This document shows, piece after piece, positions 1 to 64,000 of a stretch of DNA of 64,000 nt; positions within the stretch are counted from its first letter, which is position 1, and every line of letters starts with the position of its first letter. The stretch is from Chloroflexota bacterium (lineage in GTDB: Bacteria > Chloroflexota > JAJPGV01). The notes under the pieces were generated by a model that was not told where the DNA came from, did no database searches, and was given only the letters and a program-made list of their open reading frames with translations. Both the position numbers and the translations under genes were made by a program. The stretch lies in the NCBI GenBank assembly GCA_021325635.1, contig JAJPGV010000007.1, positions 1 to 64,000 on the forward strand, given 5' to 3'.

Positions 1-107
1 AGCTCCTGGGCCATGGCGATGGGCATCCAGTAGCGCCGCAGCAACTCGCCCGCCGGCTGGCCCGGTCCTACCCGCGTGAGGAAATCGTTCTCTGCCTGAC
101 TGAGCAT
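1..107 (-). CDS. Rieske 2Fe-2S oxygenase, N-terminal fragment (runs off the left edge)
   Basis: Only the first 35 codons are inside the window. The peptide begins MLSQAENDFLTRVGPG and continues into LLRRYWMPIAMAQEL. This resembles the N-terminus of phthalate 4,5-dioxygenase-type Rieske oxygenases, and the Rieske oxygenase at 33404-34648 has the same kind of start (RFMRRYWVPALLSEE). The Rieske centre itself would lie outside the window. The start is fixed by a strong ribosome binding site, AAAGGAGGG, at about 111-119 on the minus strand. It lies 67 nt downstream of the UbiD stop, so the two genes probably form one operon. Confidence 0.75.
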   Translation of the reverse strand, partial: MLSQAENDFLTRVGPGQPAGELLRRYWMPIAMAQE

Positions 108-174
108 CCATACCCTCCTTTCGCGGGCAGGCCGCGCTGATGTGGCTCCAGTCTAGCGAAAACGGCCACTCAGG

Positions 175-1863
175 CTAAAGGTCGTGCGTGCGCACGTCCT
201 TCAGACGAGTCCCACGCGGAACCTGGCGCTGTTTCCCAATGAGCTTCTCGCCCGTCTCAAAGTAACGGCCCTGCGTCGCCAGATCGGCTTCATTGGCCTG
301 ATCTGCGGGCCACAGACCCAGCGAATACCCGTGCCAGGGTGACCTCGGCTCGAGCTCGGGCAATCCCAGCTCCTGCCATAGCTCGCGCGCCCGTTCCATG
401 AACTCTCGCGCCGGCAGCGCAATCGGAGGAAGATCAGCCTTGCGGGTGGCGTCGATCAGGATGGCCGAGTCCTCCCTGTCGTAGTTTTCGCCGTTGGCCA
501 CGTAGCGCAGCGGGCCAAATTGCGTGATCCGGGGATGGATCACGTGCAAATCGCGATGAGGCTGCGACCGGTTCACGATGGCCCAGTTGACCACGGTGTC
601 GTCGGTGGGATCGATGTCGTCGTCGACGGCCACCATCAGCTTGGGCGTCTGCCGCTGGCTGAGCATGCTGTACAGGGCATTCATCGGCTCGTAGCGATCG
701 GTCTTGCGCAGCACCACCACGCACACCTGGCGGTTCATCAAGTCCTCGCGCAATGAAACCCGCTGCACTCCGCGGAGACCGCAGCTGTCGCGAAGGTAGC
801 GTAGGACCTGGGTCTCGTAGCCGGATTGCTTGGTCTTGCTGCTCTCGCTGGGCGTGAGCTGGCTGATGATGGACAGGAAGATTGGGTCGCGCCGATGAGT
901 GATAGCGGTGACCTCGAAGCTGAACGACAGCGAGCGTGGATCACAGTAGCCGTGGGCTTCGCCGAAGGAGCCCTCGGGCTCCAGGTAATCCGTCCGAATG
1001 ATGCCCTCGACGACGATCTCGGCGTAGGCCGGGACTTCAATGTCGACCGTCTTGCAGCGAACCAGCTCCAGCGGCTCGCCAATCAGCGCGCCCGCTACGG
1101 CCAGCTCGTCCACGCCCACCGGCGTCATCTGGATGGCCGACAGATAGACCGCGGGCGGAGCGCCGATGACGGCGGCGGCGGGCATGGGACGGCCAAGCGC
1201 GTTGTGCTTCTCCCAGTTGAGCGAGGTGTTGTTGTTGGAGTCGCAGAACACCCCCGTGCGCAGGGGGGACTTGATCATGCCGCGGTACACGCCGGCGTTG
1301 CGGACGCCTGTCTCCGGGTCCTTGGTAACCCAGATCGCCGAATTGAAATACGGCGCGTTGTCGAAGCCTGGGGTCGACATAGGGACCGGCAGCTCGTCCA
1401 GCCCGCCCCGCTCCATGAGGGTATCCCCGGCCCACACGACCTCCTGCACCGGCCCTTCATCCACGACCCGCGCCGGGATGGGATTGGCCAGCGCCCGGCT
1501 CCAGCGATCCAGCACCTCGTCCGAGGTGCAGCCCATACTGAGCGTGTAGATCTCCTCGGAGCCGGCCAGCGCGCCCACGACGACGGGAATGTCGAACACG
1601 CGGCCGCGGCTGTCCCGAACGCTCTCGAACAGGAACGCCTTGCGCTTCGCTTCCGGCAAGCCGCGAAATTGCCAGCGCACGAGCGGGTGCATTTCTGTGT
1701 CCTTGTCGATGCTGCGCCGAACGCGCACGAGCAGATCCCTGGCTTCCAGCTCGCGCAGGTGCGATCTCAACTCGTACGGCTTGATCCCAGCCGGCAGGGA
1801 TTCGTGAACGCCTATGGCCATGACGCTATTGTGCATCGCCCGTCGTTTGTCCTGTATCCTCAT
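175..1863 (-). CDS. UbiD family decarboxylase (copy 1, divergent clade)
   Basis: 562 aa. UbiD enzymes catalyse reversible decarboxylation of aromatic or unsaturated acids with prenylated FMN in the cytoplasm. Visible family features are GVYRGM with the conserved Arg at about 194, YAEIVVEG with Glu at about 282 and 287, and EPEGSFGEAHGY at about 295-306, which replaces the usual EGPFGEWPGYY. That substitution sets it apart from the three other UbiD copies here. Met codons at residues 10 and 15 are alternative starts, and I see no clear ribosome binding site before residue 1. It is followed by a Rieske oxygenase start and is divergent from a prephenate-dehydratase-like gene 59 bp away. The substrate cannot be read from the sequence; an aromatic acid is an inference. 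Confidence 0.9.
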   Translation of the reverse strand: MRIQDKRRAMHNSVMAIGVHESLPAGIKPYELRSHLRELEARDLLVRVRRSIDKDTEMHPLVRWQFRGLPEAKRKAFLFESVRDSRGRVFDIPVVVGALAGSEEIYTLSMGCTSDEVLDRWSRALANPIPARVVDEGPVQEVVWAGDTLMERGGLDELPVPMSTPGFDNAPYFNSAIWVTKDPETGVRNAGVYRGMIKSPLRTGVFCDSNNNTSLNWEKHNALGRPMPAAAVIGAPPAVYLSAIQMTPVGVDELAVAGALIGEPLELVRCKTVDIEVPAYAEIVVEGIIRTDYLEPEGSFGEAHGYCDPRSLSFSFEVTAITHRRDPIFLSIISQLTPSESSKTKQSGYETQVLRYLRDSCGLRGVQRVSLREDLMNRQVCVVVLRKTDRYEPMNALYSMLSQRQTPKLMVAVDDDIDPTDDTVVNWAIVNRSQPHRDLHVIHPRITQFGPLRYVANGENYDREDSAILIDATRKADLPPIALPAREFMERARELWQELGLPELEPRSPWHGYSLGLWPADQANEADLATQGRYFETGEKLIGKQRQVPRGTRLKDVRTHDL

Positions 1864-1922
1864 CGGGCGGATGAGGCCGGCCCAGCGGTCCGGCCTCGAA
1901 GACCACGCGGGAGGTAGCGGCG

Positions 1923-2756
1923 ATGGCCGAACAAGGAAGCCTGATCCTGGCGGCGCTCGGAGGCGCGGTGACCTTTGGGGGCGAGGCTGCCTTGCGTATG
2001 GTGCAGCTGTATCCGGAGTTCAGGCCAGAGGTCGTGTTCTATCCCACCGCCGAGGAAGCGTTCGGCGCGGTCCTGGCGGGCAAAGCCGATGCCACCTGCG
2101 CGCCCGAGCAGATGTCCGCCACAGGATTTCACCACGGCAGCCAGAGCAGGCTGGCCAGGCCCGACTCGCCCGCCTTCGTCGCCGCCGAAGTCACCCATGG
2201 CTATCACTGCGCGCTGCTGGTCAAGCCGGGCGCGCCAACCGAGGGCATCCGCGAAGTGCAGGGGCATACCGGATCCATCACCCAGAGCAGGCAGTGGCTC
2301 GAGAAGCACCTGCCGCAGGCCAAGATCACCATCGTGGATACGAGCTCATTCGGCGCCGCGCAGGCGGTGGTCGACAGCGATGGCTCCATTGCCTCCGTCG
2401 GCACTCCTGCCGCCGCTCGGCAGTTTGGGCTCGAGATGCGGCATACCGAGATCGACGGCGGCAGCGTCGCCAGCTACTGGGGCTTCTCAGCCCGGCCGAT
2501 CTTCGTCGATACTCCGAACCGCGTCATTCTCGCCGGCCGCATGGAGGGAGACGGCTCCCTTACCGACGTCGTCCAGGCCATGGCCTCCGCCGGATACAAG
2601 CTCTCCACCTGCTTCCCCGAGGCCACCGGCCGTAAGCTGTTCGAGTACGACTACGCCTTGCGGTTTGTCGGCTCCGGCCGGCTGGCTAGCGTCCAGGAAG
2701 CGGTTCGGGCCTTCCCGACCGTGCGTGTGGCCGGCGCCTACCAGGGCAAGGAGTAG
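1923..2756 (+). CDS. Prephenate-dehydratase-like protein with altered catalytic motif
   Basis: 277 aa, the usual length of prephenate dehydratase with a C-terminal ACT domain. The fold markers line up: a start like ALGGAVTFGGEAA (GPxGTFSxEAA in the family), HCALLVKPG, GSITQSRQWL in the place of SHPQALxQC, and GSIASVGTPAAARQFGL. The catalytic TRF motif is replaced by SYWGFS, and the usual ENS motif is not recognisable. The C-terminal 75 residues resemble an ACT domain. It may therefore bind an aromatic ligand rather than dehydrate prephenate. The start has a ribosome binding site, GGAGG, 8 nt upstream. It is divergent from UbiD copy 1, which suggests a shared role or regulation. Confidence 0.7.
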   Translation: MAEQGSLILAALGGAVTFGGEAALRMVQLYPEFRPEVVFYPTAEEAFGAVLAGKADATCAPEQMSATGFHHGSQSRLARPDSPAFVAAEVTHGYHCALLVKPGAPTEGIREVQGHTGSITQSRQWLEKHLPQAKITIVDTSSFGAAQAVVDSDGSIASVGTPAAARQFGLEMRHTEIDGGSVASYWGFSARPIFVDTPNRVILAGRMEGDGSLTDVVQAMASAGYKLSTCFPEATGRKLFEYDYALRFVGSGRLASVQEAVRAFPTVRVAGAYQGKE

Positions 2757-2783
2757 GTAGCTGCCGTGCGCTGAGAGCGGGCG

Positions 2784-2993
2784 TCAGGCAGCACGGCGCG
2801 GCAACGAAGATCTGTGCCGGTGCGGCTTCTGCGCCTGCATCTGCCAGTAGCGGCGCCGCTGGGCCACGTACTCCTCGAGCGGAGTTATGGAGGTTCGCCT
2901 CCCAGCGAGCAGCTGCTGATACTCGGCAATGAGCTCGAAAGCTCCTATTGGTTGATCGCATCGTTTTTTCATCGTCATCTCGTCCATCATCAA
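2784..2993 (-). CDS. Small hypothetical protein (uncertain)
   Basis: Up to 69 aa; starts are possible at the first Met codons or at MKKRCDQPIGAFELI. The middle part (AEYQQLLAGRRTSITPLEEYVAQRRRYWQ) looks like a soluble amphipathic helix pair and has less random composition than neighbouring shadow frames. There is no convincing ribosome binding site and no family is recognised. It sits inside the 425-bp gap 2757-3181 between the prephenate-dehydratase-like gene and the glycosyltransferase. Nothing else was seen in that gap. Confidence 0.35.
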   Translation of the reverse strand: MMMDEMTMKKRCDQPIGAFELIAEYQQLLAGRRTSITPLEEYVAQRRRYWQMQAQKPHRHRSSLPRRAA

Positions 2994-3181
2994 TAACGGT
3001 CCAAGCTGGCAGCCTGTTATCGTCTAACCGGACGGGTAACGCACAATTCGATCCGACCCAGGCACCCATGGCTTTCTGGCGAGCTTCTCATGCCGAGCGC
3101 AGGGCGACGCATCCCTTCCACGCACCCCGAAGGGATTCCGCGCTCGTCGCTCAGGCTGGCCCAAGGCCAATCACGTCGCGC

Positions 3182-4414
3182 TTAGGCCAGCAGCTCCTGG
3201 ATCGACGGCTGAGGCTCCACGTACACGGGGCGCCGGCGAATCTGCGTGCCGACCTTGGCGAACGCGGTGAGATAGGCCCGAGCTACGTTCGGCCAGATCA
3301 TCTCGTGGCCAAGACCGTAAGCGCGTCGCTGCAGCGACGTACGGTAGTCCGGGTTGCGCAGCATGGCACCAATACGCGTCTGCAGCGACTGCGCATCGCG
3401 AGCGTCGGCCAGCAGTCCTCGACCATCGGCCAGCACCTCGCGCGCATAGGCGGAAGGAGTCGACACCACAGCGCGCCCGCAGCCGAGGGCGTACGCCAGG
3501 GTGCCGCTGACGATCTGATTCAGGTCGAGGTACGGCACAACGTACACATCCGAGGCGAGCAGATGCAGCACCAGCTCGCGGTAGCGCAGGTAGCGGTTCT
3601 TGAAGATGACGTGTCGCTGCAGCCCCAGCCGCGCGACCAGCGCCTCCAGCTGCTCACGGTAGGCCTCGCCCATCTCGGCTCGTACTCCGGGATGGGTTTC
3701 CCCCACCACCAGGTACGCCAGGTTGGGAAACTCATCCACCAGCCCGGCGATAGCTTCGATGGCGTACTCGATACCTTTGCCCGGATTCATCAGACCGCAG
3801 GTCGCAAGCACCGGACGGCCTTCCAATCCCAGAGCGCGCTTGGCCGTATCGGGCGGCACGAAGCGCACGTTTGGCACGCCGTGCGGGATGAACTGCACGC
3901 TATGTGGATCGATGCCGTAGTCGCGGGCCAGGATGTCCCGCGCCGTCTGCGCCAGGACGACAGTGAGCGCGGAGCGCTCGATGATCTGACGGGTGACCGC
4001 GCGCAGCTCCGATTCAGGATTGGGGAGAGTGGTGTGCATCGTAAGCACGACCGGCTTCTCGATCCGGTCGAGGAAGCGAAACAGATGTGATCCCCTGCTG
4101 CCGCCAAAGAGCCCGTATTCGTGCTGGATGTTCACCACTTCGCATGAGCTGGCATTCAGCAACCGCGCGGCCTCTTCGTAGGACTCGACGTCGTCGCGTT
4201 CGATTTGCCATTTCACGGCAGGCGGATAGGCGTAGCTTCGGGCCGGATCGTTGATGGCAACGATCCGGCCCGGCGCATCGGCATTCAGGTGATTGACGGC
4301 CGTCACGAGATCGCGCGTAAAGGTGGCAATGCCGCACTCGCGCGGCGGATAACTGGCGAGATAGGCTGCTTTGGGCCAGCCGGCCCCCGAGCCAAGACGT
4401 GTCAATACAGCCAT
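3182..4414 (-). CDS. GT4-family glycosyltransferase
   Basis: 410 aa, GT-B fold. The N-terminal half contains SYPPRECGIATFTRDL, a common start for family-4 enzymes, then VNIQHEYGLFGG and PVVLTMHTTLPNP. The C-terminal nucleotide-sugar domain starts near LATCGLMNPGKGIEYAIEA and has SDVYVVPYLDLNQIVSGTLAYALGCGRAVVSTP, the typical acceptor and donor-binding region. It should transfer a sugar, possibly mannose, from a nucleotide donor to an unknown acceptor at the cytoplasmic side of the membrane. A GGGAGGG ribosome binding site lies about 10 nt before the start. No other cell-envelope genes adjoin it, so the product is unknown. Confidence 0.88.
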   Translation of the reverse strand: MAVLTRLGSGAGWPKAAYLASYPPRECGIATFTRDLVTAVNHLNADAPGRIVAINDPARSYAYPPAVKWQIERDDVESYEEAARLLNASSCEVVNIQHEYGLFGGSRGSHLFRFLDRIEKPVVLTMHTTLPNPESELRAVTRQIIERSALTVVLAQTARDILARDYGIDPHSVQFIPHGVPNVRFVPPDTAKRALGLEGRPVLATCGLMNPGKGIEYAIEAIAGLVDEFPNLAYLVVGETHPGVRAEMGEAYREQLEALVARLGLQRHVIFKNRYLRYRELVLHLLASDVYVVPYLDLNQIVSGTLAYALGCGRAVVSTPSAYAREVLADGRGLLADARDAQSLQTRIGAMLRNPDYRTSLQRRAYGLGHEMIWPNVARAYLTAFAKVGTQIRRRPVYVEPQPSIQELLA

Positions 4415-4744
4415 TGGCGCATGTCCCTCCCTGCCGGGCTGAATACGCGAACGCCCGGCAACATTCTGTGCCAGGTTGAAACGAACGATGGGAGACCTTG
4501 AGAAGCTCCCTGCGAGTTACGCAAAAGCCATGCCAGGCCTGGGCGGCCGGTGCCCGACAAGCGGCGCCGGTCACGCCCCCAGGGGCTGCTTCCTTCCGAA
4601 GGTTGTACCCTTGCTCTGCGTTCCATCGCTCCAACTCAGACGGCAATTGCTGGCAGATAAGGTGAGGCAACTATAACCCGACTCAGGTGGCGGCGGGCAG
4701 CTAATATCGGCCGCCGCAAGACACGCCCGGACGACACCGCCCGT
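4415..4744. other. Intergenic region between divergent genes
   Basis: 330 bp between the glycosyltransferase (minus) and the copper lipoprotein (plus). It must carry both promoters. I see no convincing open reading frame, RNA gene or long palindrome. AT-rich patches near 4664-4680 (ggcaactataa) and 4701-4708 (ctaatatc) are the likeliest promoter positions for the plus-strand gene. Confidence 0.5.
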
Positions 4745-5239
4745 TTGCGAACGGTCCGGACAGCAGCGGCCACGGCCGCGATCCTGCTGGCTGCATGCGG
4801 AGGCGTGAGCCAGGTCGCTGCTCCTGCCACGACGGCCACACCCAGGCCGATCGTCATTTCCTCCACCAGCACTCCCGGACGGCCACCTACGCCATCCGGC
4901 GGCCCGGCTGTCCCCAACCCGACAGCGCTCACCCCGTTTGCCACGTCTATCCCCACTCAGCCGACTGCCGAGGCGCTGCTGACCGTAGTTGCGAGCAACC
5001 AAATCCGCACCAGCGACTTCAGCTTCGCGCCGGTAACGCTCGAGGTCACTGCCGGAATCAAGGTGACCTGGACCAATGCCGGACCCTCCAACCACACCAT
5101 CACCGCCAACGACGGCTCGTGGGATTCCGGCATCGTCGTGCGCAACTCCAGCTTCTCCTACACACCGACCCGTGCGGGCACGTTCGCCTATCACTGCGCC
5201 ATTCATCCCACTATGCAGGGAACGCTGGTCGTACGCTGA
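4745..5239 (+). CDS. Blue-copper (cupredoxin) lipoprotein
   Basis: 164 aa from a TTG start. Residues 1-18 form a lipoprotein signal ending LLAAC (Cys18), followed by a Thr/Pro-rich linker to about residue 78. The C-terminal 85 residues are a plastocyanin-like domain with all four type-1 copper ligands visible: His117 (SNHTITAN), Cys151, His154 and Met157 (YHCAIHPTMQGT). It should carry electrons at the outer face of the membrane. The TTG start is chosen because it directly precedes the signal peptide and an in-frame stop lies just upstream; no clear ribosome binding site is seen. The stop overlaps the proposed start of the following phosphoribosyltransferase. Confidence 0.85.
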   Translation: MRTVRTAAATAAILLAACGGVSQVAAPATTATPRPIVISSTSTPGRPPTPSGGPAVPNPTALTPFATSIPTQPTAEALLTVVASNQIRTSDFSFAPVTLEVTAGIKVTWTNAGPSNHTITANDGSWDSGIVVRNSSFSYTPTRAGTFAYHCAIHPTMQGTLVVR

Positions 5240-5727
5240 GCCCCAGACGGCGGATCCACCTGAGCTGGCGCACCATCCACGCCTGCGTGGACCGGCTCGT
5301 CGCCCAGCTCGACAGGGACTACGACTGCCTGCTGGTCATTACCCGCGGCGGACTGGTTCCCGCCTGCCTGATCAGCGAGCAGCTCGGCCTGCGCAACATT
5401 CTCGTGGCGGCGGTCATGTTCTACACCGGGGTCGACGAAAGGGTCGAAGCCCCAATCTTCCTCCAGTTCCCGGCAGATCCACTGCTAGCAGGCAAGAAGG
5501 TGCTGGTGGTGGACGACGTCTGGGACAGCGGGCGCACCATCCTGGCGGTAAAGGCACGAGTGCAGGAGGCCCAGGGACGGCCAACCCTGGCGGTGCTCCA
5601 CTACAAACCCAAGTACTCGCAGTTTCCGAACACTCGGCCGGACTTCTTCGGGGCGGAATCGGCGGACTGGCTCGTGTACCCCTGGGACCCGCTGAGCCGC
5701 TATTCGAAGGCTACGTCCGCCGGATAA
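5236..5727 (+). CDS. Purine phosphoribosyltransferase (Gpt-like)
   Basis: About 163 aa. The PRPP-binding loop VLVVDDVWDSGRTI and the upstream VITRGGLVPACLISEQLGLRN resemble xanthine-guanine phosphoribosyltransferase (Gpt), including the IHLSWRTIHACVDRL start region that corresponds to the Gpt N-terminus. It probably salvages a purine base with PRPP. The reading frame stays open upstream through the cupredoxin gene, but that part is a shadow. No ATG or GTG sits near the expected start; a CTG at 5236 overlaps the previous stop as CTGA and is my best guess. The 3' end overlaps the convergent amidohydrolase gene by 17 bp. Confidence 0.75.
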   Translation: MSPRRRIHLSWRTIHACVDRLVAQLDRDYDCLLVITRGGLVPACLISEQLGLRNILVAAVMFYTGVDERVEAPIFLQFPADPLLAGKKVLVVDDVWDSGRTILAVKARVQEAQGRPTLAVLHYKPKYSQFPNTRPDFFGAESADWLVYPWDPLSRYSKATSAG

Positions 5728-7300
5728 CACGGCCAGCCAGGACCGCTGCATCCTGGCGCCCGCGGGCCAGCGCCGGCCGCCCGTTCACGAATACCCATTC
5801 GATGCCTGCGGCCAGCTCGAACGGGCTGGCGTACGTCGAGCGATCCTGCACCGTGCGTGGATCGAACAGCGTAAGATCGGCCGCCAGCCCCTGTCGTACC
5901 AGGCCGCGATCCGTCAGCCCCAGCCGAGCGGCCGGCGCCCCGGTCATGCGCCGCACCGCCTCCGGCAGATCGAGCAGGCGCTGCTCCCGCACGTAGCGGC
6001 CGAGGATGCGCGGAAACGTCCCGAACAGGCGTGGATTCGGCCGGCCGCTCCAGAAGCCATCCGTGCCCACCATGTGCAGTGGAAAAGCCAGGGCAGCTTC
6101 GAGCACCTGCTCGGCCCCATGCATCAGCAGGATGGACGCGTTCAAATCCTCGGCCAGCAACACCTCCGCCACGACGTCGATCGGATCCTGATGCCACTCG
6201 TCTGCCGCCTGCTGGATCGACTTGCCGTCCAGGCCGGCCGCTGCCGGGCTGGCCAGTCCGGCGAACCGAATGTTCTCCCAGCCGCAGGCGCCAGCCAGGT
6301 TCTCCCAGCCGGAGCCGCTACTTCGAATGTCGCTCGCCATACGCCGCCGCTCCAGCGGTTGGCGCAGGCGTCTCAACAGCGCGTCGGGGCCTCCCTGGTG
6401 AGCCCATGGGGGTAGCACGGCCGCCAGCATCGTACTGCCGGCCACGTAGGGATAGTGGTCGTAGCTCACGTCCAGCCCTGCGACCCACGCGCTCGATAGG
6501 GCCTCGAGCAGCGGCTGCATGTGCTGCCAGTTGCGCGCGCCCATCGCCTTGAGGTGAGAGACGTGGACCGGCACACCCGTATCGCGGCCGATGTCGATCA
6601 TCTCCTGGATCGAGTCGAGCACGAAGTCGGACTCGTTCCGCACGTGCGCGACGAGGATCCCGCCGCGCGCCGCGCACGTGCGGTACAGCGCCAGCAACTC
6701 CTCCTTGGCGGCATAGCAGCACGGCGCGTAGATAAGGCCCGTGGACAGGCCGAATGCACCGGCGTCGATGGCCTCGACCACCAGATCGCACATACGATCG
6801 ACCTCATCCGGAGTGGCAGGCCGAGCGTCCATGCCCATCACCCAGCAGCGAATCGCTCCGTGTGTCACCAGCGCCGTCGCGTTCGGCGCGGCCGGTGAGG
6901 ACTCGAGGGCAGCCAAATAGTCGGCGAAGGTAGGCCAGCTCCAATCCACGTCATGGCTGCCCAGCAGGGCGGAGAGGTAACGTCGGCGATCGGGCACGTC
7001 CGCCGGCCGCACCGGCGCTACCGACGATCCGTCCTGCCCCAGAAGCTCAGTCGTGATGCCTTGAGAGATCTTGTCCGGACAGTCACCCGCGACCAGACGG
7101 CGGAGGTCGCTGTGGCTGTGCATGTCGATGAAACCGGGGGCCACCACAAGGCCGCTCGCCTCGACCGTCAACGCGGCGCCGGCCGGCAGGGCGGGGCCAA
7201 GCGCCGCGATACGCTCACCTTCGATGCCTACGTCTGCCCGAAAGGGCGGCGCGCCGCTGCCATCGACGATGAGCCCGCCGCGAATGAGGACGTCGATCAT
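5711..7300 (-). CDS. D-aminoacylase / N-acyl-D-amino-acid deacylase family amidohydrolase
   Basis: 529 aa. Metal-dependent amidohydrolase of the D-aminoacylase group. The first metal site is FIDMHSHSD (His61, His63). VAHVRNESDFVLDSI and VHVSHLKAMG are the family segments carrying further ligands, and HMVGTDGFWSG holds the catalytic Asp region, followed by FGTFPRILGRYVRE. The Cys ligand found in characterised D-aminoacylases (in GNCG) is replaced here by GQDG, so it belongs to a subgroup whose substrate may differ. It probably hydrolyses an N-acyl or cyclic amide bond in the cytoplasm. It stands alone, convergent with the phosphoribosyltransferase and divergent from a small membrane protein. 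Confidence 0.88.
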   Translation of the reverse strand: MIDVLIRGGLIVDGSGAPPFRADVGIEGERIAALGPALPAGAALTVEASGLVVAPGFIDMHSHSDLRRLVAGDCPDKISQGITTELLGQDGSSVAPVRPADVPDRRRYLSALLGSHDVDWSWPTFADYLAALESSPAAPNATALVTHGAIRCWVMGMDARPATPDEVDRMCDLVVEAIDAGAFGLSTGLIYAPCCYAAKEELLALYRTCAARGGILVAHVRNESDFVLDSIQEMIDIGRDTGVPVHVSHLKAMGARNWQHMQPLLEALSSAWVAGLDVSYDHYPYVAGSTMLAAVLPPWAHQGGPDALLRRLRQPLERRRMASDIRSSGSGWENLAGACGWENIRFAGLASPAAAGLDGKSIQQAADEWHQDPIDVVAEVLLAEDLNASILLMHGAEQVLEAALAFPLHMVGTDGFWSGRPNPRLFGTFPRILGRYVREQRLLDLPEAVRRMTGAPAARLGLTDRGLVRQGLAADLTLFDPRTVQDRSTYASPFELAAGIEWVFVNGRPALARGRQDAAVLAGRVIRRT

Positions 7301-7335
7301 CGCTCCTAGGGTACTCAGCGTGCCATCATTAGCTG

Positions 7336-7542
7336 ATGCCCGAAGGACGGCGCAACGGCGACCCGCATCCGCTCGGCGAGGATCCGGACTCCTACCTGGA
7401 GCGGCTCAACTACCGGCCCACCAAAACCGATCACGGCAAGCTGGGCTACGTCATGGGCCTCGGACTGCTGTTCCTGGCCTTCATGACGCTCTTCCTGGGC
7501 GGCCTGGTTGGAACGGCCTTTCTGCACACTCCCGGTCGCTAG
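7336..7542 (+). CDS. Small single-pass membrane protein
   Basis: 68 aa. The N-terminal 35 residues are polar (DPHPLGEDPDSYLERLNYRP) and the C-terminal half has one transmembrane helix, YVMGLGLLFLAFMTLFLGGL. It has no recognised family. It is divergent from the amidohydrolase, 35 bp away, and precedes the site-2 protease gene by 68 bp on the same strand. The codon use and clear membrane segment make it more credible than the overlapping antisense frames. Confidence 0.6.
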   Translation: MPEGRRNGDPHPLGEDPDSYLERLNYRPTKTDHGKLGYVMGLGLLFLAFMTLFLGGLVGTAFLHTPGR

Positions 7543-7598
7543 CGGGAGCGGCAGCCGGAGGGATCGGTCCGGCTCAGCATTTTCTTACCCAGCAAGGC

Positions 7599-7604
7599 TA
7601 AACT
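7599..7604 (+). promoter_or_regulatory. Probable leaderless promoter, -10 TAAACT
   Basis: TAAACT ends 6 nt before the ATG at 7611, so transcription would begin at about the first base of the start codon. No ribosome binding site lies between. The -35 element is not clear. Confidence 0.45.
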
Positions 7605-7610
7605 GCTGAC

Positions 7611-8720
7611 ATGGGCCGCTCGCTCAAGATTGGCTCCGTTCGAGGAATCGACGTCCGGCTGCACATCACCTTCCCGCTGATCGTGATCTGGGCGGCAATC
7701 GACTGGGCTGGGGCCAGGGATCTGGCCTGGACGGGAGCGTTGTACGGCGTCATCCTGGTACTCCTGCTGTTTGTGTGCGTCGTGCTGCATGAGCTCGGGC
7801 ACAGCCTCATGGCGATGCGCTACGGGGTCCGCGTCAAGGACATCACCCTGCTGCCGATTGGCGGCGTGGCCCAGATGCGGCGCATGCCCGCCAGGCCCTA
7901 CCAGGAGCTGCTGGTAGCGCTCGCCGGGCCGGCAGTGAACGTGGCCATTGCGCTCGTCCTGGGAGCCATCATCTGGGCTTCGGCCGGCGGCCACTTTCCG
8001 ACCGTCTTCCGGCTGCTGCGGATAGCGCTGTTCCCAAGCCCCAGAGGTGTGCTGTACTACCTGCTCATGGCCAACGCCACCATGGCGCTGTTCAACCTCA
8101 TTCCCGCCTTTCCCATGGATGGTGGCCGCGTCCTGCGCTCCCTGCTCGCCATGTCGCTGAGCCACGTGAAGGCGACGGTCGTGGCCGCCAGGGCGGGGCA
8201 GTTCATTGCCATGGGCCTCATTGCCCTGGCCTTTTACGCGCTCAACCCGGTGATCATGCTGGTCGGCTTCTTCATCTTCACCGGTGCCACGCAGGAGCTG
8301 CGCGGAGCACACGTGCGCAGGGTGCTGACCGGCATCACCGCGGGCCAGGCCGTTGGCTTGAGCGCGGCTCCTCAGCTCGATCCCGATCAGCCGCTTGGCT
8401 CGGTCACGCAGCTGGCCGTGTTCAACCATGAGCCCGACTTTCCCATCATGCGTGACGGCAAGCTCGTGGGTGTGCTCCACGTCCCTGCACTGAACGAAGC
8501 TATCAAGGAGCACGGGCCCTGGGCCCCTGTCAGCGCCGCCATGCGCGTGCTGCCGCTCAGCGCCAAGGCCAGCGACAGCCTGTACGAAGTGGAGCAGCTG
8601 CTGGACGACAGTGAGGCCGAAGCCGTGACCGTGAACGACGACAACGGCTTCTTCCGTGGCGTGCTCACCCGCCAGGCTATCGGACAGATGTACGCCAGGG
8701 CATTCGCCCTGCGCAGCTAA
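7611..8720 (+). CDS. Site-2 protease family (M50) zinc metalloprotease with CBS-like tail
   Basis: 369 aa intramembrane protease of the SpoIVFB/Rip type. The zinc motif HELGH is at residues 60-64, and the second zinc ligand is the Asp in [11 protein letters not shown] at 162-172. Several transmembrane helices span roughly residues 20-40, 44-62, 98-122, 145-165 and 190-225. The C-terminal 140 residues (from about 230) look like a pair of CBS repeats, as in many family members. It would cleave membrane-embedded substrates such as anti-sigma factors; no such target gene is nearby. The start follows a likely leaderless promoter. Confidence 0.92.
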
Positions 8721-8738
8721 CCAGAAGACCGCCGGCCG

Positions 8739-9533
8739 GTGGCACCGACACCGTTTCGGCCTGCAGCCCTGTCCATCGCCGGCTCCGACTCGAGCGCCGG
8801 AGCAGGCATCGCAGCCGACCTCAAGACCTTCGCCGCGCTGGGGGTGTACGGCTGCTGCGCCATTACCGCGATTACTGCCCAGAACACGTTGGGGGTGCAG
8901 GCCGTGGAGGTCCTGGAGCCCAAGCTCGTCGGTCAGCAGATCGGCTCGCTCATGGAAGACCTGGCCGTGCATGCGGTGAAGACCGGTATGCTGGCCAGCG
9001 CCGGCATTGTCCACGTCGTCGCCGACGAGATGCAACGGAAGGGCATCGACAAGCTGGTGGTCGACCCGGTGCTCGTTTCCAGCAGCGGCAGCCCCCTGCT
9101 GGACGAGGCGGGCTTGGCCGCGCTCAAGCAGCGACTGCTGCCGCTGGCGCTGGTCGTGACACCGAACATTCCCGAGGCGGAAGCGCTCCTTGGGAAAAGG
9201 ATCACCTCGACCGTCGAGATCATGGACGCCGCCCGAGCGATCCGTGACATGGGAGCGCGAGCAGTCATCATCAAGGGCGGCCATCGAACCGGAAGCGCCG
9301 ACGACGTGCTGTGCGACGCTGACGGCTTCCGGACGTTCAGCGGCCGGCGTATCGACACCGTGCACACCCATGGAACCGGCTGCGCCTTCTCGGCAGCTAT
9401 CACCGCCGGCCTCGCCCGGGATCTCGATCTGCGCCAGGCAACCGCACTCGCCAAGAGCTACATCAGCGCGGCTCTTGGCAGAGCCTATGCGGTGGGTCGC
9501 GGTAGGTCTCCGGTCAACCACTTCCCGTGGTAG
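8739..9533 (+). CDS. thiD: Hydroxymethylpyrimidine/phosphomethylpyrimidine kinase
   Basis: 264 aa. Phosphorylates HMP and HMP-P in thiamine pyrophosphate synthesis. The N-terminus [22 protein letters not shown] is the signature of Thi[32 protein letters not shown] and the anion-hole motif [13 protein letters not shown] near residue 210 are all present. The start is GTG, 18 nt after the protease stop. It lies upstream of the TPP riboswitch that precedes thiC, so it is not under that riboswitch unless another element acts on the whole transcript. Confidence 0.95.
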
Positions 9534-9544
9534 ACTGCCGCCAA

Positions 9545-11422
<1,878 letters not shown>

Positions 11423-11542
11423 GGGACCTCACGCGCAGCGCCATGGCCTTCTCGTGGCGCGTCGCTTGATCTAGCGGGGGCAAGGGCCCACGCTGCATGG
11501 TCTGGGCTGGGAGGTGCAGTGCGGGACTTGCGCGCCGCGCAA

Positions 11543-11558
11543 CCGTTCACATGAACGG
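11543..11558. repeat. Short inverted repeat CCGTTCA-CA-TGAACGG
   Basis: Perfect 7-bp arms around a 2-bp centre, with a further half-site (GGTGAACG) 5 bp to the right. It lies in the 235-bp gap between the convergent thiC and a small membrane gene. Nothing else is seen in that gap. It could be a protein-binding site or a weak hairpin. Confidence 0.4.
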
Positions 11559-11657
11559 GCCCGGTGAACGACCGCCTGAGCCTGCCACTTCGGCAGCCCT
11601 ACACGATGACCGACAGTCTCCGTCAGTCGACGTGGGCGAAACCGGCGGGGCTGATGG

Positions 11658-11831
11658 CTAGTGCTTGTAGGGGTTCGCGGAGCTGCCGGGGCCGGCGGCG
11701 ATGAGGCCCCAGGCCGCCGACGCGGCCAGCAGCACGAAGCCAACGGCGATGAGCGGATACAAGCCATAGATCAGCGCCGCTCCAACCAGGATGGCGCTGA
11801 GGAATATGCCTACGACGTGCCAGAATTCCAT
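11658..11831 (-). CDS. Small membrane protein, 57 aa
   Basis: 57 aa, two hydrophobic segments: VVGIFLSAILVGAALIYGL and LIAVGFVLLAASAAWGLIAA, followed by a short polar tail GPGSSANPYKH. A GGAGG ribosome binding site lies 2 nt before the ATG, which is close but supports translation. The protein has no recognised family. It is 47 bp downstream of the PPOX gene on the same strand, so the two are probably co-transcribed. Confidence 0.65.
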   Translation of the reverse strand: MEFWHVVGIFLSAILVGAALIYGLYPLIAVGFVLLAASAAWGLIAAGPGSSANPYKH

Positions 11832-11878
11832 GTCCTCCGATCATACCCGGCTCGCGAACTCTGGCACCGGTTAGCCGG

Positions 11879-12289
11879 CTATCGAACCTGGCCGTAGACA
11901 TGCTCTGGCTTGATCACCAGCACAAGCCGGCCGTCGGCCACCATAGCCTGGTCGTACTCCTCCCAGTTCGGGTGATCCTCCCCTCGCACCTGCCGGTAGT
12001 AGTGACGCAGCTCCGGAAGCGCTGGCCCACCTTCGATGAATGAGGCGCGGCCCTCGACCACGACGTACGTGTACCAGTCGTTCAGGTCGAGGCAGGATAG
12101 GCTGGCGCGAGGATCGCGCCTCAGATTCTTGGTCTTTGCCCGGTCCTGGGTTACGGAGATCTTGATGCTTCCGTCGTCGTCCAGGAAATACACCACGTTC
12201 GATAGCTGGGGCCCGCCATCACGCTTGATGGTTGCCAGCACAGCAGTGTGATTGCGGCGCACGAACTCGAGAGCCCTGTTCTCGTCCAT
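11879..12289 (-). CDS. PPOX-class pyridoxamine-5'-phosphate-oxidase-like flavin/F420 protein
   Basis: 136 aa split-barrel protein. HTAVLATIKRDGGPQLSNVVYFLDDDG is typical of the PPOX class, often annotated as F420-dependent oxidoreductase. IKISVTQDRAKTKNLRRDPRASLSCLD is the usual cofactor-binding stretch. The C-terminal HPNWEEYDQAMVADGRLVLVIKPEHVYG also fits. It probably binds FMN or F420; which one cannot be told from this. ACTGTA on the plus strand at 12295-12300 reads TACAGT on the minus strand, ending 5 nt before the ATG, so the gene may be leaderless. Confidence 0.85.
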   Translation of the reverse strand: MDENRALEFVRRNHTAVLATIKRDGGPQLSNVVYFLDDDGSIKISVTQDRAKTKNLRRDPRASLSCLDLNDWYTYVVVEGRASFIEGGPALPELRHYYRQVRGEDHPNWEEYDQAMVADGRLVLVIKPEHVYGQVR

Positions 12290-12354
12290 GGCTCACTGTA
12301 CCAACAGCCGCTGGTATACTGCCGGCATCCCCAACGTCCGGTTTGCGAGGCGGC

Positions 12355-12876
12355 TTGGCAGACGAAACCTTTGATCTGGGCCGGGCTACAGGAATCCTGG
12401 CCGACGCCGTGGGCGAACCGGGCAACAGACGATTCCGCATCTTAGCCCGCAACGAATATGAGCTCGCCAACCTGTGGGTGGAGCGGCAGCAGCTGGAGGC
12501 AATGGCAGCAGCCGTGGAGAAGCTGCTCACCGAGACGCCTCAGGCCGTTGGGGCCGACGACCCCGATCGCCCGCCACGAGAAGGCCCGCTGTCATTCGAC
12601 CTGCGGCCCAACATCGAGTTCCGCGTGGGCCAGCTGGCCCTCGGCTATCAGGAGCAACGCCAGCTCTTCGTGCTTCTGGCTCATGACATCGAGGCCGGGC
12701 AGGGCGCAGCGCCGACCTTCAGCTGCCTGGTAAGCCGTGAGCAGCTGCAGGCCTTTGGCTTCGGCGTCCATGCCCTCATCGCGGCAGGCAGGCCCCGCTG
12801 CCCCATCTGCGGGCTGCCCTCATCCGAGGGCAGCCACGATCACGCTCGCTCGAACGGACACAGCAAGGGAGGCTGA
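12355..12876 (+). CDS. DUF3090 family protein
   Basis: 173 aa from a TTG start preceded by GAGG. The frame is open further upstream, but the family homology begins here: ADETFDLGRATGILADAVGEPG corresponds to the usual FDP-dRFvaGtvGqPG start. FRILARNEYELANLWVERQQLEAM and EFRVGQLALGY also match the family. It ends with a CPICGLP zinc-like knuckle and a His-rich tail. The function of DUF3090 is unknown; in actinobacteria it neighbours genes for histidine and kinase-like proteins. A TATACT box at 12314-12319 is a likely -10 element. It is followed after 3 nt by the pterin dehydratase gene. Confidence 0.8.
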   Translation: MADETFDLGRATGILADAVGEPGNRRFRILARNEYELANLWVERQQLEAMAAAVEKLLTETPQAVGADDPDRPPREGPLSFDLRPNIEFRVGQLALGYQEQRQLFVLLAHDIEAGQGAAPTFSCLVSREQLQAFGFGVHALIAAGRPRCPICGLPSSEGSHDHARSNGHSKGG

Positions 12877-12879
12877 AAC

Positions 12880-13161
12880 ATGCCACTGACGGCGGATGAC
12901 GTCCGGAACCGGATGCACGAGATCGACGGCTGGCAATACGACGGAGCCGAGCTCCTGCGGACGTTCACCTGCAACTCATTCACCGATGCCATGCGCTTCG
13001 TCAACCGGGTGGCGGTGGCGGCAGAGCAGGCACATCACCATCCGGACATCGACATCCGCTACAACACCGTCAAGCTCAGCCTGGTGACCCACTCCGAAGG
13101 CGGCATCACCGACAAGGACTTCGCCCTGGCGGCGAGCATCAACCGCGCCGCGACAGAGTGA
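12880..13161 (+). CDS. 4a-hydroxytetrahydrobiopterin dehydratase (PCD/DCoH family)
   Basis: 93 aa, the full family length. The signature EQAHHHPDIDIRYNTVKLSL and the following THSEGGITDKDFALA carry the His residues that dehydrate 4a-hydroxy-tetrahydropterins. In bacteria the family recycles the pterin cofactor of phenylalanine hydroxylase or serves molybdopterin metabolism. No hydroxylase gene is in the window. Its stop overlaps the start of the next gene as GTGA, so the two are translationally coupled. Confidence 0.92.
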   Translation: MPLTADDVRNRMHEIDGWQYDGAELLRTFTCNSFTDAMRFVNRVAVAAEQAHHHPDIDIRYNTVKLSLVTHSEGGITDKDFALAASINRAATE

Positions 13162-13934
13162 AGCTGACCATCCTGGGCAGCGGCGCCGCGCTGCCCAGTG
13201 CGCGACACAACAACTGCTCGTTCGTGGCCCACTCCGCGCAGCCCATCCTGTTCGAGTGCGGCCCCAGCATCCTCTACCAGCTGGCGGTGGCCGGCATCAG
13301 CCCGGAAAGCATCCGAACAGTGATCGTGTCGCATATTCACGGCGACCATTCCCTGGGGCTGCCCATGCTGCTGGTCAGCGGCCAGATAGCTCAGCGAGAG
13401 CGGCCTCTCACCATCTGCCTACCCTCGTCCGCCGTCGACCAAGCCAAGCGCGTCTGCACCACCGTCTATCCCGGGCTCGAGCGGTTCATGACCTCCAAAG
13501 TGCAGTGGATTGGCCTACCCGAGAAGGATTCGGCCTCGTTGATGCTGCCGGGCAAAACCCGAGTGACCACAGCGCCAGCCCACCATCCCGTGCCAGTCGT
13601 CTCCTCCCACGTGAGCTTCGAGCCGGAGGGGCGCGATCTCACCTTCTCAGGTGACACGGCCTTCTGCGAGGCCGTGGCCCGCAACGCGGAAGGCACCGGC
13701 CTGCTGCTGCACGACTCGAACTGGAGCGACAAGCTGAAGAACGGATCGGGCCACGGCCATTCGTCGGCCGCGGACGCCGGCCGTGTGGCCAGCCTGGCCC
13801 GAGCAAAACGGCTCGCGCTGGTCCACCGCGCTGCTGAGCTGGAGGGCCACGAACCCGACGTCCGCTCCGAGGCAGCCGGCCAATTCAGCGGCGACGTCCT
13901 GGTGCCCGGCGACTTCAGCACCATCGACCTCTAG
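13158..13934 (+). CDS. Metallo-beta-lactamase-fold hydrolase (RNase Z-like)
   Basis: 258 aa from GTG, overlapping the previous gene by 4 nt. It begins MKLTILGSGAALPSARHNNCSF, as in RNase Z-like and arylsulfatase-like hydrolases. It contains the metal motif SHIHGDH near residue 58-64, a His in APAHHPVPV, the LTFSGDTAFCE Asp ligand and a late His (ALVHRAAE). It should hydrolyse a phosphodiester, sulfate or cyclic ester using two metal ions. It lacks the exosite arm of true tRNase Z, so a tRNA role is not supported. Confidence 0.82.
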   Translation: MKLTILGSGAALPSARHNNCSFVAHSAQPILFECGPSILYQLAVAGISPESIRTVIVSHIHGDHSLGLPMLLVSGQIAQRERPLTICLPSSAVDQAKRVCTTVYPGLERFMTSKVQWIGLPEKDSASLMLPGKTRVTTAPAHHPVPVVSSHVSFEPEGRDLTFSGDTAFCEAVARNAEGTGLLLHDSNWSDKLKNGSGHGHSSAADAGRVASLARAKRLALVHRAAELEGHEPDVRSEAAGQFSGDVLVPGDFSTIDL

Positions 13935-13943
13935 GCCTCTATC

Positions 13944-14390
13944 GTGCGAGCCCTGCTGCAGCGCGTGAGCGAGGCGTCGGTCGCCGTCGAGGGACGCTCG
14001 ACCGGCCGCATCGGCCAAGGACTGTGCATCCTGCTTGGAGTCGGCCCCGGCGACAGCCTGGACACGGCGAGGCTGCTCGCCAGGAAATGCGCCGAGCTGC
14101 GCATCTTCAACGATGAGCAGCGCAAGATGAACCGCTCACTGATAGAGGTCGGCCGCCAGGCGCTGGTCGTCTCGCAGTTCACGCTCTACGCCAATACGCG
14201 CCGTGGGCGCCGGCCAAGCTTCGTGGAGGCAGCACCGCCGGACGCCGCGGCGCCGCTGGTCGAAGCCTTCTCGGCCGCGCTGCGCCAGCTCGGCGTAACC
14301 GTGGAAACAGGCCAGTTCGGCGCAAGCATGCTGGTCGAGATACACAACGACGGCCCCGTCACCATCTGGCTGGACACAGACTCGCCGTGA
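13944..14390 (+). CDS. dtd: D-aminoacyl-tRNA deacylase
   Basis: 148 aa. Frees tRNA from wrongly attached D-amino acids (and glycine). The family signatures [17 protein letters not shown] (active-site region) and [14 protein letters not shown] (Gly-cisPro motif) are both present, and the [17 protein letters not shown] start is standard. Start codon GTG, 9 nt after the hydrolase stop, so it probably ends the same transcript. Confidence 0.96.
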
Positions 14391-14423
14391 TATCGATCGG
14401 CGCGACTTTGACGTCATCGCCAG

Positions 14424-14464
14424 AGAGGGCTCAATCGCGATTCCGCCCTGCCGAGTCGCCCTCT
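14424..14464 (+). terminator. Possible weak terminator after dtd
   Basis: AGAGGGC (14424-14430) can pair with GCCCTCT (14458-14464) across a 27-nt loop. There is no proper T-run. It is the only hairpin between dtd and the imuB promoter. Confidence 0.3.
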
Positions 14465-14487
14465 TCACCTTTGCCCGGCACCTATTG

Positions 14488-14517
14488 TTGACGGCGGTAT
14501 CCAGCTTCCGCTAGGCT
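14488..14517 (+). promoter_or_regulatory. Probable sigma-70-type promoter of imuB-dnaE2
   Basis: TTGACG (14488-14493) is followed after 18 nt by TAGGCT (14512-14517). Transcription would begin near 14524, inside the palindrome that carries the SOS-type box. A repressor bound there would block the promoter. Confidence 0.5.
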
Positions 14518-14560
14518 TAAGGCCCTTATAGAACGCTTGTTCTATAAGGGCCTTAAGCCT
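14513..14560. promoter_or_regulatory. 48-bp perfect palindrome with GAAC-N4-GTTC SOS-type box (probable LexA operator)
   Basis: Left arm 14513-14534 and right arm 14539-14560 are exact 22-bp reverse complements around the 4-nt centre GCTT. The core GAACGCTTGTTC fits the Gram-positive LexA consensus GAAC-N4-GTTC. It sits between the promoter and the imuB ATG at 14563 and leaves no room for a normal ribosome binding site. LexA binding is an inference from the core, the gene content downstream and the lexA gene at 43725-44381. Confidence 0.75.
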
Positions 14561-14562
14561 GA

Positions 14563-15861
14563 ATGAAGGATGCTGCTTCTCCCCTGGGATCGCGGCGCTG
14601 GCCGGCGCAGACGCACACCGGCTGCGTGTGGCTGCCACAGCTGCAGTTGCGGGCGGAGATCCTGCGCCATCCGGCCTGGGATGGGCGGCCGGTCGTCATG
14701 AGCGGCGGGCCGAGGGAGCGGAAAACAGTGCAGCTGTGCTCGCCTGAGGCAGAGCTGGCCGGACTGCGGCCGGGGCTGCCGCTGCGCGAGGTGCTGCCGT
14801 TGTGTCCCGACGCAATCGTCCTGCAGCCCGACCCGGTGCGAACTGCGGCGGTGCTGGAAGACGTCCTGCGCCAGCTGCAGCTCGTCACTCCGCGAGTCGA
14901 GATGAGCCGGCCATTGTGGGTATCACCGGGAAAACGCGCGGCGCTGGGCGTATTCGCCGGGCAGGAGATGGCGTTCCTCGATCTGCGCGGCAGCGAGCAG
15001 GTGTACGAGCACAGCTTCGACGCGCTGGAGCAGGCGATTCACGCTGCCGTCCCCTGGCTGCTGCAGCCCAGGCTGGGGCTCGCCGGGGGGAAGTTCGCCG
15101 CCGCCGTAGCCGCCCAGACCGCGAGCCCCCGGAGCCGGCAGGTGGTTCCGGCCGTGGAGACGGCGGCGTTCCTGGATCCGCTGTCCATACGCTTCCTGCC
15201 GTTTGCCAGCGAAGCCATCGAACGGTTGGAGCTGCTTGGCATGCATACCATCGGCCAGCTTGGGGCACTCCCCTTCTCTGCAGTCCAGGCCCAATTCGGC
15301 CGCGCCGGAGCGCAGTCCTGGCGGCTGGCCCACGGCCAGGACGGCGAGCCCATCGCGGCCGAGTCTTACGTTCCAACGGTCCGAGCCGCGCTGCGCTGCG
15401 ACGATCCACCGAGCAGCGTCGAGGCCATCCTGGCAGCGCTGGATCAGCTCCTATCGAGAGCCTTCAGCCAGCCGGCCATGCGCGGATGCTCGGCCAGACA
15501 GGTCCGGCTGCGAGCGCTGCTGGCCGACGGGAGCTCATGGGAGCGATCGTTCACCTTCAAAGAGCCGCTCTCCGGCAAAGACGCCATGCGGCGGACGCTG
15601 TGGGGCAAGCTGAAGGCGGCCAACACGCTGCCACCGGCCCCGGTGGAAGAGCTGTACCTGGAGCTGCTGGGACGGGGGCCCGAAACAGCGCGCCAGCTGC
15701 CCCTGTTCGGCCACCGCCTGCGCCAGCGCAGGGATCTGGCCCAGGCGGCCCAACAGCTTGCCGCTCGCTACGGACACATGCCTTTATACCGTCCCGTGGA
15801 GGTCGAGCCATGGTCGCGCATTCCCGAGCAACGATGGGCGCTTACACCCTTCGACCCCTGA
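14563..15861 (+). CDS. imuB: ImuB-like Y-family polymerase homologue
   Basis: 432 aa. It resembles Y-family polymerases (CVWLPQLQLRAEILRHPAW at the start, LGLAGGKFAAAVAA, RLELLGMHTIGQLGALPF helix-hairpin-helix, then a little-finger region). The acidic catalytic residues are not evident: the first motif lacks Asp and the second reads EMAFLDLRG rather than SIDEAxLD. That is the hallmark of ImuB, which acts as an adaptor in translesion mutagenesis. A beta-clamp binding motif, QLPLF, is at 378-382. The dnaE2 gene overlaps its 3' end by 52 nt. ImuA, the usual third member, is absent. Confidence 0.85.
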   Translation: MKDAASPLGSRRWPAQTHTGCVWLPQLQLRAEILRHPAWDGRPVVMSGGPRERKTVQLCSPEAELAGLRPGLPLREVLPLCPDAIVLQPDPVRTAAVLEDVLRQLQLVTPRVEMSRPLWVSPGKRAALGVFAGQEMAFLDLRGSEQVYEHSFDALEQAIHAAVPWLLQPRLGLAGGKFAAAVAAQTASPRSRQVVPAVETAAFLDPLSIRFLPFASEAIERLELLGMHTIGQLGALPFSAVQAQFGRAGAQSWRLAHGQDGEPIAAESYVPTVRAALRCDDPPSSVEAILAALDQLLSRAFSQPAMRGCSARQVRLRALLADGSSWERSFTFKEPLSGKDAMRRTLWGKLKAANTLPPAPVEELYLELLGRGPETARQLPLFGHRLRQRRDLAQAAQQLAARYGHMPLYRPVEVEPWSRIPEQRWALTPFDP

Positions 15862-18800
15862 ACGTTGCCCAGCCCCTCGCCGTCAAAACCGGCCCGGCGG
15901 GCCAGCCCCTGGCCGTGCGACGAGCAGGCCGGCAGCGCTGGCGTGCCGTCCTGGAGGTACAGGATTGCTGGCGCATCGACGACGAGTGGTGGCGCGAACG
16001 GCCGGTCTCGCGGCTGTATCACTGCCTGCTGCTCGAGGATGGCGGGCGCCTGACGGTGTATCACGACCTGCTCTCCGGGAGCTGGCTCGAGCAGCGCGAG
16101 GCCAATAGCCCACGGTGGGGCAGCAGCGGCCAAGGAATTGCCCGAGAAGCCACGCTTCACGTCCAGTCCCAGCCTGCCAGTCAGACTTCGCTGTATCACG
16201 AGCTGCACCTGCATACCTGCTTCTCCTTTCTCGAAGGCGCCTCACAGCCCGAGGAGCTGATCGACCGCGCACATGAGCTGGGTTACCGATCCCTGGCCAT
16301 CACCGACCACGACGGCCTGCACGGGGCAATGCTGTTTGCCCAGTACGCCAGCAAGAAGGCCGGCATCCGGCCGGTCACCGGCGTCGAGCTCACGCTGCGG
16401 CACGGGCTGCTGGCCGGCCGGCAGAGGACACATCCCGAGCCCGAGGAGACGCACGAGAGAGTCCATCTCACCCTCCTGGCTGAAAACCGTGAGGGCTACG
16501 CCAACTTATGTCAAATCATTACGGAGGCGCACCGCACCAGCCCTCTCGGAGACGTGGCGCTGGATCCCGCGTTCCTGGAAGGGCACACCAGGGGCCTCAT
16601 CGCGCTGTCCGGCTGCCGCCAGGGCGAGATCGGCCAGCTCGTCGATCGCGGCCGGCACGACGATGCGCTGGCGGCCGCCCGGCTTCTCGCGCAGCTGTTC
16701 GGCGCTGCCAGCACCTACGTCGAGCTGCAGCACAACCGGGTACGCGGCGACACGGTTCGTGTGGCCCACCTGGTCCAGCTGGCCGAGGAGGCAGGTCTGG
16801 CGATAGTCGCCACCGGGAACGTGCACTATCACCTGCGGGAGCGGCACCGCCTGCAGGACGCCCTCGTGGCCATCAAGCAACGCGGCACGCTGGAGGGAAC
16901 CCATCAGCTGCGGCGGCCCAACAGCGAGTTCGCACTGCGCTCGCCGGAAGAGATGGCGAGCGTGTTCGCACGCTATCCCGAGGCCATCCGAAACACCGGG
17001 CTCATCAGTGAGCGCTGCTCCGAATTCCGTCTGGACGAGGAAGGCAGCCTGCACTACGGCTTTCCGGATTTCTTCCATAAGGACGGTGAACAGAACTGCT
17101 CCGACGACCAGGTGCTGGCCAACTACTGCTGGTCGAAGCTCGACGAGCGCTACGCGGCGCCGGACGACGAGCAGACGTGGGGACGGGTCAAACCACCGGG
17201 CTTCCGCAAGGAGACCCTGGCCGAGGCCAAGGCCGTGCGAGAACAGGCCAGGAAACAGCTACGGGAAGAGCTCGCCCTGGTCGCCAGCCACAAGATGTCC
17301 GGCTTTTTCCTGATCTATCGGGACCTCCAGGCGCTGGCCACCGAGGTAGCCGGCGAGCTGCGCAGCAGCGGCGATCCGCACGAGAACCGCCGCTCCCTGC
17401 CGCCAGGACGGGGCCGTGGATCCTCGGTCAGCTCGATCATCTGCTACCTCATCGGACTGTCCCACGTCGACCCGGTGCGCCACCGCCTGTTCTTCCGGCG
17501 CTTCCTGAACGAGGAGCTCCAGACCGTCCCGGACATCGACCTGGATTTCAGCCGCGAGATTCGCGAGCAGCTGATCCTGCGCGTCTACCAGCGCTACGGA
17601 CACGATCACGCCGCGCTGGTATGCAGCTTCGCGACCTATCACATCCGCAGCGCCATTCGCGATCTGGGCAAGGTGCTGGGGCTCCCGCTGCCGGCGCTGG
17701 ACAAGCTGGCCAAGCTGTCCGAGGGCGGCTCAGCCACAACCGTGAAGCTCGAGCTCGAGCGATTGCCGGAGTTCAGAGGGCAGGGAGACGGACCGCTGTG
17801 GCAGCATCTCATCGAGCTCGCGGCCCAGATAGACGGATTTCCGCGCCACGTCTCGCAGCACGTGGGCGGCATGATCATCTCCTCGCGGCCGCTGGTGGAG
17901 ATCGTCCCGGTGCAGCCCGCCAGCATGGAGGGGCGGTTCATCTGCCAGTGGGACAAGGACTCCTGCGACGATGCCCACTTCGCCAAGATCGACTTCCTGG
18001 CGCTGGGCATGCTGTCACTGGTCGAAGAATGCCTGGACATGATCGGCCGGAACCGGGGCGTCAAAGTGGACCTGACGTCGCTCGACTACGACGACCAGGC
18101 CATCTACGACGAGATCCAGGCCGGTGACACCATCGGCACCTTCCAGATCGAAAGCCGCGCGCAGATCCAGATGCTGCCGCGGACGCGGCCCGAGAACCTG
18201 GACGATCTCGCCGTCCAGGTGGCCATCGTTCGCCCCGGGCCGATCGTGGCCAACGCCGTGAACCCCTACGTCCGGCTGCGGGAGAAGCTGCGAGAAGCTG
18301 CTCAAGGAAGGGGCCAAACTCCCGCTCTCCGGACGATGGGCCACAGTCTGCCGGCCCCTTTGAGAGACGCGCTCGACGCCATCCTCCGGGAGACCCTGGG
18401 CGTGGTGATCTTCCAGGACCAGGTGCTGGAAATCGCCACGAGCGTGGCCGGATTCACGCCCGGCGAGGCGGACAGATTCCGGCGGACGATGAGCCGCCGG
18501 CGATCCAAAGAAGCCATGGAAGGCTTTCGCCAACGATTCATCGACGGCGCCGCGGCCAGAGGAGCGAGCCGGCAGGAAGCCAACTCCATCTTCGAGAAGC
18601 TCTCGGGGTTCTCGGACTTTGGCTTTCCCAAGAGCCATGCCTACGCGTTCGCGGTGCTGGCCTATCAGTCGGCTTGGCTGCGGCACTATTTCGGCCCGGA
18701 ATACTACGCCGCGCTGCTCAACAACCAGCCAATGGGCTTTTACGAGCCGAACGTCCTGATCGGCGACGCCAAGCGGCGCGCCATCAACGTCCTGCAGGTG

Positions 18801-19685
18801 TCAATCAATCGCAGTGGAGTGCGCTGCAAGCCGGGCAGCGAACAGCTCCTGCTCGGATTGAACCTGGTGCGAGACATGAGCGAGGAAGCAGCCGCGGCCA
18901 TCGTCCGCGAGCGCGAGCTGAACGGCCGCTACACGTCGCTGCCCGATTTCCTGCGGCGTATCAACATCCCGCGCCAGGTGGTGGAGCACCTGATCGCCAT
19001 TGGCGCGCTGGGCGAGTTCGGGCTGAGCCGGCGCGAGCTGCTGTGGCAGCTGGGACTGCTGCTGCCACAGTCGCCCTCGGCGCCAACGCTGCGGCCGCGC
19101 AAGAGCAGGCCTCAGCTGCCACTGGCGCTGCCGAACGAGCAGGACATGGTGAGCTTGAGCGATATGAGCGAGTGGGAACGGATGGTGGCCGACTACCAGG
19201 TGCTGCGTCTGTCTCCCAGCGCCCACCCCATGGGGCTGCTGCGCCAGGACATTCCGCGGGACGTCCTCCCGGCAAAGGAGCTGGAGGAGGTAGGGGACAG
19301 GGCACACGTCCGTACGGCCGGGATGGTCGTTTGCCGGCAGCGTCCGGGAACGGCAAAGGGCATCGTCTTTCTGCTGCTAGAAGATGAGACCGGCATCACC
19401 AACGTCGTGGTGCGCCCGGACCTCTACGAAGCCCAGCGCAGCCTGGTCCGCGGCGAGCCCTATCTGCTGGTCGAGGGAGAAGTCCAGATCCGATCCGGCA
19501 GCCTCAACCTTCTTGCCCAGAAGCTGTCCCCGCTGCTCGCCAAGCGGCCGCCGCGGCTCACGCTGCGACACGGCTACCCCGGCAATCCCAACGACATACG
19601 CGAGCATCCGGAGCTCTTCGTTGACGGATCGGCAAAGCCAGAAGCGCTCCACCGGATGGCCCCACCCAGCCATGATTTCCACTAG
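15810..19685 (+). CDS. dnaE2: Error-prone DNA polymerase DnaE2 with N-terminal DUF6504-like domain
   Basis: 1291 aa from an ATG with a GGAGG ribosome binding site 7 nt upstream; the open frame further upstream is a shadow of imuB. Residues about 1-95 (LAVRRAGRQRWRAVLEVQD, DDEWWRERPVSRLYHCLLLEDG) look like the small DUF6504 protein often found beside DinB or ImuB. The PHP domain starts near 129 (ELHLHTCFSFLEG). The polymerase palm has PDIDLDF at 574-580 and KIDF at 726-729, giving the three catalytic Asp residues. A helix-hairpin-helix and an OB-fold (VRTAGMVVCRQRPGTAKG) close the protein. It performs damage-induced mutagenic synthesis together with ImuB. Confidence 0.93.
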   Translation: MVAHSRATMGAYTLRPLNVAQPLAVKTGPAGQPLAVRRAGRQRWRAVLEVQDCWRIDDEWWRERPVSRLYHCLLLEDGGRLTVYHDLLSGSWLEQREANSPRWGSSGQGIAREATLHVQSQPASQTSLYHELHLHTCFSFLEGASQPEELIDRAHELGYRSLAITDHDGLHGAMLFAQYASKKAGIRPVTGVELTLRHGLLAGRQRTHPEPEETHERVHLTLLAENREGYANLCQIITEAHRTSPLGDVALDPAFLEGHTRGLIALSGCRQGEIGQLVDRGRHDDALAAARLLAQLFGAASTYVELQHNRVRGDTVRVAHLVQLAEEAGLAIVATGNVHYHLRERHRLQDALVAIKQRGTLEGTHQLRRPNSEFALRSPEEMASVFARYPEAIRNTGLISERCSEFRLDEEGSLHYGFPDFFHKDGEQNCSDDQVLANYCWSKLDERYAAPDDEQTWGRVKPPGFRKETLAEAKAVREQARKQLREELALVASHKMSGFFLIYRDLQALATEVAGELRSSGDPHENRRSLPPGRGRGSSVSSIICYLIGLSHVDPVRHRLFFRRFLNEELQTVPDIDLDFSREIREQLILRVYQRYGHDHAALVCSFATYHIRSAIRDLGKVLGLPLPALDKLAKLSEGGSATTVKLELERLPEFRGQGDGPLWQHLIELAAQIDGFPRHVSQHVGGMIISSRPLVEIVPVQPASMEGRFICQWDKDSCDDAHFAKIDFLALGMLSLVEECLDMIGRNRGVKVDLTSLDYDDQAIYDEIQAGDTIGTFQIESRAQIQMLPRTRPENLDDLAVQVAIVRPGPIVANAVNPYVRLREKLREAAQGRGQTPALRTMGHSLPAPLRDALDAILRETLGVVIFQDQVLEIATSVAGFTPGEADRFRRTMSRRRSKEAMEGFRQRFIDGAAARGASRQEANSIFEKLSGFSDFGFPKSHAYAFAVLAYQSAWLRHYFGPEYYAALLNNQPMGFYEPNVLIGDAKRRAINVLQVSINRSGVRCKPGSEQLLLGLNLVRDMSEEAAAAIVRERELNGRYTSLPDFLRRINIPRQVVEHLIAIGALGEFGLSRRELLWQLGLLLPQSPSAPTLRPRKSRPQLPLALPNEQDMVSLSDMSEWERMVADYQVLRLSPSAHPMGLLRQDIPRDVLPAKELEEVGDRAHVRTAGMVVCRQRPGTAKGIVFLLLEDETGITNVVVRPDLYEAQRSLVRGEPYLLVEGEVQIRSGSLNLLAQKLSPLLAKRPPRLTLRHGYPGNPNDIREHPELFVDGSAKPEALHRMAPPSHDFH

Positions 19686-20005
19686 CAGCTGGGAAGGCCC
19701 AGGTGCAGGGCGAGCGCCGAGCCTGTCTGGCACCGTGGTGACCAGCGTAGTCGGCACTTCTCGCCACCGACACCTAGTTGGCGTCATGCAAAGCCGCCGG
19801 CCTCCATTCCAGCAGGTCTAGCCAAGACCGAACTTGCCCTCCGGCATCCATGCCGCCACAAGGATCATCGGGCCGAGGAGGCGAGCGCTTGAGGGGCAAA
19901 ATGGCGTGCTCAAAAAATCCGATGAACCAAAAGCCAGGCCTCACCGGTATTCTATGCATCCCGCCAGACACGGCAACCGACGCGCGTTTCGCTGTTCTGG
20001 CGGCG
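19686..20005. other. Non-coding stretch after dnaE2
   Basis: About 320 bp between dnaE2 and the bidirectional terminator. Open frames here are short and have no plausible composition. No RNA gene was recognised. Confidence 0.5.
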
Positions 20006-20057
20006 AAAAGGCCCCTGGCTGGTGGCTCCTCCCTTTCCACGTCGCCAGGGGCCTTTT
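20006..20057. terminator. Bidirectional rho-independent terminator
   Basis: AAAAGGCCCCTGGC (20006-20019) pairs perfectly with GCCAGGGGCCTTTT (20044-20057): 14-bp arms around a 24-nt loop. T-runs appear on both strands because the arms end in AAAA/TTTT. It serves the convergent dnaE2 and CopD-like genes. Confidence 0.85.
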
Positions 20058-20058
20058 C

Positions 20059-20538
20059 CTACCCTGCAGCCGGCCCGATGACCTTGAGCAGGTCGCTGAG
20101 CAGCAGCACGACCATACCCAACGCCAGGATAAGCCAGCTCCATCCGCGGCTCCCCCCGGCATCACGCGTGGCTGGATCGAGCCGGCGCTCGATGAGGCGC
20201 CGCCGGCCGCGACTGGCCAGGTCCTGCGCCAGCAGGAACATCCACACCGCCAGCGCGATCTTGACACCCAGTGTCGCTACGTAGGCCGGACCAGGCTCGA
20301 GCTGCAGTCGGTCGAAGGTCATGACCGCGCCCGTCAGCAGCAGCGTGACGATGGACAGCTGCACGAGGTCCCGAAAGCGTCGATCTACCAGGCCCAGGGC
20401 CGCCTTCAGTGAACCGCCAGCCTCCTTCACCGCCGGGCCGAGCGCAACCAGGTAGAACAGGCTGCCGCCAACCCAGGCGACGGCGGCCACCAGGTGCAGC
20501 CAGCGGATGAGCACCCGGAAGACGTCTACGACGTGCAA
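20059..20538 (-). CDS. CopD-like integral membrane protein
   Basis: 159 aa with four predicted transmembrane helices (about 8-30, 58-75, 85-105, 130-152). The start, FRVLIRWLHLVAAVAWVGGSLFYLVAL, is typical of the CopD/DUF4149 group, with a conserved His in the first helix and KIALAVWMFLLAQDL later. These proteins are linked to copper handling or haem-type electron transfer but are rarely characterised. It lies just before the bidirectional terminator and 49 bp downstream of the L,D-transpeptidase on the same strand. Confidence 0.75.
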   Translation of the reverse strand: MHVVDVFRVLIRWLHLVAAVAWVGGSLFYLVALGPAVKEAGGSLKAALGLVDRRFRDLVQLSIVTLLLTGAVMTFDRLQLEPGPAYVATLGVKIALAVWMFLLAQDLASRGRRRLIERRLDPATRDAGGSRGWSWLILALGMVVLLLSDLLKVIGPAAG

Positions 20539-20587
20539 TAGCCTGAAACGAAACGGCCGGTCGAAGAGGGCGCCGGACGCTGGCCCA

Positions 20588-22030
20588 TCACTGCTGAATC
20601 ACCACCGGAGTTCCCAGATCGGTCCAGCCGAACAGCTTGGTCTGCACGTCGAGGGGCACGTTGACGCAGCCATGCGTGCCGGACGTTTCCTCGCCCGGTT
20701 GGCCGGCGACCAGGTTCGATCCCGGACCAAACTTGTGCCGCCAGGGCGCGTCGTGCAGGAAGTAGCCTCCATCATCGAACATCATGGCAAAGTGCGTGGG
20801 TGAGTCCGGATACCAGAACGGGCTGCCCTTGGGCCAGGGGGATTTGAAGGTGAAGTCCTTCTGCTTGGTGAGAACCTGGAAGGTTCCTTCAGGCGTTGGC
20901 AGCAGTGGCCCGCCAGTGGTGACCAGCGATTGCAGGAAGACGCTGTCGCCGTCGTAAGCCCACATCTTCTGCTGGGCCAGCGAGACCACGATGCGCTTGC
21001 GAGTCACCAGCAGCTGGTCGTAGACGGCGTCGGCGCTGCTGCCTCCGCGGTCCTTGGCCACCACGCGGAAGCGGTAGTTCCCTGGAGGCACAACCGTGCC
21101 GTTGTCCTGCTTGCCGTCCCACTGCAGGTCGACTTTGCCTTGAGGCTGCTGGCCCAGGTCGAGCGTCCGAAGCACGCTGCTGGCCTTGTCTGGCAGGATA
21201 GTCACCACCACCGCCGCCGGCTTGCTGATGCTGAAGCTGATGTGCAGCAGGTCGAAATCGGGGTTGTAGGCAAAGGTGCGATAGAAGGGATCGGTGATCT
21301 TGAGCGGCACGGTATCGACGTGCAGCAGCTGGCTGGCGACCGGGCTCCAGTTGCCGGCGTTGTCGAGCGTGCGCACATGGAAATACCAGTCCCCATCCCG
21401 CGCCGGACTGATCGTTGCCGACGGGTCCGTGGTGAGGACGCGTTCGGGCGGAAGGCCATCCTGCTGCTGGTCGAGCGCGTACGCGTAGCCAGCGATGCCT
21501 GACTTCCCGGCAACCGCGTCCCAGCTGATCTTGACCTGCTTCTGGGAAACAAAGCCGCCGTTCGATGGGGCGATGATGCTGGGTGAAGGCGGTGGCGCGG
21601 GATCGAAGCCCAGGCTGCCATCGAACGGCACCCACGGGCCGGTAGGACCGCCGACGTCTTTCGCCCGCAGCTGCCAGTGATATCGCTGACCAGCGGCCAT
21701 CGCCGGAGAGAGCACGAATGGATCCCCCGGCTTCCCGCTGGCATTGGGCGTGCCGGTAAACGGCTCGCCGAGGGGGCGGAACTCGGCTTCGGCCTGAAGC
21801 GTCGCGCCCGATTCCGGGCTGGACAGCCGGCCCTGCAGGCGAGCCGAGCTCTGATTCGTCCAGCCGGCGGCTGCCAGCGCCTGTCCGCTGGGAGTCAGCT
21901 GGCTGAGGTCTGAGGGCGCCAGCGGCGCCTTGTGGGAAATCGCCGCGAGCTTGGCCACCGGGTTGGGACCGCAGGCGGCGAGGACAACAGGGACCACCAG
22001 GACGCCGCGGAGAAAGGTTCGCCGACGCAT
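20588..22030 (-). CDS. L,D-transpeptidase (YkuD) lipoprotein with Fn3-like and FlgD-like domains
   Basis: 480 aa. The N-terminus RRRTFLRG resembles a twin-arginine signal and ends in a lipobox, LAAC (Cys20). Two Ig/Fn3-like modules follow (PPSPSIIAPSNGGFVSQKQV and the DGDWYFHVRTLDNAGNWSP region), then a FlgD-like segment (VDLQWDGKQDNGTVVPPGNYRFRV). The C-terminal YkuD catalytic domain has HDAPW and SGTHGCVNVP with Cys455. It should cross-link peptidoglycan or attach proteins to it outside the membrane. A TAGAAT box (minus strand, 22048-22053) is a likely -10 element. Confidence 0.9.
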   Translation of the reverse strand: MRRRTFLRGVLVVPVVLAACGPNPVAKLAAISHKAPLAPSDLSQLTPSGQALAAAGWTNQSSARLQGRLSSPESGATLQAEAEFRPLGEPFTGTPNASGKPGDPFVLSPAMAAGQRYHWQLRAKDVGGPTGPWVPFDGSLGFDPAPPPSPSIIAPSNGGFVSQKQVKISWDAVAGKSGIAGYAYALDQQQDGLPPERVLTTDPSATISPARDGDWYFHVRTLDNAGNWSPVASQLLHVDTVPLKITDPFYRTFAYNPDFDLLHISFSISKPAAVVVTILPDKASSVLRTLDLGQQPQGKVDLQWDGKQDNGTVVPPGNYRFRVVAKDRGGSSADAVYDQLLVTRKRIVVSLAQQKMWAYDGDSVFLQSLVTTGGPLLPTPEGTFQVLTKQKDFTFKSPWPKGSPFWYPDSPTHFAMMFDDGGYFLHDAPWRHKFGPGSNLVAGQPGEETSGTHGCVNVPLDVQTKLFGWTDLGTPVVIQQ

Positions 22031-22101
22031 CTGCCCGTGCCGCTCTTATTCTAGAGGCCCATGCTCAGCTGGCCTCAACCGTAGGAACGGCGGGCGCTTG
22101 G

Positions 22102-23016
22102 CTATGTGACGAGATTCGGCTCCTGCTGCTGCCGGTAGGCCCACAGGAAGCTCTTGAGCTCCGCGGCGGCGGCCGACAGCCGTTTCCCCTTCAGATGCAC
22201 GACGAACCACTTCTTGACGATGGGAAAGCCGTCGACGTTCAGCGTCACCAACCGATGCGTCGCCAGCTCCAACGAGATCGCCTGCTTGGACAGCACCGCG
22301 ATACCCAGGTCCACCGCCACGGCCTGCTTGATCGCGCCGCTGCTGCCCAGCGTCATGCCGAAGCGAACTTCGACCCCACGGTCACGGAAGAAGCGCTCCG
22401 CCGTTTCGCGCGTGGCCGAGCCAGGCTCGCGCAGGATCACCGTCTCCCCATCCAGCTCGTGCACCGGGACGTGCTCGCGGCCGGCCAGGCGATGGTTGGG
22501 CGAGGCGATCAGCACCAGCTCGTTCGGCAAGAACTCCTGGATCCCAAACGTGAGTGAATCGGGCACGCGACCGATGATGGCCAGGTCAGCCCGGTTGGCC
22601 AGCAGCGCCTCCTGAGCACCCGTCAGCCCGATGACCTCGAGCGATAGTTGGATGGTTGGGTGCAGGCGGTGAAACGCACCTATCGCCTGGGGAACCACGT
22701 AGATGCCCGCGGTCGTGTCGGCGACGACGTGGATCTTGCCGCGCATGATGCCCTTCATCTCGTCCATCACCAGCAGGGTTTCGTCGATGAGCGCACTGAG
22801 CTTCTGGCTATACTCCTGCAGCACGCGGCCAGGCTCGGTGAGGTAAATCTTCTTGCCGATCTGCTCGAACAGCTCGAGGCCCAACGAGCGCTCCAGCTGG
22901 TTGACTTGCAGGGACACGGATGATTGGCTGAGATGCAGCTCTTCGGCGGCACGGGTGAAGCTGAGCTGTTCGGCGACCGTACTGAAGATCTTGAGCTGGT
23001 GGAGGTTCAGGTCCAT
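22102..23016 (-). CDS. LysR-family transcriptional regulator (CbbR-like)
   Basis: 304 aa from the ATG at 23016, which gives the standard MDLNLHQLKIFSTVAEQLSF start; an ATG 15 codons earlier would run into rpe. The N-terminal winged helix (AAEELHLSQSSVSLQVNQLE, then LFEQIGKKIYLTEPG) closely resembles CbbR-type activators. The C-terminal region is a LysR substrate-binding domain. It is divergent from rpe, which encodes a Calvin and pentose-phosphate enzyme, so it probably controls rpe and perhaps itself. The metabolite it senses is unknown. Confidence 0.9.
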   Translation of the reverse strand: MDLNLHQLKIFSTVAEQLSFTRAAEELHLSQSSVSLQVNQLERSLGLELFEQIGKKIYLTEPGRVLQEYSQKLSALIDETLLVMDEMKGIMRGKIHVVADTTAGIYVVPQAIGAFHRLHPTIQLSLEVIGLTGAQEALLANRADLAIIGRVPDSLTFGIQEFLPNELVLIASPNHRLAGREHVPVHELDGETVILREPGSATRETAERFFRDRGVEVRFGMTLGSSGAIKQAVAVDLGIAVLSKQAISLELATHRLVTLNVDGFPIVKKWFVVHLKGKRLSAAAAELKSFLWAYRQQQEPNLVT

Positions 23017-23702
23017 TGAATAGCCTAAATGATAATCCAGGCTACCAGATTGTGCCCTCAACCCTAAGCGTAGACCAATCCAGGCTTGCCGAAGAGCTGG
23101 CCGATCTGGAACGAGCCGGCGCAGACGTCCTGCAGTGGGACGTGATGGATGGCATGTACGTGCCGAACCTAACCGTTGGCTGGGACGTCATCGCCGATTG
23201 CCGGCCCCACACCAGCGTCCCCTTCGAGGCCCATTTAATGATCGAGGACCCCGGACGGTACGTCGAGGACTTTGCCCGAGCGGGAAACGAGCGACTGATA
23301 GTTCACGCCGAAGCATGCATGCACCTGCACCGGGTCATCCAGCAGATTCGGGGGGCCGGCCTGCAGGCGGGAGTGGCCTTGAACCCCGCCACCCCAATCG
23401 AGGCTGCGCAGCATGTGCTGGAGGACATCGACACGCTGCTCATCATGACGGTCAACCCCGGGTTTGGCGGACAGTCGTTCATCCACACCATGCTGCCCAA
23501 GATCCGGCAGGCGGCGGCCATGATCGGAGAGCGGCGGCTGCCGGTCCGCATCGAGGTGGATGGGGGCATCAGCGCCGAGACCATCGCTTCGGCCTACGAT
23601 GCCGGAGCGCGTAAGTTCGTGGCCGGCACGGCCGTAGCCAAGCATCCAAAGGGCAAGGCAGCAGCGATCGCCGAGCTGCGGAAGGTGATCGAGCACGCTT
23701 GA
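23016..23702 (+). CDS. rpe: Ribulose-phosphate 3-epimerase
   Basis: Up to 228 aa. Interconverts ribulose-5-P and xylulose-5-P. QIVPSTLSVDQSRLAEEL matches the usual IAPSILSADFxxL start. VLQWDVMDGMYVPNLTVG, FEAHLMIEDPGRYV, MTVNPGFGGQSFI and EVDGGISAETI are the metal and phosphate-binding segments. The Asp and His metal ligands are visible. Start is uncertain: TTG at 23016 puts 12 residues before the homology, while GTG at 23052 begins within it. With the TTG the gene shares its first base with the LysR start codon. Confidence 0.94.
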   Translation: MNSLNDNPGYQIVPSTLSVDQSRLAEELADLERAGADVLQWDVMDGMYVPNLTVGWDVIADCRPHTSVPFEAHLMIEDPGRYVEDFARAGNERLIVHAEACMHLHRVIQQIRGAGLQAGVALNPATPIEAAQHVLEDIDTLLIMTVNPGFGGQSFIHTMLPKIRQAAAMIGERRLPVRIEVDGGISAETIASAYDAGARKFVAGTAVAKHPKGKAAAIAELRKVIEHA

Positions 23703-23804
23703 GACACGGACATGCTGGCATGAGGCCAGCCGGGCGGTGACAGGCAGTATGCTTTTCAGCGGCATGGGTTCTCCTATCTACGGCCTCGCGGCCGCCTCAC
23801 GTTG

Positions 23805-24302
23805 ATGCTCGCCCTCGTCGGAGGCGTGCAAACGCCCTACCAGGTTGTCGCCATCACCCGCCAGCTGCTCGACAGGCGTGTGCTGCCTCGAGCGATCGGC
23901 TACGTGGCCAGGTACACCGAAGAGCTGGCGGTATTGGTTGCGCCCTCGATCGAAGTGGCCGCGCCCGACGCCCGCAGCAATGTGATCGACAACTGGATCA
24001 TCCCTCAGCCCGATGCGGCGCGCCTTACGCGCAGGTCATTCGTCGAGGCTGGCCTCGCCGACCTGACCGGGCCGGAGATCGAAGGCTACGGCAAGCTCAT
24101 TGGCCATGGCTGGCTGCTCAAGCAGTTCACGCCGGAGGCTATTTCGGCCAGCCCGCTGAGCCCGGCCATGGAGGCCTTCAAGCGAGTGCTGGACCGCGGA
24201 GACATCCTCATCGGCTGCCAGCTGGACGACTGGAACATGGCCAGCGTTCCGCCCATCTTTCGAGAACGCGGCGTGCGCGATTTAACCGAGATCCAGGTCT
24301 AA
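23805..24302 (+). CDS. Hypothetical protein
   Basis: 165 aa, soluble. It begins MLALVGGVQTPYQVVAITRQLL and contains YVARYTEELAVLVAPSIEVAAPDARSN and a C-terminal LDDWNMASVPPIFRERGVRDL. I do not recognise a family. It follows rpe on the same strand with a 102-bp gap, and no ribosome binding site is clear (an adjacent TTG at 23802 is an alternative). Amino acid composition and codon use fit a real gene. Confidence 0.6.
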   Translation: MLALVGGVQTPYQVVAITRQLLDRRVLPRAIGYVARYTEELAVLVAPSIEVAAPDARSNVIDNWIIPQPDAARLTRRSFVEAGLADLTGPEIEGYGKLIGHGWLLKQFTPEAISASPLSPAMEAFKRVLDRGDILIGCQLDDWNMASVPPIFRERGVRDLTEIQV

Positions 24303-24439
24303 CGACCTCGTGGGGCCGGTGAAACTCGGACTCCATGCGATACCCAACAGCCTCCGGACATCCCTTTTGACGCCTGGCTTGCTAATGGGGCCAAGTTGAC
24401 CCATTATTTACAGCGCACATTGGTGGAGGTCACGAGCAG

Positions 24440-25264
24440 ATGCCCGTTCTGCGGGACGATCCGGTTCAGCTCATCGCGCAGGAGCAGGTGCGGCTGTTCT
24501 CCGAGCTCAAGAAGCTCCCGGAGACGGCCTGGCGCCAGCCCTCGCATTGCGCTGGGTGGTCGAACGCTCGGGTAGTCGCCCACCTTACCGCCTGCGCCGA
24601 GTTCTACCACCAAAGCGTCAGCAAAGCCCTCCGTGGCGACGCTCTTCCCCCATCTATCCCCGGTGGCCAGCGTTTGACGCCCGAAAGCTTCAAAGAGCGC
24701 TTCCTGGCCAAGCAGGAGGACCTGGCCGAGAAGCCGCGGCCGGAGTTGGTGGGACTGTTCGACAAGCACGGCACCGCGCTGGTAGACCTGTTCCGCCGCG
24801 TGGCGCCTCACAACATGACCCGGCCGGCCTGGCATTACGTCGGCAACTGGACCATCGCCACCTTCGTCAGCATTCGCGTGTTCGAGCTGGCGCTGCATGG
24901 CTGGGACATCCATGTTTCGCTGGACCCGAACGCCATGATCCGAGAACAGCTTCGCCCGTTCCTGGTGAACCTGCAGCTGCAGTTCGAGAAGCGGCGCTTC
25001 AAGGGTGGCGCCGAGCTCGACGGCGTATACAGGTTCGACGTTGGCATCCAGGCGTGGACCACCCGTGTGTACAACGGCAAGATGGACCACGGCCCGCTGG
25101 AGCCCAATCCCGACGCGACCATCAAGACCGACTCCACGCACTTCATCCTGCTGACGACGAGGCGAGAGTCCATAGCCAGCCTTGAAAGCCGCGGCATCCT
25201 GCGCATCGAAGGCGATCGCGAGCGAGCGGAGCAACTGCTCGAAGCGACGAGCCAGACGATCTGA
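24440..25264 (+). CDS. Maleylpyruvate-isomerase-like (DinB/MDMPI) protein with SCP2-like tail
   Basis: 274 aa. The N-terminal part (SELKKLPETAWRQPSHCAGWSNARVVAHL) is the mycothiol-dependent maleylpyruvate isomerase/DinB-type four-helix bundle with its metal-binding His residues. FELALHGWDIHVSL is the third His motif. The C-terminal 90 residues resemble a sterol-carrier-like domain. Such proteins act as thiol-dependent transferases or isomerases. A GGTGGAGG ribosome binding site lies 11 nt upstream. A -35-like TTGACC at about 24396-24401 is followed after 17 nt by ATTGGT. Confidence 0.8.
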   Translation: MPVLRDDPVQLIAQEQVRLFSELKKLPETAWRQPSHCAGWSNARVVAHLTACAEFYHQSVSKALRGDALPPSIPGGQRLTPESFKERFLAKQEDLAEKPRPELVGLFDKHGTALVDLFRRVAPHNMTRPAWHYVGNWTIATFVSIRVFELALHGWDIHVSLDPNAMIREQLRPFLVNLQLQFEKRRFKGGAELDGVYRFDVGIQAWTTRVYNGKMDHGPLEPNPDATIKTDSTHFILLTTRRESIASLESRGILRIEGDRERAEQLLEATSQTI

Positions 25265-25304
25265 CCAGGGCCGCGGCCCCGGCATCTTCGCAAAAGGAGG
25301 CATC

Positions 25305-25988
25305 GTGTCTGCCGTTCCATTCATCATCGTGCTGGCCGTGGCCACGCTGCTGTTCTTTGTCGTCGCCAACCTGCGCGCCAACCGAAACATCCTGTCGGCC
25401 GCGGTGCTGCTGCGCTTCTACCTGTACATCGCATCGTTCGTAACCCTGGTCGTCCTGGTAACCGGCCTGGCATATCTGCTGACGGGTCTGTTCAGCCTGG
25501 CGTCGATGGACTTCAGCTATGCCCGCTTCCCGCGGCCCGTCCCTCCTCCTACCGACGTGGCCGCCAGAGACACACAGCCCAGCGACGTGCGCTTGGAGCA
25601 GCAGTCGGTCGAGCATCAGCGAGACCAGCAGAGCACCGACCTCATACGCGGTGGAACGTTGACGGTTTTTGGCGGTGTGCTGCTCGCGTTGCATGCTGTG
25701 CTGCGGCGCCGCGACGTCCCGAGCGACGAGACCGAAGGCAACTTCCAGCGGGGATTCCTGGTCGTTGGCCTGGTTACCTTCGGGTTAGTGGGCCTGGTGG
25801 CCCTGCCGGTTGGCGTCTACCAAACCATCAAGTTCTTCGTCGCCCCGGTCCTCGAGACCCAGACTCGAGCGGCGCCGGGCAACACTCTGGCAACCGGCAT
25901 TGTCCTCACGCCGCTGTGGGTCTACTACCTGCTGGCGCTGTCCGCTCAGGCGCGAAAGCCGCGGCCGGAGGCTCTCCCCGAAAGCTGA
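25305..25988 (+). CDS. Multi-pass membrane protein (DUF5671-like)
   Basis: 227 aa from GTG with the strong ribosome binding site AAAGGAGG 5 nt upstream; the frame is open earlier but that part is shadow. Transmembrane segments are visible at residues 4-22 (IIVLAVATLLFFVVA), 40-65 (FVTLVVLVTGLAYLLTGLF), about 118-135, 155-178 (FLVVGLVTFGLVGLVALPVGV) and 198-215. A hydrophilic stretch, 75-110, links helices 2 and 3. Its pattern resembles membrane proteins annotated as DUF5671 in Chloroflexota; the function is unknown. It is 40 bp downstream of the MDMPI gene. Confidence 0.7.
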   Translation: MSAVPFIIVLAVATLLFFVVANLRANRNILSAAVLLRFYLYIASFVTLVVLVTGLAYLLTGLFSLASMDFSYARFPRPVPPPTDVAARDTQPSDVRLEQQSVEHQRDQQSTDLIRGGTLTVFGGVLLALHAVLRRRDVPSDETEGNFQRGFLVVGLVTFGLVGLVALPVGVYQTIKFFVAPVLETQTRAAPGNTLATGIVLTPLWVYYLLALSAQARKPRPEALPES

Positions 25989-26024
25989 GGACGAGTCACC
26001 CAGGATCACCGCTCGGCGGGCTTA

Positions 26025-26204
26025 TCAGCCGCCCGGCCTGAACAACGTGCGTGCCAGGTCGGCCGCCGGACCGAAGATCACGTACAGGGCCATGGCGTCG
26101 GCCAGCAGAAGACCGCCGATGACGAGCGCGATGACGTTGCCTCGTGACGCGCCGATTCCCAGCAGCACGATGCCTGCCAGCACCAACAACAGGGTGATGG
26201 ACAA
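26025..26204 (-). CDS. Small membrane protein, 59 aa
   Basis: 59 aa from a TTG start, two hydrophobic helices: ITLLLVLAGIVLLGIGAS and VIALVIGGLLLADAMALYVIF, then a short basic tail ending RPGG. It begins 14 nt after the stop of the DinB-like gene on the same strand, so it is probably in that operon. There is only a weak ribosome binding site. An overlapping longer frame in another phase is Arg/His-rich and was rejected. Confidence 0.55.
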   Translation of the reverse strand: MSITLLLVLAGIVLLGIGASRGNVIALVIGGLLLADAMALYVIFGPAADLARTLFRPGG

Positions 26205-26218
26205 TGCGTAGACCTGGC

Positions 26219-26695
26219 TCAGGCCTTCGAGCCGCGCCCGATCGCCTGGAGGATCTGCTGCGAATGCTCCCCATAGTGGTTGGCAGAGTTGGTGAAACGC
26301 TGGGCCGTGGGGATCACCGATCCGTTGACCAGCGAGTTCTCCACTGCCAGATGCTCGTCGGACAGGCTGCGCAGGAAGGCCACGTTCTTATCGTGCCAGC
26401 TCAGGAGCTCGGCCAGCGATTCCTCAACCGACTGGGCCTTGCGTGCCGCCACGCCTTGCGCGTTGCGCTCGTTCAGCGCGGCCAGACCCGGATTGGGCTC
26501 GCGGGCGATGTGCCGGTTCATGAGCAGCTGCACCGTGCTGGCAGAGGTAGCCATGTGCGCCACCAGATCCTTGACCGTCCAGCCCTCGCACACGGTCGGC
26601 TTATCGAGATCTTCCGGTCGGAGCGAGCGCAAGACCTCAACGAACTCATCACGCTGTTGGTTGTAGTGAGCGATCATCGCGTCGCGGTCGAACAT
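26219..26695 (-). CDS. DinB/maleylpyruvate-isomerase N-terminal-type protein
   Basis: 158 aa four-helix-bundle protein. VLRSLRPEDLDKPTVCEGWTVKDLVAHMATSAS is the family start with the first metal-binding His. SWHDKNVAFLRSL and TNSANHYGEHSQQI supply the other His residues. These proteins use a low-molecular-weight thiol such as mycothiol or bacillithiol; the substrate is not predictable. It is divergent from an LLM oxidoreductase, with 59 bp between the start codons. Confidence 0.8.
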   Translation of the reverse strand: MFDRDAMIAHYNQQRDEFVEVLRSLRPEDLDKPTVCEGWTVKDLVAHMATSASTVQLLMNRHIAREPNPGLAALNERNAQGVAARKAQSVEESLAELLSWHDKNVAFLRSLSDEHLAVENSLVNGSVIPTAQRFTNSANHYGEHSQQILQAIGRGSKA

Positions 26696-26754
26696 TGCCG
26701 TCAGTGTACTAGGAGCCTCGAAGGGCGCATCGTCTATCGTTGGACCACTACGCT

Positions 26755-27864
26755 ATGAACTTCGGCATCAACCTGTTCCCTTCGTTCCGGCTCAGCCAGC
26801 GCTCGACTGCCCAGTACTTCGATCAGTGCCTGCGCCTGGCGCGGCGAGTGGACGAGCTGGGGTTTTCGTCCGTCAAGACCGTGGAGCATTACTTCCACGA
26901 CTACGGCGGGCACTCCACCAATCCCATCGTGCTGCTGTCGGCCGTCGCCGCGCTGACGCGGAGGATCCGCCTCATCACCGGGGCGGTGATACCCGCCTTC
27001 AATCACCCTATCAAGCTCGCGGGCGAGCTGGCCATGCTTGACAACATCTCGAACGGCCGCCTGGATGTGGGAGTTGGCCGAGCTTTCCTTCCCGAGGAAT
27101 ACGCGGCCTACGGCCTCGACATGGCCGACAGCCGCTCCCGCTTCGTGGAAGGAGTGGAGGCCATACGGCGGCTGTGGACCGAGGAGCGGGTGACGCACGA
27201 GGGCCGATTCTGGCAGTTCAGCGACGTGCACTCGATGCCCAGGCCCGTGCAGCAGCCACATCCGCCGCTGTGGGTGGCTGCCACGATGGCCGAGGAGTCA
27301 TTCGTCTATGCCGCCCAGAACGGCTTCAACCTCATGATCGTGCCCTATGCCGGCGGAGTGGAGCGCACCAGCGCCCTGGTCCGGACCTATCGCCAAGTGT
27401 GGCGGGAGAGCGGGCACCAGCCTGGGGCTGAGCAACTGCAGCTCGCCCTGCACTGCTGCGTGGCCGAGACGCACGATGAGGCAGTGCGAGCGTTCACCGA
27501 GCCAATGCGCACCTACCTCGAGGTGTTCGGCGAGGCCGTTGCCGGCTGGGCAGGCCGTCAGTCTGAGCAGTACCCCAACTACGACAAGATGGTTGCTTCC
27601 ATCACGTCGCAGACCCCGCAGAGCACACTGGACAGAGGCGAGGCGCTGGTCGGCACGCCTGACGAAGTCATTGCCGGCGTCCGCCGATTCCGAGAGCTGT
27701 TCGGAGAGCACGAACCGTCGATGCAGGTGACCTTCGGCTGCATGCCGGACGAGGACGCTTTCCGCACAGTCGAGCTTTTGGCCAAATACGTCATGCCGGC
27801 CTTCAACGAGAGCACTGCGTCAGCAGCGGCCAATGGCGGCTCGGCCACACATACGGAACGATAA
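26755..27864 (+). CDS. LLM-class flavin-dependent oxidoreductase (copy 1)
   Basis: 369 aa. A bacterial luciferase-like TIM barrel: FGINLFPSFRLSQRS at the start, ELGFSSVKTVEHYFHDYGG, RIRLITGAVIPAFNHPIKLAGELAMLDNISNGRLDVGVGRAF (the signature block) and PHPPLWVAATMAEESFVYAAQNGF. Enzymes of this class oxidise small organic substrates with FMNH2 or F420. An in-frame TTG lies 15 nt upstream, but the ATG fits the family start. It precedes a DinB-like gene by 17 nt, so the two are likely co-transcribed. Confidence 0.92.
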   Translation: MNFGINLFPSFRLSQRSTAQYFDQCLRLARRVDELGFSSVKTVEHYFHDYGGHSTNPIVLLSAVAALTRRIRLITGAVIPAFNHPIKLAGELAMLDNISNGRLDVGVGRAFLPEEYAAYGLDMADSRSRFVEGVEAIRRLWTEERVTHEGRFWQFSDVHSMPRPVQQPHPPLWVAATMAEESFVYAAQNGFNLMIVPYAGGVERTSALVRTYRQVWRESGHQPGAEQLQLALHCCVAETHDEAVRAFTEPMRTYLEVFGEAVAGWAGRQSEQYPNYDKMVASITSQTPQSTLDRGEALVGTPDEVIAGVRRFRELFGEHEPSMQVTFGCMPDEDAFRTVELLAKYVMPAFNESTASAAANGGSATHTER

Positions 27865-27881
27865 GGAGCAGCTCATCCCTG

Positions 27882-28409
27882 ATGGATTCCAAGGACATCG
27901 TGATTGAGGGACTCGGACGTATCCAGACTATCCTGACCAAGGCGTTGGAAAGCCTCACTCCGGAGCAGCTGACCTACCGCCCACACGAGCAAGCAAACTC
28001 GATAGCCTGGCTGGCGTGGCATCTCACCCGAGTTCAGGACAATCACCTATCGTCGCTGGCCGGACGCGAGCAGGCCTGGGTTGCGGATGGCTGGCACGCC
28101 AAGTTCGGTAAGCCAGCCGATGCCCGGGACAACGGGCACGGGGACACGCCCGAGCAGGTAGCCGGCTTCAAGCCGGCGAGCGCCCAGCTGCTGCTCGACT
28201 ATCACAACGCCGTTTACGCACGTTCGGTGGAGCTCGTTCAACAGCTCTCGGCCGCGGATATGGACAAGCCGGTCGACGATCCGCGCTATAACCCGCCGCC
28301 CCTGGTTGGCGTGCGTCTGGTCAGCGTGCTGGCCGACAATCTGCAGCACGCCGGACAAATCAACTACGTGCGCGGGCTGATCGAGCAGCGGCACTGGCTC
28401 GGCGTCTGA
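27882..28409 (+). CDS. DinB-family putative metal-dependent thiol transferase
   Basis: 175 aa. LESLTPEQLTYRPHEQANSIAWLAWHLTRVQD is the DinB/YfiT family start with a metal-binding His. DYHNAVYARSVELVQQL and NLQHAGQINYVRGL contribute the second and third His. Immediately downstream of the LLM oxidoreductase. This is the third DinB-superfamily gene within 4 kb. The ATG is preceded by AAGGAGCAGC about 10 nt upstream. Confidence 0.85.
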   Translation: MDSKDIVIEGLGRIQTILTKALESLTPEQLTYRPHEQANSIAWLAWHLTRVQDNHLSSLAGREQAWVADGWHAKFGKPADARDNGHGDTPEQVAGFKPASAQLLLDYHNAVYARSVELVQQLSAADMDKPVDDPRYNPPPLVGVRLVSVLADNLQHAGQINYVRGLIEQRHWLGV

Positions 28410-28484
28410 GCGGGCCCACCTAACAGACCAACCCGGCAGCCGAGAAGCGCTGCCGCACTCGATATCATCCTGATTACGTACAGA

Positions 28485-29921
28485 ATGGCGAAACGATCGC
28501 TGCTCGAGCAGCTGCAGCGCTGCATCGAGCACGCTGAGTGGCGCAAAGCCGAGAAACTGCTCCACCAGGCGGCGGACGACCTCCTGTCGGAAGACGAGCG
28601 CTCCGACGCCACCGAGGGCCTGCTGATGCTGGCGATGACCTACCTGACTATTGGCAAACAGGAACAGGCCGAATCGCTGCTGCACTGGGGCGCAACCGTC
28701 TCCGAAAGGGCGTACCGGCCGGGCTACGGCCGCGTGCTCCGCGCACTCGGTGAAGTGCAGAGCGACCTAGGCCGGTACGACGTCGCAGTTCAAACGCTCA
28801 CCAGAGCATTCGAAGAGCATCGCACGACGCTCGGGGAGAACGATCGCGAAACGGCGCGAGACGTCATGAGCCTGGCCAAGCTGGCCTCGGCTGCAGGCAA
28901 CGCCATGCAGGCCGCATCGCTGTGCGCGGAAGCGGTCGAACGGCTGCAGCGGAGGGTCGGGAGTGACTCGCCGGAGCTCATTGATCCGCTGCATGCCCAG
29001 GCGGAGATCCTGCTCGATTCAGACCTCTCCCATGAGGATCGCTGCCTGCCGGCCGAGGAGATCCTGCGACGCATCGCGGGACTCCAGGAAACGCAGGACC
29101 CGAGCTCCCTGGACCTGGGCTGGACGTACTTCGATCTGGCGGAGCTGCTGCAGGATCACGAGCGCTGCGACGAAGCATGCGACTTTGGCCGCCAGGCCTG
29201 GGACCTGGGCCAGCGGCACTTCGAACAGGATGCGACCCTGTTCGAAGAGGCGAACGGCTGGCTGCGATGGTGGTACCAGGCGCACGACCACACCGACGAG
29301 CTGGTGGATCTGCTCACGCGAGCGCTGGATATCTGGCGCGAACAGCTTGGCTTCGACCATCCGAAGGCGGCGCAAGCAGCCGCAGCCTTAGGCGAGGCCG
29401 TGGCGCGAGCGGGGCGGCTGGATGAAGCGGACCAGCTGTGCGCCCGTGCAGTCGAAGTTTTCGTGCGGTTCTTTGGCGAGATGCCTGTGTCGTCCGAGCT
29501 CCTGCCGTCGACCGCGGAAGACCTTGCGACTATCCGAATCGCCTATGCCAGCCCCTTGGAAACGCGCGCTTCCATCGCTCTGCGGCGATCCAACCGCCGG
29601 GCCGCCCAGCTGTTCGCCTGGCGCGCGCTGCGTCTGCTCGACGTGCCGGCGGACGGCCTCACCGATCAGCTCCGCTCCAACCTCGTCAGCATGCGATCCG
29701 AGATCCTGCGCTTATTGGGACAGGCGAGCGAAACCGATGCCGAGGCCGAGAGACTGTTCCAGCGGGCCATCGCCGAAGCGCAGGCCAGTGAGGGTGAGGC
29801 GCTGCCAGACGCGTTGGACGACTACGCCGACTGGCTCGAGTCCCGCGGCCGTCAAGCGGAGGCGCAGCAGACCCGAGACCAAGCCGATGCTTGGTGGAAC
29901 GCCGGCGACGACCCTGCTTAG
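28485..29921 (+). CDS. TPR-repeat protein
   Basis: 478 aa, almost entirely helical pairs. Repeats with the TPR spacing are visible at SDATEGLLMLAMTYLTIGKQEQAESLL, RYDVAVQTLTRAFEEHRTTLGENDRETARDVMSLAKLASAAGNAMQAASLC, DLAELLQDHERCDEACDFGRQAW and QAAAALGEAVARAGRLDEADQLCARAV. The 42-residue kinesin-light-chain type spacing fits parts of it. It has no signal peptide, so it should be a cytoplasmic scaffold. The partner is unknown and the neighbours give no hint. Confidence 0.8.
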   Translation: MAKRSLLEQLQRCIEHAEWRKAEKLLHQAADDLLSEDERSDATEGLLMLAMTYLTIGKQEQAESLLHWGATVSERAYRPGYGRVLRALGEVQSDLGRYDVAVQTLTRAFEEHRTTLGENDRETARDVMSLAKLASAAGNAMQAASLCAEAVERLQRRVGSDSPELIDPLHAQAEILLDSDLSHEDRCLPAEEILRRIAGLQETQDPSSLDLGWTYFDLAELLQDHERCDEACDFGRQAWDLGQRHFEQDATLFEEANGWLRWWYQAHDHTDELVDLLTRALDIWREQLGFDHPKAAQAAAALGEAVARAGRLDEADQLCARAVEVFVRFFGEMPVSSELLPSTAEDLATIRIAYASPLETRASIALRRSNRRAAQLFAWRALRLLDVPADGLTDQLRSNLVSMRSEILRLLGQASETDAEAERLFQRAIAEAQASEGEALPDALDDYADWLESRGRQAEAQQTRDQADAWWNAGDDPA

Positions 29922-30009
29922 GCCGAACCGCCAGCGCAGCTAGCTGGGCCCTACCGGCTGAGCTCTTAGGGCGGATCGGAGCTATTCGACTAGGCGCCTG
30001 GGTCAGGCT

Positions 30010-30453
30010 CTATTCGTAGAAGGCACCGGGGATGATCACGCCGTCTTCGTGCTTATTGGCGGCGGTGTGGCCGGGCAGGGGCGATCCGTCGGGGGCGATG
30101 CGCCTCACGGCGGGGCGCTCTTTCGTTCGCGCGGCGACGCGCAGCAGGACCAGCGGCTCATTGCCGCAGCTCTGGAAATAGTACTTGGCGCCCACGGGCA
30201 GCATGATGCCCTCATTGCGGCCGAGCACCTGCGAATTGCCCTCACCGTCGTGGAAGCGGGCCTGGCCCTGCAGCACGATGAAGCTGTGGTCCTCGTCGGT
30301 GTGCGCGTGCAGGACGTTCTCGCCTCCCTCGGCGTAGCACTTGATCCGCAGCTGCATCATCTCGGTCTCGGCCAGGACACTGTCCAGCCGGCCTTTGCTG
30401 GCCAGCGGAGTGCGGACGCGGAAGTGGCTGGCCTTCACAGGGGATTCGATCAT
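30010..30453 (-). CDS. Cupin-domain protein
   Basis: 147 aa from an ATG with ribosome binding site AAAAGGAGC about 6 nt upstream. Single cupin barrel: the first motif is GGENVLHAHTDEDHSFIVLQGQARFH (His and Glu metal ligands) and the second lies around GRNEGIMLPVGAKYYFQSCGNEPLVLL. It may be a small dioxygenase, isomerase or decarboxylase in the pathway. It starts 4 nt after the amidohydrolase stop and is the last gene of a seven-gene minus-strand run starting at 37338. Confidence 0.85.
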   Translation of the reverse strand: MIESPVKASHFRVRTPLASKGRLDSVLAETEMMQLRIKCYAEGGENVLHAHTDEDHSFIVLQGQARFHDGEGNSQVLGRNEGIMLPVGAKYYFQSCGNEPLVLLRVAARTKERPAVRRIAPDGSPLPGHTAANKHEDGVIIPGAFYE

Positions 30454-30457
30454 GGTG

Positions 30458-31540
30458 CTAGCTCCTTTTCCCGAGGTGGGGTAGTGACAGGCCGTAGAGG
30501 TTGACCACGTTCTCACGAACGAGCTTGGATCGAGCCTCCGGCGCGAGATGGCCGAGATCGCGCTCGATAACCTTGAGCGAGTTCGGCCAAGTGGAGTTGG
30601 CGTGAGGATAGTCGTTGGACCACATGCAGTTGTCGACGCCCCACCAGCCGAAGTTGTGGCCGCCGACGGCGTCATTGAAGAACGTGGCATAGACCTGCCG
30701 CTCGAAGTACCTGCTCGGCTCGCGATCGATCGGCGGCGGATTATTTTTCACAAAGCGGCGATAGTAGTAGTCCCACTGCTGCAGCGCGAACGGCAGCCAG
30801 CCGATCTCATTCTCGACAATGACGATCTTGAGACGCGGGTAGCGGTGCAGCACGCCGTAGAAGATCAGCTCGAACAGCGCATTCATCGCATCGAACAGCT
30901 TCAGGTTGACGCTGCCGCGATAGTGCTCGACGCCCTTGCGGGCTTCCATGTCCTTGCTGTAGTTGTGGCCGGTCAGAATGTGTAGGCTGACCGGCATGTC
31001 GAGCTCCTGCGCCGCGGCCCAGAAGCGATCGTAATGCTCGGAGTGGAGCGGCAGATCGGGATGGGGCGCCTGCCAGATGATGGCGCCCTTCAACCCGGCC
31101 CTCTTGCAGCGCTCCAGCTCCTCCACGGCCTGGGCCGTGTCGTACATGGAGATGCAGCCCAAACCGACCAGGCAGTCGGGCGCCACGTTGCAGTATTCGA
31201 TGAGCCAGTCGTTGAACACGCGAAAGCAAGCCTGCTGGAGGCTGACGTCATCCAGGCCGAACAGGCGCAGCCCGAGTGTGGGGTACAGCACTTCGGCGCT
31301 GACGCCGTCGATTTCCATCTCGCGAACGCGAGCATGCGGATCGTAGCCCCCGGCTCTGCCCTCGATCTTCTTGTCCGCGCTGCGCTCTCCGAACCTCGGC
31401 GCGGCGTCGCGGAACGTGGCGGGCAGGCGCTGCACCCACAGGTCCGAGGGCTCGCTGACGTGGGAGTCGGCGGAGATGATGATCTCTTCGAGGCGACGAG
31501 TACCAGCGGCGGCAGTGGTGTCAAGCGTATCGACGGCCAT
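30458..31540 (-). CDS. Amidohydrolase-2 family metal-dependent hydrolase/decarboxylase
   Basis: 360 aa. TIM-barrel amidohydrolase of the ACMSD/gamma-resorcylate decarboxylase group. It begins with ISADSHVSEP (metal-binding Asp-x-His), and has HILTGHNYSK, VIVENEIGWLPFALQQWDYYY and MWSNDYPHANSTWPNS, where the final Asp and His ligands sit. Members hydrolyse or decarboxylate aromatic and ring-cleavage products. The neighbouring Rieske, aldolase and cupin genes support a role in aromatic degradation. Clear coupling to the cupin (4 nt); 152 nt separate it from the aldolase upstream. Confidence 0.9.
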   Translation of the reverse strand: MAVDTLDTTAAAGTRRLEEIIISADSHVSEPSDLWVQRLPATFRDAAPRFGERSADKKIEGRAGGYDPHARVREMEIDGVSAEVLYPTLGLRLFGLDDVSLQQACFRVFNDWLIEYCNVAPDCLVGLGCISMYDTAQAVEELERCKRAGLKGAIIWQAPHPDLPLHSEHYDRFWAAAQELDMPVSLHILTGHNYSKDMEARKGVEHYRGSVNLKLFDAMNALFELIFYGVLHRYPRLKIVIVENEIGWLPFALQQWDYYYRRFVKNNPPPIDREPSRYFERQVYATFFNDAVGGHNFGWWGVDNCMWSNDYPHANSTWPNSLKVIERDLGHLAPEARSKLVRENVVNLYGLSLPHLGKRS

Positions 31541-31692
31541 CCGATGCTCCAGGGGTAAGGATCGCGCGCCCGGCGTGCGCGGCCATTGTACGCCTAGATG
31601 CAGTCACGGGCGCATGCACGGACCGGGGGATTGTCCCCGCCGAGAGCTGTGGGGGGAATGGGACGGGCGCCCGTTGCATGCCCTTCAGCGCC

Positions 31693-32661
31693 CTACGCGG
31701 GCGTGGCTACCTTGGCTGGCGTGTATTTCTCGACCAGCTTCAGATAGTGCGCCGCGTGCTTCTGGGCGCGCTCCTCGAGATGGGCGGGCAGGTGCACGAA
31801 GGGACGCCGGGTGGGGCCGGCCTTTCCGCCGGTGGCAATGTCCACCACGCGCTTCACCAGCGGCGTGTCGTACATGTGAAACTCCTCGACCGTGCACGGC
31901 ACCCAGTCGTGGTTGACCTCGGCGCCGATCCTGTTCGCCTCTTCCCAGTCGCCGCGCACACAGGCTTCATACACCCGCAGCATCGGATAAGGCGAGATCG
32001 ACGCGCGCGTAGCCCAGCCACCCCGAGCGCCGAACATCATGGACGGATAGATCAGCTTGTCCGACACCAGCACGCTGATGTGGTCGCCCACCGCCCTGAT
32101 CATGCCCATGGTGTTGTTGACGTCGGCCACCGTCGTCTTGACCGCGACCACCTGCGGAATCTGCGCCAGCCGGCCCCAGGCGGCGGGAGGAATCGTCACC
32201 CGAAACGCCGCAGGATTGTGATAGACCATGATGGCGGCGTCCGGCACGGCCTCGGCAATGTCGGCGTAGTACTGGACGGCGTTGTCCACCGAGGGAACGA
32301 GCCACATCGGCACGCCATTCAAGACCCCATCGGCACCGGCATTGTGCACGAATCGCGTCCGCTCGACGGTATCCCGAGTGTTGAGCGTGGTCGAGCCGCA
32401 GAACAGCGGTACCCGCCGGCGCACCACCTCAACCGAGGTGCGGACCACCAGCTCCCATTCATCGCGAGTAAGGGTGTGACACTCACCGGCCGTACCGAGC
32501 ATGCCAATGCCATGGGCGCCCGAGCTGATGGCGTTCTCGATAAACCACTCCAGCGCGTCGACGTCCACCGTGTCCCGGGCGTCGACAGCGTCACCTCCGA
32601 CCTTGCAAGGCGTGATCAGCAGGGCGTAAACGCCCTTGACGTCGGCAGCGGTCAGGCTCAT
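31693..32661 (-). CDS. DapA-superfamily hydratase-aldolase
   Basis: 322 aa class-I aldolase barrel. GTAGECHTL is the substrate-carboxylate loop. Tyr147 (MVYHNP) and the Schiff-base Lys175 (VVAVKTT) are in place. The segments STTLNTRDTVERTRF, VPMWLVPSVDNAVQYYADIAEAVPDAAI and IPQVVAVK resemble trans-o-hydroxybenzylidenepyruvate hydratase-aldolase (NahE/PhdJ), more than true dihydrodipicolinate synthase. It would cleave an aromatic side-chain or ring-fission product to pyruvate and an aldehyde. Its start overlaps the stop of the heme-oxygenase-fold gene by 4 nt. Confidence 0.88.
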   Translation of the reverse strand: MSLTAADVKGVYALLITPCKVGGDAVDARDTVDVDALEWFIENAISSGAHGIGMLGTAGECHTLTRDEWELVVRTSVEVVRRRVPLFCGSTTLNTRDTVERTRFVHNAGADGVLNGVPMWLVPSVDNAVQYYADIAEAVPDAAIMVYHNPAAFRVTIPPAAWGRLAQIPQVVAVKTTVADVNNTMGMIRAVGDHISVLVSDKLIYPSMMFGARGGWATRASISPYPMLRVYEACVRGDWEEANRIGAEVNHDWVPCTVEEFHMYDTPLVKRVVDIATGGKAGPTRRPFVHLPAHLEERAQKHAAHYLKLVEKYTPAKVATPA

Positions 32662-33407
32662 AGCCTTCCTCCTTCAGGAACGTAGTCGCCGGGGTTGGCA
32701 ATCAGATCGGCTAGGTGCGCACGAAAGACCCGCTCCACCGACAGACTGGCGCGAGCTCCACGCATGACCGCGTCGACGTCCTGGTCGGTCAGCACGTGGC
32801 GCCGCGCGACGTCCAGCAGCAGGTTTGCGTGCTCCAGGTCGGCCACCACATGGGTGGCGTTGGTGGGCTGCTCCTCCAGGGGAATGCCGAGATCCTGCGC
32901 CATGCGCTGGCTGACGCGCCGAACGATGCCACCACCACGGACGATCTCATCGGACACGACCATCTCCAGGATGGCGGACGCTGCCAGCGCCTCGAGCCAA
33001 GGCCGGTCCTTGGCCAGATGGATCCAGGCGTGAAAGCAGGTCTGGGCAACGTCGGTCGGAGGAGTGTCCGCGAGCTCGCGGGCATCCGCGCCCACGACGG
33101 CCGCCTCCTGGGCGGCCAGGGTGATGTGATCGGGGATGCCCCGCTCGGGATCGCCGATCAGCTCCTCCTGCTCGTGGGCCCAAATCAGGCGCTTGACGTC
33201 GAGCGGGGCACCACCCTGCACGTAGCCCCAGCAGTCGCGCCGGTTCTGCACGAAATAGGCCCGCTGGATCTCGAACAGTCTGGCGCCGGGGCGAGTGAAC
33301 CGCACCGACAGGAGCTTGCGGTAGGCAGCCGACTCGAATTGCGCATTGGCCAGCTCGACGAGCTGGTCCCGGGCGCGATCGGCGCACGTCGCCAACGGGG
33401 TGCTCAA
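32658..33407 (-). CDS. Heme-oxygenase-fold iron-containing redox enzyme
   Basis: 249 aa all-helical protein of the TenA/PqqC/CADD-like fold. Possible metal ligands are Glu79/Glu81 and His78 in WAHEQEE, His126 and His130 (CFHAWIH), Glu148 and the D190-x2-H193 pair (VADLEHANLL). The pattern fits heme-oxygenase-like diiron oxidases, which oxidise or cleave amines, fatty acids or aromatics. It lies between the Rieske oxygenase and the aldolase with 4-nt overlaps on both sides, so it probably works on the same substrate. The exact reaction is unknown. Confidence 0.75.
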   Translation of the reverse strand: MSTPLATCADRARDQLVELANAQFESAAYRKLLSVRFTRPGARLFEIQRAYFVQNRRDCWGYVQGGAPLDVKRLIWAHEQEELIGDPERGIPDHITLAAQEAAVVGADARELADTPPTDVAQTCFHAWIHLAKDRPWLEALAASAILEMVVSDEIVRGGGIVRRVSQRMAQDLGIPLEEQPTNATHVVADLEHANLLLDVARRHVLTDQDVDAVMRGARASLSVERVFRAHLADLIANPGDYVPEGGRL

Positions 33408-34648
33408 CGTCCCACCGCCGTCGTTGCCGCTGCGGACGAAAGCGTCAGATGCGGGAAATGCTCACGCCAGTGGCGGCCGGCCGGAATGACCTCAGCCAGC
33501 GTATCGATATGCGTCTGCTGATTTGCCTCGGGGTCGGTCACCTGGTGCGGAGGCTCGTTCCCGGCTTCGAACGATCGCACCGCATCCAGCAGATAGCGCC
33601 GTACCGCAATGACGCCTTTGTCACTGGCACCGAGGTGCTCACGCGATCGGTCGAAGATCGGGCCCATCGTCTCCGTGGCGCAGGCGTCTTCGTTGAGGAA
33701 ATCCTCGATGCCGGTGAAGTCTTCTGTCAGCTGAGCCCGGCGATCCTGCAGGTAGTGGTTGGCCATCGTGCGAATGCGGCGATAGTCCGGCCCGATCTGC
33801 CGCGCGCGATGACGATCTTCTTCGGTGACCGGCCGGTTGAGGAAACCCATGTCGTAGCGCCAGGCATGCGTATCGTCGTAGGGGACGTACATGTGGTTCT
33901 CGCGCCGCCGGCCAGCCGGCACCCAGCACGACACCGGCACCACGAAGCTCGAGACACGAACGTAGGTCTCGGTTTCGCTGGCCTTGCGGGTGGCCACGAG
34001 CCGTATGCCGAAGTCTGTCTCTTCGGTGTGATACTGCGGCGCCGTGTCTCCCTGGTACAGCGATTGATCGCCATCGAGCGCCGTTTCCCGATGCAGAAAC
34101 GAGAGATGGGCCGAGTCGCACTCGCCTTCCAGGCCCTGCAGGTAGTTGCACTCGAGCAAGCACTTGGTGACGTAGGTCTGATCCAGCGGAGTCTGGGCAA
34201 AAGCGTAGGCCGGGAACACCGGCATCTTGTCGCGCGGGCCCAGATACGCCCAGATGACTCCGGCCGCCTCGTGCACCGGGTAGGAGGCCTGCCGGATCTT
34301 ATGCCGGAATTCGCTGTCCGGCGGCTCGGCCGGCGTCTCCAGCACGTTGCCATCCACGTCGAATTTCCAGCCGTGATAGATGCAGCGCAAGCCGCAGCTC
34401 TCGTTGCGGCCATAGAACAGCGACGTCCCGCGGTGCGGGCAATGCTCTTCGAGCAGACCTATCCGTCCCTGCGAATTGCGGAAGGCCACCAGCTCCTCCC
34501 CCAGGATACGAACCTGGGCCGGCGGACTATCAGGAGCAGGAATCTCCTCGGAAAGCAGCGCCGGGACCCAGTAACGCCGCATGAAGCGGCCCATCAGCGT
34601 ATCGGCGCCAGTTCGCGTGAGAAGCTCGTTCTGATCTTTCGGAAGCAT
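33404..34648 (-). CDS. Rieske non-haem iron oxygenase (phthalate 4,5-dioxygenase-like)
   Basis: 414 aa. The Rieske centre is CPHRGTSLFYG (Cys70, His72) with CIYHGW (Cys89, His92). The mononuclear iron site is EGECDSAHLSFLH (Asp178, His181, His186) with a further carboxylate downstream. The overall pattern and the start (TLMGRFMRRYWVPALLSEE) match phthalate 4,5-dioxygenase-like oxygenases. It would hydroxylate an aromatic or heteroaromatic acid using electrons from a reductase that is not encoded nearby. It is translationally coupled to the next gene. Confidence 0.93.
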   Translation of the reverse strand: MLPKDQNELLTRTGADTLMGRFMRRYWVPALLSEEIPAPDSPPAQVRILGEELVAFRNSQGRIGLLEEHCPHRGTSLFYGRNESCGLRCIYHGWKFDVDGNVLETPAEPPDSEFRHKIRQASYPVHEAAGVIWAYLGPRDKMPVFPAYAFAQTPLDQTYVTKCLLECNYLQGLEGECDSAHLSFLHRETALDGDQSLYQGDTAPQYHTEETDFGIRLVATRKASETETYVRVSSFVVPVSCWVPAGRRRENHMYVPYDDTHAWRYDMGFLNRPVTEEDRHRARQIGPDYRRIRTMANHYLQDRRAQLTEDFTGIEDFLNEDACATETMGPIFDRSREHLGASDKGVIAVRRYLLDAVRSFEAGNEPPHQVTDPEANQQTHIDTLAEVIPAGRHWREHFPHLTLSSAAATTAVGR

Positions 34649-34729
34649 CTGAATCCCTCGTGTGAAGGAGCTATCGCCGCAGCGTTGGGAGAAAGTCTAC
34701 GGGAACGGCGTTTTTGAGCCGCGCGGAGG

Positions 34730-35698
34730 TCAAGTCTCCAGCATGCCGGTAGCGAAGATGCGCTCGAGCGCGGGCGGCTCGCGTATCATGCCCTGTTCCA
34801 GGTTGTAACGCATGAACGTCTCGATCGCCCGCTGGTTGGCGGCGAACCCGTGCTTGAACGGGTCGCCCCAGCGAGCCATCTGCTCCTTCATCCGCTCACG
34901 CAGGTAGACCACGGCAAAGCCGCCGCGGTCGCTGAGAATCTCGTCATCCGAGATCTCCTTCGACTTGACGAAAGCCTCGTACAGACGGCGCGCAAGGTCA
35001 GGCTGCCGGCGATCGAGATCGCTGCTCATGACCATGAGATGCACCGGGGTGTAGATCCCAGTGGCCTGATACAGGCGTTGGTCCTCCGACTCGTAGTCCG
35101 GGAACAGACGGCGGATGGACGGCGTATCTTCGAGCTGCCGAAAAAGCTTGGTGTCCGAGATGTCGGTGACCAGCACGTCGATATCGCCATCCAGCAGCGC
35201 ATCGACGGGCGATTTCTGCGGGTTCGCGGTACGGCTGATAGACGTGGTGCTGTCATACACCGGGAAGGCATCGTCGGCCCAGGTGAGCCAGCGCAGCGTG
35301 GATAGGTCCAAGCCATGGAACTCCTGCAGCAGCCCTCGCACCCAAACGGTCAGGGCCGTGCGGTAGTTACGGGCCCCAACGCGCTTGCCCTCCAGCTCTT
35401 TGGGGCTCCGAATGCCCGCGCCGGCGCGGCAGAAGATGAACTGGTAGGCCGGCTTGCGCTTGGTGAACACCGGCAGCGCCCGCAATTGCCAGCCGGCCTC
35501 GATCGCGGGCAACAGGTAGCCCAAATTGAGATCCCATAGGCCGAAGTTGCCTTCCCGCAGCTGGGGAATGTCCGAAAAGGCCATCGAGCCAGTGACTGCC
35601 CGTTCCAGCTTGACCCCGGGTATGTCGACGCGGCCCTCGAGCAGCGGTAGGGTGATGTCGTAGCGCATGGCGGAGATCGGCAGGGTCAGATCGGACAT
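34730..35698 (-). CDS. 4,5-dihydroxyphthalate decarboxylase-like protein (periplasmic-binding fold, no signal peptide)
   Basis: 322 aa. Family members have a bilobal binding-protein fold: LPISAMRYDITLPLLEGRVDIPGVKLE start, PVFTKRKPAYQFIFCRAGAGIRSPKELEGKRVGARNYR, and PDALARRLYEAFVKSKE-like end (read PDLARRLYEAFVKSKE). The named example, Pht5, decarboxylates 4,5-dihydroxyphthalate. No signal peptide or lipobox is visible, so it is cytoplasmic. It lies between a UbiD decarboxylase and a phthalate-dioxygenase-like gene, which strengthens a phthalate-type pathway. Whether it is an enzyme or a binding protein is open. Confidence 0.82.
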   Translation of the reverse strand: MSDLTLPISAMRYDITLPLLEGRVDIPGVKLERAVTGSMAFSDIPQLREGNFGLWDLNLGYLLPAIEAGWQLRALPVFTKRKPAYQFIFCRAGAGIRSPKELEGKRVGARNYRTALTVWVRGLLQEFHGLDLSTLRWLTWADDAFPVYDSTTSISRTANPQKSPVDALLDGDIDVLVTDISDTKLFRQLEDTPSIRRLFPDYESEDQRLYQATGIYTPVHLMVMSSDLDRRQPDLARRLYEAFVKSKEISDDEILSDRGGFAVVYLRERMKEQMARWGDPFKHGFAANQRAIETFMRYNLEQGMIREPPALERIFATGMLET

Positions 35699-35820
35699 GA
35701 CTCGGTTCTACACCATTCGCTTCACAGAGGGAAGGCGAAGGATCATGCCCCGGCCAGCGAGCGATCGAGACGCCAGCCTTTGCGAGGCCAGCACGACCCG
35801 GGACCACGCCAGCACGTCGC

Positions 35821-37338
35821 TCACAGCTGCGGAAACGGCAGGACTGAGGCGTACTTGCGGACGACGGCGGCCCGCAGATCGCGCGAGCTGCGGCTGACCT
35901 CGGGGAACTTGTCCTTCCACAGGAAGGGCCGTACCGCATAGAAGATGGCCCGGCTGCCGGTGTGGTCGCGCGCCTTGCGCTTCTCGGGCGGCACGCGAGG
36001 ATCGACCGGTGAGGTCCAGCAGCTCTCGACGACCTGGATGTCCGTAGCCGGATCGACACGCGTCTCCATGGCCCACACCACCTCGTTCAGGTTGCTCGGG
36101 TCGATATCCTCATCGACAATCACCACATAGCGGCCGTTGCGAGCGCTCGCCGAGCAGGCAATGACCGCCATCCCGGCCTGCCTGGCATGGCCTGCATAGC
36201 GCTGCTTGATGGCAACCACGATCAGGTAGCGGTAGTGGACGAAGACGCCGGCCACGTCCTGGATGCCGGCGCTCTCCAGCTGATCCCACAGCAGCGCCGC
36301 GTCCAGGCGCAGCCCGTGTGTCGGCGCGCCGGTCCACATCGGCGCCATGTTGAGGATGATGGGATCGTGGCGGTGGTAGAGTGCCTTCACCCGGATCACC
36401 GGCTGGGCTTCGCCAGTGCCCTGCGTACCGCCCGAGTAATACCCGGGCCATTCGCCGAATGGACCCTCGTCGCGGCGCTCCTCACTAGGGGGCGGAACTT
36501 CGCCCTCGATGGCGATCTCCGCCTGGGCAGGGATGGGCAGGCCTGTCAGCGGACCGCGAACGACCTCCAGCGGCCGGCCCCTCATGCCCCCGGCCACATC
36601 CAACTCCGACACGCCCCAGGGCAGCTTGGTATGAGACGGCAGGAAGGTCAACGGATCACCGCCGAAGGTGACGACCACCGGACAGCTCCGGCCGCGATCC
36701 CAGTAGCGCTGGCAGATCTGCCGCCCGTGCTGGCCAGGGCTGGTCCACAGGCCCAGCACGTTCCCTTCATGGACCTGCATGCGGTATGTGCCAACGTTCA
36801 GGAAGCCGCTCTCGGGATCGCGGTTGATCATGCAGTCGCCGGTACCGATGTAGCGTCCACCGTCACGCGCATGAAAACGCGGCACCGGCAGCCGCAGGAC
36901 GTCGATCTGCTCGCCGGTAAAGCTGTTCTCCATCACGGGACCCGTGGGCACTTCTGTCGGCGGCAGCGGATGCTGCTGAGCTTGGCTGACGCGCCGCGCC
37001 ATGAGCCGCGTCAACTCGAGCTTGGAACGGTCGACTGGCAGACCAAAGGCCAGAGCACAGCGGCGATGAGTAGAGATGGGCAGGCTGGCAACGCGATAGC
37101 CGGCCGGATAGCCGGTGATCCGATCGAACAGGATCAGCGGCGGATTCGGGAGAAGCTCGGCCGTAGCCTCCGTCAGCGCGCCGATCTCCTCGTCCCAGTC
37201 TGCGCCTTCGACGTCACGCACCTCTCCGATCGCGCGGCAGGCGGCAATGAACTCTCTCAAGTCGCCGGGGACGGGCTTGCTCCCGACGGCTTCCACCGCT
37301 GCCTGGCGACCGGCTGGGATCTCCTGTTGGGCGTTCAT
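35821..37338 (-). CDS. UbiD family decarboxylase (copy 2)
   Basis: 505 aa. Prenyl-FMN-dependent decarboxylase. The conserved Arg is in GTYRMQ (Arg186). AQAEIAIEGEVPPPSEE holds Glu274 and Glu278, and DEGPFGEWPGYY holds Glu291 and Glu296. HARDGGRYIGTGD and PWGVSELDVAGG are also intact. It is very similar to copy 3 at 40726-42180, which points to a duplication. First gene of the minus-strand catabolic run. Its start codon is only 12 bp from the start of the TAXI-like gene, so the two promoters must overlap the coding sequences. Confidence 0.95.
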   Translation of the reverse strand: MNAQQEIPAGRQAAVEAVGSKPVPGDLREFIAACRAIGEVRDVEGADWDEEIGALTEATAELLPNPPLILFDRITGYPAGYRVASLPISTHRRCALAFGLPVDRSKLELTRLMARRVSQAQQHPLPPTEVPTGPVMENSFTGEQIDVLRLPVPRFHARDGGRYIGTGDCMINRDPESGFLNVGTYRMQVHEGNVLGLWTSPGQHGRQICQRYWDRGRSCPVVVTFGGDPLTFLPSHTKLPWGVSELDVAGGMRGRPLEVVRGPLTGLPIPAQAEIAIEGEVPPPSEERRDEGPFGEWPGYYSGGTQGTGEAQPVIRVKALYHRHDPIILNMAPMWTGAPTHGLRLDAALLWDQLESAGIQDVAGVFVHYRYLIVVAIKQRYAGHARQAGMAVIACSASARNGRYVVIVDEDIDPSNLNEVVWAMETRVDPATDIQVVESCWTSPVDPRVPPEKRKARDHTGSRAIFYAVRPFLWKDKFPEVSRSSRDLRAAVVRKYASVLPFPQL

Positions 37339-37350
37339 GCAGGCAGCATT

Positions 37351-38373
37351 ATGCCCTCACCGCCGTGCCGTACCATTTCAGGGCTCGACAATTTCGCGAC
37401 CAAGGACGCTGTATTGGCACTCATCAAGCACGCTCAACCGGTGGTCACGCGCTCCAAGCTGGTGCTCGAAGTCGCCTCGGAGCTGGTGACCCGCGCGGAC
37501 AAGCCCTGGCGCCAGGCCATGCTGTACCTCCGAGACCAGGGCGCCGGCGATTGGAGCGCGAGACTCTTTGCCAGCGATACGCCATCCGGCATTGAGGCCG
37601 TGGCCAAGGGCGAGGCCGACCTGGCCATCATCAATCCTTCCGCGCCGCTCACCGTAGCCTACCGCGGCAACCCGCCGTACAAGGAGCCGCAGCCACTGCG
37701 GATCATCACCGTCATTCCGTCCTACGACCAGTTCATGTTTGCCGTGAAGGTCGACACCGAGCTGAGCTGCCTGGAAGAGGTGGGTGAGAAGCGTGTGCCG
37801 CTGAAGCTGTCGCTTCGCGGCCAGCCCGACCATTCGATCCATTTCGTGCTGGACCACGTGCTGCAGGCGGTGGGCTTCTCGCTGGACGACCTGCGATCGT
37901 GGGGCGGCGAGGTGCACTACCACGCCGGCATGCCGAACGCCGATAAGCGCATCGGCGGCGTGCGGCGCGGCGAGATGAATGCGCTGTGCGACGAAGCGGT
38001 AAGCGTCTGGACCGACCTGGCAGTGGACGCCGGCATGCGCATCCTGCCACTGCGGGAGGAAACCGTGCGTAAGCTGGAAGCCATGGGCTATCGCCGCGGC
38101 ATGACCGCCAAGTCCGACTTCCCCTTCATGGAGCAGGACGTGCTGACCATCGACTTCAGCGGCTGGCCGGTGTTCTGCCACGAGCAAACTTCCGACGACC
38201 TCGTAACGGCGATCTGCGAGGGACTGGAAGCGCGCCGCGACCGAATCCCCTGGCAGGGCGAGGGACCGCTGCCGTTGGAAGTCATGTGCAAGGACACGCC
38301 GGAGGGGCCGTTCGACGTCCCGCTGCATCCCGCGGCCGAACGATTCTGGCGCGAGCGAGGGTACCTCCGCTGA
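37351..38373 (+). CDS. TAXI-type substrate-binding-fold protein without signal peptide
   Basis: 340 aa from ATG; the long open frame upstream is the antisense shadow of UbiD copy 2. The segments DKPWRQAMLYLRDQGAGDW, GIEAVAKGEADLAIINPSAPLTVAYRG and IGGVRRGEMNALCDEAVSVW resemble TRAP-associated TAXI binding proteins. There is no hydrophobic signal or lipobox in the first 40 residues and no TRAP permease nearby. It probably works in the cytoplasm with a UbiD partner, as a ligand sensor or a subunit. That role is an inference. Confidence 0.7.
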   Translation: MPSPPCRTISGLDNFATKDAVLALIKHAQPVVTRSKLVLEVASELVTRADKPWRQAMLYLRDQGAGDWSARLFASDTPSGIEAVAKGEADLAIINPSAPLTVAYRGNPPYKEPQPLRIITVIPSYDQFMFAVKVDTELSCLEEVGEKRVPLKLSLRGQPDHSIHFVLDHVLQAVGFSLDDLRSWGGEVHYHAGMPNADKRIGGVRRGEMNALCDEAVSVWTDLAVDAGMRILPLREETVRKLEAMGYRRGMTAKSDFPFMEQDVLTIDFSGWPVFCHEQTSDDLVTAICEGLEARRDRIPWQGEGPLPLEVMCKDTPEGPFDVPLHPAAERFWRERGYLR

Positions 38374-38434
38374 ACTTCAAACTCAGCCCCCACTGCGATC
38401 GTCGCGCGCAGCGCGGCATGTGCGAGCTGGCGTC

Positions 38435-39472
38435 GTGAAGTTCGGCATCTTCTCGCTGCCGACCTATTTCCCCGAGTCCGATGGAAGCGTCAACGATTTT
38501 TTCCGGCGCGTCCTGGACTTCCTGGACGAAAGCGAACGGCTCGGGTTCGACGTAGCCTGGGCCAACGAGCATCACTTCCATCCCTACGGCGGGATGATCC
38601 CCTTTCCGCCGGTCCTCCTGGCCACGGTCGCGGCGCGAACGCAGCGTATGCGCATCGGCACCTCGGTGGCGCTGCCGCCCCTCTACCACCCGCTGCAGCT
38701 GGCCGAAGCCTACGCCATGCTGGACCAGGTGTCCGGCGGCAGGCTGGAGTTCGGTGTTGGGCGCGGTTTCGTGCGGCACGATTACGAGACCGTCGGCGTG
38801 CCCTGGGATGAGGCCCAGGAGCGCATGGTCGAAACCATCGAGGTGGTCCTGAAGGCCTGGCAGGAGCAGCCCTTCAGCCACCACGGCAAGTATTTCCACT
38901 TCGACGACGTATCCGTGTGGCCAACGCCGCTGCAGCGGCCCCACCCTCCCGTATGGGGGGCATGCACGGCCAACCCGGCCAGCTTCGAATGGTGCGGGCG
39001 CAGCGGCTTCAACCTGCTGACAGTCATCCACCTCAAGCCACTGGAGGACCTGGCAGCGCTGGTGCGGCTGTATAAGGACGCGGCAGCCGACGCCGGCCAC
39101 GACGTCTCCAAGCTGCGCGTCTCGACGCACTTCCAGGCCTATTGCAGTGAGGACCGCGAGGAGGCCGTGCGCGAGGCCAGCCGAGCGATGATCCGCTACC
39201 GCGACCTGAACACGGACGCACGGCTGCAGACCGCGGCCACGCTGTACGGTCGAGACCACGCCTCACCCGAAGCGCTGATCGAAGAGGGGCGTGCCTGCGT
39301 GGGCCGTCCGGACGAATGCGCCGCCATCCTGGCGCGCGCCCGTGACGTCGTGGGCCTAGACGAGGTGGACTTCACCTTTTACTACGGAGGCATGGACTAT
39401 CAGAAAGCGAAGCGCTCCTACGAGCTCTTCGCGCGGGAAGTCATGCCCGTCGTGCGAGGCCAGACGGCGTGA
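38435..39472 (+). CDS. LLM-class flavin-dependent oxidoreductase (copy 2)
   Basis: 345 aa from GTG (an in-frame GTG 15 nt earlier is possible). Luciferase-like barrel: KFGIFSLPTYFPESDG, RLGFDVAWANEHHFHPYGG, MRIGTSVALPPLYHPLQLAEAYAMLDQVSGGRLEFGVGRGF and PHPPVWGACTANPASFEWCGRSGF. It probably oxidises a catabolic intermediate with reduced flavin supplied by a separate reductase, or uses F420. It follows the TAXI-like gene by 61 bp on the same strand. Related to, but not a close copy of, the LLM gene at 26755. Confidence 0.92.
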   Translation: MKFGIFSLPTYFPESDGSVNDFFRRVLDFLDESERLGFDVAWANEHHFHPYGGMIPFPPVLLATVAARTQRMRIGTSVALPPLYHPLQLAEAYAMLDQVSGGRLEFGVGRGFVRHDYETVGVPWDEAQERMVETIEVVLKAWQEQPFSHHGKYFHFDDVSVWPTPLQRPHPPVWGACTANPASFEWCGRSGFNLLTVIHLKPLEDLAALVRLYKDAAADAGHDVSKLRVSTHFQAYCSEDREEAVREASRAMIRYRDLNTDARLQTAATLYGRDHASPEALIEEGRACVGRPDECAAILARARDVVGLDEVDFTFYYGGMDYQKAKRSYELFAREVMPVVRGQTA

Positions 39473-39509
39473 GACCGCCCTCTGGCCCGCGCTCTGCATC
39501 CGCTCCCTA

Positions 39510-39538
39510 GCGGCCGCCTAGGTCTAAGCGGCGGCCGC
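39510..39538. terminator. Possible hairpin between convergent genes
   Basis: GCGGCCGCC (39510-39518) pairs with GGCGGCCGC (39530-39538) around an 11-nt loop; it overlaps the last codons of the minus-strand BNR gene. No T-run follows on either strand. Confidence 0.35.
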
Positions 39539-40624
39539 CTGCAGGTTGCGGTAGTGACCCACCTTCGACACTGGAGGAAGACCCTGCGCGATGCAGGACC
39601 AGCTCTCGGCTCCGTCCTCGATCACGAAGATCTGGCCGTCGGTGTTGGCGGCGAAGATGCTGAAGCCTTCCGGCGTGCTGTAGAGGGTCATCGCTTCGAT
39701 GTTCGCTCGCATGTCGGCGGGCAGGCCACGATTGGCTTCCACCCAGGTGCGTCCGCCGTCAGCGCTGCGCAGCACGGTGGAGTCGGCCTGATGCGAAGTG
39801 CGCCACGATCCGGGGTTGTTGGATGCGCCTGACATGAACATGACTCGGTCGTCGACCGGCGAGAACAGCAGCTGATCGGGATAGCCAATGCGGAAGTCGC
39901 GGCCGGTGACGTGCTCCCAGGTGGCACCACGATCGGTGCTGTGATACAGGCCCATGCCGCCAGTCATGAAGATCTCATCCTGGTTGGAAGGGCGTAAAAG
40001 CACCTGGTGCACGTCCTTGTAAACGGGGTCGTCCGGTCGTGAATAGGATTCCAGCTCCACCCAGCTCACCCCGCCGTCCTCGCTGCGCAGCAGCGCGCCC
40101 TGCTCGACGCCGGCGTAAATGCGCCCCGGCTGGCGCGCATCGAAGGCGAGCGTTTTGAGATGGCCTTGATGCGGCGGAGCGGGAAACTCCCACTTGTCCG
40201 TGCCCGGCACGTCGCGGAAGCCCGGGAGGAGCTCCCAGCTCTGGCCATAGTCCTGGCTGCGGAAGAAGTTGGCCGGCTCCGTGCCGGCGTACAGGATGAC
40301 GTTGCCGTCGACCTCGGCCGAGGCCAGCGTGAAGACATGCTCGACGGTGAGCCCGCTCATCCGCGGCTCCCAAGTCTCACCCTGGTCCGGACTGAAATAC
40401 AATCCGCTGCCATGCACGCCGGCAAACAGCCCGCCGCGCCTCGGCTCGAATAGCAGAGAGCTCAGATGCAGGCCATCGAGCTTGCTGCCGGCCAAACGCC
40501 AGCTGTCGCCCGGACCACTGCGCTGCAGCACCTGCAAACCGTTGAGCGTGCCCACGAGCAGCCGCGCGCAGGGAACGGTTCCGCGGTAGTTCCTCAGGCC
40601 ATTGGGGGAAAGACAGGCAAGCAT
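39524..40624 (-). CDS. BNR/sialidase-type beta-propeller protein
   Basis: 366 aa with repeated Asp-box motifs S-x-D-x-G-x-T-W, for example FSPDQGETWEP, RSQDYGQSWEL, RSEDGGVSWVE, HSTDRGATWEH and RSADGGRTWVE. These make a six- or seven-bladed propeller like those of exo-alpha-sialidase and Vps10-type proteins. There is no signal peptide, so it is probably cytoplasmic, and the catalytic Arg triad of sialidases is not evident. The function is unknown. Ribosome binding site GAGGAGG is present upstream of the ATG. Confidence 0.8.
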   Translation of the reverse strand: MLACLSPNGLRNYRGTVPCARLLVGTLNGLQVLQRSGPGDSWRLAGSKLDGLHLSSLLFEPRRGGLFAGVHGSGLYFSPDQGETWEPRMSGLTVEHVFTLASAEVDGNVILYAGTEPANFFRSQDYGQSWELLPGFRDVPGTDKWEFPAPPHQGHLKTLAFDARQPGRIYAGVEQGALLRSEDGGVSWVELESYSRPDDPVYKDVHQVLLRPSNQDEIFMTGGMGLYHSTDRGATWEHVTGRDFRIGYPDQLLFSPVDDRVMFMSGASNNPGSWRTSHQADSTVLRSADGGRTWVEANRGLPADMRANIEAMTLYSTPEGFSIFAANTDGQIFVIEDGAESWSCIAQGLPPVSKVGHYRNLQAAAA

Positions 40625-40711
40625 TTCACTACCTCCTCGATTGGCAAATGCCGGTTCCGTTTCGAACGAATCTTCAGGCCGGATGAGTATACGCCTACCG
40701 CGTTGCTGCCA

Positions 40712-40717
40712 TACAAT
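40712..40717 (+). promoter_or_regulatory. Probable leaderless promoter, -10 TACAAT
   Basis: TACAAT ends 8 nt before the GTG start of UbiD copy 3 at 40726, with no ribosome binding site in between. Transcription would start at or next to the start codon. Confidence 0.5.
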
Positions 40718-40725
40718 CAGCCGCG

Positions 40726-42180
40726 GTGATTGACGACCTACGGCAGTTCATTGCAGCCTGTCGCGAGATCGATGAGATCCGCGACATCGACGACGCCGAC
40801 TGGCGCGAGGAGATCGGCGCGCTGACCGAGGCGGCTGCCGAGCTCATCGACAGCCCCCCGGCGCTGCTCTTCGACAGCATCAAGGGCTATCCCAAGGGGC
40901 ATCGCGTCCTGGGGCTGCCGCTGGCCTCGCACCGCCGCATTGCCGTGGCCCTGGGCCTGTCACCAGGCCTGTCGAAGATCGAGACGATGCGGGCCGCGGC
41001 CCAGCGTATCAATCAAGCGCAGATGGCGCCCCTCGCCCCACGGCAGATCGAGGCTCGGCAGGCGCCCGTGATGCAGAACGTCGTGCGCGACGAGCAGGTC
41101 GACCTGACCCGCTTCCCGGTCCCGCTGTTTCACGCCTCCGACGGCGGCCGCTATCTCGGCACGGGGGACTCGGTCATCAATCGCGACCCGGATAGCGATT
41201 TCGTGAACATGGGTACCTATCGCATGCAGCTGCACGAGCCGGCGCTGCTGGGCCTGTGGATGAGCCCCGGCCAGCAGGGGCGCCAGATCTGCCAGCGCTA
41301 CTGGGATCGCGGGCAGGCCTGCCCGGTCGTAGCCACGTTCGGAGTGGAGCCGGCAACCTTCTTCCCGGCGCATACGCAGCTGCCATGGGGAGTGTGCGAG
41401 CTCGACGTAGCCGGCGGGCTGCGAGGACGCCCGCTGGACGTCGTGCCGGGCCCCCTCACCCATCTGCCGATTCCGGCGCAGGCCGAGATCGCCATTGAAG
41501 GCGAAGTCCCGCCACCGAGCGAGCATGCTCACGACGAGGGGCCGTTCGGCGAATGGCCCGGGTATTACTCGGGCGGTACCCGCGGCACGGGCGAGCAGCA
41601 GCCCGTGATCCGGGTGAAAGCGCTGTACTTCAGGGACGACCCCATCATCCTGAGCATGCCGCCGCTGTGGACCGGCGCCCCGGAGATGGGCATTGACTTC
41701 AAGGCCGCCCTGCTGTGGGACCAGCTGGAAAGCGCAGGCATCCAGGACGTGGCCGGAGTGTGGCTCCACAGCCGCTATCTCGTCGTGGTCGCGATTCGGC
41801 AGCGCTATGCCGGCCATGCCAAGCAGGCAGGGCATGCGGTGCTGAGCCTATCGGGCGTGGCGCGAAACGGCCGCTATGTCGTGATCGTGGACGAAGACAT
41901 CGATCCCAGCGACCTCAAGGAAGTGCTGTGGGCCATGGAAACACGCGTGGACCCGGCCGGCGACATCGAGCTGGTGGACGGCTGCTGGAGCACCCCACTC
42001 GATCCGCGAATGCCGCCCGCCAAACGCCAGGCCCGCGACTTCACCAATAGCCGGGCCATCTTCTACGCCGTGCGGCCCTTCTTATGGAAAGACAAGTTTC
42101 CGGAGGTGAGCCGCAGCCCTCGGGCGCTGCGGCAGCGGGTCATGGAGAAGTTCTTCCAACGGGTGGCCGGAAGAGGCTGA
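40726..42180 (+). CDS. UbiD family decarboxylase (copy 3)
   Basis: 484 aa from GTG. Prenyl-FMN-dependent decarboxylase with the full motif set: Arg166 (GTYRMQ), Glu254/Glu258 (AEIAIEGE), Glu271/Glu276 (DEGPFGEWPGYY). Long stretches are identical to copy 2, such as GRQICQRYWDRG, AGIQDVAGV and AIFYAVRPFLWKDKFPEVSRS, so the two are recent paralogues in opposite orientation. It probably has a leaderless promoter. Followed 56 nt later by an unrelated VanW gene with its own -10-like box. Confidence 0.95.
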   Translation: MIDDLRQFIAACREIDEIRDIDDADWREEIGALTEAAAELIDSPPALLFDSIKGYPKGHRVLGLPLASHRRIAVALGLSPGLSKIETMRAAAQRINQAQMAPLAPRQIEARQAPVMQNVVRDEQVDLTRFPVPLFHASDGGRYLGTGDSVINRDPDSDFVNMGTYRMQLHEPALLGLWMSPGQQGRQICQRYWDRGQACPVVATFGVEPATFFPAHTQLPWGVCELDVAGGLRGRPLDVVPGPLTHLPIPAQAEIAIEGEVPPPSEHAHDEGPFGEWPGYYSGGTRGTGEQQPVIRVKALYFRDDPIILSMPPLWTGAPEMGIDFKAALLWDQLESAGIQDVAGVWLHSRYLVVVAIRQRYAGHAKQAGHAVLSLSGVARNGRYVVIVDEDIDPSDLKEVLWAMETRVDPAGDIELVDGCWSTPLDPRMPPAKRQARDFTNSRAIFYAVRPFLWKDKFPEVSRSPRALRQRVMEKFFQRVAGRG

Positions 42181-42236
42181 CGAAAGCGAGCCGGCCAACG
42201 TTGCGCCGGCGGGCAACTGCTATCCTGGGAAGTCCT

Positions 42237-43670
42237 ATGAGTGCGGTCCGAGGGGAGGCGCGCCCGCGAAAGGCCTTCCATCTCGGCTGGCCCGCCCTCC
42301 TGACGGTCTGCGCATCGTTGCTCCTGCCCGCCGGAGCCGGCGCGGCCGCACCGTCGCAGCCTGCTCAGGGAGCCCCAGCCGCCGTGGGAGCTGCGCCACC
42401 GCGGTTCTTCCCCGAGACGGGCCACTTCGTGGCCGGCAACTTCCGCGACTTTTTCAACAGCCACGGTGGACTGGACATCTTTGGCTTCCCGCGTACGGAT
42501 GCCGTCATGGAAAACGGTCTGCAGGTCCAGTACTTCCAGCGGGCGCGCATGGAATGGCATCCCGAGATCAGCGCGGTGCAGCTGTCGCTGCTGGGCAGCA
42601 TGCTCAATGCCGACCGTACCTTCGCGCAGGTGCCACCCATTCCCAACGGCCCGCTGATCCAGTACTTTCCCCAGACCGGACACACCGTCCACCACGCATT
42701 CCTCGACTATTTCCGGAGCCGCGGTGGTCTCGACCTGTTCGGCTATCCAATCTCCGAGGAGTCCGTCGAGGGCGGCTTCCGCGTCCAGTACTTCCAGCGT
42801 GCCCGGTTCGAATACCACCCCGAGCTGCCCCAGCCCTACCTGGTGTCGCTGGCGCTGCTCGGCGATCAGTACATCGCCAAGTATCTGCCGTCGTCAGGCT
42901 GGCTGGCTCCCACTCCCCAGCCCCGCCTGATCGCCGAAGGTGTGTCCAACTTCGCGGGCTCCCCCGACAACCGCGTGCACAACATCGGCCTCATGGCCAA
43001 GCGCCTGAACGGCGCTATCGTGCCCGATGGCGCCACGTTCTCGTTCGATCAGATCATGGGTGACGTCGGCCCTGACGCGGGTTGGGCGGAGGGGCTGGTC
43101 ATCCTCGACAACCAAACCCAAGCGGGACTTGGCGGAGGCATCTGCCAGGTCTCCACGACGGCCTTCCGCGCCGCCTTCTGGGCCGGCGTCCCGATCACCG
43201 AGCGCCACGACCACTCCTACCCGGTGCCCTACTACACCCAGGGGGGCGCACCGGAGGGGTTCGACGCGACGGTGTGGGCACCACAGCTCGATTTCAAATT
43301 CCAGAACGATACGGGCGCGCCGATCACGATCACGACCTTCGTGGACCTCAACAGCTACCAGCTGTACGTGGACTTCCTGGGGAAGCCGAGCGACCGCAAA
43401 GTCGACATGGTGGGGCCCGTCATCTCCAACCGCAAGCCTCATCCGCCGGACAAGTACGTCACCGACGCAACCCTGGCACCGGGCGTGGTGCAGCAAACGG
43501 ACTACCCCCACGATGGGTTCGACGTCATGCTGAAACGGACGGTCACGACACTCGATGGCCAGACCAAGACGGATAGCTTCCCCAGCCATTACGTGCCGTG
43601 GCAAGCCATCTATCACGTTGGACCCGGCGGTACGGCCACCCCTACCCCGACGGACAGCTCCAGCTACTGA
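42237..43670 (+). CDS. Secreted VanW-domain protein with HGGL-IFG repeats
   Basis: 477 aa from the ATG at 42237; the open frame before it overlaps UbiD copy 3 and is a shadow. A signal peptide covers about residues 12-38 (LLTVCASLLLPAGAGA). Two LGFP-like repeats follow (FNSHGGLDIFGFPRT and FRSRGGLDLFGYPIS, each followed by VQYFQRAR). The C-terminal VanW domain has GLGGGICQVSTTAFRAAF and TFSFDQIMGDVGP. It acts outside the cell, probably at peptidoglycan; VanW's exact role is unknown. TATCCT at 42221-42226 is a possible -10 element. Confidence 0.85.
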   Translation: MSAVRGEARPRKAFHLGWPALLTVCASLLLPAGAGAAAPSQPAQGAPAAVGAAPPRFFPETGHFVAGNFRDFFNSHGGLDIFGFPRTDAVMENGLQVQYFQRARMEWHPEISAVQLSLLGSMLNADRTFAQVPPIPNGPLIQYFPQTGHTVHHAFLDYFRSRGGLDLFGYPISEESVEGGFRVQYFQRARFEYHPELPQPYLVSLALLGDQYIAKYLPSSGWLAPTPQPRLIAEGVSNFAGSPDNRVHNIGLMAKRLNGAIVPDGATFSFDQIMGDVGPDAGWAEGLVILDNQTQAGLGGGICQVSTTAFRAAFWAGVPITERHDHSYPVPYYTQGGAPEGFDATVWAPQLDFKFQNDTGAPITITTFVDLNSYQLYVDFLGKPSDRKVDMVGPVISNRKPHPPDKYVTDATLAPGVVQQTDYPHDGFDVMLKRTVTTLDGQTKTDSFPSHYVPWQAIYHVGPGGTATPTPTDSSSY

Positions 43671-43707
43671 GCCTCGAGCCGCAACGCACGCCGCTCCTAA
43701 GCGAACG

Positions 43708-43722
43708 GCGGTCGAAGACCGC
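43708..43722. terminator. Short hairpin between VanW gene and lexA
   Basis: GCGGTC-GAA-GACCGC, a 6-bp stem with a 3-nt loop in the 54-bp gap between two convergent genes. It has no T-run and is only a weak candidate. Confidence 0.3.
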
Positions 43723-43724
43723 GG

Positions 43725-44381
43725 CTACATCTTGCGCAGGACCGCCGAGACCTTACCCACCAGCCGAAAATCCGGATCACCCCGGCGGACGATGATGGGC
43801 TCCATAGTGTCGTTTTCCGGCTGCAGACGAACATGGCCGTTTTCGGGGTAATAGGTCTTGACCGTCGCCTCTTCGCCAAGCAGCGCAACGACGATCTCGC
43901 CGCGATTGGCCACGGGCTGCTGCCGCACGAACACGTAGTCGCCATCGAAGATGCCGGCGTTGACCATGCTCGTGCCCTTCACCTGGAGGGCAAATAGGTC
44001 CCCCTCGCGCACGAAGAACTTGTCGAGGTACAGGGTGTCCTCGATGTTCTCCTCGGCCAGGATAGGCGCTCCTGCCGCCACCCGGCCAATCAGCGGAACG
44101 GCCACAAGGTTAGGACGAGAGTCCGGTTCGGGCGGCGAGGCGACGGCATCGTCCCGACCGCCACGAATGACCTCTAGCCCTCGCGATAGCCGCGCCTCGC
44201 GCTTGAGATAGCCCTTGCTCTCGAGCACACGCAAATGGTCACGAATAGCATTGGTGGACGAGACGCCCATACGCTGGGCCATCTCCCGCAGCGTGGGCGG
44301 GCGGCCGTGCTGTTCGATCCAGCTCTGAACCGCCTCCAGGATTTCGCGCTGCTTGCCGGTGAGATCCTGTTTGTTCGGCAC
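43725..44381 (-). CDS. lexA: LexA repressor (SOS regulator)
   Basis: 218 aa from GTG, chosen for its strong ribosome binding site (GGAGGAG, 3 nt upstream) and normal family start MPNKQDLTGKQREILEAV. The N-terminal winged helix is TLREMAQRMGVSSTNAIRDHLRVLESKGYL. The self-cleavage site is Ala103-Gly104 (RVAAGAP). The Ser138 (KGTSM) and Lys175 (ATVK) catalytic dyad is intact. On DNA damage RecA filaments should trigger cleavage and de-repress SOS genes. The likely target in this window is the imuB-dnaE2 promoter at 14513-14560. Confidence 0.97.
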   Translation of the reverse strand: MPNKQDLTGKQREILEAVQSWIEQHGRPPTLREMAQRMGVSSTNAIRDHLRVLESKGYLKREARLSRGLEVIRGGRDDAVASPPEPDSRPNLVAVPLIGRVAAGAPILAEENIEDTLYLDKFFVREGDLFALQVKGTSMVNAGIFDGDYVFVRQQPVANRGEIVVALLGEEATVKTYYPENGHVRLQPENDTMEPIIVRRGDPDFRLVGKVSAVLRKM

Positions 44382-44396
44382 CTGCTCCTCCTTGCT

Positions 44397-44439
44397 TACT
44401 GCACAAGTGAGCATACTGCAAATTTGATCAGCCTGTCAA
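44397..44439 (-). promoter_or_regulatory. lexA promoter with direct repeats
   Basis: On the minus strand TTGACA (44434-44439) and TATGCT (44410-44415) are 18 nt apart, a good sigma-70 promoter. Transcription would begin about 22 nt before the GTG. Two copies of TGCAGTA (minus strand; 44414-44420 and 44397-44403) flank the -10 region with 17-nt spacing and could be an operator. No GAAC-N4-GTTC box is present here. Confidence 0.65.
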
Positions 44440-44525
44440 GAGGATAGGCCCAACCCGGAAGTCACGCCAAATTTCGGGCCGGAAAGTCTCGAAAGCCCGC
44501 GGCTCTCGACACGTGAGGCTGAGCT

Positions 44526-44597
44526 CTCGCCTTGAAGGTCGAGTGAAAGGGTCCTCCGGCGACCGAAGGCGATGCTTCACCCGACCTCCAGGGCGAG
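44526..44597 (-). other. Long structured hairpin between a hypothetical gene and lexA
   Basis: Arms 44526-44547 and 44576-44597 form a 22-bp stem. On the minus strand it has two G-U pairs and one mismatch, whereas the plus strand has A-C mismatches at the wobble positions. An inner stem (44553-44559 with 44563-44569) is also better on the minus strand. It lies about 50 nt after the stop of the 44651-45001 gene and about 90 nt upstream of the lexA promoter. There is no U-tract after it, so it may be an RNA structure or a terminator variant. Confidence 0.5.
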
Positions 44598-44650
44598 CTG
44601 CGGGGGGCAGCCAATGAGCACGGCTACGACCCGAAGGCGTGCCGGTGGGC

Positions 44651-45001
44651 CTAGATGAGCTTTGCGCCTGCCAGATCGGCGATGCCGTTATTGATGGTCG
44701 CAAGGCCATCGGGGTTCGGCTGGCTCTTGGCGGGGGCGCCACCGTCATTGGTCATGATGCTGTTGTGATACTGGATCTGTCCGGCAACCTGCGTCGCCGT
44801 TGTCTGGTCCACGGTCTGGATGAGGCCAACGGTCTCGGCGCCAATCGTTGCCGACAGCGTCTTCTGCGGCCCGCTGAATTCCGTCTTGGGAGCCTCGGGC
44901 GCACCCGAGGCGGCCTCACGAGAGGACTCGCGCACGGGCGACGAGAAGATGTCGAGCGGCGCCGAGTTGCCCGATCCCGAGGGCGGAAGCACGTGATTCA
45001 C
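44651..45001 (-). CDS. Hypothetical protein
   Basis: 116 aa from GTG with an AAGGGG ribosome binding site 7 nt upstream. The first half is Pro/Ser/Glu-rich and probably disordered (SSPVRESSREAASGAPEAPK). The second half has a helical region, TVGLIQTVDQTTATQVAGQIQYHNS, and ends with NNGIADLAGAKLI. I recognise no family. It is divergent from the PQQ-type dehydrogenase gene, 76 bp away, and upstream of the lexA region on the same strand. Confidence 0.55.
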   Translation of the reverse strand: MNHVLPPSGSGNSAPLDIFSSPVRESSREAASGAPEAPKTEFSGPQKTLSATIGAETVGLIQTVDQTTATQVAGQIQYHNSIMTNDGGAPAKSQPNPDGLATINNGIADLAGAKLI

Positions 45002-45064
45002 GGCAAACCCCTTGGACAGTTATCCGTTCTCGTGATTGTACGCGGCAGCCGTCCGCGCGTCCAG

Positions 45065-45070
45065 TAATGT
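45065..45070 (+). promoter_or_regulatory. Probable leaderless promoter, -10 TAATGT
   Basis: TAATGT ends 7 nt before the ATG at 45078; no ribosome binding site lies in the gap. It fits the leaderless pattern of other genes here. Confidence 0.4.
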
Positions 45071-45077
45071 AGACCGT

Positions 45078-46472
45078 ATGCGCTTCTTTAAGTCGTATGC
45101 GAAGCTAGCATCAAGCATCGCCATGGCGGCGGGGCTGGCGGTCACGCCGGCACAAGCGCAGGTAGCCGCGTGCCGGTTCGTGCTCGGCTTTCAGACCCTC
45201 CACTCCGCCCTGGCGAGCGTGGCCGGCGACTGCGTGGACGACCAGGCCTCCGGCGGCAATGGCGATGCCTTACAGCACACCACGAAGGGACTGCTGGTGT
45301 GGCGCAAAGCCGACAATTGGACGGCTTTCACTGACGGTTTCCGGACCTGGGTAAACGGGCCTAACGGCATCCAGCAGCGACTGAACACGCAGCGCTTTCC
45401 CTGGGAGTGGGGAGTCCAGCATTCGGCGCCGCCCCAATCTGCGCTGACACCGACGAATCCCAGCTCGAGCGTCATTGCAACGGGATTGGAGGTTCCCTGG
45501 GCGTTGAGCTTTGCTCCCGATGGGCGGGCCTTCGTGACCGAACGGGTAGGACGGATTCGTATCGTGCAATCCGGGGTCTTGCAGGCCGGCGTCTGGGCCA
45601 CGCTGCCGGTGGCCGCTCGCCCCGGCAATGAAGGCGGCTTATTGGGCCTCGCCGTGGACTCGGATTTTTCGGCCAACCACTTCCTGTACGTGTACTACAC
45701 CTATGCCGGCGGCAGCGGTCTGGCGAACCGCATCGTGCGCATGGTGGACAGCAACGGCAGCGGAACGGTGGACCGGGTGCTGCTGGACGGCATTCCCGCC
45801 GGCGGCAACCACGACGGCGGCCGCCTCGCTTTCGGCCCCGACGGCAAGCTGTACGCGACTACCGGCGAGGCCGGCGTGCCCGCGCTGGCGCAAGACCTTG
45901 GCTCGCTCGGCGGCAAGATCCTGCGTCTGGAGCGAGATGGTTCAGTGCCCGCCGACAACCCGTTCGCGGGCTCGTACGTCTACAGCCTGGGGCATCGCAA
46001 CGTCGAAGGCATTGCCTGGCATCCCGAAGGCGGGCTGTACGAGACCGAGCATGGTCCCAGCGGCGCGGCACCATTCTGCTGCAACGACGAGATCAACCTC
46101 ATCGATCCCGGAGTGAACTACGGCTGGCCGGCGGTGTACGGCAACCAGTCGGATCCGAGCTTCAGAGACGCGCTGCTGCAGAGCGGCGCGGCAACGACCT
46201 GGGCCCCAACGGGCGCCGCCTTCATCAGGCAAGGCCCGCTCGCGGGCTCGCTGCTGTTTACCGGCCTGCAGAGCCAGGCGCTGCACCGCGTGGTATTCGG
46301 CGCCGACGGCCGTACGGTCCTGTTTCAGGAGCAGCTGCTGCGACGGCAAATCGGCCGCCTGCGCGACGTCGAGCCCGCGCCCGACGGGTTGTTCTGGGTG
46401 CTCACCAGCAACCGGGACGGGCGAGGCTCGCCCAGCGGCGACGACGACCGCATTGTGCGCGTCAGCTGGTAG
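45078..46472 (+). CDS. PQQ-dependent sugar dehydrogenase-type propeller protein with N-terminal extracellular domain
   Basis: 464 aa. A signal peptide ends at about residue 27 (VTPAQAQ). Residues about 30-125 form a small Cys-containing domain with GDALQHTTKGLLVWRKADNW and TAFTDGFRTWVNGP, common in secreted proteins of Chloroflexota and actinobacteria. The rest is the soluble glucose/aldose dehydrogenase six-bladed propeller: LEVPWALSFAPDGR, RPGNEGGLLGLAVDSDF, GGNHDGGRLAFGPDGKLYATTGE and YSLGHRNVEGIAWHP. It should oxidise sugars or alcohols outside the membrane if PQQ is available; no PQQ synthesis genes are seen here. Confidence 0.9.
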   Translation: MRFFKSYAKLASSIAMAAGLAVTPAQAQVAACRFVLGFQTLHSALASVAGDCVDDQASGGNGDALQHTTKGLLVWRKADNWTAFTDGFRTWVNGPNGIQQRLNTQRFPWEWGVQHSAPPQSALTPTNPSSSVIATGLEVPWALSFAPDGRAFVTERVGRIRIVQSGVLQAGVWATLPVAARPGNEGGLLGLAVDSDFSANHFLYVYYTYAGGSGLANRIVRMVDSNGSGTVDRVLLDGIPAGGNHDGGRLAFGPDGKLYATTGEAGVPALAQDLGSLGGKILRLERDGSVPADNPFAGSYVYSLGHRNVEGIAWHPEGGLYETEHGPSGAAPFCCNDEINLIDPGVNYGWPAVYGNQSDPSFRDALLQSGAATTWAPTGAAFIRQGPLAGSLLFTGLQSQALHRVVFGADGRTVLFQEQLLRRQIGRLRDVEPAPDGLFWVLTSNRDGRGSPSGDDDRIVRVSW

Positions 46473-46484
46473 GACGAGCTCGCT

Positions 46485-47315
46485 CTAAGCGATCGTCGAG
46501 GCGCCGGGGTTCCAGCGCCAGTAGCGAGCAATGGTGCCACCGTCGACGCGCAGATCGAAGCCGGTGATCATCTCGGCGTCATCTGACGCCAGGAAGACGG
46601 CGGCGCGGGCATAGTGGCGCGGGCTCGGGCGCTTACCCAGCGGAACGCCCACGTCACCCTCGCTGAAGCCAGCACGCCGCTCGCTGGTCTGCGCCTGCTG
46701 CCAGCCGACACCCCATTCGGCGGCCCTCGCCATGCCCTCGGTGGGATCCGTGCCGGTTGGCGTGAGACTGTTGACGCGAATGCCGTATTCGGCCAGCTCC
46801 ATGGCCGCGGACCGGGTGAAGTTGAGCAAGCCGCCCTTAGCGGTGCCGTAGCCAATGTTGCCTGGATTCCCCTGGTGCCCCTCGGTGGAGATGATGGTGA
46901 TGATGCTGCCTTTGCGTCCCTGCTCGATCATGAGCTGCGCCACGTGCTTGGTGAAAAGGAAGGCTCCGGCCAGGCTGACGTCGATTTGTCGCCGGAACTC
47001 CTCGACGGACATGTTCAGCACACCCTTGCGAATCTGGACGACGGCGCCGTTCAGCAGGACGTCCACACCGCCATATTCGGCGCGCGCCCGTTGTACCGCG
47101 GCCTGCACCTGATCTTCCTTGGTGACGTCACATGTCAGGCCGATCGCCTGCCCGCCCCGGTTGCGAATGAACTCGGCGCAGCGGCCGGCGTAGTCCGGCT
47201 GAATGTCGGTGCACACAATCTTGGCCCCTTCGTCGGCCAGGCCATAAGCGATTCCAGCGTTGATGTTGGGGCTGCTGCCCGTCATCAACACGACCTTCCC
47301 GTCAAGCTTTCCCAC
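46485..47315 (-). CDS. Short-chain dehydrogenase/reductase
   Basis: 276 aa classical SDR. GKVVLMTGSSPNINAGIAYGLA is a variant of the TGxxxGxG cofactor motif. CDVTKEDQV, NGAVVQ (NNAG equivalent), IISTEG with the active Ser, and YGTAKGG with the Tyr and Lys form the catalytic set. The Asp at about 37 (CTDIQP) suggests NAD+ rather than NADP+. Substrate unknown; it is convergent with the PQQ-type dehydrogenase, 12 bp apart, and divergent from the HpaB gene. Confidence 0.92.
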   Translation of the reverse strand: MGKLDGKVVLMTGSSPNINAGIAYGLADEGAKIVCTDIQPDYAGRCAEFIRNRGGQAIGLTCDVTKEDQVQAAVQRARAEYGGVDVLLNGAVVQIRKGVLNMSVEEFRRQIDVSLAGAFLFTKHVAQLMIEQGRKGSIITIISTEGHQGNPGNIGYGTAKGGLLNFTRSAAMELAEYGIRVNSLTPTGTDPTEGMARAAEWGVGWQQAQTSERRAGFSEGDVGVPLGKRPSPRHYARAAVFLASDDAEMITGFDLRVDGGTIARYWRWNPGASTIA

Positions 47316-47363
47316 GGTCTAGATGGTACGGCCTGCGGGCAGAGGCTCGCAGGGCGCCAGCCG

Positions 47364-47369
47364 TAGAAT
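47364..47369 (+). promoter_or_regulatory. Probable leaderless promoter, -10 TAGAAT
   Basis: TAGAAT ends 8 nt before the ATG at 47378, with no ribosome binding site between. The same TAGAAT-8-ATG arrangement occurs at 51130-51146. Confidence 0.5.
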
Positions 47370-47377
47370 CTTGGGCA

Positions 47378-48802
47378 ATGGGCTTACGGACGGGATCTCA
47401 GTACCTCCAGGACCTACGGGACGGCCGCCAGGTTTGGCTCGACGGCAAGCGCGTGGAAGACGTCACCACCCATCCTCGTCTGGCGCCGTTCGCCCAGGCC
47501 ATGGCGGCGATCTTCGACCTGCAGCACGACCCGGCCAACCGCGACCTGCTGACGATGCCATCGCCTATCACAGGAGATCGCGTGAGCCTCGCCTACCACC
47601 CACCCAGGTCGGTCGACGATTTGCGCCGCCAGCGCGAAATGCTGGAGCTCCTGCAGCGCCTCCATGGAGGGGTGCTGGGGCGTTGTCCCCAATACACCAC
47701 GCTGGTACTGCTCGGGCTCTATAACCAGCGCGCTCGCATCGACCAGCTCAATCCCGAATTCGCCGGCAACGTCGCTCGTTATGTCGATTACTGTCGTGAG
47801 CACGATAGCTGTTTGACCTTCGGCTTCACCGATCCGCCACGGGATCGCCGGCTTCCCTCGACCACCACTGAGTATCTCAAGATCGTGGACCGCTCGTCTA
47901 AAGGCATTGTCATCCGCGGGCTCAAGGCCGTGGCCACCCTCGGGCCATACGCGGACGAGTACTTCGGCCTCACCGCCACTCGTCCGGACCTGGCCCCGGA
48001 TGAAGTCCTGTACTTTGGGCTGCCAGTGGCCACGGAAGGGCTGCGCATCGTCTGTCGGGAATCGTTCGCTCGAGCGAGACAAGCAGATCATCCGTTGAGC
48101 GCCGGGTACGACGAGATGGACGCGTGGGTGCTGTTCGATGACGTGTTCGTCCCCAACGAGCGCATCTTCATGATCGGCCACCCCGAGGTGAACGAGGAGA
48201 TCTTTCGGCCCTCAACCACCTCGTGGGGCCATGCCCTCGGGCTGGTGCGCATCGCCATCAAAACGGAGGTGCTGGCGGGCATCTGCTTCGCCATCACCGA
48301 CTACCTGGGCACGCGCGACCTGCCGCACACTCAGACGCTCTTAGCCGAAGTCGTGACCCACCTGGAGACCCTGAGGACCTTCGTTCGAGCCGCGGAAGAA
48401 GACCCGGTGTATTCGGAGGAAGGCCTGGCCATGCCCAATCCGCAGCAAGTCTCCTTGGGCCGCGTGCACAGCCTGAAAGAGCACGCGCGCATCCTCGAGA
48501 TCGTCCGCGAGCTGTGCGGCTCCGGGATCCTGATGTCCCCTGGCGAGCCTGACCTTCAGAGCGAGGACGTGGGCGAAGCGATGAGGCGCTACATGATCGG
48601 CGGAGACCAACGCGCCCCAGACCGATTCAAGATGATGAAGCTGGCCTGGGAATACACCAGTGAGTCCTTCGGCATGCGCCAGCTGCTGTTCGAGATGCAC
48701 AATGCCGGCAGCCTGGCCACGAATCAGGCCCGCCTGATGAAGGGTTACGACCCCAGCGCGCTGGAAGTGCTGGCCAAACAGATAGCAGGTATCGACCGAT
48801 GA
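47378..48802 (+). CDS. HpaB-family flavin-dependent aromatic hydroxylase (4-hydroxyphenylacetate 3-monooxygenase type)
   Basis: 474 aa, the usual size of the oxygenase component. RTGSQYLQDLRDGRQVWLDGKRVEDVTTHP is the family start. Also visible are TFGFTDPPRDR, IVIRGLKAVATLGPYADEYF and GYDEMDAWVLFDDVFVPNERIF, all acyl-CoA-dehydrogenase-like core segments. It hydroxylates phenols using FADH2 from a separate reductase (HpaC), which is not in the window. The Cys and His ligands of 4-hydroxybutyryl-CoA dehydratase are not evident, so that alternative is less likely. It probably has a leaderless promoter. Confidence 0.9.
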   Translation: MGLRTGSQYLQDLRDGRQVWLDGKRVEDVTTHPRLAPFAQAMAAIFDLQHDPANRDLLTMPSPITGDRVSLAYHPPRSVDDLRRQREMLELLQRLHGGVLGRCPQYTTLVLLGLYNQRARIDQLNPEFAGNVARYVDYCREHDSCLTFGFTDPPRDRRLPSTTTEYLKIVDRSSKGIVIRGLKAVATLGPYADEYFGLTATRPDLAPDEVLYFGLPVATEGLRIVCRESFARARQADHPLSAGYDEMDAWVLFDDVFVPNERIFMIGHPEVNEEIFRPSTTSWGHALGLVRIAIKTEVLAGICFAITDYLGTRDLPHTQTLLAEVVTHLETLRTFVRAAEEDPVYSEEGLAMPNPQQVSLGRVHSLKEHARILEIVRELCGSGILMSPGEPDLQSEDVGEAMRRYMIGGDQRAPDRFKMMKLAWEYTSESFGMRQLLFEMHNAGSLATNQARLMKGYDPSALEVLAKQIAGIDR

Positions 48803-48889
48803 GACGCCGGCAAACTCCCACCAGCAATTCGCCGAGCCTACAATACTCGGACTCGATGGGGAGGAAGACCTGGTTTTGAGCGCGAGGGC

Positions 48890-49690
48890 ATGAGCGTACA
48901 GCAGAGCCGCGACCGGCGGCCGTATCCGGTGGCCAGGCTGCTCGACGGGCAGCCGCGGGCGATCTCCTTCGACGCTGCGAAATGCATCGGCTGCCGCCAG
49001 TGCGTGGAGGCCTGCAAGGACTGGAACGATCTGCCGCGGGGTAACTACTTCACGATCAACAGCTCCAACTGGCTGACGATGATGCCGCCGGTGGCCGAGG
49101 GCCAAGCCCAGGTGTGGGGCAGAAAGAGCTGCATGCACTGCGAATATCCGCTGTGCGCGGCGGTGTGCCCGGTGGAAGCCATCACCAAGTACGAAGAGGG
49201 CCCGGTCGTCATCGACCAGGCAAAGTGCATCGGCTGCGAATACTGCATCCACGCCTGCCCATGGCACGTCATCGGCAAGGAGCAGGTACACGGGACGTCG
49301 ACCAAGTGCACGATGTGCAGCGACCGCATCGCCATGGGCGAGAAGCCGTTTTGCGTGCAGGCGTGCCCCGTCCAGGCGCTGGACTTCGGCCTGGGCTGGG
49401 AAATTGCCGAGCGGGCACAAGCGCGGGCTGCTGAAACCGGGGCGCAGATCTATGGCGAAAGGGAAGCCGGAGGCACCCACGTGCTCAATGTCCTCAACCG
49501 GCCTTCCATCGATCACGGCCTGCGGGCCGTTGCGGCGGTGCGCTATCCCGAGCACCACATCCCCTGGCGCAAGAAGGTGCTTGGCTTGCTCACGATGACC
49601 GCCGGGCTGGACGGCAAACGTCGCGCGGTGCTCAACGCGTTGACGAAGCCCTGGCGGCTGCGATACCGCTACTGGCATCGGCCCGGTTAG
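48890..49690 (+). CDS. Four-cluster ferredoxin-type electron-transfer subunit (DmsB/FdhB-like), orphan
   Basis: 266 aa with sixteen Cys in four clusters: 32/35/38/42, 81/84/89/93, 113/116/119/123 and 140/143/155/159. The order CIGCRQC, CMHCEYPLC, CIGCEYC and KCTMCSDR is that of the beta subunit of molybdopterin oxidoreductases such as DMSO reductase or formate dehydrogenase. No catalytic or membrane subunit adjoins it. A TACAAT box at 48839-48844 is a likely promoter, and a possible 7-codon leader ORF (48856-48879) lies between it and the ATG. It could pass electrons for the HpaB enzyme upstream, but this is a guess. Confidence 0.88.
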   Translation: MSVQQSRDRRPYPVARLLDGQPRAISFDAAKCIGCRQCVEACKDWNDLPRGNYFTINSSNWLTMMPPVAEGQAQVWGRKSCMHCEYPLCAAVCPVEAITKYEEGPVVIDQAKCIGCEYCIHACPWHVIGKEQVHGTSTKCTMCSDRIAMGEKPFCVQACPVQALDFGLGWEIAERAQARAAETGAQIYGEREAGGTHVLNVLNRPSIDHGLRAVAAVRYPEHHIPWRKKVLGLLTMTAGLDGKRRAVLNALTKPWRLRYRYWHRPG

Positions 49691-49712
49691 GGATCAGGGT
49701 CAGGGTCAGGGG
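49690..49712 (+). repeat. G-run repeats, quadruplex-type motif
   Basis: Four runs of at least three G with 3-4 nt loops (GGGATCAGGGTCAGGGTCAGGGG pattern) directly after the ferredoxin stop. It matches the G-quadruplex consensus on the plus strand. Related G-runs occur at 54170-54260. Confidence 0.6.
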
Positions 49713-49720
49713 TGAGACGG

Positions 49721-49752
49721 CGAGAGGCCCGGGCGGTTGCCCGGGCCTCTCG
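49721..49752. terminator. Bidirectional terminator hairpin
   Basis: CGAGAGGCCCGGGC (49721-49734) and GCCCGGGCCTCTCG (49739-49752) form a perfect 14-bp stem with a GGTT loop, followed by TGTTT on the plus strand. It separates the convergent ferredoxin and YVTN lipoprotein genes. Confidence 0.8.
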
Positions 49753-49767
49753 TGTTTCAAGGCAAGC

Positions 49768-51000
49768 TTACTTGTTCGGCAGCGCGAAGCTCAGCAGACC
49801 CCCCGAGGGCGAACGATCCGAGGTGTAGACGATCTTGTTGGTTTCGTCGTAGGCCACCTGGTGGGCTCCGCTCACCGTCGGCACGTTGGTAATGAACTTT
49901 CCTGCGCCGGTGTAGATACCGATAGACGGGCCGGCCGCGGTGTTCGCCGCGGAGAGGTAGCGATCGGCCTTGGCGTTGTAGATGTCGGCGTCTCCGGAGC
50001 CACCGCGGTCCTCCGTGGCCACCACCTTACCGGCCTTGAAGTCCCACAGCGCAACGTGCAGGTGCGACTTGACCGAGCAATTCAACAGCGCCTGATTCGT
50101 GCCGGGATTGATGGCGATGCCATGCGGTTGGCAGTTGTCACCCACGTCCCACTTCTTCACGAGGGCGTCCTTGGTGGGATCGAACTGCACGATCCAGTTG
50201 TCGTCCGGCGCCGTGAGATACATCATCTTGTCGACCGGGTTGTAGCGCGGCTGCTCGAGTGATTTCCCGACGTCCATGAACTGCTTGACCACCTGATTGG
50301 TCGTGCCATCGATGACGGTGACGATACCGTCGTCGCTGTTGGCCACGAACATCTTCTTGGTGTTGGGGTCGTAGTCGGTCTCGTCGGCTCGCTTCTTGCC
50401 ATTCGTGTTGATCTTGGCGATAACCGTGTCGGCCTTGGGCGAGGCCGGATCGACGTCGATGATGGCTATCGTCGCATCGCTCAGACCAGTGAAGACCTTC
50501 TTCACGTTGCCGGCCACCGTGACACCGTTGGGAGCGCTTCCGGTATCAACCGTCTTAAGGTATTTGGGCATGGCCGTGGACACGTCCCAGATGTCGATGC
50601 CCTTGACGATCTGGTCGGTGACATACAGCCGGTGCGCCTGCTGATCCACTTCCATGATGTCCGTCGTCAGGCCTTTACCCTCGATGGCAGGGAACGTCGT
50701 GCGAGTAAGCGGGGCGCGCGTAGTGTCGGCCTCGACAGCGGGCGCGAAGGTGGCCGTGGGCGCCGCCGAAGCGCTGGCGCTGGCGGACGCTGCGGGCTTC
50801 GCCGAGGCCGCGGCGGACGATGCCGCCGGCTTGGCCGAGGCGGACGCCGCAGACGACGAGGGAGCTGCGCTGGGCTTAGCGGCAGCCGAGGATGCGGGCG
50901 CGGACGCCGAGACTGGCGCGCTGGAAGGGGCTGCCTGCCCTCCACAGGCGGCCAGCAGCGCCAGTGCAGCAACCGTTGTTCCTAAGACCGAACGAGTCAT
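49768..51000 (-). CDS. YVTN beta-propeller lipoprotein
   Basis: 410 aa from an ATG with ribosome binding site AGGGAGG; the frame upstream is shadow. The signal peptide ends in LLAAC (Cys19). Residues 20-90 are an Ala/Ser/Pro/Lys-rich linker. The remainder is a YVTN-type propeller: MEVDQQAHRLYVTDQIVKGIDIWDV, NVKKVFTGLSDATIAIIDVDP, TKKMFVANSDDGIVTVIDGTTN and NPVDKMMYLTAPDDN. It is anchored outside the membrane; its ligand is unknown. It is divergent from a solute-binding protein gene. Confidence 0.88.
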   Translation of the reverse strand: MTRSVLGTTVAALALLAACGGQAAPSSAPVSASAPASSAAAKPSAAPSSSAASASAKPAASSAAASAKPAASASASASAAPTATFAPAVEADTTRAPLTRTTFPAIEGKGLTTDIMEVDQQAHRLYVTDQIVKGIDIWDVSTAMPKYLKTVDTGSAPNGVTVAGNVKKVFTGLSDATIAIIDVDPASPKADTVIAKINTNGKKRADETDYDPNTKKMFVANSDDGIVTVIDGTTNQVVKQFMDVGKSLEQPRYNPVDKMMYLTAPDDNWIVQFDPTKDALVKKWDVGDNCQPHGIAINPGTNQALLNCSVKSHLHVALWDFKAGKVVATEDRGGSGDADIYNAKADRYLSAANTAAGPSIGIYTGAGKFITNVPTVSGAHQVAYDETNKIVYTSDRSPSGGLLSFALPNK

Positions 51001-51129
51001 GCTGATTTCCTCCCTTTGGCTCCGAATTTGGATTTGGGTTGCAGGCATTATATGAACCGGCCGAGGATGCGCAACCGCGGCGTTGCAGTCGGGCCCGAAA
51101 GTGGCCGTGTACGCAATTGGAGTGAGGTC

Positions 51130-51135
51130 TAGAAT
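51130..51135 (+). promoter_or_regulatory. Probable leaderless promoter, -10 TAGAAT
   Basis: TAGAAT ends 8 nt before the ATG at 51144, without a ribosome binding site. Same arrangement as at 47364-47380. Confidence 0.5.
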
Positions 51136-51143
51136 TGCGGGCC

Positions 51144-52322
51144 ATGACGAAGAAGATGTTTGGCACCTCGGTCGGTCGGAACTTGGCGGCATCCTTTGTC
51201 GCCATCCTGTGCGTGCTGCTGGCCGCATGCGGCAGCGCTCAACCCGTGACATCGAGCCCCGCCGCGGCAAGCCCGGCAGCTGACGCGAAGCCGGCCAGCG
51301 CGACGAGCGCAGTCCAGGGATCGGCGCCAGCGAGCGTCAAGCCGGGCGCCGCCGCGTCAGCTGCGGCCAGCGCGGGCGGGTCTGCCAAGCTGGCAGCCAG
51401 CGCGGCCGGCGAAAAGGTGATCGTCGTATACAGCACTATTGCTTCGCTCTACCTGCCGCTGTGGTACGGGCAGGAGGCGGGCATCTTTGCGCGCAATGGC
51501 ATCAATGCCGAGGTGCAGCTGCTGTCCAACTCGTCCGCGGCGATGGCGGCGCTGTTATCCGGGAATGCGCAGATCTACCAGGGTGGCGGGTCCGACATCG
51601 TGAGCGCGGTCGTGGGCGGAGCGGATCTGGTAGCGCTGGCAACCATCGCTCCGGTCTACCCCTACAAGCTCGAAGTTGCTCCGGAAATCAAGACGCCGCA
51701 AGACCTGAAGGGCAAGAAGCTGGCCATCGCTAGCCAGGGCGATACCAGTGACGTGGCCACCCGCCTCACGCTACAGAAGTTTGGCCTCGAGCCGGACAAG
51801 GACGTAGCGCTCATCGCCGTGGGCGGAGTTCCGCAGCGCACCGCGGCCCTGGTGGGAGGAGCGGTGCAGGGCACGGTCGACAGCCCGCCGAGTGTGTTCG
51901 CGCTGGAAGCCCAGGGATTCCACCCGCTGTTCGACATCACCGCCCTGGGGCTGCCATCGGCCAATCAGGTGGTCACCGTTCAGCGCTCCTACCTGAGCTC
52001 ACATCGCGATCTCATTCAGCGCTACGTCGACTCGATGATCCAGTCGTTCGCCAAGCTCAAGACCGACAAGCCGCGGGGCGTCGAGCTGATGAAGCGCTAT
52101 TACAAGTCAGACGATGAATCTGCGATGTCCAGGGGCTACGACTATGCCACCCAGGAGGCCATCGCCGCCCTGCCGTACCCCAAGGTGGAGCAGTTCAAGG
52201 ATTCGATCGACATCCTGAGCAAGACCAATCCCAAGGTCGTGGGTTTCAATGTGGCTTCGATTTTGGACGATTCGTTCGTGAAGAGCGCCGCGGAGCGCCA
52301 TCTGGACACGACTCCGCAGTAA
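51144..52322 (+). CDS. ABC-transporter substrate-binding lipoprotein (NMT1/SsuA-like)
   Basis: 392 aa. Lipobox VLLAAC (Cys29), then an Ala/Ser/Pro/Lys linker to about residue 88. The binding domain has SLYLPLWYGQEAGIFARNGINAEVQ, GNAQIYQGGGSDIVSAV and KTPQDLKGKKLAIASQGDTSDVA, typical of sulfonate, nitrate and pyrimidine (NMT1/SsuA) binders. It is a paralogue of the protein at 54325-55449. No permease or ATPase gene is near, so its transporter is elsewhere. It is followed by the 71-bp tandem repeats. Confidence 0.9.
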   Translation: MTKKMFGTSVGRNLAASFVAILCVLLAACGSAQPVTSSPAAASPAADAKPASATSAVQGSAPASVKPGAAASAAASAGGSAKLAASAAGEKVIVVYSTIASLYLPLWYGQEAGIFARNGINAEVQLLSNSSAAMAALLSGNAQIYQGGGSDIVSAVVGGADLVALATIAPVYPYKLEVAPEIKTPQDLKGKKLAIASQGDTSDVATRLTLQKFGLEPDKDVALIAVGGVPQRTAALVGGAVQGTVDSPPSVFALEAQGFHPLFDITALGLPSANQVVTVQRSYLSSHRDLIQRYVDSMIQSFAKLKTDKPRGVELMKRYYKSDDESAMSRGYDYATQEAIAALPYPKVEQFKDSIDILSKTNPKVVGFNVASILDDSFVKSAAERHLDTTPQ

Positions 52323-52367
52323 CGAAGCAGGTCGGGCGATTGTCTATAAGCAGTCGCGCCTCCGGCC

Positions 52368-52696
52368 GAAGCGAACCGATCGCCGGCGGGCCGCAAGGGC
52401 CCGCGCTACTCTGCCGGCGCACATCCGGCAGCTCGGTCGGAAGCGAACGGATAACGGGCGGGCCGCGACGGCCCGCGCTACTCGCCGGCGCTCACCGGGC
52501 AGCTCGGTCGGAAGCGAACGGATCACCGGGCGGGCCGCACGGGCCCGCGCTACTCGCCGGCGCTCACCCGGCAGCTCGGCCGGAAGCGAACGGATAACGG
52601 GCGGGCCGCAAGGGCCCGCGCTACTCGCCGGCGCTCACCCGGCAGCTCGGTCGGAAGCGAACGGATCACCGGGCGGGCCGCGGGCCCGCGCTACGC
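52368..52696. repeat. Tandem array of five ~71-bp repeats, each with a hairpin
   Basis: Unit starts (GAAGCGAAC) are at 52368, 52440, 52511, 52583 and 52654, giving a period of 71-72 bp; the last copy is truncated. Each unit holds an inverted repeat around GCGGGCC-gc-GGGCCCGC, plus a CGCCGGCG segment and CCCGGCAGCTCGGTCGG. The array fills the 393-bp gap between the convergent solute-binding and UbiD genes and has no coding potential. It resembles REP-type elements. The CCGGCAGCTCGG core also appears in the hairpin at 61559-61594. Confidence 0.85.
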
Positions 52697-52715
52697 GGCG
52701 CTTGCGACCTGACCG

Positions 52716-54167
52716 CTACGGCTTGAGGGCGGGCAGGACGTGCGACCACTTGGAAGCGGTGGCGCGGCGGATGTCCGGTGAAAAGACGTTGGTCCGCGGG
52801 AACTGATCCTTCCAGTGAAACGGCTTGCAGGCGTCGATCAGCAGGCGGCCCACCGTGGTTTCACCCGACGCTTGGCGAGCAGGCGAGAGACGCGGATCGA
52901 GCAGGGACGCCCACGCGCCTCGCACAACCTCCACGGATTGCGCGGGGTCGGCGCGCGTGCATACCGCCCACATCACCTCCTGCAAGTTCGTGGGATCGAT
53001 GTCGTCGTCGACGGTAACTACCAGGCTGTACATGCTCGCTCCGGCGCGGAACCCGGCCGCGGTCATGAGCGCCTGCTTGGACTGGCCGGCGTAACGCTGT
53101 TTCAGGCTGATCACCCACAGCAGCGTGTTGTTGTGCCCCCATACGCCGCAGACGTCGGTCATGCCGGAGCGCTCCAGGTGATCCCATAGCTCGACCGCGG
53201 ACAGCGGGATGCCGTAGCTGGGGTGGCTGCCCGAAGCGCTGAATGGCCGCAGCGGAGGCACGCTGAGAATGATCGGGTTACGCCGGTGCCAGATGCCCTT
53301 CACCCGCACCACGCATTCGTTGCCACTGTGCGTGTAATAGCCCGGCCATTCCCCGAACGGACCTTCGTGGGCGGTCTCCTCGGAGGGTGGCGGGACCTCT
53401 CCTTCTACCACGATCTCGGCTTCGGCGGGAATGGGCAGGCCAGTCAGCGGTCCGCGCACCACCTGCACGGGCTCACCATGCAAAGCGCCGGCGTAGCTGT
53501 ATTCGGACGTGCCGGCGGGCATGGCGCTGTAGCCGGCCGTCCAGGTGGCAGGGTCGCAGCCCAGCACCACGCAGATTGGCGCCGCTTGTCCTCTGGACCA
53601 GTAGCGCTCCAGCAGTATCCGCCCGTGCTTGGCGCCGATCACCCACAGGCTGAGCCTGTCGGCGCGTTGGACGCAGGCGCGGTACACCCCGAAGTTCACC
53701 CAATCCGACTCGGGGTCGCGCAGAATGACCATGTCGCCGGTGCCGATGTAGCGGCCACCGTCGTGCTCGTGCCACTTGGGAGCGGGAAATGCCTCCAGGT
53801 TGACCTGGCCTTCGGGTTGGTGGCACTCGAGCACGGGACCATCCCGCTGCTCGTCCGGGGGAAGCGGACGAAGCTTGGATCGGCGTTCGCGCAGCAGCCG
53901 CAGCAGGTCGATCGGATGCTCATCCGGCGGCAGGCCCATGGCCACGGCCAGCCGGCTGGGTGTATTGATGACGTTGCTCGCCACTCGGAATCCAGCGGGA
54001 TAGCCGGCGAACTTGTCGAACAGCAGCAGGGGCCCGTCGACTTCAGCGGACAGCTCGGTGAGACAGCCCACTTCGAGGTTCCAGTCGGCCCCCTCGACGA
54101 TCGCCACGTCGTTGCGCGGCTCGAGCGCCTGAACGAAGGCGCCAAGCGATTTGGGTATGGTGCTCAT
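52716..54167 (-). CDS. UbiD family decarboxylase (copy 4)
   Basis: 483 aa. Prenyl-FMN-dependent decarboxylase: Arg163 (GVYRAC), AEIVVEGEVPPPSEE with Glu251 and Glu255, and HEGPFGEWPGYY with Glu268 and Glu273. HEHDGGRYIGTGDM is intact. It is clearly related to copies 2 and 3 but more distant from them than they are from each other. It stands between two paralogous solute-binding lipoproteins. The sequence before its ATG is C-rich on its own strand and has no ribosome binding site, so it may be leaderless or unusual in initiation. Confidence 0.95.
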   Translation of the reverse strand: MSTIPKSLGAFVQALEPRNDVAIVEGADWNLEVGCLTELSAEVDGPLLLFDKFAGYPAGFRVASNVINTPSRLAVAMGLPPDEHPIDLLRLLRERRSKLRPLPPDEQRDGPVLECHQPEGQVNLEAFPAPKWHEHDGGRYIGTGDMVILRDPESDWVNFGVYRACVQRADRLSLWVIGAKHGRILLERYWSRGQAAPICVVLGCDPATWTAGYSAMPAGTSEYSYAGALHGEPVQVVRGPLTGLPIPAEAEIVVEGEVPPPSEETAHEGPFGEWPGYYTHSGNECVVRVKGIWHRRNPIILSVPPLRPFSASGSHPSYGIPLSAVELWDHLERSGMTDVCGVWGHNNTLLWVISLKQRYAGQSKQALMTAAGFRAGASMYSLVVTVDDDIDPTNLQEVMWAVCTRADPAQSVEVVRGAWASLLDPRLSPARQASGETTVGRLLIDACKPFHWKDQFPRTNVFSPDIRRATASKWSHVLPALKP

Positions 54168-54169
54168 GA

Positions 54170-54260
54170 GGGTTTAGGGTAGAGGGTTTAGGGGTCTGGG
54201 GTCCAGGGGTCCACGAGTCCAGGGGTCAGGGGCCGGCGATTCGGGGTTTGGGGTTTTCTG
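54170..54260 (+). repeat. G-run repeats between UbiD copy 4 and a binding-protein gene
   Basis: 54170-54194 reads GGG-TTTA-GGG-TAGA-GGG-TTTA-GGGG, a perfect quadruplex motif. It is followed by several copies of a GGGGTCC(A) heptamer-like unit and a final GGGGTTTGGGG. The run begins 3 nt upstream of the UbiD start codon. A TTGTGG (54264-54269) and TAGGCT pair, 17 nt apart, follows and may be the promoter for the gene at 54325. Confidence 0.65.
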
Positions 54261-54324
54261 GCCTTGTGGCCTCTTGCTATAGGCTGTAGGCTAATCCCGA
54301 ACCGAATCCCAGGAGGACAACGCC

Positions 54325-55449
54325 ATGGTCGTCACGGCTCGGCTGTCCAAGGTGCATGCGCTTGCTGCCGCAGCAGCGCTGCTGCTCGCCGCGTGCGGCG
54401 GGGCCGCACCGCCCGGAGTGAGCGGCGGGGCGTCGGCTTCCGCGGCCAAACCGGCCGCCAGCGCTTCGGCCCCAGCCGGCGCTTCCTCAGCCACGCCTGC
54501 CGCCAGCTCATCGGCCCAGGCCAAGCCGGGCACGAGCGGCGGCGACAAGATCACGGTCGTGTACAACAGTCCGGACTCCGGCTACCTGCCGCTGTGGGTG
54601 GGGCAGGATACCGACATCTTCCAGAAGCACGGGCTGACGGTCGACCTGCAGCTCGTCAGCAACGGCAACCAATCGATGGCGGCGCTGCTGTCCGGGCAAG
54701 TGCAGTTCGTGCAGTCCGGAGGATCGGCAGCGCTGAGCCCTGCCGCCGATGGTGCCGATCTCACCGTGCTCACGACGATCATCCCCGTCTACAGCTACCT
54801 GCTCGAATCGACGCCGGACATCAAGACCCCGGCCGACTTGAAGGGAAAGAAGCTGGGCGTGAGCTCCTTCGGCGATTCGAGTGACCTGGCCACACGCTAC
54901 AGCCTGAAGAAGCTCGGCATCGACCCGGATAAGGACGTTTCCATCCTTGCGATTGGCGGCACGCCTGTGCGCGCCGCCGCGCTTCGCGGAGGGTCCATCC
55001 AGGCCGCGGTCGCCTCGTTCCCGGAGAACCTGGCGCTGGAAAAGGACGGCTTTCGGCGCATCATGGACATGGCCTCGCTCAAGATCCCGGCTGCCGGCCA
55101 GTCGACCATCGCCCAGAAGAGCTGGGTGGCCAGCCATCGGGACGTAACCCAGCGCTACGTCGACTCACTCATCGAGGCGCTGGGCCGGCTCAAATCTGAC
55201 CGCGCCGGGACGCTGGCCATCATGAAGAAATGGACCAAGCTGGACGACGACCAGGCGCTCGCAGCCACGTACGATTACTATACGCTGGAGGTCTTCCCGG
55301 CAGTTCCCGACCCCAACCCGACCCTATTCGCCGACTCGGTCGCCACACTGGCCAAGACTAACGACAAAGTCGCCAGCGTGGATCTGAGCAAACTGCTCGA
55401 CGGATCCTTCGTCAAGAGCGCGGTGGACCGAGGCCTGACGAAGAGCTGA
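54325..55449 (+). CDS. ABC-transporter substrate-binding lipoprotein (NMT1/SsuA-like), paralogue
   Basis: 374 aa with ribosome binding site GGAGG 8 nt before the ATG. Lipobox LLAAC (Cys24), then an Ala/Ser/Pro/Lys linker to about residue 72. The binding domain has SGYLPLWVGQDTDIFQKHG, GGSAALSPAADGADL and KTPADLKGKKLGVSSFGDSSDLA. These match the protein at 51144-52322 segment by segment, including the SFVKSA C-terminus. The two flank UbiD copy 4 and may bind that enzyme's substrate class. No transporter partner is present. Confidence 0.9.
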   Translation: MVVTARLSKVHALAAAAALLLAACGGAAPPGVSGGASASAAKPAASASAPAGASSATPAASSSAQAKPGTSGGDKITVVYNSPDSGYLPLWVGQDTDIFQKHGLTVDLQLVSNGNQSMAALLSGQVQFVQSGGSAALSPAADGADLTVLTTIIPVYSYLLESTPDIKTPADLKGKKLGVSSFGDSSDLATRYSLKKLGIDPDKDVSILAIGGTPVRAAALRGGSIQAAVASFPENLALEKDGFRRIMDMASLKIPAAGQSTIAQKSWVASHRDVTQRYVDSLIEALGRLKSDRAGTLAIMKKWTKLDDDQALAATYDYYTLEVFPAVPDPNPTLFADSVATLAKTNDKVASVDLSKLLDGSFVKSAVDRGLTKS

Positions 55450-55534
55450 CCCAAGCTCTCGGCTGCTGGTTTGTTCGTCGTCGGGTGGGCTGGGTCGCTC
55501 TTGCTGAAGGGCTATTCGAGCTCCCCACCCCCTC

Positions 55535-56773
55535 TCAGTGCAGCTCTTGCTTGATGATCTCGCCGGCTTGGGTGTAGTACGGCAGTGAGGACTCGATGTT
55601 GAGGTCCACGTACTGGCGGCCGGGCTTGAGCGAAGTGTCCGCGTCGGCCGCGGGCACGTCCAGCCGGCGTACGTTGTAGCCGGTTCGCTGACTGTAGACG
55701 GCCTGTCCTTCCTGGCTGAGGAGCCAGTTGATCAGGACCTTGGCCGCGTTTGGATGAGGAGCCCGGTTGAAGAGGCCGATGGCGCCGGTGGACGACGTCA
55801 GGTGCGTTGCCGCGGGGTCGGAGTCCTCCAGCGGGCGGATGCTCTTGACGTCGAGCCCTTGCTGCCCGAAGGCCGTCAGCACGGCAACGTCGACTCCGAA
55901 ACCAATCGGGTACTGACCGCGCACGACCCACTCGCCCAGCTGCCGGCGATCTTGCGTGAGCACTGGATCCTGATCGCGCAGGATGGTCCGGAGCTTGTCC
56001 GGGCCTTTCGTCGCAAAGATGGTCACGGCCACGGCCTGGCCGCCCGTTGGCACGCGGGGATCGAGCCAGGCCATCTTGCCCTTCCAGCGAGGATCCCACA
56101 GCTGATCGACCGTGCTGAGCTGCGACTCGGGGATAACAGCGCGGTTGATTCGGGCCGACGGCTCGGCGCCGCGAACGAAGCTGTAGACCAGCGAGCTGTC
56201 GAGATCGGCCCAGCCGCCGGCAAACCCGTCCAGCCACTTGCTGTCGTCCAGCACCTCGGGCAGGATCAGGGCCGAGCGAAGTGAGTCCAGGGCGCCGAGA
56301 GGCTTGTAGCCCTGGAACATGGACCGTGCGCTGTGAACGACGACGTCCCAGCGATACTGCCCGGCCTTGCGTTCGTTGTCGATGCGGGGCACCAGGTCGG
56401 CCTGGCCATTGCCGACCTGGACCTCAACGGAGATGCCGTACTTCTGCTGGAAGACGTCGAACACCTGTCGATAGACGTCACCCGGAGCGGAGATGATGCT
56501 GACGCTTCCCTCCTGCTTCGCCGCCGCCAAGGTCCGATCCCACTGGGCCTGCCAGTCCGACGGTGGGGAAAGCTTGGCCGCCGGCGGACGCGATGCCGCT
56601 GGCGGCGCCGAAGCGCCTGCACCGGCCGGGGCGGCCTTGAGACCAGCCGATCCGTTGGCAGACACTGAGGGAGCCGCCGCCGGCGTGGTTCCACACGCGG
56701 CGAGCACCAGCCCGACCGAGATCAGCGGAGGGATGTTCCTGATCTTCGAGCGAAGAACCTGGCCAAGCTGCAT
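55535..56773 (-). CDS. Extracellular solute-binding lipoprotein (iron/spermidine-type, family 1-like)
   Basis: 412 aa from the ATG at 56773, which has an AAAGGTGG ribosome binding site 6 nt upstream; an earlier in-frame Met is less likely. Lipobox LVLAAC (Cys27) and a short Ala/Pro/Ser linker. The mature domain resembles iron(III) or polyamine binding proteins: AAKQEGSVSIISAPGDVYRQVFDVFQQKYGISVEV, YRWDVVVHSARS, DPRWKGKMAWLDPRVP and AKVLINWLLSQEGQAVYSQRTGYNVRR. It differs from the two NMT1-type proteins. No permease or ATPase adjoins it. Confidence 0.88.
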   Translation of the reverse strand: MQLGQVLRSKIRNIPPLISVGLVLAACGTTPAAAPSVSANGSAGLKAAPAGAGASAPPAASRPPAAKLSPPSDWQAQWDRTLAAAKQEGSVSIISAPGDVYRQVFDVFQQKYGISVEVQVGNGQADLVPRIDNERKAGQYRWDVVVHSARSMFQGYKPLGALDSLRSALILPEVLDDSKWLDGFAGGWADLDSSLVYSFVRGAEPSARINRAVIPESQLSTVDQLWDPRWKGKMAWLDPRVPTGGQAVAVTIFATKGPDKLRTILRDQDPVLTQDRRQLGEWVVRGQYPIGFGVDVAVLTAFGQQGLDVKSIRPLEDSDPAATHLTSSTGAIGLFNRAPHPNAAKVLINWLLSQEGQAVYSQRTGYNVRRLDVPAADADTSLKPGRQYVDLNIESSLPYYTQAGEIIKQELH

Positions 56774-57171
56774 CGCAGACCACCTTTCCACGGGCGCCTC
56801 CGCGCGACTGTCCACCACCGTTCGGGCTGCTGCCGGTATGCGATCCTCGACGCCGATCCCGGCGGGCTGGGCTTACGGTACCGCATTTAGCGTGCAAGCG
56901 CCAGGCCGCCGCGCGGCGTAGATCACGCCCGAAAAGCAGGCTCTCACCGCAGTTCTATTTACGACCTCTTGAGGCCTTGTTTATTTACGGTTTACGCGGC
57001 TTCCAGCATCTTGGGGAAGCTCACGAACGCTCGGGCGATGGCCCGTGCGGCAAGCGCAACACTCTCTTGGGGAGATGAACGCCTACGCTGACAGTCAGCA
57101 CCCAATCTAGCCCACATCGAAATTCGGGATGCCGTTCACGTTCCACTGAACCGCCCAAGCCACACACCCTG
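56774..57171. other. Intergenic region between divergent genes
   Basis: 398 bp between the solute-binding gene (minus) and the helix-turn-helix gene (plus). The part near 56948-56995 is AT-rich relative to the rest and holds two copies of TATTTACG separated by about 25 bp. This is a reasonable place for promoters or an operator. No open reading frame or RNA gene was recognised. Confidence 0.45.
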
Positions 57172-58266
57172 ATGCGTCGCGTGTGGGACCTCCTGCAGCG
57201 GGGACAAAGCAGGATCGAAATCAGCTCGACGCTCGGGCTTCCGCTCAAAGCCATCTCCACCACCATCCAGAACCTGCGGCGGGAAGGCTATCTGCCGCGG
57301 CCGAGCAGGGTGGAGACGCGACAGACGATGCGCGCCGCGGTCAGTCGGGCCCGAGGCGGGGTGGGCCTGGCAGTCGAGCCCTATGCCCGGATGGGCATGA
57401 CGCCCCGGGAAATCCGGATAGCGCTGGCACTCGAAGGCGGGTCGGTTTACACCCTTGCCCAGATCAGTCGGGCCGTCGCCCGAGGACGCGAATCAGCCTC
57501 CCTGCCGCCTACCTGCATGGAATGCGCCGCGGACGTTCGCCGGCAGGCTCGCCTCGGTGAGCGCAAGCTGCGTGAAAGCATTCAGCAGTGGGTGCTGTGC
57601 AAGAACTGGCTGGCAGGACGCAAGCTCGACCTGCCCGAGCACCGTTTGGACTGGAAGCAGGCCGCCGAAGAATGGCGCCGCGACCTGGAGATGATGCTGG
57701 CACTGCGAGGAGGGACGCCCGACGACATTTCGCGGATCGTTCGTCCCCGGCCCGGCGAATGCCTGTCGCTGGCCGAAGCCCTCGTGCGCGAAGCTCTTCA
57801 GCAGGGACACATCGGCCCCAACCTGGAAGACTGGCGAGACTTGCGAACGCTGTATTCCTGCGCCGTCGCGCCGCGCGGCGCGACCTTCGCCCAGACCGTG
57901 CAGCTCGAGCTGCTGTTGGCCGCGCTGCGCGCCTCGACCAACGCGGACCCCGGCCCGCTCAACACCTATCGCAAGCTGGTGGCGGCGGTCGAGCTGTTCC
58001 CCCACGCCGACGGCAGCCTGGCAGCTCACGAGCGCTTCCTGGCGCTCAAGGTCTTCTGCCCCTGGGCCGACGGCGAGGATCGCCGCGGACTGTACGCCAT
58101 CCGTAACGGCACCAGAGCCTACGCTTACTCCTGCGACGCCGAGGGTCACGTGGTGTACGACACCACTCAGCGCGCGATCCAGCGCTGGCGAGCCAGGCAG
58201 GTGCGGATGCCCGGGGCAGCGCCGGGCCGCGGTGTTCTCACGCAGCACGCCGGTCCTGTCGCCTAG
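57172..58266 (+). CDS. Unrecognised protein with N-terminal helix-turn-helix regions
   Basis: 364 aa, soluble. Residues 4-40 (WDLLQRGQSRIEISSTLGLPLKAISTTIQNL) and about 70-105 (MGMTPREIRIALAL, SVYTLAQISRAV) look like two helix-turn-helix units. A CMEC pair (115 and 118) sits at the junction. The C-terminal half is helical, with LVAAVELFPHADGSLAAHERFLALKVFCPWADGEDR and a last YSCDAEGHVVYDTTQRAIQRW strand-helix region. No family came to mind. It could be a DNA-binding regulator, and it is transcribed toward the ABC exporter genes with a 40-bp gap. Confidence 0.7.
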   Translation: MRRVWDLLQRGQSRIEISSTLGLPLKAISTTIQNLRREGYLPRPSRVETRQTMRAAVSRARGGVGLAVEPYARMGMTPREIRIALALEGGSVYTLAQISRAVARGRESASLPPTCMECAADVRRQARLGERKLRESIQQWVLCKNWLAGRKLDLPEHRLDWKQAAEEWRRDLEMMLALRGGTPDDISRIVRPRPGECLSLAEALVREALQQGHIGPNLEDWRDLRTLYSCAVAPRGATFAQTVQLELLLAALRASTNADPGPLNTYRKLVAAVELFPHADGSLAAHERFLALKVFCPWADGEDRRGLYAIRNGTRAYAYSCDAEGHVVYDTTQRAIQRWRARQVRMPGAAPGRGVLTQHAGPVA

Positions 58267-58306
58267 GCCTGCGCGGGGCCGTCCCCGCAGGCCTAGCGCC
58301 TAAGCT

Positions 58307-59263
58307 TTGCTGGTGCCTCCGATCATCGAAGTGGAAGGCCTGGTCAAACGCTACCGCAAGGCCACGGCCAACGCCGTCGACGGCATTTCCTTTGCAGTAG
58401 AGCCTGGCCAGCTGTTTGCCCTGCTGGGCCCGAACGGCGCTGGCAAAACCACAACGATCTCCATCCTCACGACAACCCTGTCCCCAACCGACGGCCAGGT
58501 GCGCATCGCCGGCCACGACGTGCAGCGCGAAGCCAGCGCGGTGCGCCGCGAGGTCGGCATCATCTTCCAGCGGCCCAGTCTCGACCATAACTTGAGCGCC
58601 GAGCAGAACATCCGTTTTCACGCCGTCCTCTACGGCCTGTATCCGTTTCGCTTCACCTTCAGCGGCATGCCTGCGGCCTACCGCAAGGCGGTGCTGGACC
58701 TGGCCGCGGTCATGGATTTGCAGGACGATCTGGGCAAGCCGGTCAAGAGCTTCTCCGGGGGCATGATCCGCAAGCTGGAGATCATCCGCAGCCTTATCCA
58801 TCACCCCAAGGTGCTGTTTCTCGACGAACCGACGATCGGGCTCGATCCGGGCAGCCGGCGCAACCTGTGGGAGTACCTGTTGGGCGTGCGCAAGGAGCAT
58901 GGAACTACGGTCTTCCTCACCACGCACTATCTCGAGGAAGCCGAGCAGGCCCACGACCTGTGCGTCATGACCAAGGGCCGGATCATCGCTCGCGGCACAC
59001 CGGCCGAGCTCCGGTCTGCGCTGGTGGAGGATTACGTGCTCGTCGACGCTCAGGACCGGGCGGCGCTGCGAAGCGAGCTGTGCGAGCTGGGCGTGAGCTT
59101 CACCGAAGGGCCCCTGCTCCGGATTCCGCTCGGCGCCGGCGGGATCCAGCACCTGCTGAAATCGATCGACACGCCGCTTACGACGGTGCGCCTGCATTCG
59201 CCAACGCTCGAGGACGCATATCTGGCCATCATCGGACAAACTGAGGAGGACCAGACAACGTGA
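58307..59263 (+). CDS. ABC-2-type exporter ATP-binding protein
   Basis: 318 aa (TTG start; GTG two codons later is an alternative). Walker A is GPNGAGKTT (41-49), Q-loop Gln88, signature SFSGGM (148-153), and Walker B FLDEPTIGLD (171-180). The C-terminal DUF4162-like tail covers the last 80 residues. It powers export through the permease encoded next, with which it overlaps as GTGA. The substrate, probably a drug or lipid, is unknown. Confidence 0.93.
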   Translation: MLVPPIIEVEGLVKRYRKATANAVDGISFAVEPGQLFALLGPNGAGKTTTISILTTTLSPTDGQVRIAGHDVQREASAVRREVGIIFQRPSLDHNLSAEQNIRFHAVLYGLYPFRFTFSGMPAAYRKAVLDLAAVMDLQDDLGKPVKSFSGGMIRKLEIIRSLIHHPKVLFLDEPTIGLDPGSRRNLWEYLLGVRKEHGTTVFLTTHYLEEAEQAHDLCVMTKGRIIARGTPAELRSALVEDYVLVDAQDRAALRSELCELGVSFTEGPLLRIPLGAGGIQHLLKSIDTPLTTVRLHSPTLEDAYLAIIGQTEEDQTT

Positions 59264-60039
59264 CCGAAATCAACGCCATCCTCACCATCGCCTATCGCGA
59301 TCTCCTCAAGCTGCTGGGCGACCGCCAACGGCTCGTCCTGGGATTCATCTTCCCTGTCTTCTTCATTGGCGTGCTGGGCGGCAGCATGCAGGCCAACCTG
59401 GCGCAGGCTGCCGGCTACGACTTTCTCCCGTTCATCTTCACCGGGATCTTCGCGCAGACGCTCTTCCAATCCACGACGCAGGGCATCATCTCGCTGATCG
59501 CCGACCGCGAGAACGACTTCAGTCAGGAGATGTTCGTCTCACCGGTCTCCCGCTACTCGATCATCTTCGGCAAGATACTGGGGGAATCGTCGGTAGCCAT
59601 GGTGCAGGGGCTGCCCATTATCCTGTTCGGGATCCTCGTGGGCGTGAGGCCGTCGGCATCGCAGCTGCTCGGACTGCTGCTGATCGGCATCGCCGTCTGC
59701 CTGTTCGGGGGCGCGTTCGGCGTGCTGACACTGTCTAACCTGAAGGATCAGCGCTCCGTGGGGCAGGTAGTGCCGCTGATCATGTTCCCGCAGTTCTTTC
59801 TTTCGGGTGCCTTTGTGCCCGTGAAAGTCCTGCCCCTGCCGCTGGAGATCCTGTCTCGCGTATCTCCCATGCGCTACGCCGTGGACCTGACCCGCGGCAC
59901 CTACTACGCCGGGCTGCCCGAGTTCGGCAAAGTCGTCCTCGACCCGGTGCTGCTCAACGCCGTGGTGGCCGCGGGCCTGTTCGTCATCTTCCTGGTGGCG
60001 GGCACGACCCTCTTCGTCCGCAACGAGCGAAATCGCTAG
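59260..60039 (+). CDS. ABC-2-type exporter permease
   Basis: 259 aa from GTG, overlapping the ATPase gene by 4 nt. Six transmembrane helices in the ABC-2 pattern: LVLGFIFPVFFIGVLGG, FLPFIFTGIFAQTLF, MVQGLPIILFGILVGV, LLGLLLIGIAVCLFGGAFG, VVPLIMFPQFFLSGAFVPV and LNAVVAAGLFVIFLVAGTTLF. The FPQFFLSGAFVPVKVLP loop with the following SPMRYAVDLTR is the family hallmark. It forms the membrane channel with the preceding ATPase, probably as a dimer. Confidence 0.93.
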   Translation: MTEINAILTIAYRDLLKLLGDRQRLVLGFIFPVFFIGVLGGSMQANLAQAAGYDFLPFIFTGIFAQTLFQSTTQGIISLIADRENDFSQEMFVSPVSRYSIIFGKILGESSVAMVQGLPIILFGILVGVRPSASQLLGLLLIGIAVCLFGGAFGVLTLSNLKDQRSVGQVVPLIMFPQFFLSGAFVPVKVLPLPLEILSRVSPMRYAVDLTRGTYYAGLPEFGKVVLDPVLLNAVVAAGLFVIFLVAGTTLFVRNERNR

Positions 60040-60042
60040 CTG

Positions 60043-61401
60043 TCAGCCGCCCACCGTGATCGTTCCCTGCATCCAGTCGTGCACCGTGCACATCCACTGG
60101 TAGCTGCCAGGCTTTGTCGAGCCGGTGACCTTGACCGACCAGCTGGTGGCGGGCGGGGTCAAGCCATAGTCGGCACCGATGAAGATTCCGGAGTCGACGA
60201 CAGCTGACGGGTCGCTGAGCGCGGTGCCCGAGGCGGCGTTGCCGGGGTCGAAGATCGGCTCTGGCGCCTTCTCCGTCGGATCGGCGCACGGCACGAAGGG
60301 CGCCGCGCCGGGCGGGGGTGCCCCTTCAGGCACCGGCTGGAACGTGGTGCCACAGTCGAAGCCCGGAAAATTGGGGACCTTGGCCATGTCGTTAGGGAAG
60401 GTCACCGTATGCACTTCATGGGAGTCCTTCCACACGTACTGCACCTGATCGCCAGGCACCAGGCTCAGCGGCTTGTTGGGCAGGATCTCGTCGATAGCCA
60501 CGTGGTTATCGGCGGCGGCGAGACCAACCAGCACCTGGTAGACGCGGGTACCGGGAGCGCCGCCGCTGAATACCACGGAGTTGGCCGCCTGCTCCACCGC
60601 GAGGGCCTTCGACTGATCGTCGGCGAACTGCGCAGCCGACGCGGCATCGACTTGCGCCTGCGTGCTAATCGGCTGATCGGCCGGCGCTACGGTGAGCGTC
60701 CCCCTCATTCCGGGATGGATGTAGCAGAAGTAGGCATAGCTCCCGGGCGCAGCGTTGATGGTCACCTTCCAGTCCAACGGGGTGGGCTGACCCGACTGTG
60801 GATCGAGCGCCGCGACGATGCCGGTGGCCTCAACGTCGTTCCCTCCCTTGAAGATGCACGGAACCTGTCCGGCCGACGGCAGGCCGCAAGGAGGAGGGCT
60901 CTCCGGTCTGCCGATCTGGCCACCACCACCGGTGCTGCCGCCGGTAATGGACTGCTGCCCTGGGCCCAGCGTGATCTTCGCGCCGCCGCTGCCCGGCGCC
61001 AGGTTGGCATCCTCGGTGTCGAGATTGCCGACGGGATACGCTTTGCGCGCAGCAGCCTCGTCGCCGGCCAGGGCGACCACGTGCGTTGACCCAGCCGACC
61101 AGCGGAAGTCAAGCGTATCGCCGCTGTGCACGGTTACGGAGCGGCTGAAGAAATCGGTGTAATCGAACAGCCGGTGAGTGTCATCCATGTTGGCCTGGTT
61201 GGCCGGATCGTCATGGCCAACGCCGATGACGAGCGAAAGGCTAGGAACTCCGGCAGATCCCACCGGCGCCTGGACCGGGGCAGGCAGCGGGCCGACTGGC
61301 GCCTGCACGGGCGCTGCCTGCTGCGCCTGCGCAAGGGCAGGCATGCTCAGCAGCGCCAGTGCGCAGCCGAGACTCATGAAGACCTGTTTGCCGCGTTTCA
61401 C
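60043..61401 (-). CDS. Secreted protein with two cupredoxin domains
   Basis: 452 aa with a signal peptide (LGCALALLSMPALAQA, cleavage near residue 26). Domain 1 has copper ligands His107 (STHVVAL), Cys226, His229 and Met232 (YFCYIHPGMRGT). Domain 2 has His331 (EVHTV), Cys438, His441 and Met444 (WMCTVHDWMQGT). Both sets are complete, so each domain should bind type-1 copper. Long inserts separate the ligands in both. It probably shuttles electrons outside the cell. It is convergent with the ABC permease, 3 bp apart. Confidence 0.88.
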   Translation of the reverse strand: MKRGKQVFMSLGCALALLSMPALAQAQQAAPVQAPVGPLPAPVQAPVGSAGVPSLSLVIGVGHDDPANQANMDDTHRLFDYTDFFSRSVTVHSGDTLDFRWSAGSTHVVALAGDEAAARKAYPVGNLDTEDANLAPGSGGAKITLGPGQQSITGGSTGGGGQIGRPESPPPCGLPSAGQVPCIFKGGNDVEATGIVAALDPQSGQPTPLDWKVTINAAPGSYAYFCYIHPGMRGTLTVAPADQPISTQAQVDAASAAQFADDQSKALAVEQAANSVVFSGGAPGTRVYQVLVGLAAADNHVAIDEILPNKPLSLVPGDQVQYVWKDSHEVHTVTFPNDMAKVPNFPGFDCGTTFQPVPEGAPPPGAAPFVPCADPTEKAPEPIFDPGNAASGTALSDPSAVVDSGIFIGADYGLTPPATSWSVKVTGSTKPGSYQWMCTVHDWMQGTITVGG

Positions 61402-61558
61402 GTTGCTCCTCCATCTAATGAGACTTACATCCGGGCTGCTCCGGACACTGACCAGCCCGCAGCACCCTGGAACACTGGGCCGCGATCGCTTCCCGAGTCC
61501 CCCAGGAGGCTGCCGGCGATCGTGATTGGTACGCAGCTTGCTAACCGTTCCGAGCCTC

Positions 61559-61594
61559 GCCGGCAGCTCGGGGGAACGTTCCCGAGCTGCCGGC
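61559..61594 (-). terminator. Strong hairpin downstream of the ABM-like gene
   Basis: GCCGGCAGCTCGGG (61559-61572) pairs with CCCGAGCTGCCGGC (61581-61594) around GGAACGTT. There is no T-run on the minus strand, so it may act as a weak terminator or mRNA-end stabiliser. The CCGGCAGCTCGG core recurs in the 71-bp tandem repeats at 52368-52696. Confidence 0.5.
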
Positions 61595-61637
61595 AGGTAT
61601 CAGGGCCGCTCAGTTATCAGGCCCCGGCGATCCGGAG

Positions 61638-62369
61638 TCAGCGAGCCTGCGAGAGGGACGCGGCGCGAGTCCAGGAGAAGATCTCCTCGTTGTCCGGTAC
61701 CGGCTGATTGAAGTCGATGTACGGCGGGAAGATCTCCTTGCAGCGGTCCTTGAACCAGCGGTCGAATGGCGTATGAGAAGCGGCAAACTGGCGGTTGGCT
61801 TCGACCGGATCCTCGCCTTCGATGTAGACGACGATCATGTCACCCGCCGGCGTGTGATTCAGGAACACCTCTTCGCGGGTCATCCTCTTGGCCAGCCGGG
61901 ATTCGGTCAGCTCGGCCCTTCGGGTGACAAAGGCTTCTCGAGCGAACGCTCGGCCGTCGTCCGTCTTGCCTGGCAGGAGCGGCGCCGTGAAGACCAGGCC
62001 ACGCGCACGCTGGGGATTGCCCGGAGCAAGCCACTGGCCGACCGTTTCCGGCTCGGGGAGTTTGCCGAGCGATCGAAAATCCACGCCGGTCGCCTCCGCT
62101 TCTCTCTCGATGAAATAGCGGTCGAGAGGGCTTTCCGACGCCAGCATGACAGACATCCCCTCATTGAGCGAGCGGTCGGCGTCGATGTACGCCAGCACTA
62201 CTGCGCTTCCATCCGGGTTGTCCTGGATGTACGCGCGCTCGACCGATACGCCCATGCGTCCGCGCGAATCCTCGTATTCAGCCCGGCGCTCCTGGAGCTG
62301 GCGGCAGACGTCGCGAATAACCGGCTCCTTGCCGGGCACAATCGGAAAGATCAAACCGTAGGTGGGCAT
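61638..62369 (-). CDS. Protein with duplicated ABM-like (ferredoxin-like) domains
   Basis: 243 aa from an ATG with ribosome binding site GGAGG 8 nt upstream. Two halves resemble each other: GLIFPIVPGKEPVIRDVCRQL with MSVMLASESPLDRYFIER in the first, and GLVFTAPLLPGKTDDGRAFAREA with ASHTPFDRWFKDR in the second. Each half looks like a dimeric alpha-beta barrel unit of the antibiotic-biosynthesis-monooxygenase or DUF6176 type. The function is unknown. It lies 115 bp downstream of the ATPase-type regulator on the same strand and may be under its control. Confidence 0.65.
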   Translation of the reverse strand: MPTYGLIFPIVPGKEPVIRDVCRQLQERRAEYEDSRGRMGVSVERAYIQDNPDGSAVVLAYIDADRSLNEGMSVMLASESPLDRYFIEREAEATGVDFRSLGKLPEPETVGQWLAPGNPQRARGLVFTAPLLPGKTDDGRAFAREAFVTRRAELTESRLAKRMTREEVFLNHTPAGDMIVVYIEGEDPVEANRQFAASHTPFDRWFKDRCKEIFPPYIDFNQPVPDNEEIFSWTRAASLSQAR

Positions 62370-62484
62370 CTGACTGACCTCCTCATGGCTGTTGTGACTG
62401 GATGCCGCCAGTATGGGCGCGCGCTCCTGTCCGGGACAGACCAATCCGAGGTCAGCTTCTGTTCAGATGCTGGTCAGTGTTTGC

Positions 62485-64000
62485 TCATTGCTCGAATACG
62501 CCCAGCTCACGCTGCCACAGGGAGGTCGTGACGCGGGCAATGCCGGCTTTCAGGTAGCGCCGGTACGTGCTGAACGGCAGATCCAGCAGCTCGGCCGCCT
62601 GCTCCTGGCTGGCGGCCGGATGGAAATAGGTGTGCTGCAGGGCGGACCACAGCCGAGCGTCCCGAGCCGACAGCTTGAGCCCCTCGGCCGCGTCCAGGAT
62701 CTGGCTGCGCAGGACTTCCACGCGCCGCGCCTCCCCTGAGGCCGCGCCGGAACGCTCCGAAATGAGCCGCGACCGTAGCAAAGCGTTGGTCTGCAGCAAA
62801 TCCGTCCGGTTGAAATGACGCAGCGCTTCCAGAACGGCGCCAGCGAATTCCGGCTCACTCAACACGACACTGCCAGCCTGCCTGGCGTCCGCTGGTTCGG
62901 GTGTATCGATCTCTCGGCTCCCCAGCAAGGTCAACCAGGCGAGCGGCGGCCGGATCCGCCAGTCATGGCCGAACACACCGAAATGCCTGCCGCCCACCAC
63001 GAAGTCGGCTTGAGGCAGCCGCGGCAGATCCACGTGCGAGAACATCGAACGCCAGAAGTCAGCGTCGGCGACAGGGAAGAAGCTGAACGCAAGCCCTGGA
63101 GTGGTCAGGTAGTACTGCGCGGCGCGTCCGAAGATCAAGCTCTGAGTCGCGGACACCGCCTGATAGGTGTGGCGTTCCATCCAGAAGCGGAACAGCGTTG
63201 CACGTTCGCCTGACCGGAGCGGCGACGTCGCCTCCAGGTAACGGCACACCGCGCGAACCGCGGGATCCTGCTCCCGCTCCTCACCGGATAGATCTTCCAG
63301 CGGCAGCGGTACGACAAAGCCGCTTGGCTTCCCCTCAGCGTCGCGGTACACCACGAACGTGCTCGGCAAGCGCTGGATCCAGTAGTCCAGCCACAGCCTC
63401 GACTCCGGCCCCTCGTGGCGCTCGACCATCTCGCGCAGCAGCCGCTCATCGCCCGGCCGCAGCGCATCGGGCATGCTTGCTCCTGTTTCCTGCCATTCCA
63501 GGTAGGGGCGCATCAGCGGGTTATCACGATGCAGGAAGACGTAGTCGAACAGCACGCGCTGCTGCTCGAAGCCATGGGTCTGCTGGACGCGGCCGCCGTA
63601 GTGCGCGCGAGCCCGCCGGTGCAGCTCGGCGTACCAGTCGGGATCCCGCCAGCGCAGGTTGGCCGTCAGCGCTTCCCGCGCGATCTCATGCGGGAACAGG
63701 CCCTCATGCCCCGGCTCCACGAACGACAGGGACTGCAGCCACCGAAAGAGCTGGTGGGCATCCCCTGAATCCAGCAGCTCTGCCAGCAAGGGCTCTGTCG
63801 TGGAGCGGACCAAGGCGCACGCCTCCAGCGCGCGGCGATGCTCGCGATCGGGCACGGAGCCCAGGAAATGCGTGACCAGCGTCGACACGATGTCATGGGC
63901 ATTCTCCGGCGCGAACTGCAGGCCGTTGTGCTGCGAGAATGCATCGGCGATCAGGGACAGCGCCAGCGGGTGCCCGTGGGTGAACTCGATGACGGCCCCT
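62485..64000 (-). CDS. AAA/NACHT-type ATP-binding transcriptional regulator, C-terminal part (runs off the right edge)
   Basis: The frame is open to the window end, so at least 505 residues of the C-terminal part are inside and the ATPase core is outside. FTHGHPLALSLIADAFS near the edge is the lid segment of STAND-type ATPases common in Chloroflexota. A long helical region follows. The last 60 residues (AASQEQAAELLDLPFSTYRRYLKAGIARV) form a sigma-region-4-like helix-turn-helix. It is probably a regulator activated by a signal bound to the middle region. The ABM-like gene is immediately downstream. Confidence 0.8.
   Translation of the reverse strand, partial: GAVIEFTHGHPLALSLIADAFSQHNGLQFAPENAHDIVSTLVTHFLGSVPDREHRRALEACALVRSTTEPLLAELLDSGDAHQLFRWLQSLSFVEPGHEGLFPHEIAREALTANLRWRDPDWYAELHRRARAHYGGRVQQTHGFEQQRVLFDYVFLHRDNPLMRPYLEWQETGASMPDALRPGDERLLREMVERHEGPESRLWLDYWIQRLPSTFVVYRDAEGKPSGFVVPLPLEDLSGEEREQDPAVRAVCRYLEATSPLRSGERATLFRFWMERHTYQAVSATQSLIFGRAAQYYLTTPGLAFSFFPVADADFWRSMFSHVDLPRLPQADFVVGGRHFGVFGHDWRIRPPLAWLTLLGSREIDTPEPADARQAGSVVLSEPEFAGAVLEALRHFNRTDLLQTNALLRSRLISERSGAASGEARRVEVLRSQILDAAEGLKLSARDARLWSALQHTYFHPAASQEQAAELLDLPFSTYRRYLKAGIARVTTSLWQRELGVFEQ

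What the first reader, a model, noticed from the sequence alone, without database searches (positions are those of the whole stretch)
14513..14560. 48-bp perfect palindrome with a GAAC-N4-GTTC core just before imuB
Two 22-bp arms match exactly around GCTT. The core fits the Gram-positive LexA box, and the palindrome overlaps the expected transcription start and ends 2 nt before the ATG. An operator this long is far beyond the usual 12-16 bp SOS box. It may bind several LexA dimers, or the transcript may hide the start codon in a stem. The lexA gene is in the same window.
Basis: partly seen in the sequence, partly recalled or inferred. Interest (0 to 1): 0.68.

Follow-up and report, generated by a model that had tools for sequence, protein, structure and literature searches.

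The report
SOS operator inside a perfect palindrome
An ordinary DNA-damage switch (a LexA binding site) in front of a mutagenesis gene sits, in this one bacterium only, at the centre of an unusually long perfect DNA palindrome that probably arose by a copying error, and the repressor that most likely binds it is not the LexA encoded nearby but a second LexA elsewhere in the genome.

Summary
Positions 14513-14560 are two perfect 22-bp arms around GCTT, single copy in the genome, ending 2 nt before the imuB ATG. The inner 16 bp (TAGAACGCTTGTTCTA) is very likely a real SOS box. The same 16-mer precedes imuB across Chloroflexota relatives and precedes their lexA. In this genome it occurs before uvrD, mutL, nurA, an integrase and a second lexA. 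The outer 16 bp per side has no counterpart: 0-4 bp of outward symmetry at 50 other SOS boxes against 16 here, and no further LexA half-sites. "Several LexA dimers" is therefore unsupported, and the ATG is not in the stem. The best account is a conserved LexA operator enlarged by a lineage-specific inverted duplication (template switch). It has a different recognition helix and no GAAC box. A second promoter motif (CTGCACA-N2-TGTGCAG) lies before it and before recA. The LexA on contig C23 is the orthologue of the relatives' LexA and carries the GAAC box. A possible extra effect is that the full hairpin forms only in read-through mRNA, where it would block translation start. That is predicted, not shown.

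The parts
14513..14560 (.). 48-bp perfect palindrome (22-bp arms, GCTT spacer)
   Evidence: single copy in genome
14529..14544 (.). SOS box TAGAACGCTTGTTCTA (LexA operator)
   Evidence: one of 4 exact matches in the genome; PWM score 25.9; conserved before imuB and lexA in relatives
14513..14528 (.). left outer arm, lineage-specific extension without LexA half-site
   Evidence: no outward symmetry beyond 4 bp at 50 other boxes; PWM negative
14545..14560 (.). right outer arm, lineage-specific extension without LexA half-site
14488..14493 (+). candidate -35 TTGACG of promoter P1
   Evidence: read from the sequence; below the threshold of the consensus scan, which found nothing
14512..14517 (+). 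candidate -10 TAGGCT of promoter P1 (18-nt spacer); predicted start about 14524
   Evidence: read from the sequence; inference
14542..14547 (+). TATAAG: place of the -10 in relatives, where the box ends GTTC-TATNNT; no -35 remains upstream here
   Evidence: comparison of promoters; inference
14563..15861 (+). imuB (Y-family polymerase-like, mutagenesis cassette)
   Evidence: Pfam IMS; 55-61% identical ImuB next to dnaE2 in relatives
16191..19685 (+). dnaE2, error-prone DNA polymerase (coding start lies at or upstream of 16191)
   Evidence: NCBIfam PRK05672 error-prone DNA polymerase, above cut-off
13944..14390 (+). upstream gene dtd (D-aminoacyl-tRNA deacylase), possible source of read-through
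   Evidence: NCBIfam TIGR00256; not syntenic in relatives
43725..44381 (-). second lexA: divergent paralogue, probably NOT the repressor of this operator
   Evidence: TIGR00498; helix SSTNAIRDHL and no GAAC box
44399..44414 (-). CTG-type box ATGCTCACTTGTGCAG at the promoter of the window lexA
   Evidence: 2 mismatches to the recA box CTGCACA-N2-TGTGCAG

Best explanation
The centre (14529-14544) is the operator through which LexA represses the imuB-dnaE2 mutagenesis cassette; DNA damage triggers LexA self-cleavage and frees the promoter. The LexA involved is most likely the one on contig C23, not the one in the window. The extra 16 bp on each side are a lineage-specific enlargement of the box's own symmetry. 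It was most likely made in one step by a replication template switch: the nascent strand folded back on the short palindrome of the box and copied one flank into the other. It adds no LexA sites. Shown by sequence: the box, its conservation, the absence of the extension elsewhere, and the two LexA types. Inferred: LexA binding, the promoter and start site, and the template-switch origin.
For: Box: four exact TAGAAC-N4-GTTCTA in 4.64 Mb and nine with one mismatch (at up to 3 mismatches the total is below the reversed control, so only near-exact matches are informative). Their neighbours include uvrD, mutL, nurA, an integrase and lexA. All four close relatives with sequence upstream of imuB (ImuB 55-61% identical) have the box there, three exactly; many other Chloroflexota do too. 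All five close relatives have it, with 0-2 mismatches, before their full-length lexA. Extension: outward symmetry 0-4 bp at 50 other distinct boxes, 16 here; outer arms score negative. Right LexA: C23 LexA is 45-56% identical to the LexA of close relatives (window LexA 37-43%) and has the box TAGGACGGATGTTCTA just upstream. Template switching makes perfect hairpins in one event (PMC8794818).
Against: There are no closer relatives, so the ancestral sequence just before the extension is not known, and the template switch cannot be reconstructed base by base. Perfect 22-bp identity could also be kept by selection. The -35 element that several relatives have 2-3 nt before the box is missing here, so the promoter differs from theirs and the regulation may too. 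No binding or expression data exist for this organism.
Confidence: 0.72

Rival explanations
1. Read-through insulator: the arms are functional in RNA. A transcript that starts upstream (for example in dtd) carries both arms, folds into a 23-bp stem next to the ATG and is not translated; the SOS-induced transcript starts inside the palindrome, lacks the left arm and is translated. This would tighten repression of a mutagenic polymerase.
For: Predicted mean unpaired probability of the 15 nt before the ATG: 0.07 in read-through RNA, 0.64 from P1, 0.67 from a start at 14554. With the left arm shuffled, read-through RNA gives 0.40 (sd 0.09), none of 200 at or below 0.05. Full stem z-score -6.4. dtd lies upstream on the same strand.
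Against: No relative has it. No transcription start is mapped. Any long palindrome at this place would give the same prediction.
Confidence: 0.13
2. Extended operator for several LexA dimers or for LexA plus another dimeric regulator reading the outer arms (CTTAAG repeats 36 bp apart, centre to centre).
For: Perfect symmetry about the LexA box; LexA operators with several boxes exist in other organisms (abstract of PMC4551915).
Against: No LexA half-site in the arms; no other SOS promoter here or in relatives has the arms; the arm sequence is single copy, so a second regulator would have one site in the genome.
Confidence: 0.06
3. The box is bound by the LexA encoded in the window.
For: It is a good LexA (TIGR00498) and lies 29 kb away.
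Against: Its helix (STNAIRDHL) differs from that of LexAs preceded by TAGAAC boxes (STSVVDYNL, RSTSHVNYHL); its own promoter and recA have a CTG-type box, and same-helix homologues L264 and L265 have ACTGTGCAAACGTACAGTA.
Confidence: 0.07
4. Assembly or library artefact (snap-back chimera).
For: Draft genome in 63 contigs; reads not available.
Against: Short, centred exactly on a conserved operator, unique sequence and intact genes on both sides.
Confidence: 0.03

Closest known systems
LexA box of Firmicutes and Actinobacteria (GAAC-N4-GTTC; PMC3323433)
   Same: Core GAAC-N4-GTTC with flanking TA/TA, in front of a LexA-controlled gene
   Different: Embedded in 16 further perfectly paired bases on each side
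LexA-controlled imuA-imuB-dnaE2 mutagenesis cassette (PMC3323433, PMC3901139)
   Same: imuB followed by dnaE2, SOS box before imuB
   Different: No imuA in the stretch between dtd and imuB; operator enlarged
Two-LexA organisms with divergent motifs, e.g. Leptospira interrogans LexA1/LexA2 (PMC3789691); duplication with motif divergence (PMC8565304)
   Same: Two lexA genes with different helices and different boxes
   Different: Here recA and the window lexA carry one motif; imuB, uvrD, mutL and the other lexA carry another; inferred from sequence only
Template-switch-made perfect hairpins (PMC8794818)
   Same: Perfect reverse-complement copy flanking a short seed palindrome
   Different: Seed is a repressor operator; ancestral sequence not available

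Membership tests
LexA (SOS) operator, GAAC-N4-GTTC type | Conserved palindromic core GAAC-N4-GTTC | tested here: met
   Exact TAGAAC-N4-GTTCTA
LexA (SOS) operator, GAAC-N4-GTTC type | Conserved at the orthologous promoter in relatives | tested here: met
   Before imuB in 4 of 4 close relatives with upstream sequence and many distant ones
LexA (SOS) operator, GAAC-N4-GTTC type | Same box at other SOS genes including lexA | tested here: met
   C23 lexA, uvrD, mutL, nurA; not recA
LexA (SOS) operator, GAAC-N4-GTTC type | LexA binds and DNA damage derepresses | not testable with these tools
   Needs gel shift and expression data
Multi-box LexA operator | Further LexA half-sites in the arms | tested here: not met
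   Best PWM score in the arms about -13
Dispersed repeat or mobile element | More than one copy | tested here: not met
   Single copy at 3 mismatches; none in viral contigs
Intrinsic terminator | G+C-rich stem followed by a T-run | tested here: not met
   No T-run after either arm; scan does not report it
Template-switch hairpin | Perfect inverted copy absent from the ancestor | tested here: inconclusive
   Absent in all relatives, but none close enough to give the ancestral sequence

The most novel reading that the evidence does not exclude
The enlarged palindrome makes one element work twice: as LexA operator in DNA, and as an RNA stem that silences imuB only in read-through transcripts, so that the mutagenic polymerase genes are translated solely from the SOS promoter.
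Probability: 0.12. Interest if true: 0.6.

Novelty: new variant of a known kind. Interest (0 to 1): 0.42.

Why it matters
It shows a conserved repressor site turned into a long perfect palindrome in one lineage, a natural case for asking whether operator palindromes seed template-switch mutations and whether the result affects control of mutagenesis. The side result, two LexA proteins with apparently separate boxes and recA placed with the divergent one, makes a split SOS response in Chloroflexota directly testable, and it corrects which LexA to purify.

Tried and rejected
ImuB as a probe of genome contigs found nothing, so DnaE2 was used. The GAAC-N4-GTTC core alone is uninformative genome-wide. 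Viral contigs gave no copy. The sigma-70 scan found no promoter. Searches failed on coordinates or frames and were repeated; one search failed and was not repeated, so the genes behind the other CTG-type sites are not named by family. The first script for helices and boxes of LexA homologues (middle part) mis-framed most loci and was replaced. Terminator, dispersed repeat and multi-box operator were considered and rejected (see membership test). No synteny of dtd with imuB in relatives. Searches for papers on LexA in Chloroflexota gave no dedicated study in the library.

Full report
Observation. The 48-bp perfect palindrome exists at 14513-14560 as described. It is single copy in the 4.64 Mb draft genome at up to 3 mismatches and has no exact copy in the viral contig collection. 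In 1.66 Mb of the same genome only one perfect inverted repeat with spacer up to 20 is longer (26-bp arms), so long perfect hairpins are rare but not unique here. The imuB start codon lies 2 nt outside.

The core. The inner 16 bp, TAGAACGCTTGTTCTA, is the informative part. GAAC-N4-GTTC alone occurs 58 times, as often as its reversed control, but TAGAAC-N4-GTTCTA occurs exactly four times and nine times with one mismatch. Genes next to these sites include a phage-type integrase, a UvrD-type helicase, MutL, a NurA nuclease, a Schlafen/AlbA_2 protein and a second lexA. In Chloroflexota relatives found through DnaE2, the same box stands before imuB: CAGAACAAACGTTCTA in L069, TAGAACGCAAGTTCTA in L074, TAGAACAAATGTTCTA in L130, TAGAACAAAAGTTCTA in L133, and in many more distant genomes. 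All five close relatives also have it, with 0-2 mismatches, before their full-length lexA. That the core is an SOS operator is therefore close to certain by comparative evidence; binding itself is not shown.

The outer arms. Among 51 distinct boxes (13 from this genome, 38 from relatives), symmetry continues outward by 0-4 bp in 50 and by 16 bp in this one. Chance for 16 more pairs is about 1e-9. A PWM from relatives' boxes gives 25.9 for the core and about -13 or less anywhere in the arms, so the arms hold no extra LexA sites. In several relatives the box sits between -35 and -10, with GTTC-TATNNT giving the -10 and a TTGACA-like hexamer 2-3 nt before the box (sequences; reading of promoters is inference). 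In the window the right side keeps TATAAG at that place, while the left side has no -35 near the box; a TTGACG 35 nt before the box could pair with TAGGCT at the edge of the left arm (18-nt spacer). This pattern suggests, but does not prove, that the left arm was written by copying the right one, with the promoter shifting upstream. Template switching at short inverted repeats makes such perfect stems in one event (PMC8794818).

RNA. A transcript from the whole region folds into a stem with z-score -6.4; one starting at 14524 forms only the inner hairpin. The 15 nt before the ATG are predicted unpaired at 0.07 in read-through RNA, at 0.64 from 14524 and 0.67 from 14554, and at 0.40 in read-through RNA with the left arm shuffled. 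This is the most novel reading not excluded; there is no conservation to support it.

Which LexA. The genome has two full LexA proteins (domain matches; one search confirms both as TIGR00498). The C23 LexA is 45-56% identical to the LexA of the five close relatives and has TAGGACGGATGTTCTA immediately upstream. The window LexA is 37-43% identical to them and has no such box. The window lexA promoter and the recA promoter share TGTGCAGTAA. CTGCACA-N2-TGTGCAG matches exactly only at recA; two one-mismatch sites lie on C17 and C18, and the window lexA site has two mismatches. The recognition helix of the window LexA (SSTNAIRDHL) is nearly shared by L263-L265 (STNGVRDHL), of which L264 and L265 carry ACTGTGCAAACGTACAGTA at about the same distance from lexA; LexAs with helix SSTSVVDYNL mostly carry TAGAAC-type boxes, and SSSSTVHNHL ones often CGAAC-N4-GTTCG. 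In the close relatives recA has a GAAC-type box, and in two genomes with both LexA types recA still has GAAC-type half-sites. recA thus seems to have moved to the CTG-type LexA in this lineage. This resembles LexA duplication with motif divergence (PMC8565304; Leptospira, PMC3789691). It is an inference from sequence.

Verdict. The thing is a conserved LexA operator with a lineage-specific palindromic enlargement, most likely a mutational product.

Noticed in passing
43725-44414; G000:C23:121269-121895; G000:C10:6202-6217: Two LexA paralogues with apparently different boxes: a CTG-type (TACTGYACA-N2-TGTRCAGTA-like) at recA and the window lexA, and TAGAAC-N4-GTTCTA at imuB, uvrD, mutL and the C23 lexA. 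A possible split SOS regulon.
   Followed up: partly
L238:1501-1528, L239:1501-1528 (G000:C17:10256, G000:C18:11438): Two paralogous small ORFs (MKPLFVLHLRLEAIGVIPW..., MEPLYVLHLRLASIGVIPW...) each have a one-mismatch CTG-type box a few nt before the start.
   Followed up: partly
15834-16190: About 110 codons ahead of the DnaE2 PHP domain are open in the same frame as dnaE2; a small protein or an N-terminal extension between imuB and dnaE2.
   Followed up: no
L021, upstream of imuB (genome G038): Inverted pair of LexA half-sites CAAGTGTTCTATTACAATGATAGAACACTTG in opposite orientation to the usual box.
   Followed up: no
L212:9613-9667: Perfect inverted repeat with 26-bp arms at the junction of long ORFs; the longest found in the sampled 1.66 Mb.
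   Followed up: no
L074 and L069, upstream of imuB: An ATG lies 6-7 nt after the predicted -10 in both, which suggests leaderless or near-leaderless imuB mRNAs in relatives.
   Followed up: no

Follow-up and report, generated by a model that had tools for sequence, protein, structure and literature searches.

The 64,000-nucleotide stretch of Chloroflexota DNA analyzed here (the window; contig JAJPGV010000007.1) raises the question of whether a small domain, elsewhere the tail of ImuB or a protein in its own right, is truly joined to the N terminus of the DnaE2 error-prone polymerase, and what such a junction would mean for the way the two work together.

One open frame encodes a small domain, a linker, and a complete DnaE2

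An earlier note, made from the letters of the DNA, had described a start supported by GGAGG and a frame running unbroken into the PHP domain, and both descriptions were borne out. On the forward strand, a single open frame extends from the ATG at 15810 to the stop at 19685 (1291 aa) with no interruption through the PHP domain, and a GGAGG ribosome-binding site, read from the sequence at 15798 to 15802, lies 7 nt 5′ of this ATG. The frame is composed of three parts. Residues 1 to 96 (15810–16097) form the ImuB-C (DUF6504) domain, assigned by family, fold, and profile comparison. Residues 97 to 128 (16098–16193) form a linker whose codons include neither a stop nor an ATG, GTG, or TTG in frame and for which AlphaFold2 gave pLDDT values below 50 at residues 104 to 117 in a first model and 98 to 125 in a second. 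The remainder (16194–19685) is the DnaE2 error-prone DNA polymerase, with PHP from about residue 131, palm, fingers, HhH, and OB regions recognized by Pfam (PHP at residues 131–308, DNA_pol3_alpha, finger, HHH_6, and OB domains), and the fusion protein passes the NCBIfam error-prone polymerase model NF004225 (954.8 bits; cut-off 939). It is thus confirmed that an all-beta domain of about 96 residues, a disordered linker of about 32 residues, and a complete DnaE2 are encoded as one ORF.

The N-terminal domain belongs to the DUF6504/ImuB-C family

The N-terminal residues had been called DUF6504-like by pattern recognition. The profile search proposed as a check did not support this for the single sequence: residues 1 to 128 of the window copy gave no match of any kind in Pfam or NCBIfam, PF20114 (DUF6504) being absent even at E ≤ 10. 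For the family as a whole, the call held. Fourteen of 48 members (alignment A1, rows hand-picked for diversity) matched PF20114 (DUF6504) at E ≤ 0.1, the best at 5.5e-5. By hhalign, the family profile scored 95.7% against the C terminus of Sphingomonas ImuB, residues 437 to 512 of which match PF20114 at 6.7e-7, 95.4% against Agrobacterium ImuB, 95.2% (E 2.5e-8) against Deinococcus deserti ImuB-C, and 86.2% against the strong PF20114 group of the same phylum. As the window copy has no direct Pfam match, we file it as DUF6504/ImuB-C by profile homology and not by a Pfam cut-off.

The D. deserti ImuB-C protein, which is annotated as a “DUF6504 family protein” and encoded between a Y-family polymerase and DnaE, itself matches PF20114 at 6.3e-7. 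Judged by this match, DUF6504 and ImuB-C are two names for one family. In the literature it goes by the name ImuB-C, given in 2013 by Aravind et al. to the C-terminal domain of ImuB that also occurs alone (PMC3765255). No paper under the name DUF6504 was present in the literature searched.

Relatives of the domain are encoded in 189 confirmed stretches of named genomes, and the best 80 of these make up the set analyzed (the relatives’ rows L001, L020, and L021 were skipped in one step). Across the 81 rows of alignment A2, the residues W54 to R62 (WRIDDEWWR), R68, and W92 are invariant, and the window domain retains every residue that is invariant in the family. The AlphaFold2 model has six strands in the region from residue 21 to residue 95, with block pLDDT values of 90 to 97 for residues 21 to 90. 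The window domain shows both the C-terminal tryptophan (W92) and the predicted all-beta fold by which ImuB-C is recognized. A profile search of the PDB with the domain returned nothing at E ≤ 10, and a fold search yielded no convincing solved relative (best Foldseek E 0.6; best VIA Z 6.1, to affimers, below the trusted level). Our confidence in both the domain identity and the open frame is high. The strongest PF20114 matches of the phylum (L103–L119, alignment A3) constitute a separate subgroup with an extra mid-domain RRGRMARNMQPAHA-type stretch.

The upstream imuB gene overlaps the fusion by 52 nt

Immediately upstream on the same strand lies imuB/imuY (14563–15861), encoding a Y-family polymerase of 432 aa (IMS Pfam match, E 5.8e-8) that itself lacks an ImuB-C domain. 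Its best alignment to a PDB entry, which does not reach the N-terminal Asp, puts Glu135-Met136 where Pol IV has its catalytic Asp-Glu, so the window ImuB is probably an inactive Y-family subunit. Residues 378 to 382 spell a clamp-type motif, QLPLF, resembling the clamp motif QLPLW of Mycobacterium smegmatis ImuB (PMC11791113).

The 3′ end of imuB overlaps the start of the fusion ORF by 52 nt in the −1 frame (15810–15861), and this overlap is conserved in relatives. An identical distance from the start to the imuB stop was found in 56 of 79 placeable rows (a set without L194, L196, and L197) and in 58 of 82 rows of a second set (85 minus L052, L054, and L072, which have no usable ImuB). In 53 rows, the start codon NTG is made of the wobble base of an ImuB proline codon and the tryptophan codon. 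This wobble base is A in 32 of the 53, against approximately 5.9 expected from the other proline codons of the same genes and a maximum of 16 in 20,000 draws, an excess indicating that initiation at the overlap start is under selection. We also considered that the domain might be an ImuB tail severed by a frameshift, but rejected this because most placeable rows share the −1 overlap and the start codon is under selection.

The domain occurs in three layouts, and the fusion recurs

The usual layout in relatives is a free-standing ORF for the domain, placed between imuB and dnaE2 and mostly ending only a few codons after residue 95. A DnaE2 match lay downstream in 61 of the 80 named loci, and in none of these 61 was it fused to the domain. 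In 16 relatives, the domain and DnaE2 share one frame and are separated by exactly one stop, so a single stop loss would suffice for fusion; in UBA6077 (G088, identical to L024), a close relative, GGT TAA GGG ATG separates the two. In three relatives of the same phylum (L013, L014, and L017), the domain is instead in frame with ImuB, as in the canonical ImuB layout, and all three layouts are therefore present within one phylum. The statement that DUF6504 usually has a gene to itself next to dinB or imuB is too narrow: the domain is free-standing in ImuY–ImuB-C–DnaE2 cassettes but is also the ImuB C-terminal domain in alphaproteobacteria. On a Thermomicrobium roseum plasmid (L135, 2724–3974), a RecA-like gene and a short ImuB-like gene accompany DnaE2; the end of this ImuB (WW...R...LADGQ...) appears ImuB-C-like by eye, yet gave no DUF6504 match.

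Among the matches listed for 400 genomes of the phylum, 14 span the domain and PHP, and three of these are free of stops: the window and two further in-frame fusions, G136 and G072, which have different linkers. The check for the fusion in other Chloroflexota was therefore positive. In G136, which carries the fusion at the end of a contig and has CTG at the start position, the linker is Pro/Ala/Gly-rich, about 39 residues long, and, like that of the window, free of any ATG, GTG, or TTG between the domain and PHP. In G072, a frame of 990 codons running to the contig end carries Pfam DUF6504 (E 0.0035), PHP, and pol3_alpha matches, with one GTG in the linker. A search of all 29 genomes in the class to which G136 and G072 belong found no further fusion, and 393 genomes from a different class of the phylum added none. 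The fusion is thus rare: 3 of 400 phylum genomes, among the matches listed, and 0 of 61 named loci. The window genome was the only one of its class compared, so no close relative confirms its fusion.

The trees exclude rows with a DnaE2 shorter than 600 aa or an ImuB shorter than 250 aa, and in both of them L196 and L197 duplicate L024 and L032. The combined ImuB and ImuB-C tree (92 rows) requires three changes and places G136 beside the unfused UBA6077 (SH-aLRT 98%); two are required in the DnaE2 tree, whose 58 rows do not include G136. The long branch of G072 makes its position in the tree unsure.

The fusion as a probable single chain

Could the joined frame be an assembly or sequencing error, with two genes that are in truth separate as in the relatives? 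Free-standing ORFs are the rule there, 16 relatives have both ORFs in one frame with a single intervening stop, and an indel near 16096 to 16100 would give a frame ending CAA TAG (QRGQ*), by eye close to the QRG* of the relatives. DnaE2 would then, however, be left without any ATG, GTG, or TTG start before 16329, the next one in frame after the domain codons and already inside the PHP domain. Since separate genes would thus deprive DnaE2 of an ordinary start, and since in-frame fusions with other linkers recur in two more genomes, we regard such an error as unlikely. A different objection accepts the fused frame but has DnaE2 made also, or mainly, from an internal start such as the CTG at 16191, the domain being a dispensable read-through product. 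This CTG stands immediately before the first residue of DnaE2 homology, Y129, and the G072 linker has its GTG; against this, no Shine-Dalgarno sequence precedes the CTG by eye, and the domain retains all family-invariant residues and has a confidently predicted fold. We consider production from an internal start quite unlikely. The ImuB-C/DnaE2 fusion is, in our reading, a real and recurrent new form of a known cassette.

Relation to known mutasomes

The order of an inactive Y-family polymerase, ImuB-C, and DnaE2 is shared by the window with the D. deserti cassette (Deide_1p01880/1890/1900) and the Kyrpidia/DnaE2X systems (PMC8072749, PMC6511836, PMC12926913), as is an SOS-type operator, a candidate one in the window. 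In the 63-contig draft genome of the window, a single Thermomicrobium RecA/ImuA-like query matched one RecA-like locus, with no ImuA apart from it. Unlike in those cassettes, ImuB-C of the window is covalently joined to the DnaE2 N terminus, and the next upstream gene, by eye, is not lexA. DnaE2X systems have been described as a “split ImuB” in which an inactive PolY goes with RecA and an ImuB-C that stands free (PMC12926913); by analogy, the window appears to hold a system of this type whose barrel has been transferred to DnaE2.

The canonical ImuA-ImuB-DnaE2 mutasome of Mycobacterium, Caulobacter, and Sphingomonas has the same modules, but its barrel is the C terminus of ImuB, whereas in the window the barrel forms the DnaE2 N terminus and nothing follows the tail of ImuB. 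The free ImuB-C genes of Chloroflexota and Gemmatimonadota have the same domain in the same place, often with the same 52-nt imuB overlap, but stop soon after the domain where the window ORF continues. An accessory function inside a C-family polymerase chain also has a parallel in PolC and DnaE1 with a built-in or fused DnaQ (PMC12926913), although the accessory there is a proofreading nuclease and in the window a putative mutasome docking barrel. The papers on ImuB-C that were searched and PMC3919608 contain, in the passages covered, no mention of an ImuB-C/DnaE2 fusion.

A proposed docking role for ImuB-C

Two roles have been proposed for ImuB-C in the literature, damaged-DNA binding and DnaE2 docking. 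The earlier note had concluded that a fusion implies direct work with the mutagenesis polymerase, and we agree that the fusion suggests that ImuB-C acts directly on the polymerase, in agreement with an AlphaFold study published in 2026 in which the most extensive predicted DnaE2-ImuB interface is that between PHP and the ImuB-C barrel (PMC12926913). Because the domain is joined to DnaE2 on its PHP side in more than one genome, nature itself supplies independent evidence for such action. We propose that the ImuB-C beta-barrel normally bridges the inactive Y-family subunit (ImuB/ImuY) and the DnaE2 PHP domain, with ImuB/ImuY, which carries the clamp motif, supplying the clamp and RecA/ImuA contacts. 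Fusion would make the contact between ImuB-C and PHP intramolecular; the fused barrel would dock on PHP, and the enzyme would presumably act in lesion-bypass mutagenesis. An AlphaFold2 model of ImuB-C together with PHP gave two folded domains and a disordered linker (pTM 0.74), a result compatible with docking and equally with its absence; a mixed alignment of separate domain and PHP rows (A4) was poor and was not used.

Alternatively, ImuB-C may be the damaged-DNA sensor envisaged by Aravind et al., in which case the fusion would equip DnaE2 with its own lesion-recognition module instead of a dock. That role was proposed from gene context and conserved basic residues (PMC3765255), and R55, R62, and R68 are indeed invariant in alignment A2. 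Nevertheless, the free ImuB-C adjoins dnaE2 in these genomes and the published model places the barrel on the PHP domain (PMC12926913), and we find a sensor in place of a dock unlikely. That the window encodes an ImuY–ImuB-C–DnaE2 cassette in which ImuB-C is fused to the PHP side of DnaE2 and bridges PHP and the Y-family partner is, by contrast, a reading that we consider probable, our confidence in the docking mechanism as such, a modeled one, being moderate.

More tentatively, ImuB-C may be a mobile docking cassette that has the PHP domain of DnaE2 as its true partner and that different lineages attached to ImuB, left free, or joined to DnaE2, the last up to three separate times; the DnaE2-joined form could then be a pre-assembled mutasome polymerase that does not depend on ImuB for its barrel. 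We put this wider view forward as possible rather than probable. For structural and biochemical work on this multi-subunit complex, the fusion offers a single-chain construct.

A candidate SOS operator precedes the cassette

Just before imuB, a perfect inverted repeat of 48 nt (14513–14560; 22-nt arms, 4-nt loop) holds the LexA-box-like sequence GAACGCTTGTTC at 14531 to 14542. Its form, GAAC-N4-GTTC, is what we take to be the LexA box consensus. A perfect GAAC-N4-GTTC occurs near the imuB start in 46 of 80 family rows against 0.47 expected (44 of 78 without the duplicates L196 and L197). By chance, about one would be expected per window (mean 0.81), and among the matches listed, the genome as a whole showed no excess (58 against 57 in the control). 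The case for SOS regulation therefore relies on the position and conservation of the box, which indicate that the cassette is probably under SOS/LexA control.

As RNA, the palindrome at 14513 to 14560 folds far better than shuffled sequences (z −6.3), and its 3′ arm contains a possible imuB ribosome-binding site, AAGGG; an additional effect on the mRNA is thus possible. Elsewhere in the genome, TATAGAAC-N4-GTTCTATA has just two near-copies, each with 2 mismatches, in L217 (near 1503) and L218 (near 514). One immediately precedes an integrase-like ORF, and the other lies some 70 nt ahead of an ORF whose product begins MPAFTDK (both named by eye); they possibly mark further SOS genes. Farther upstream in the window, a TPP riboswitch (RF00059) was found at 9536 to 9641, just before a large ORF (9641–11422) that is thiC-like by eye.
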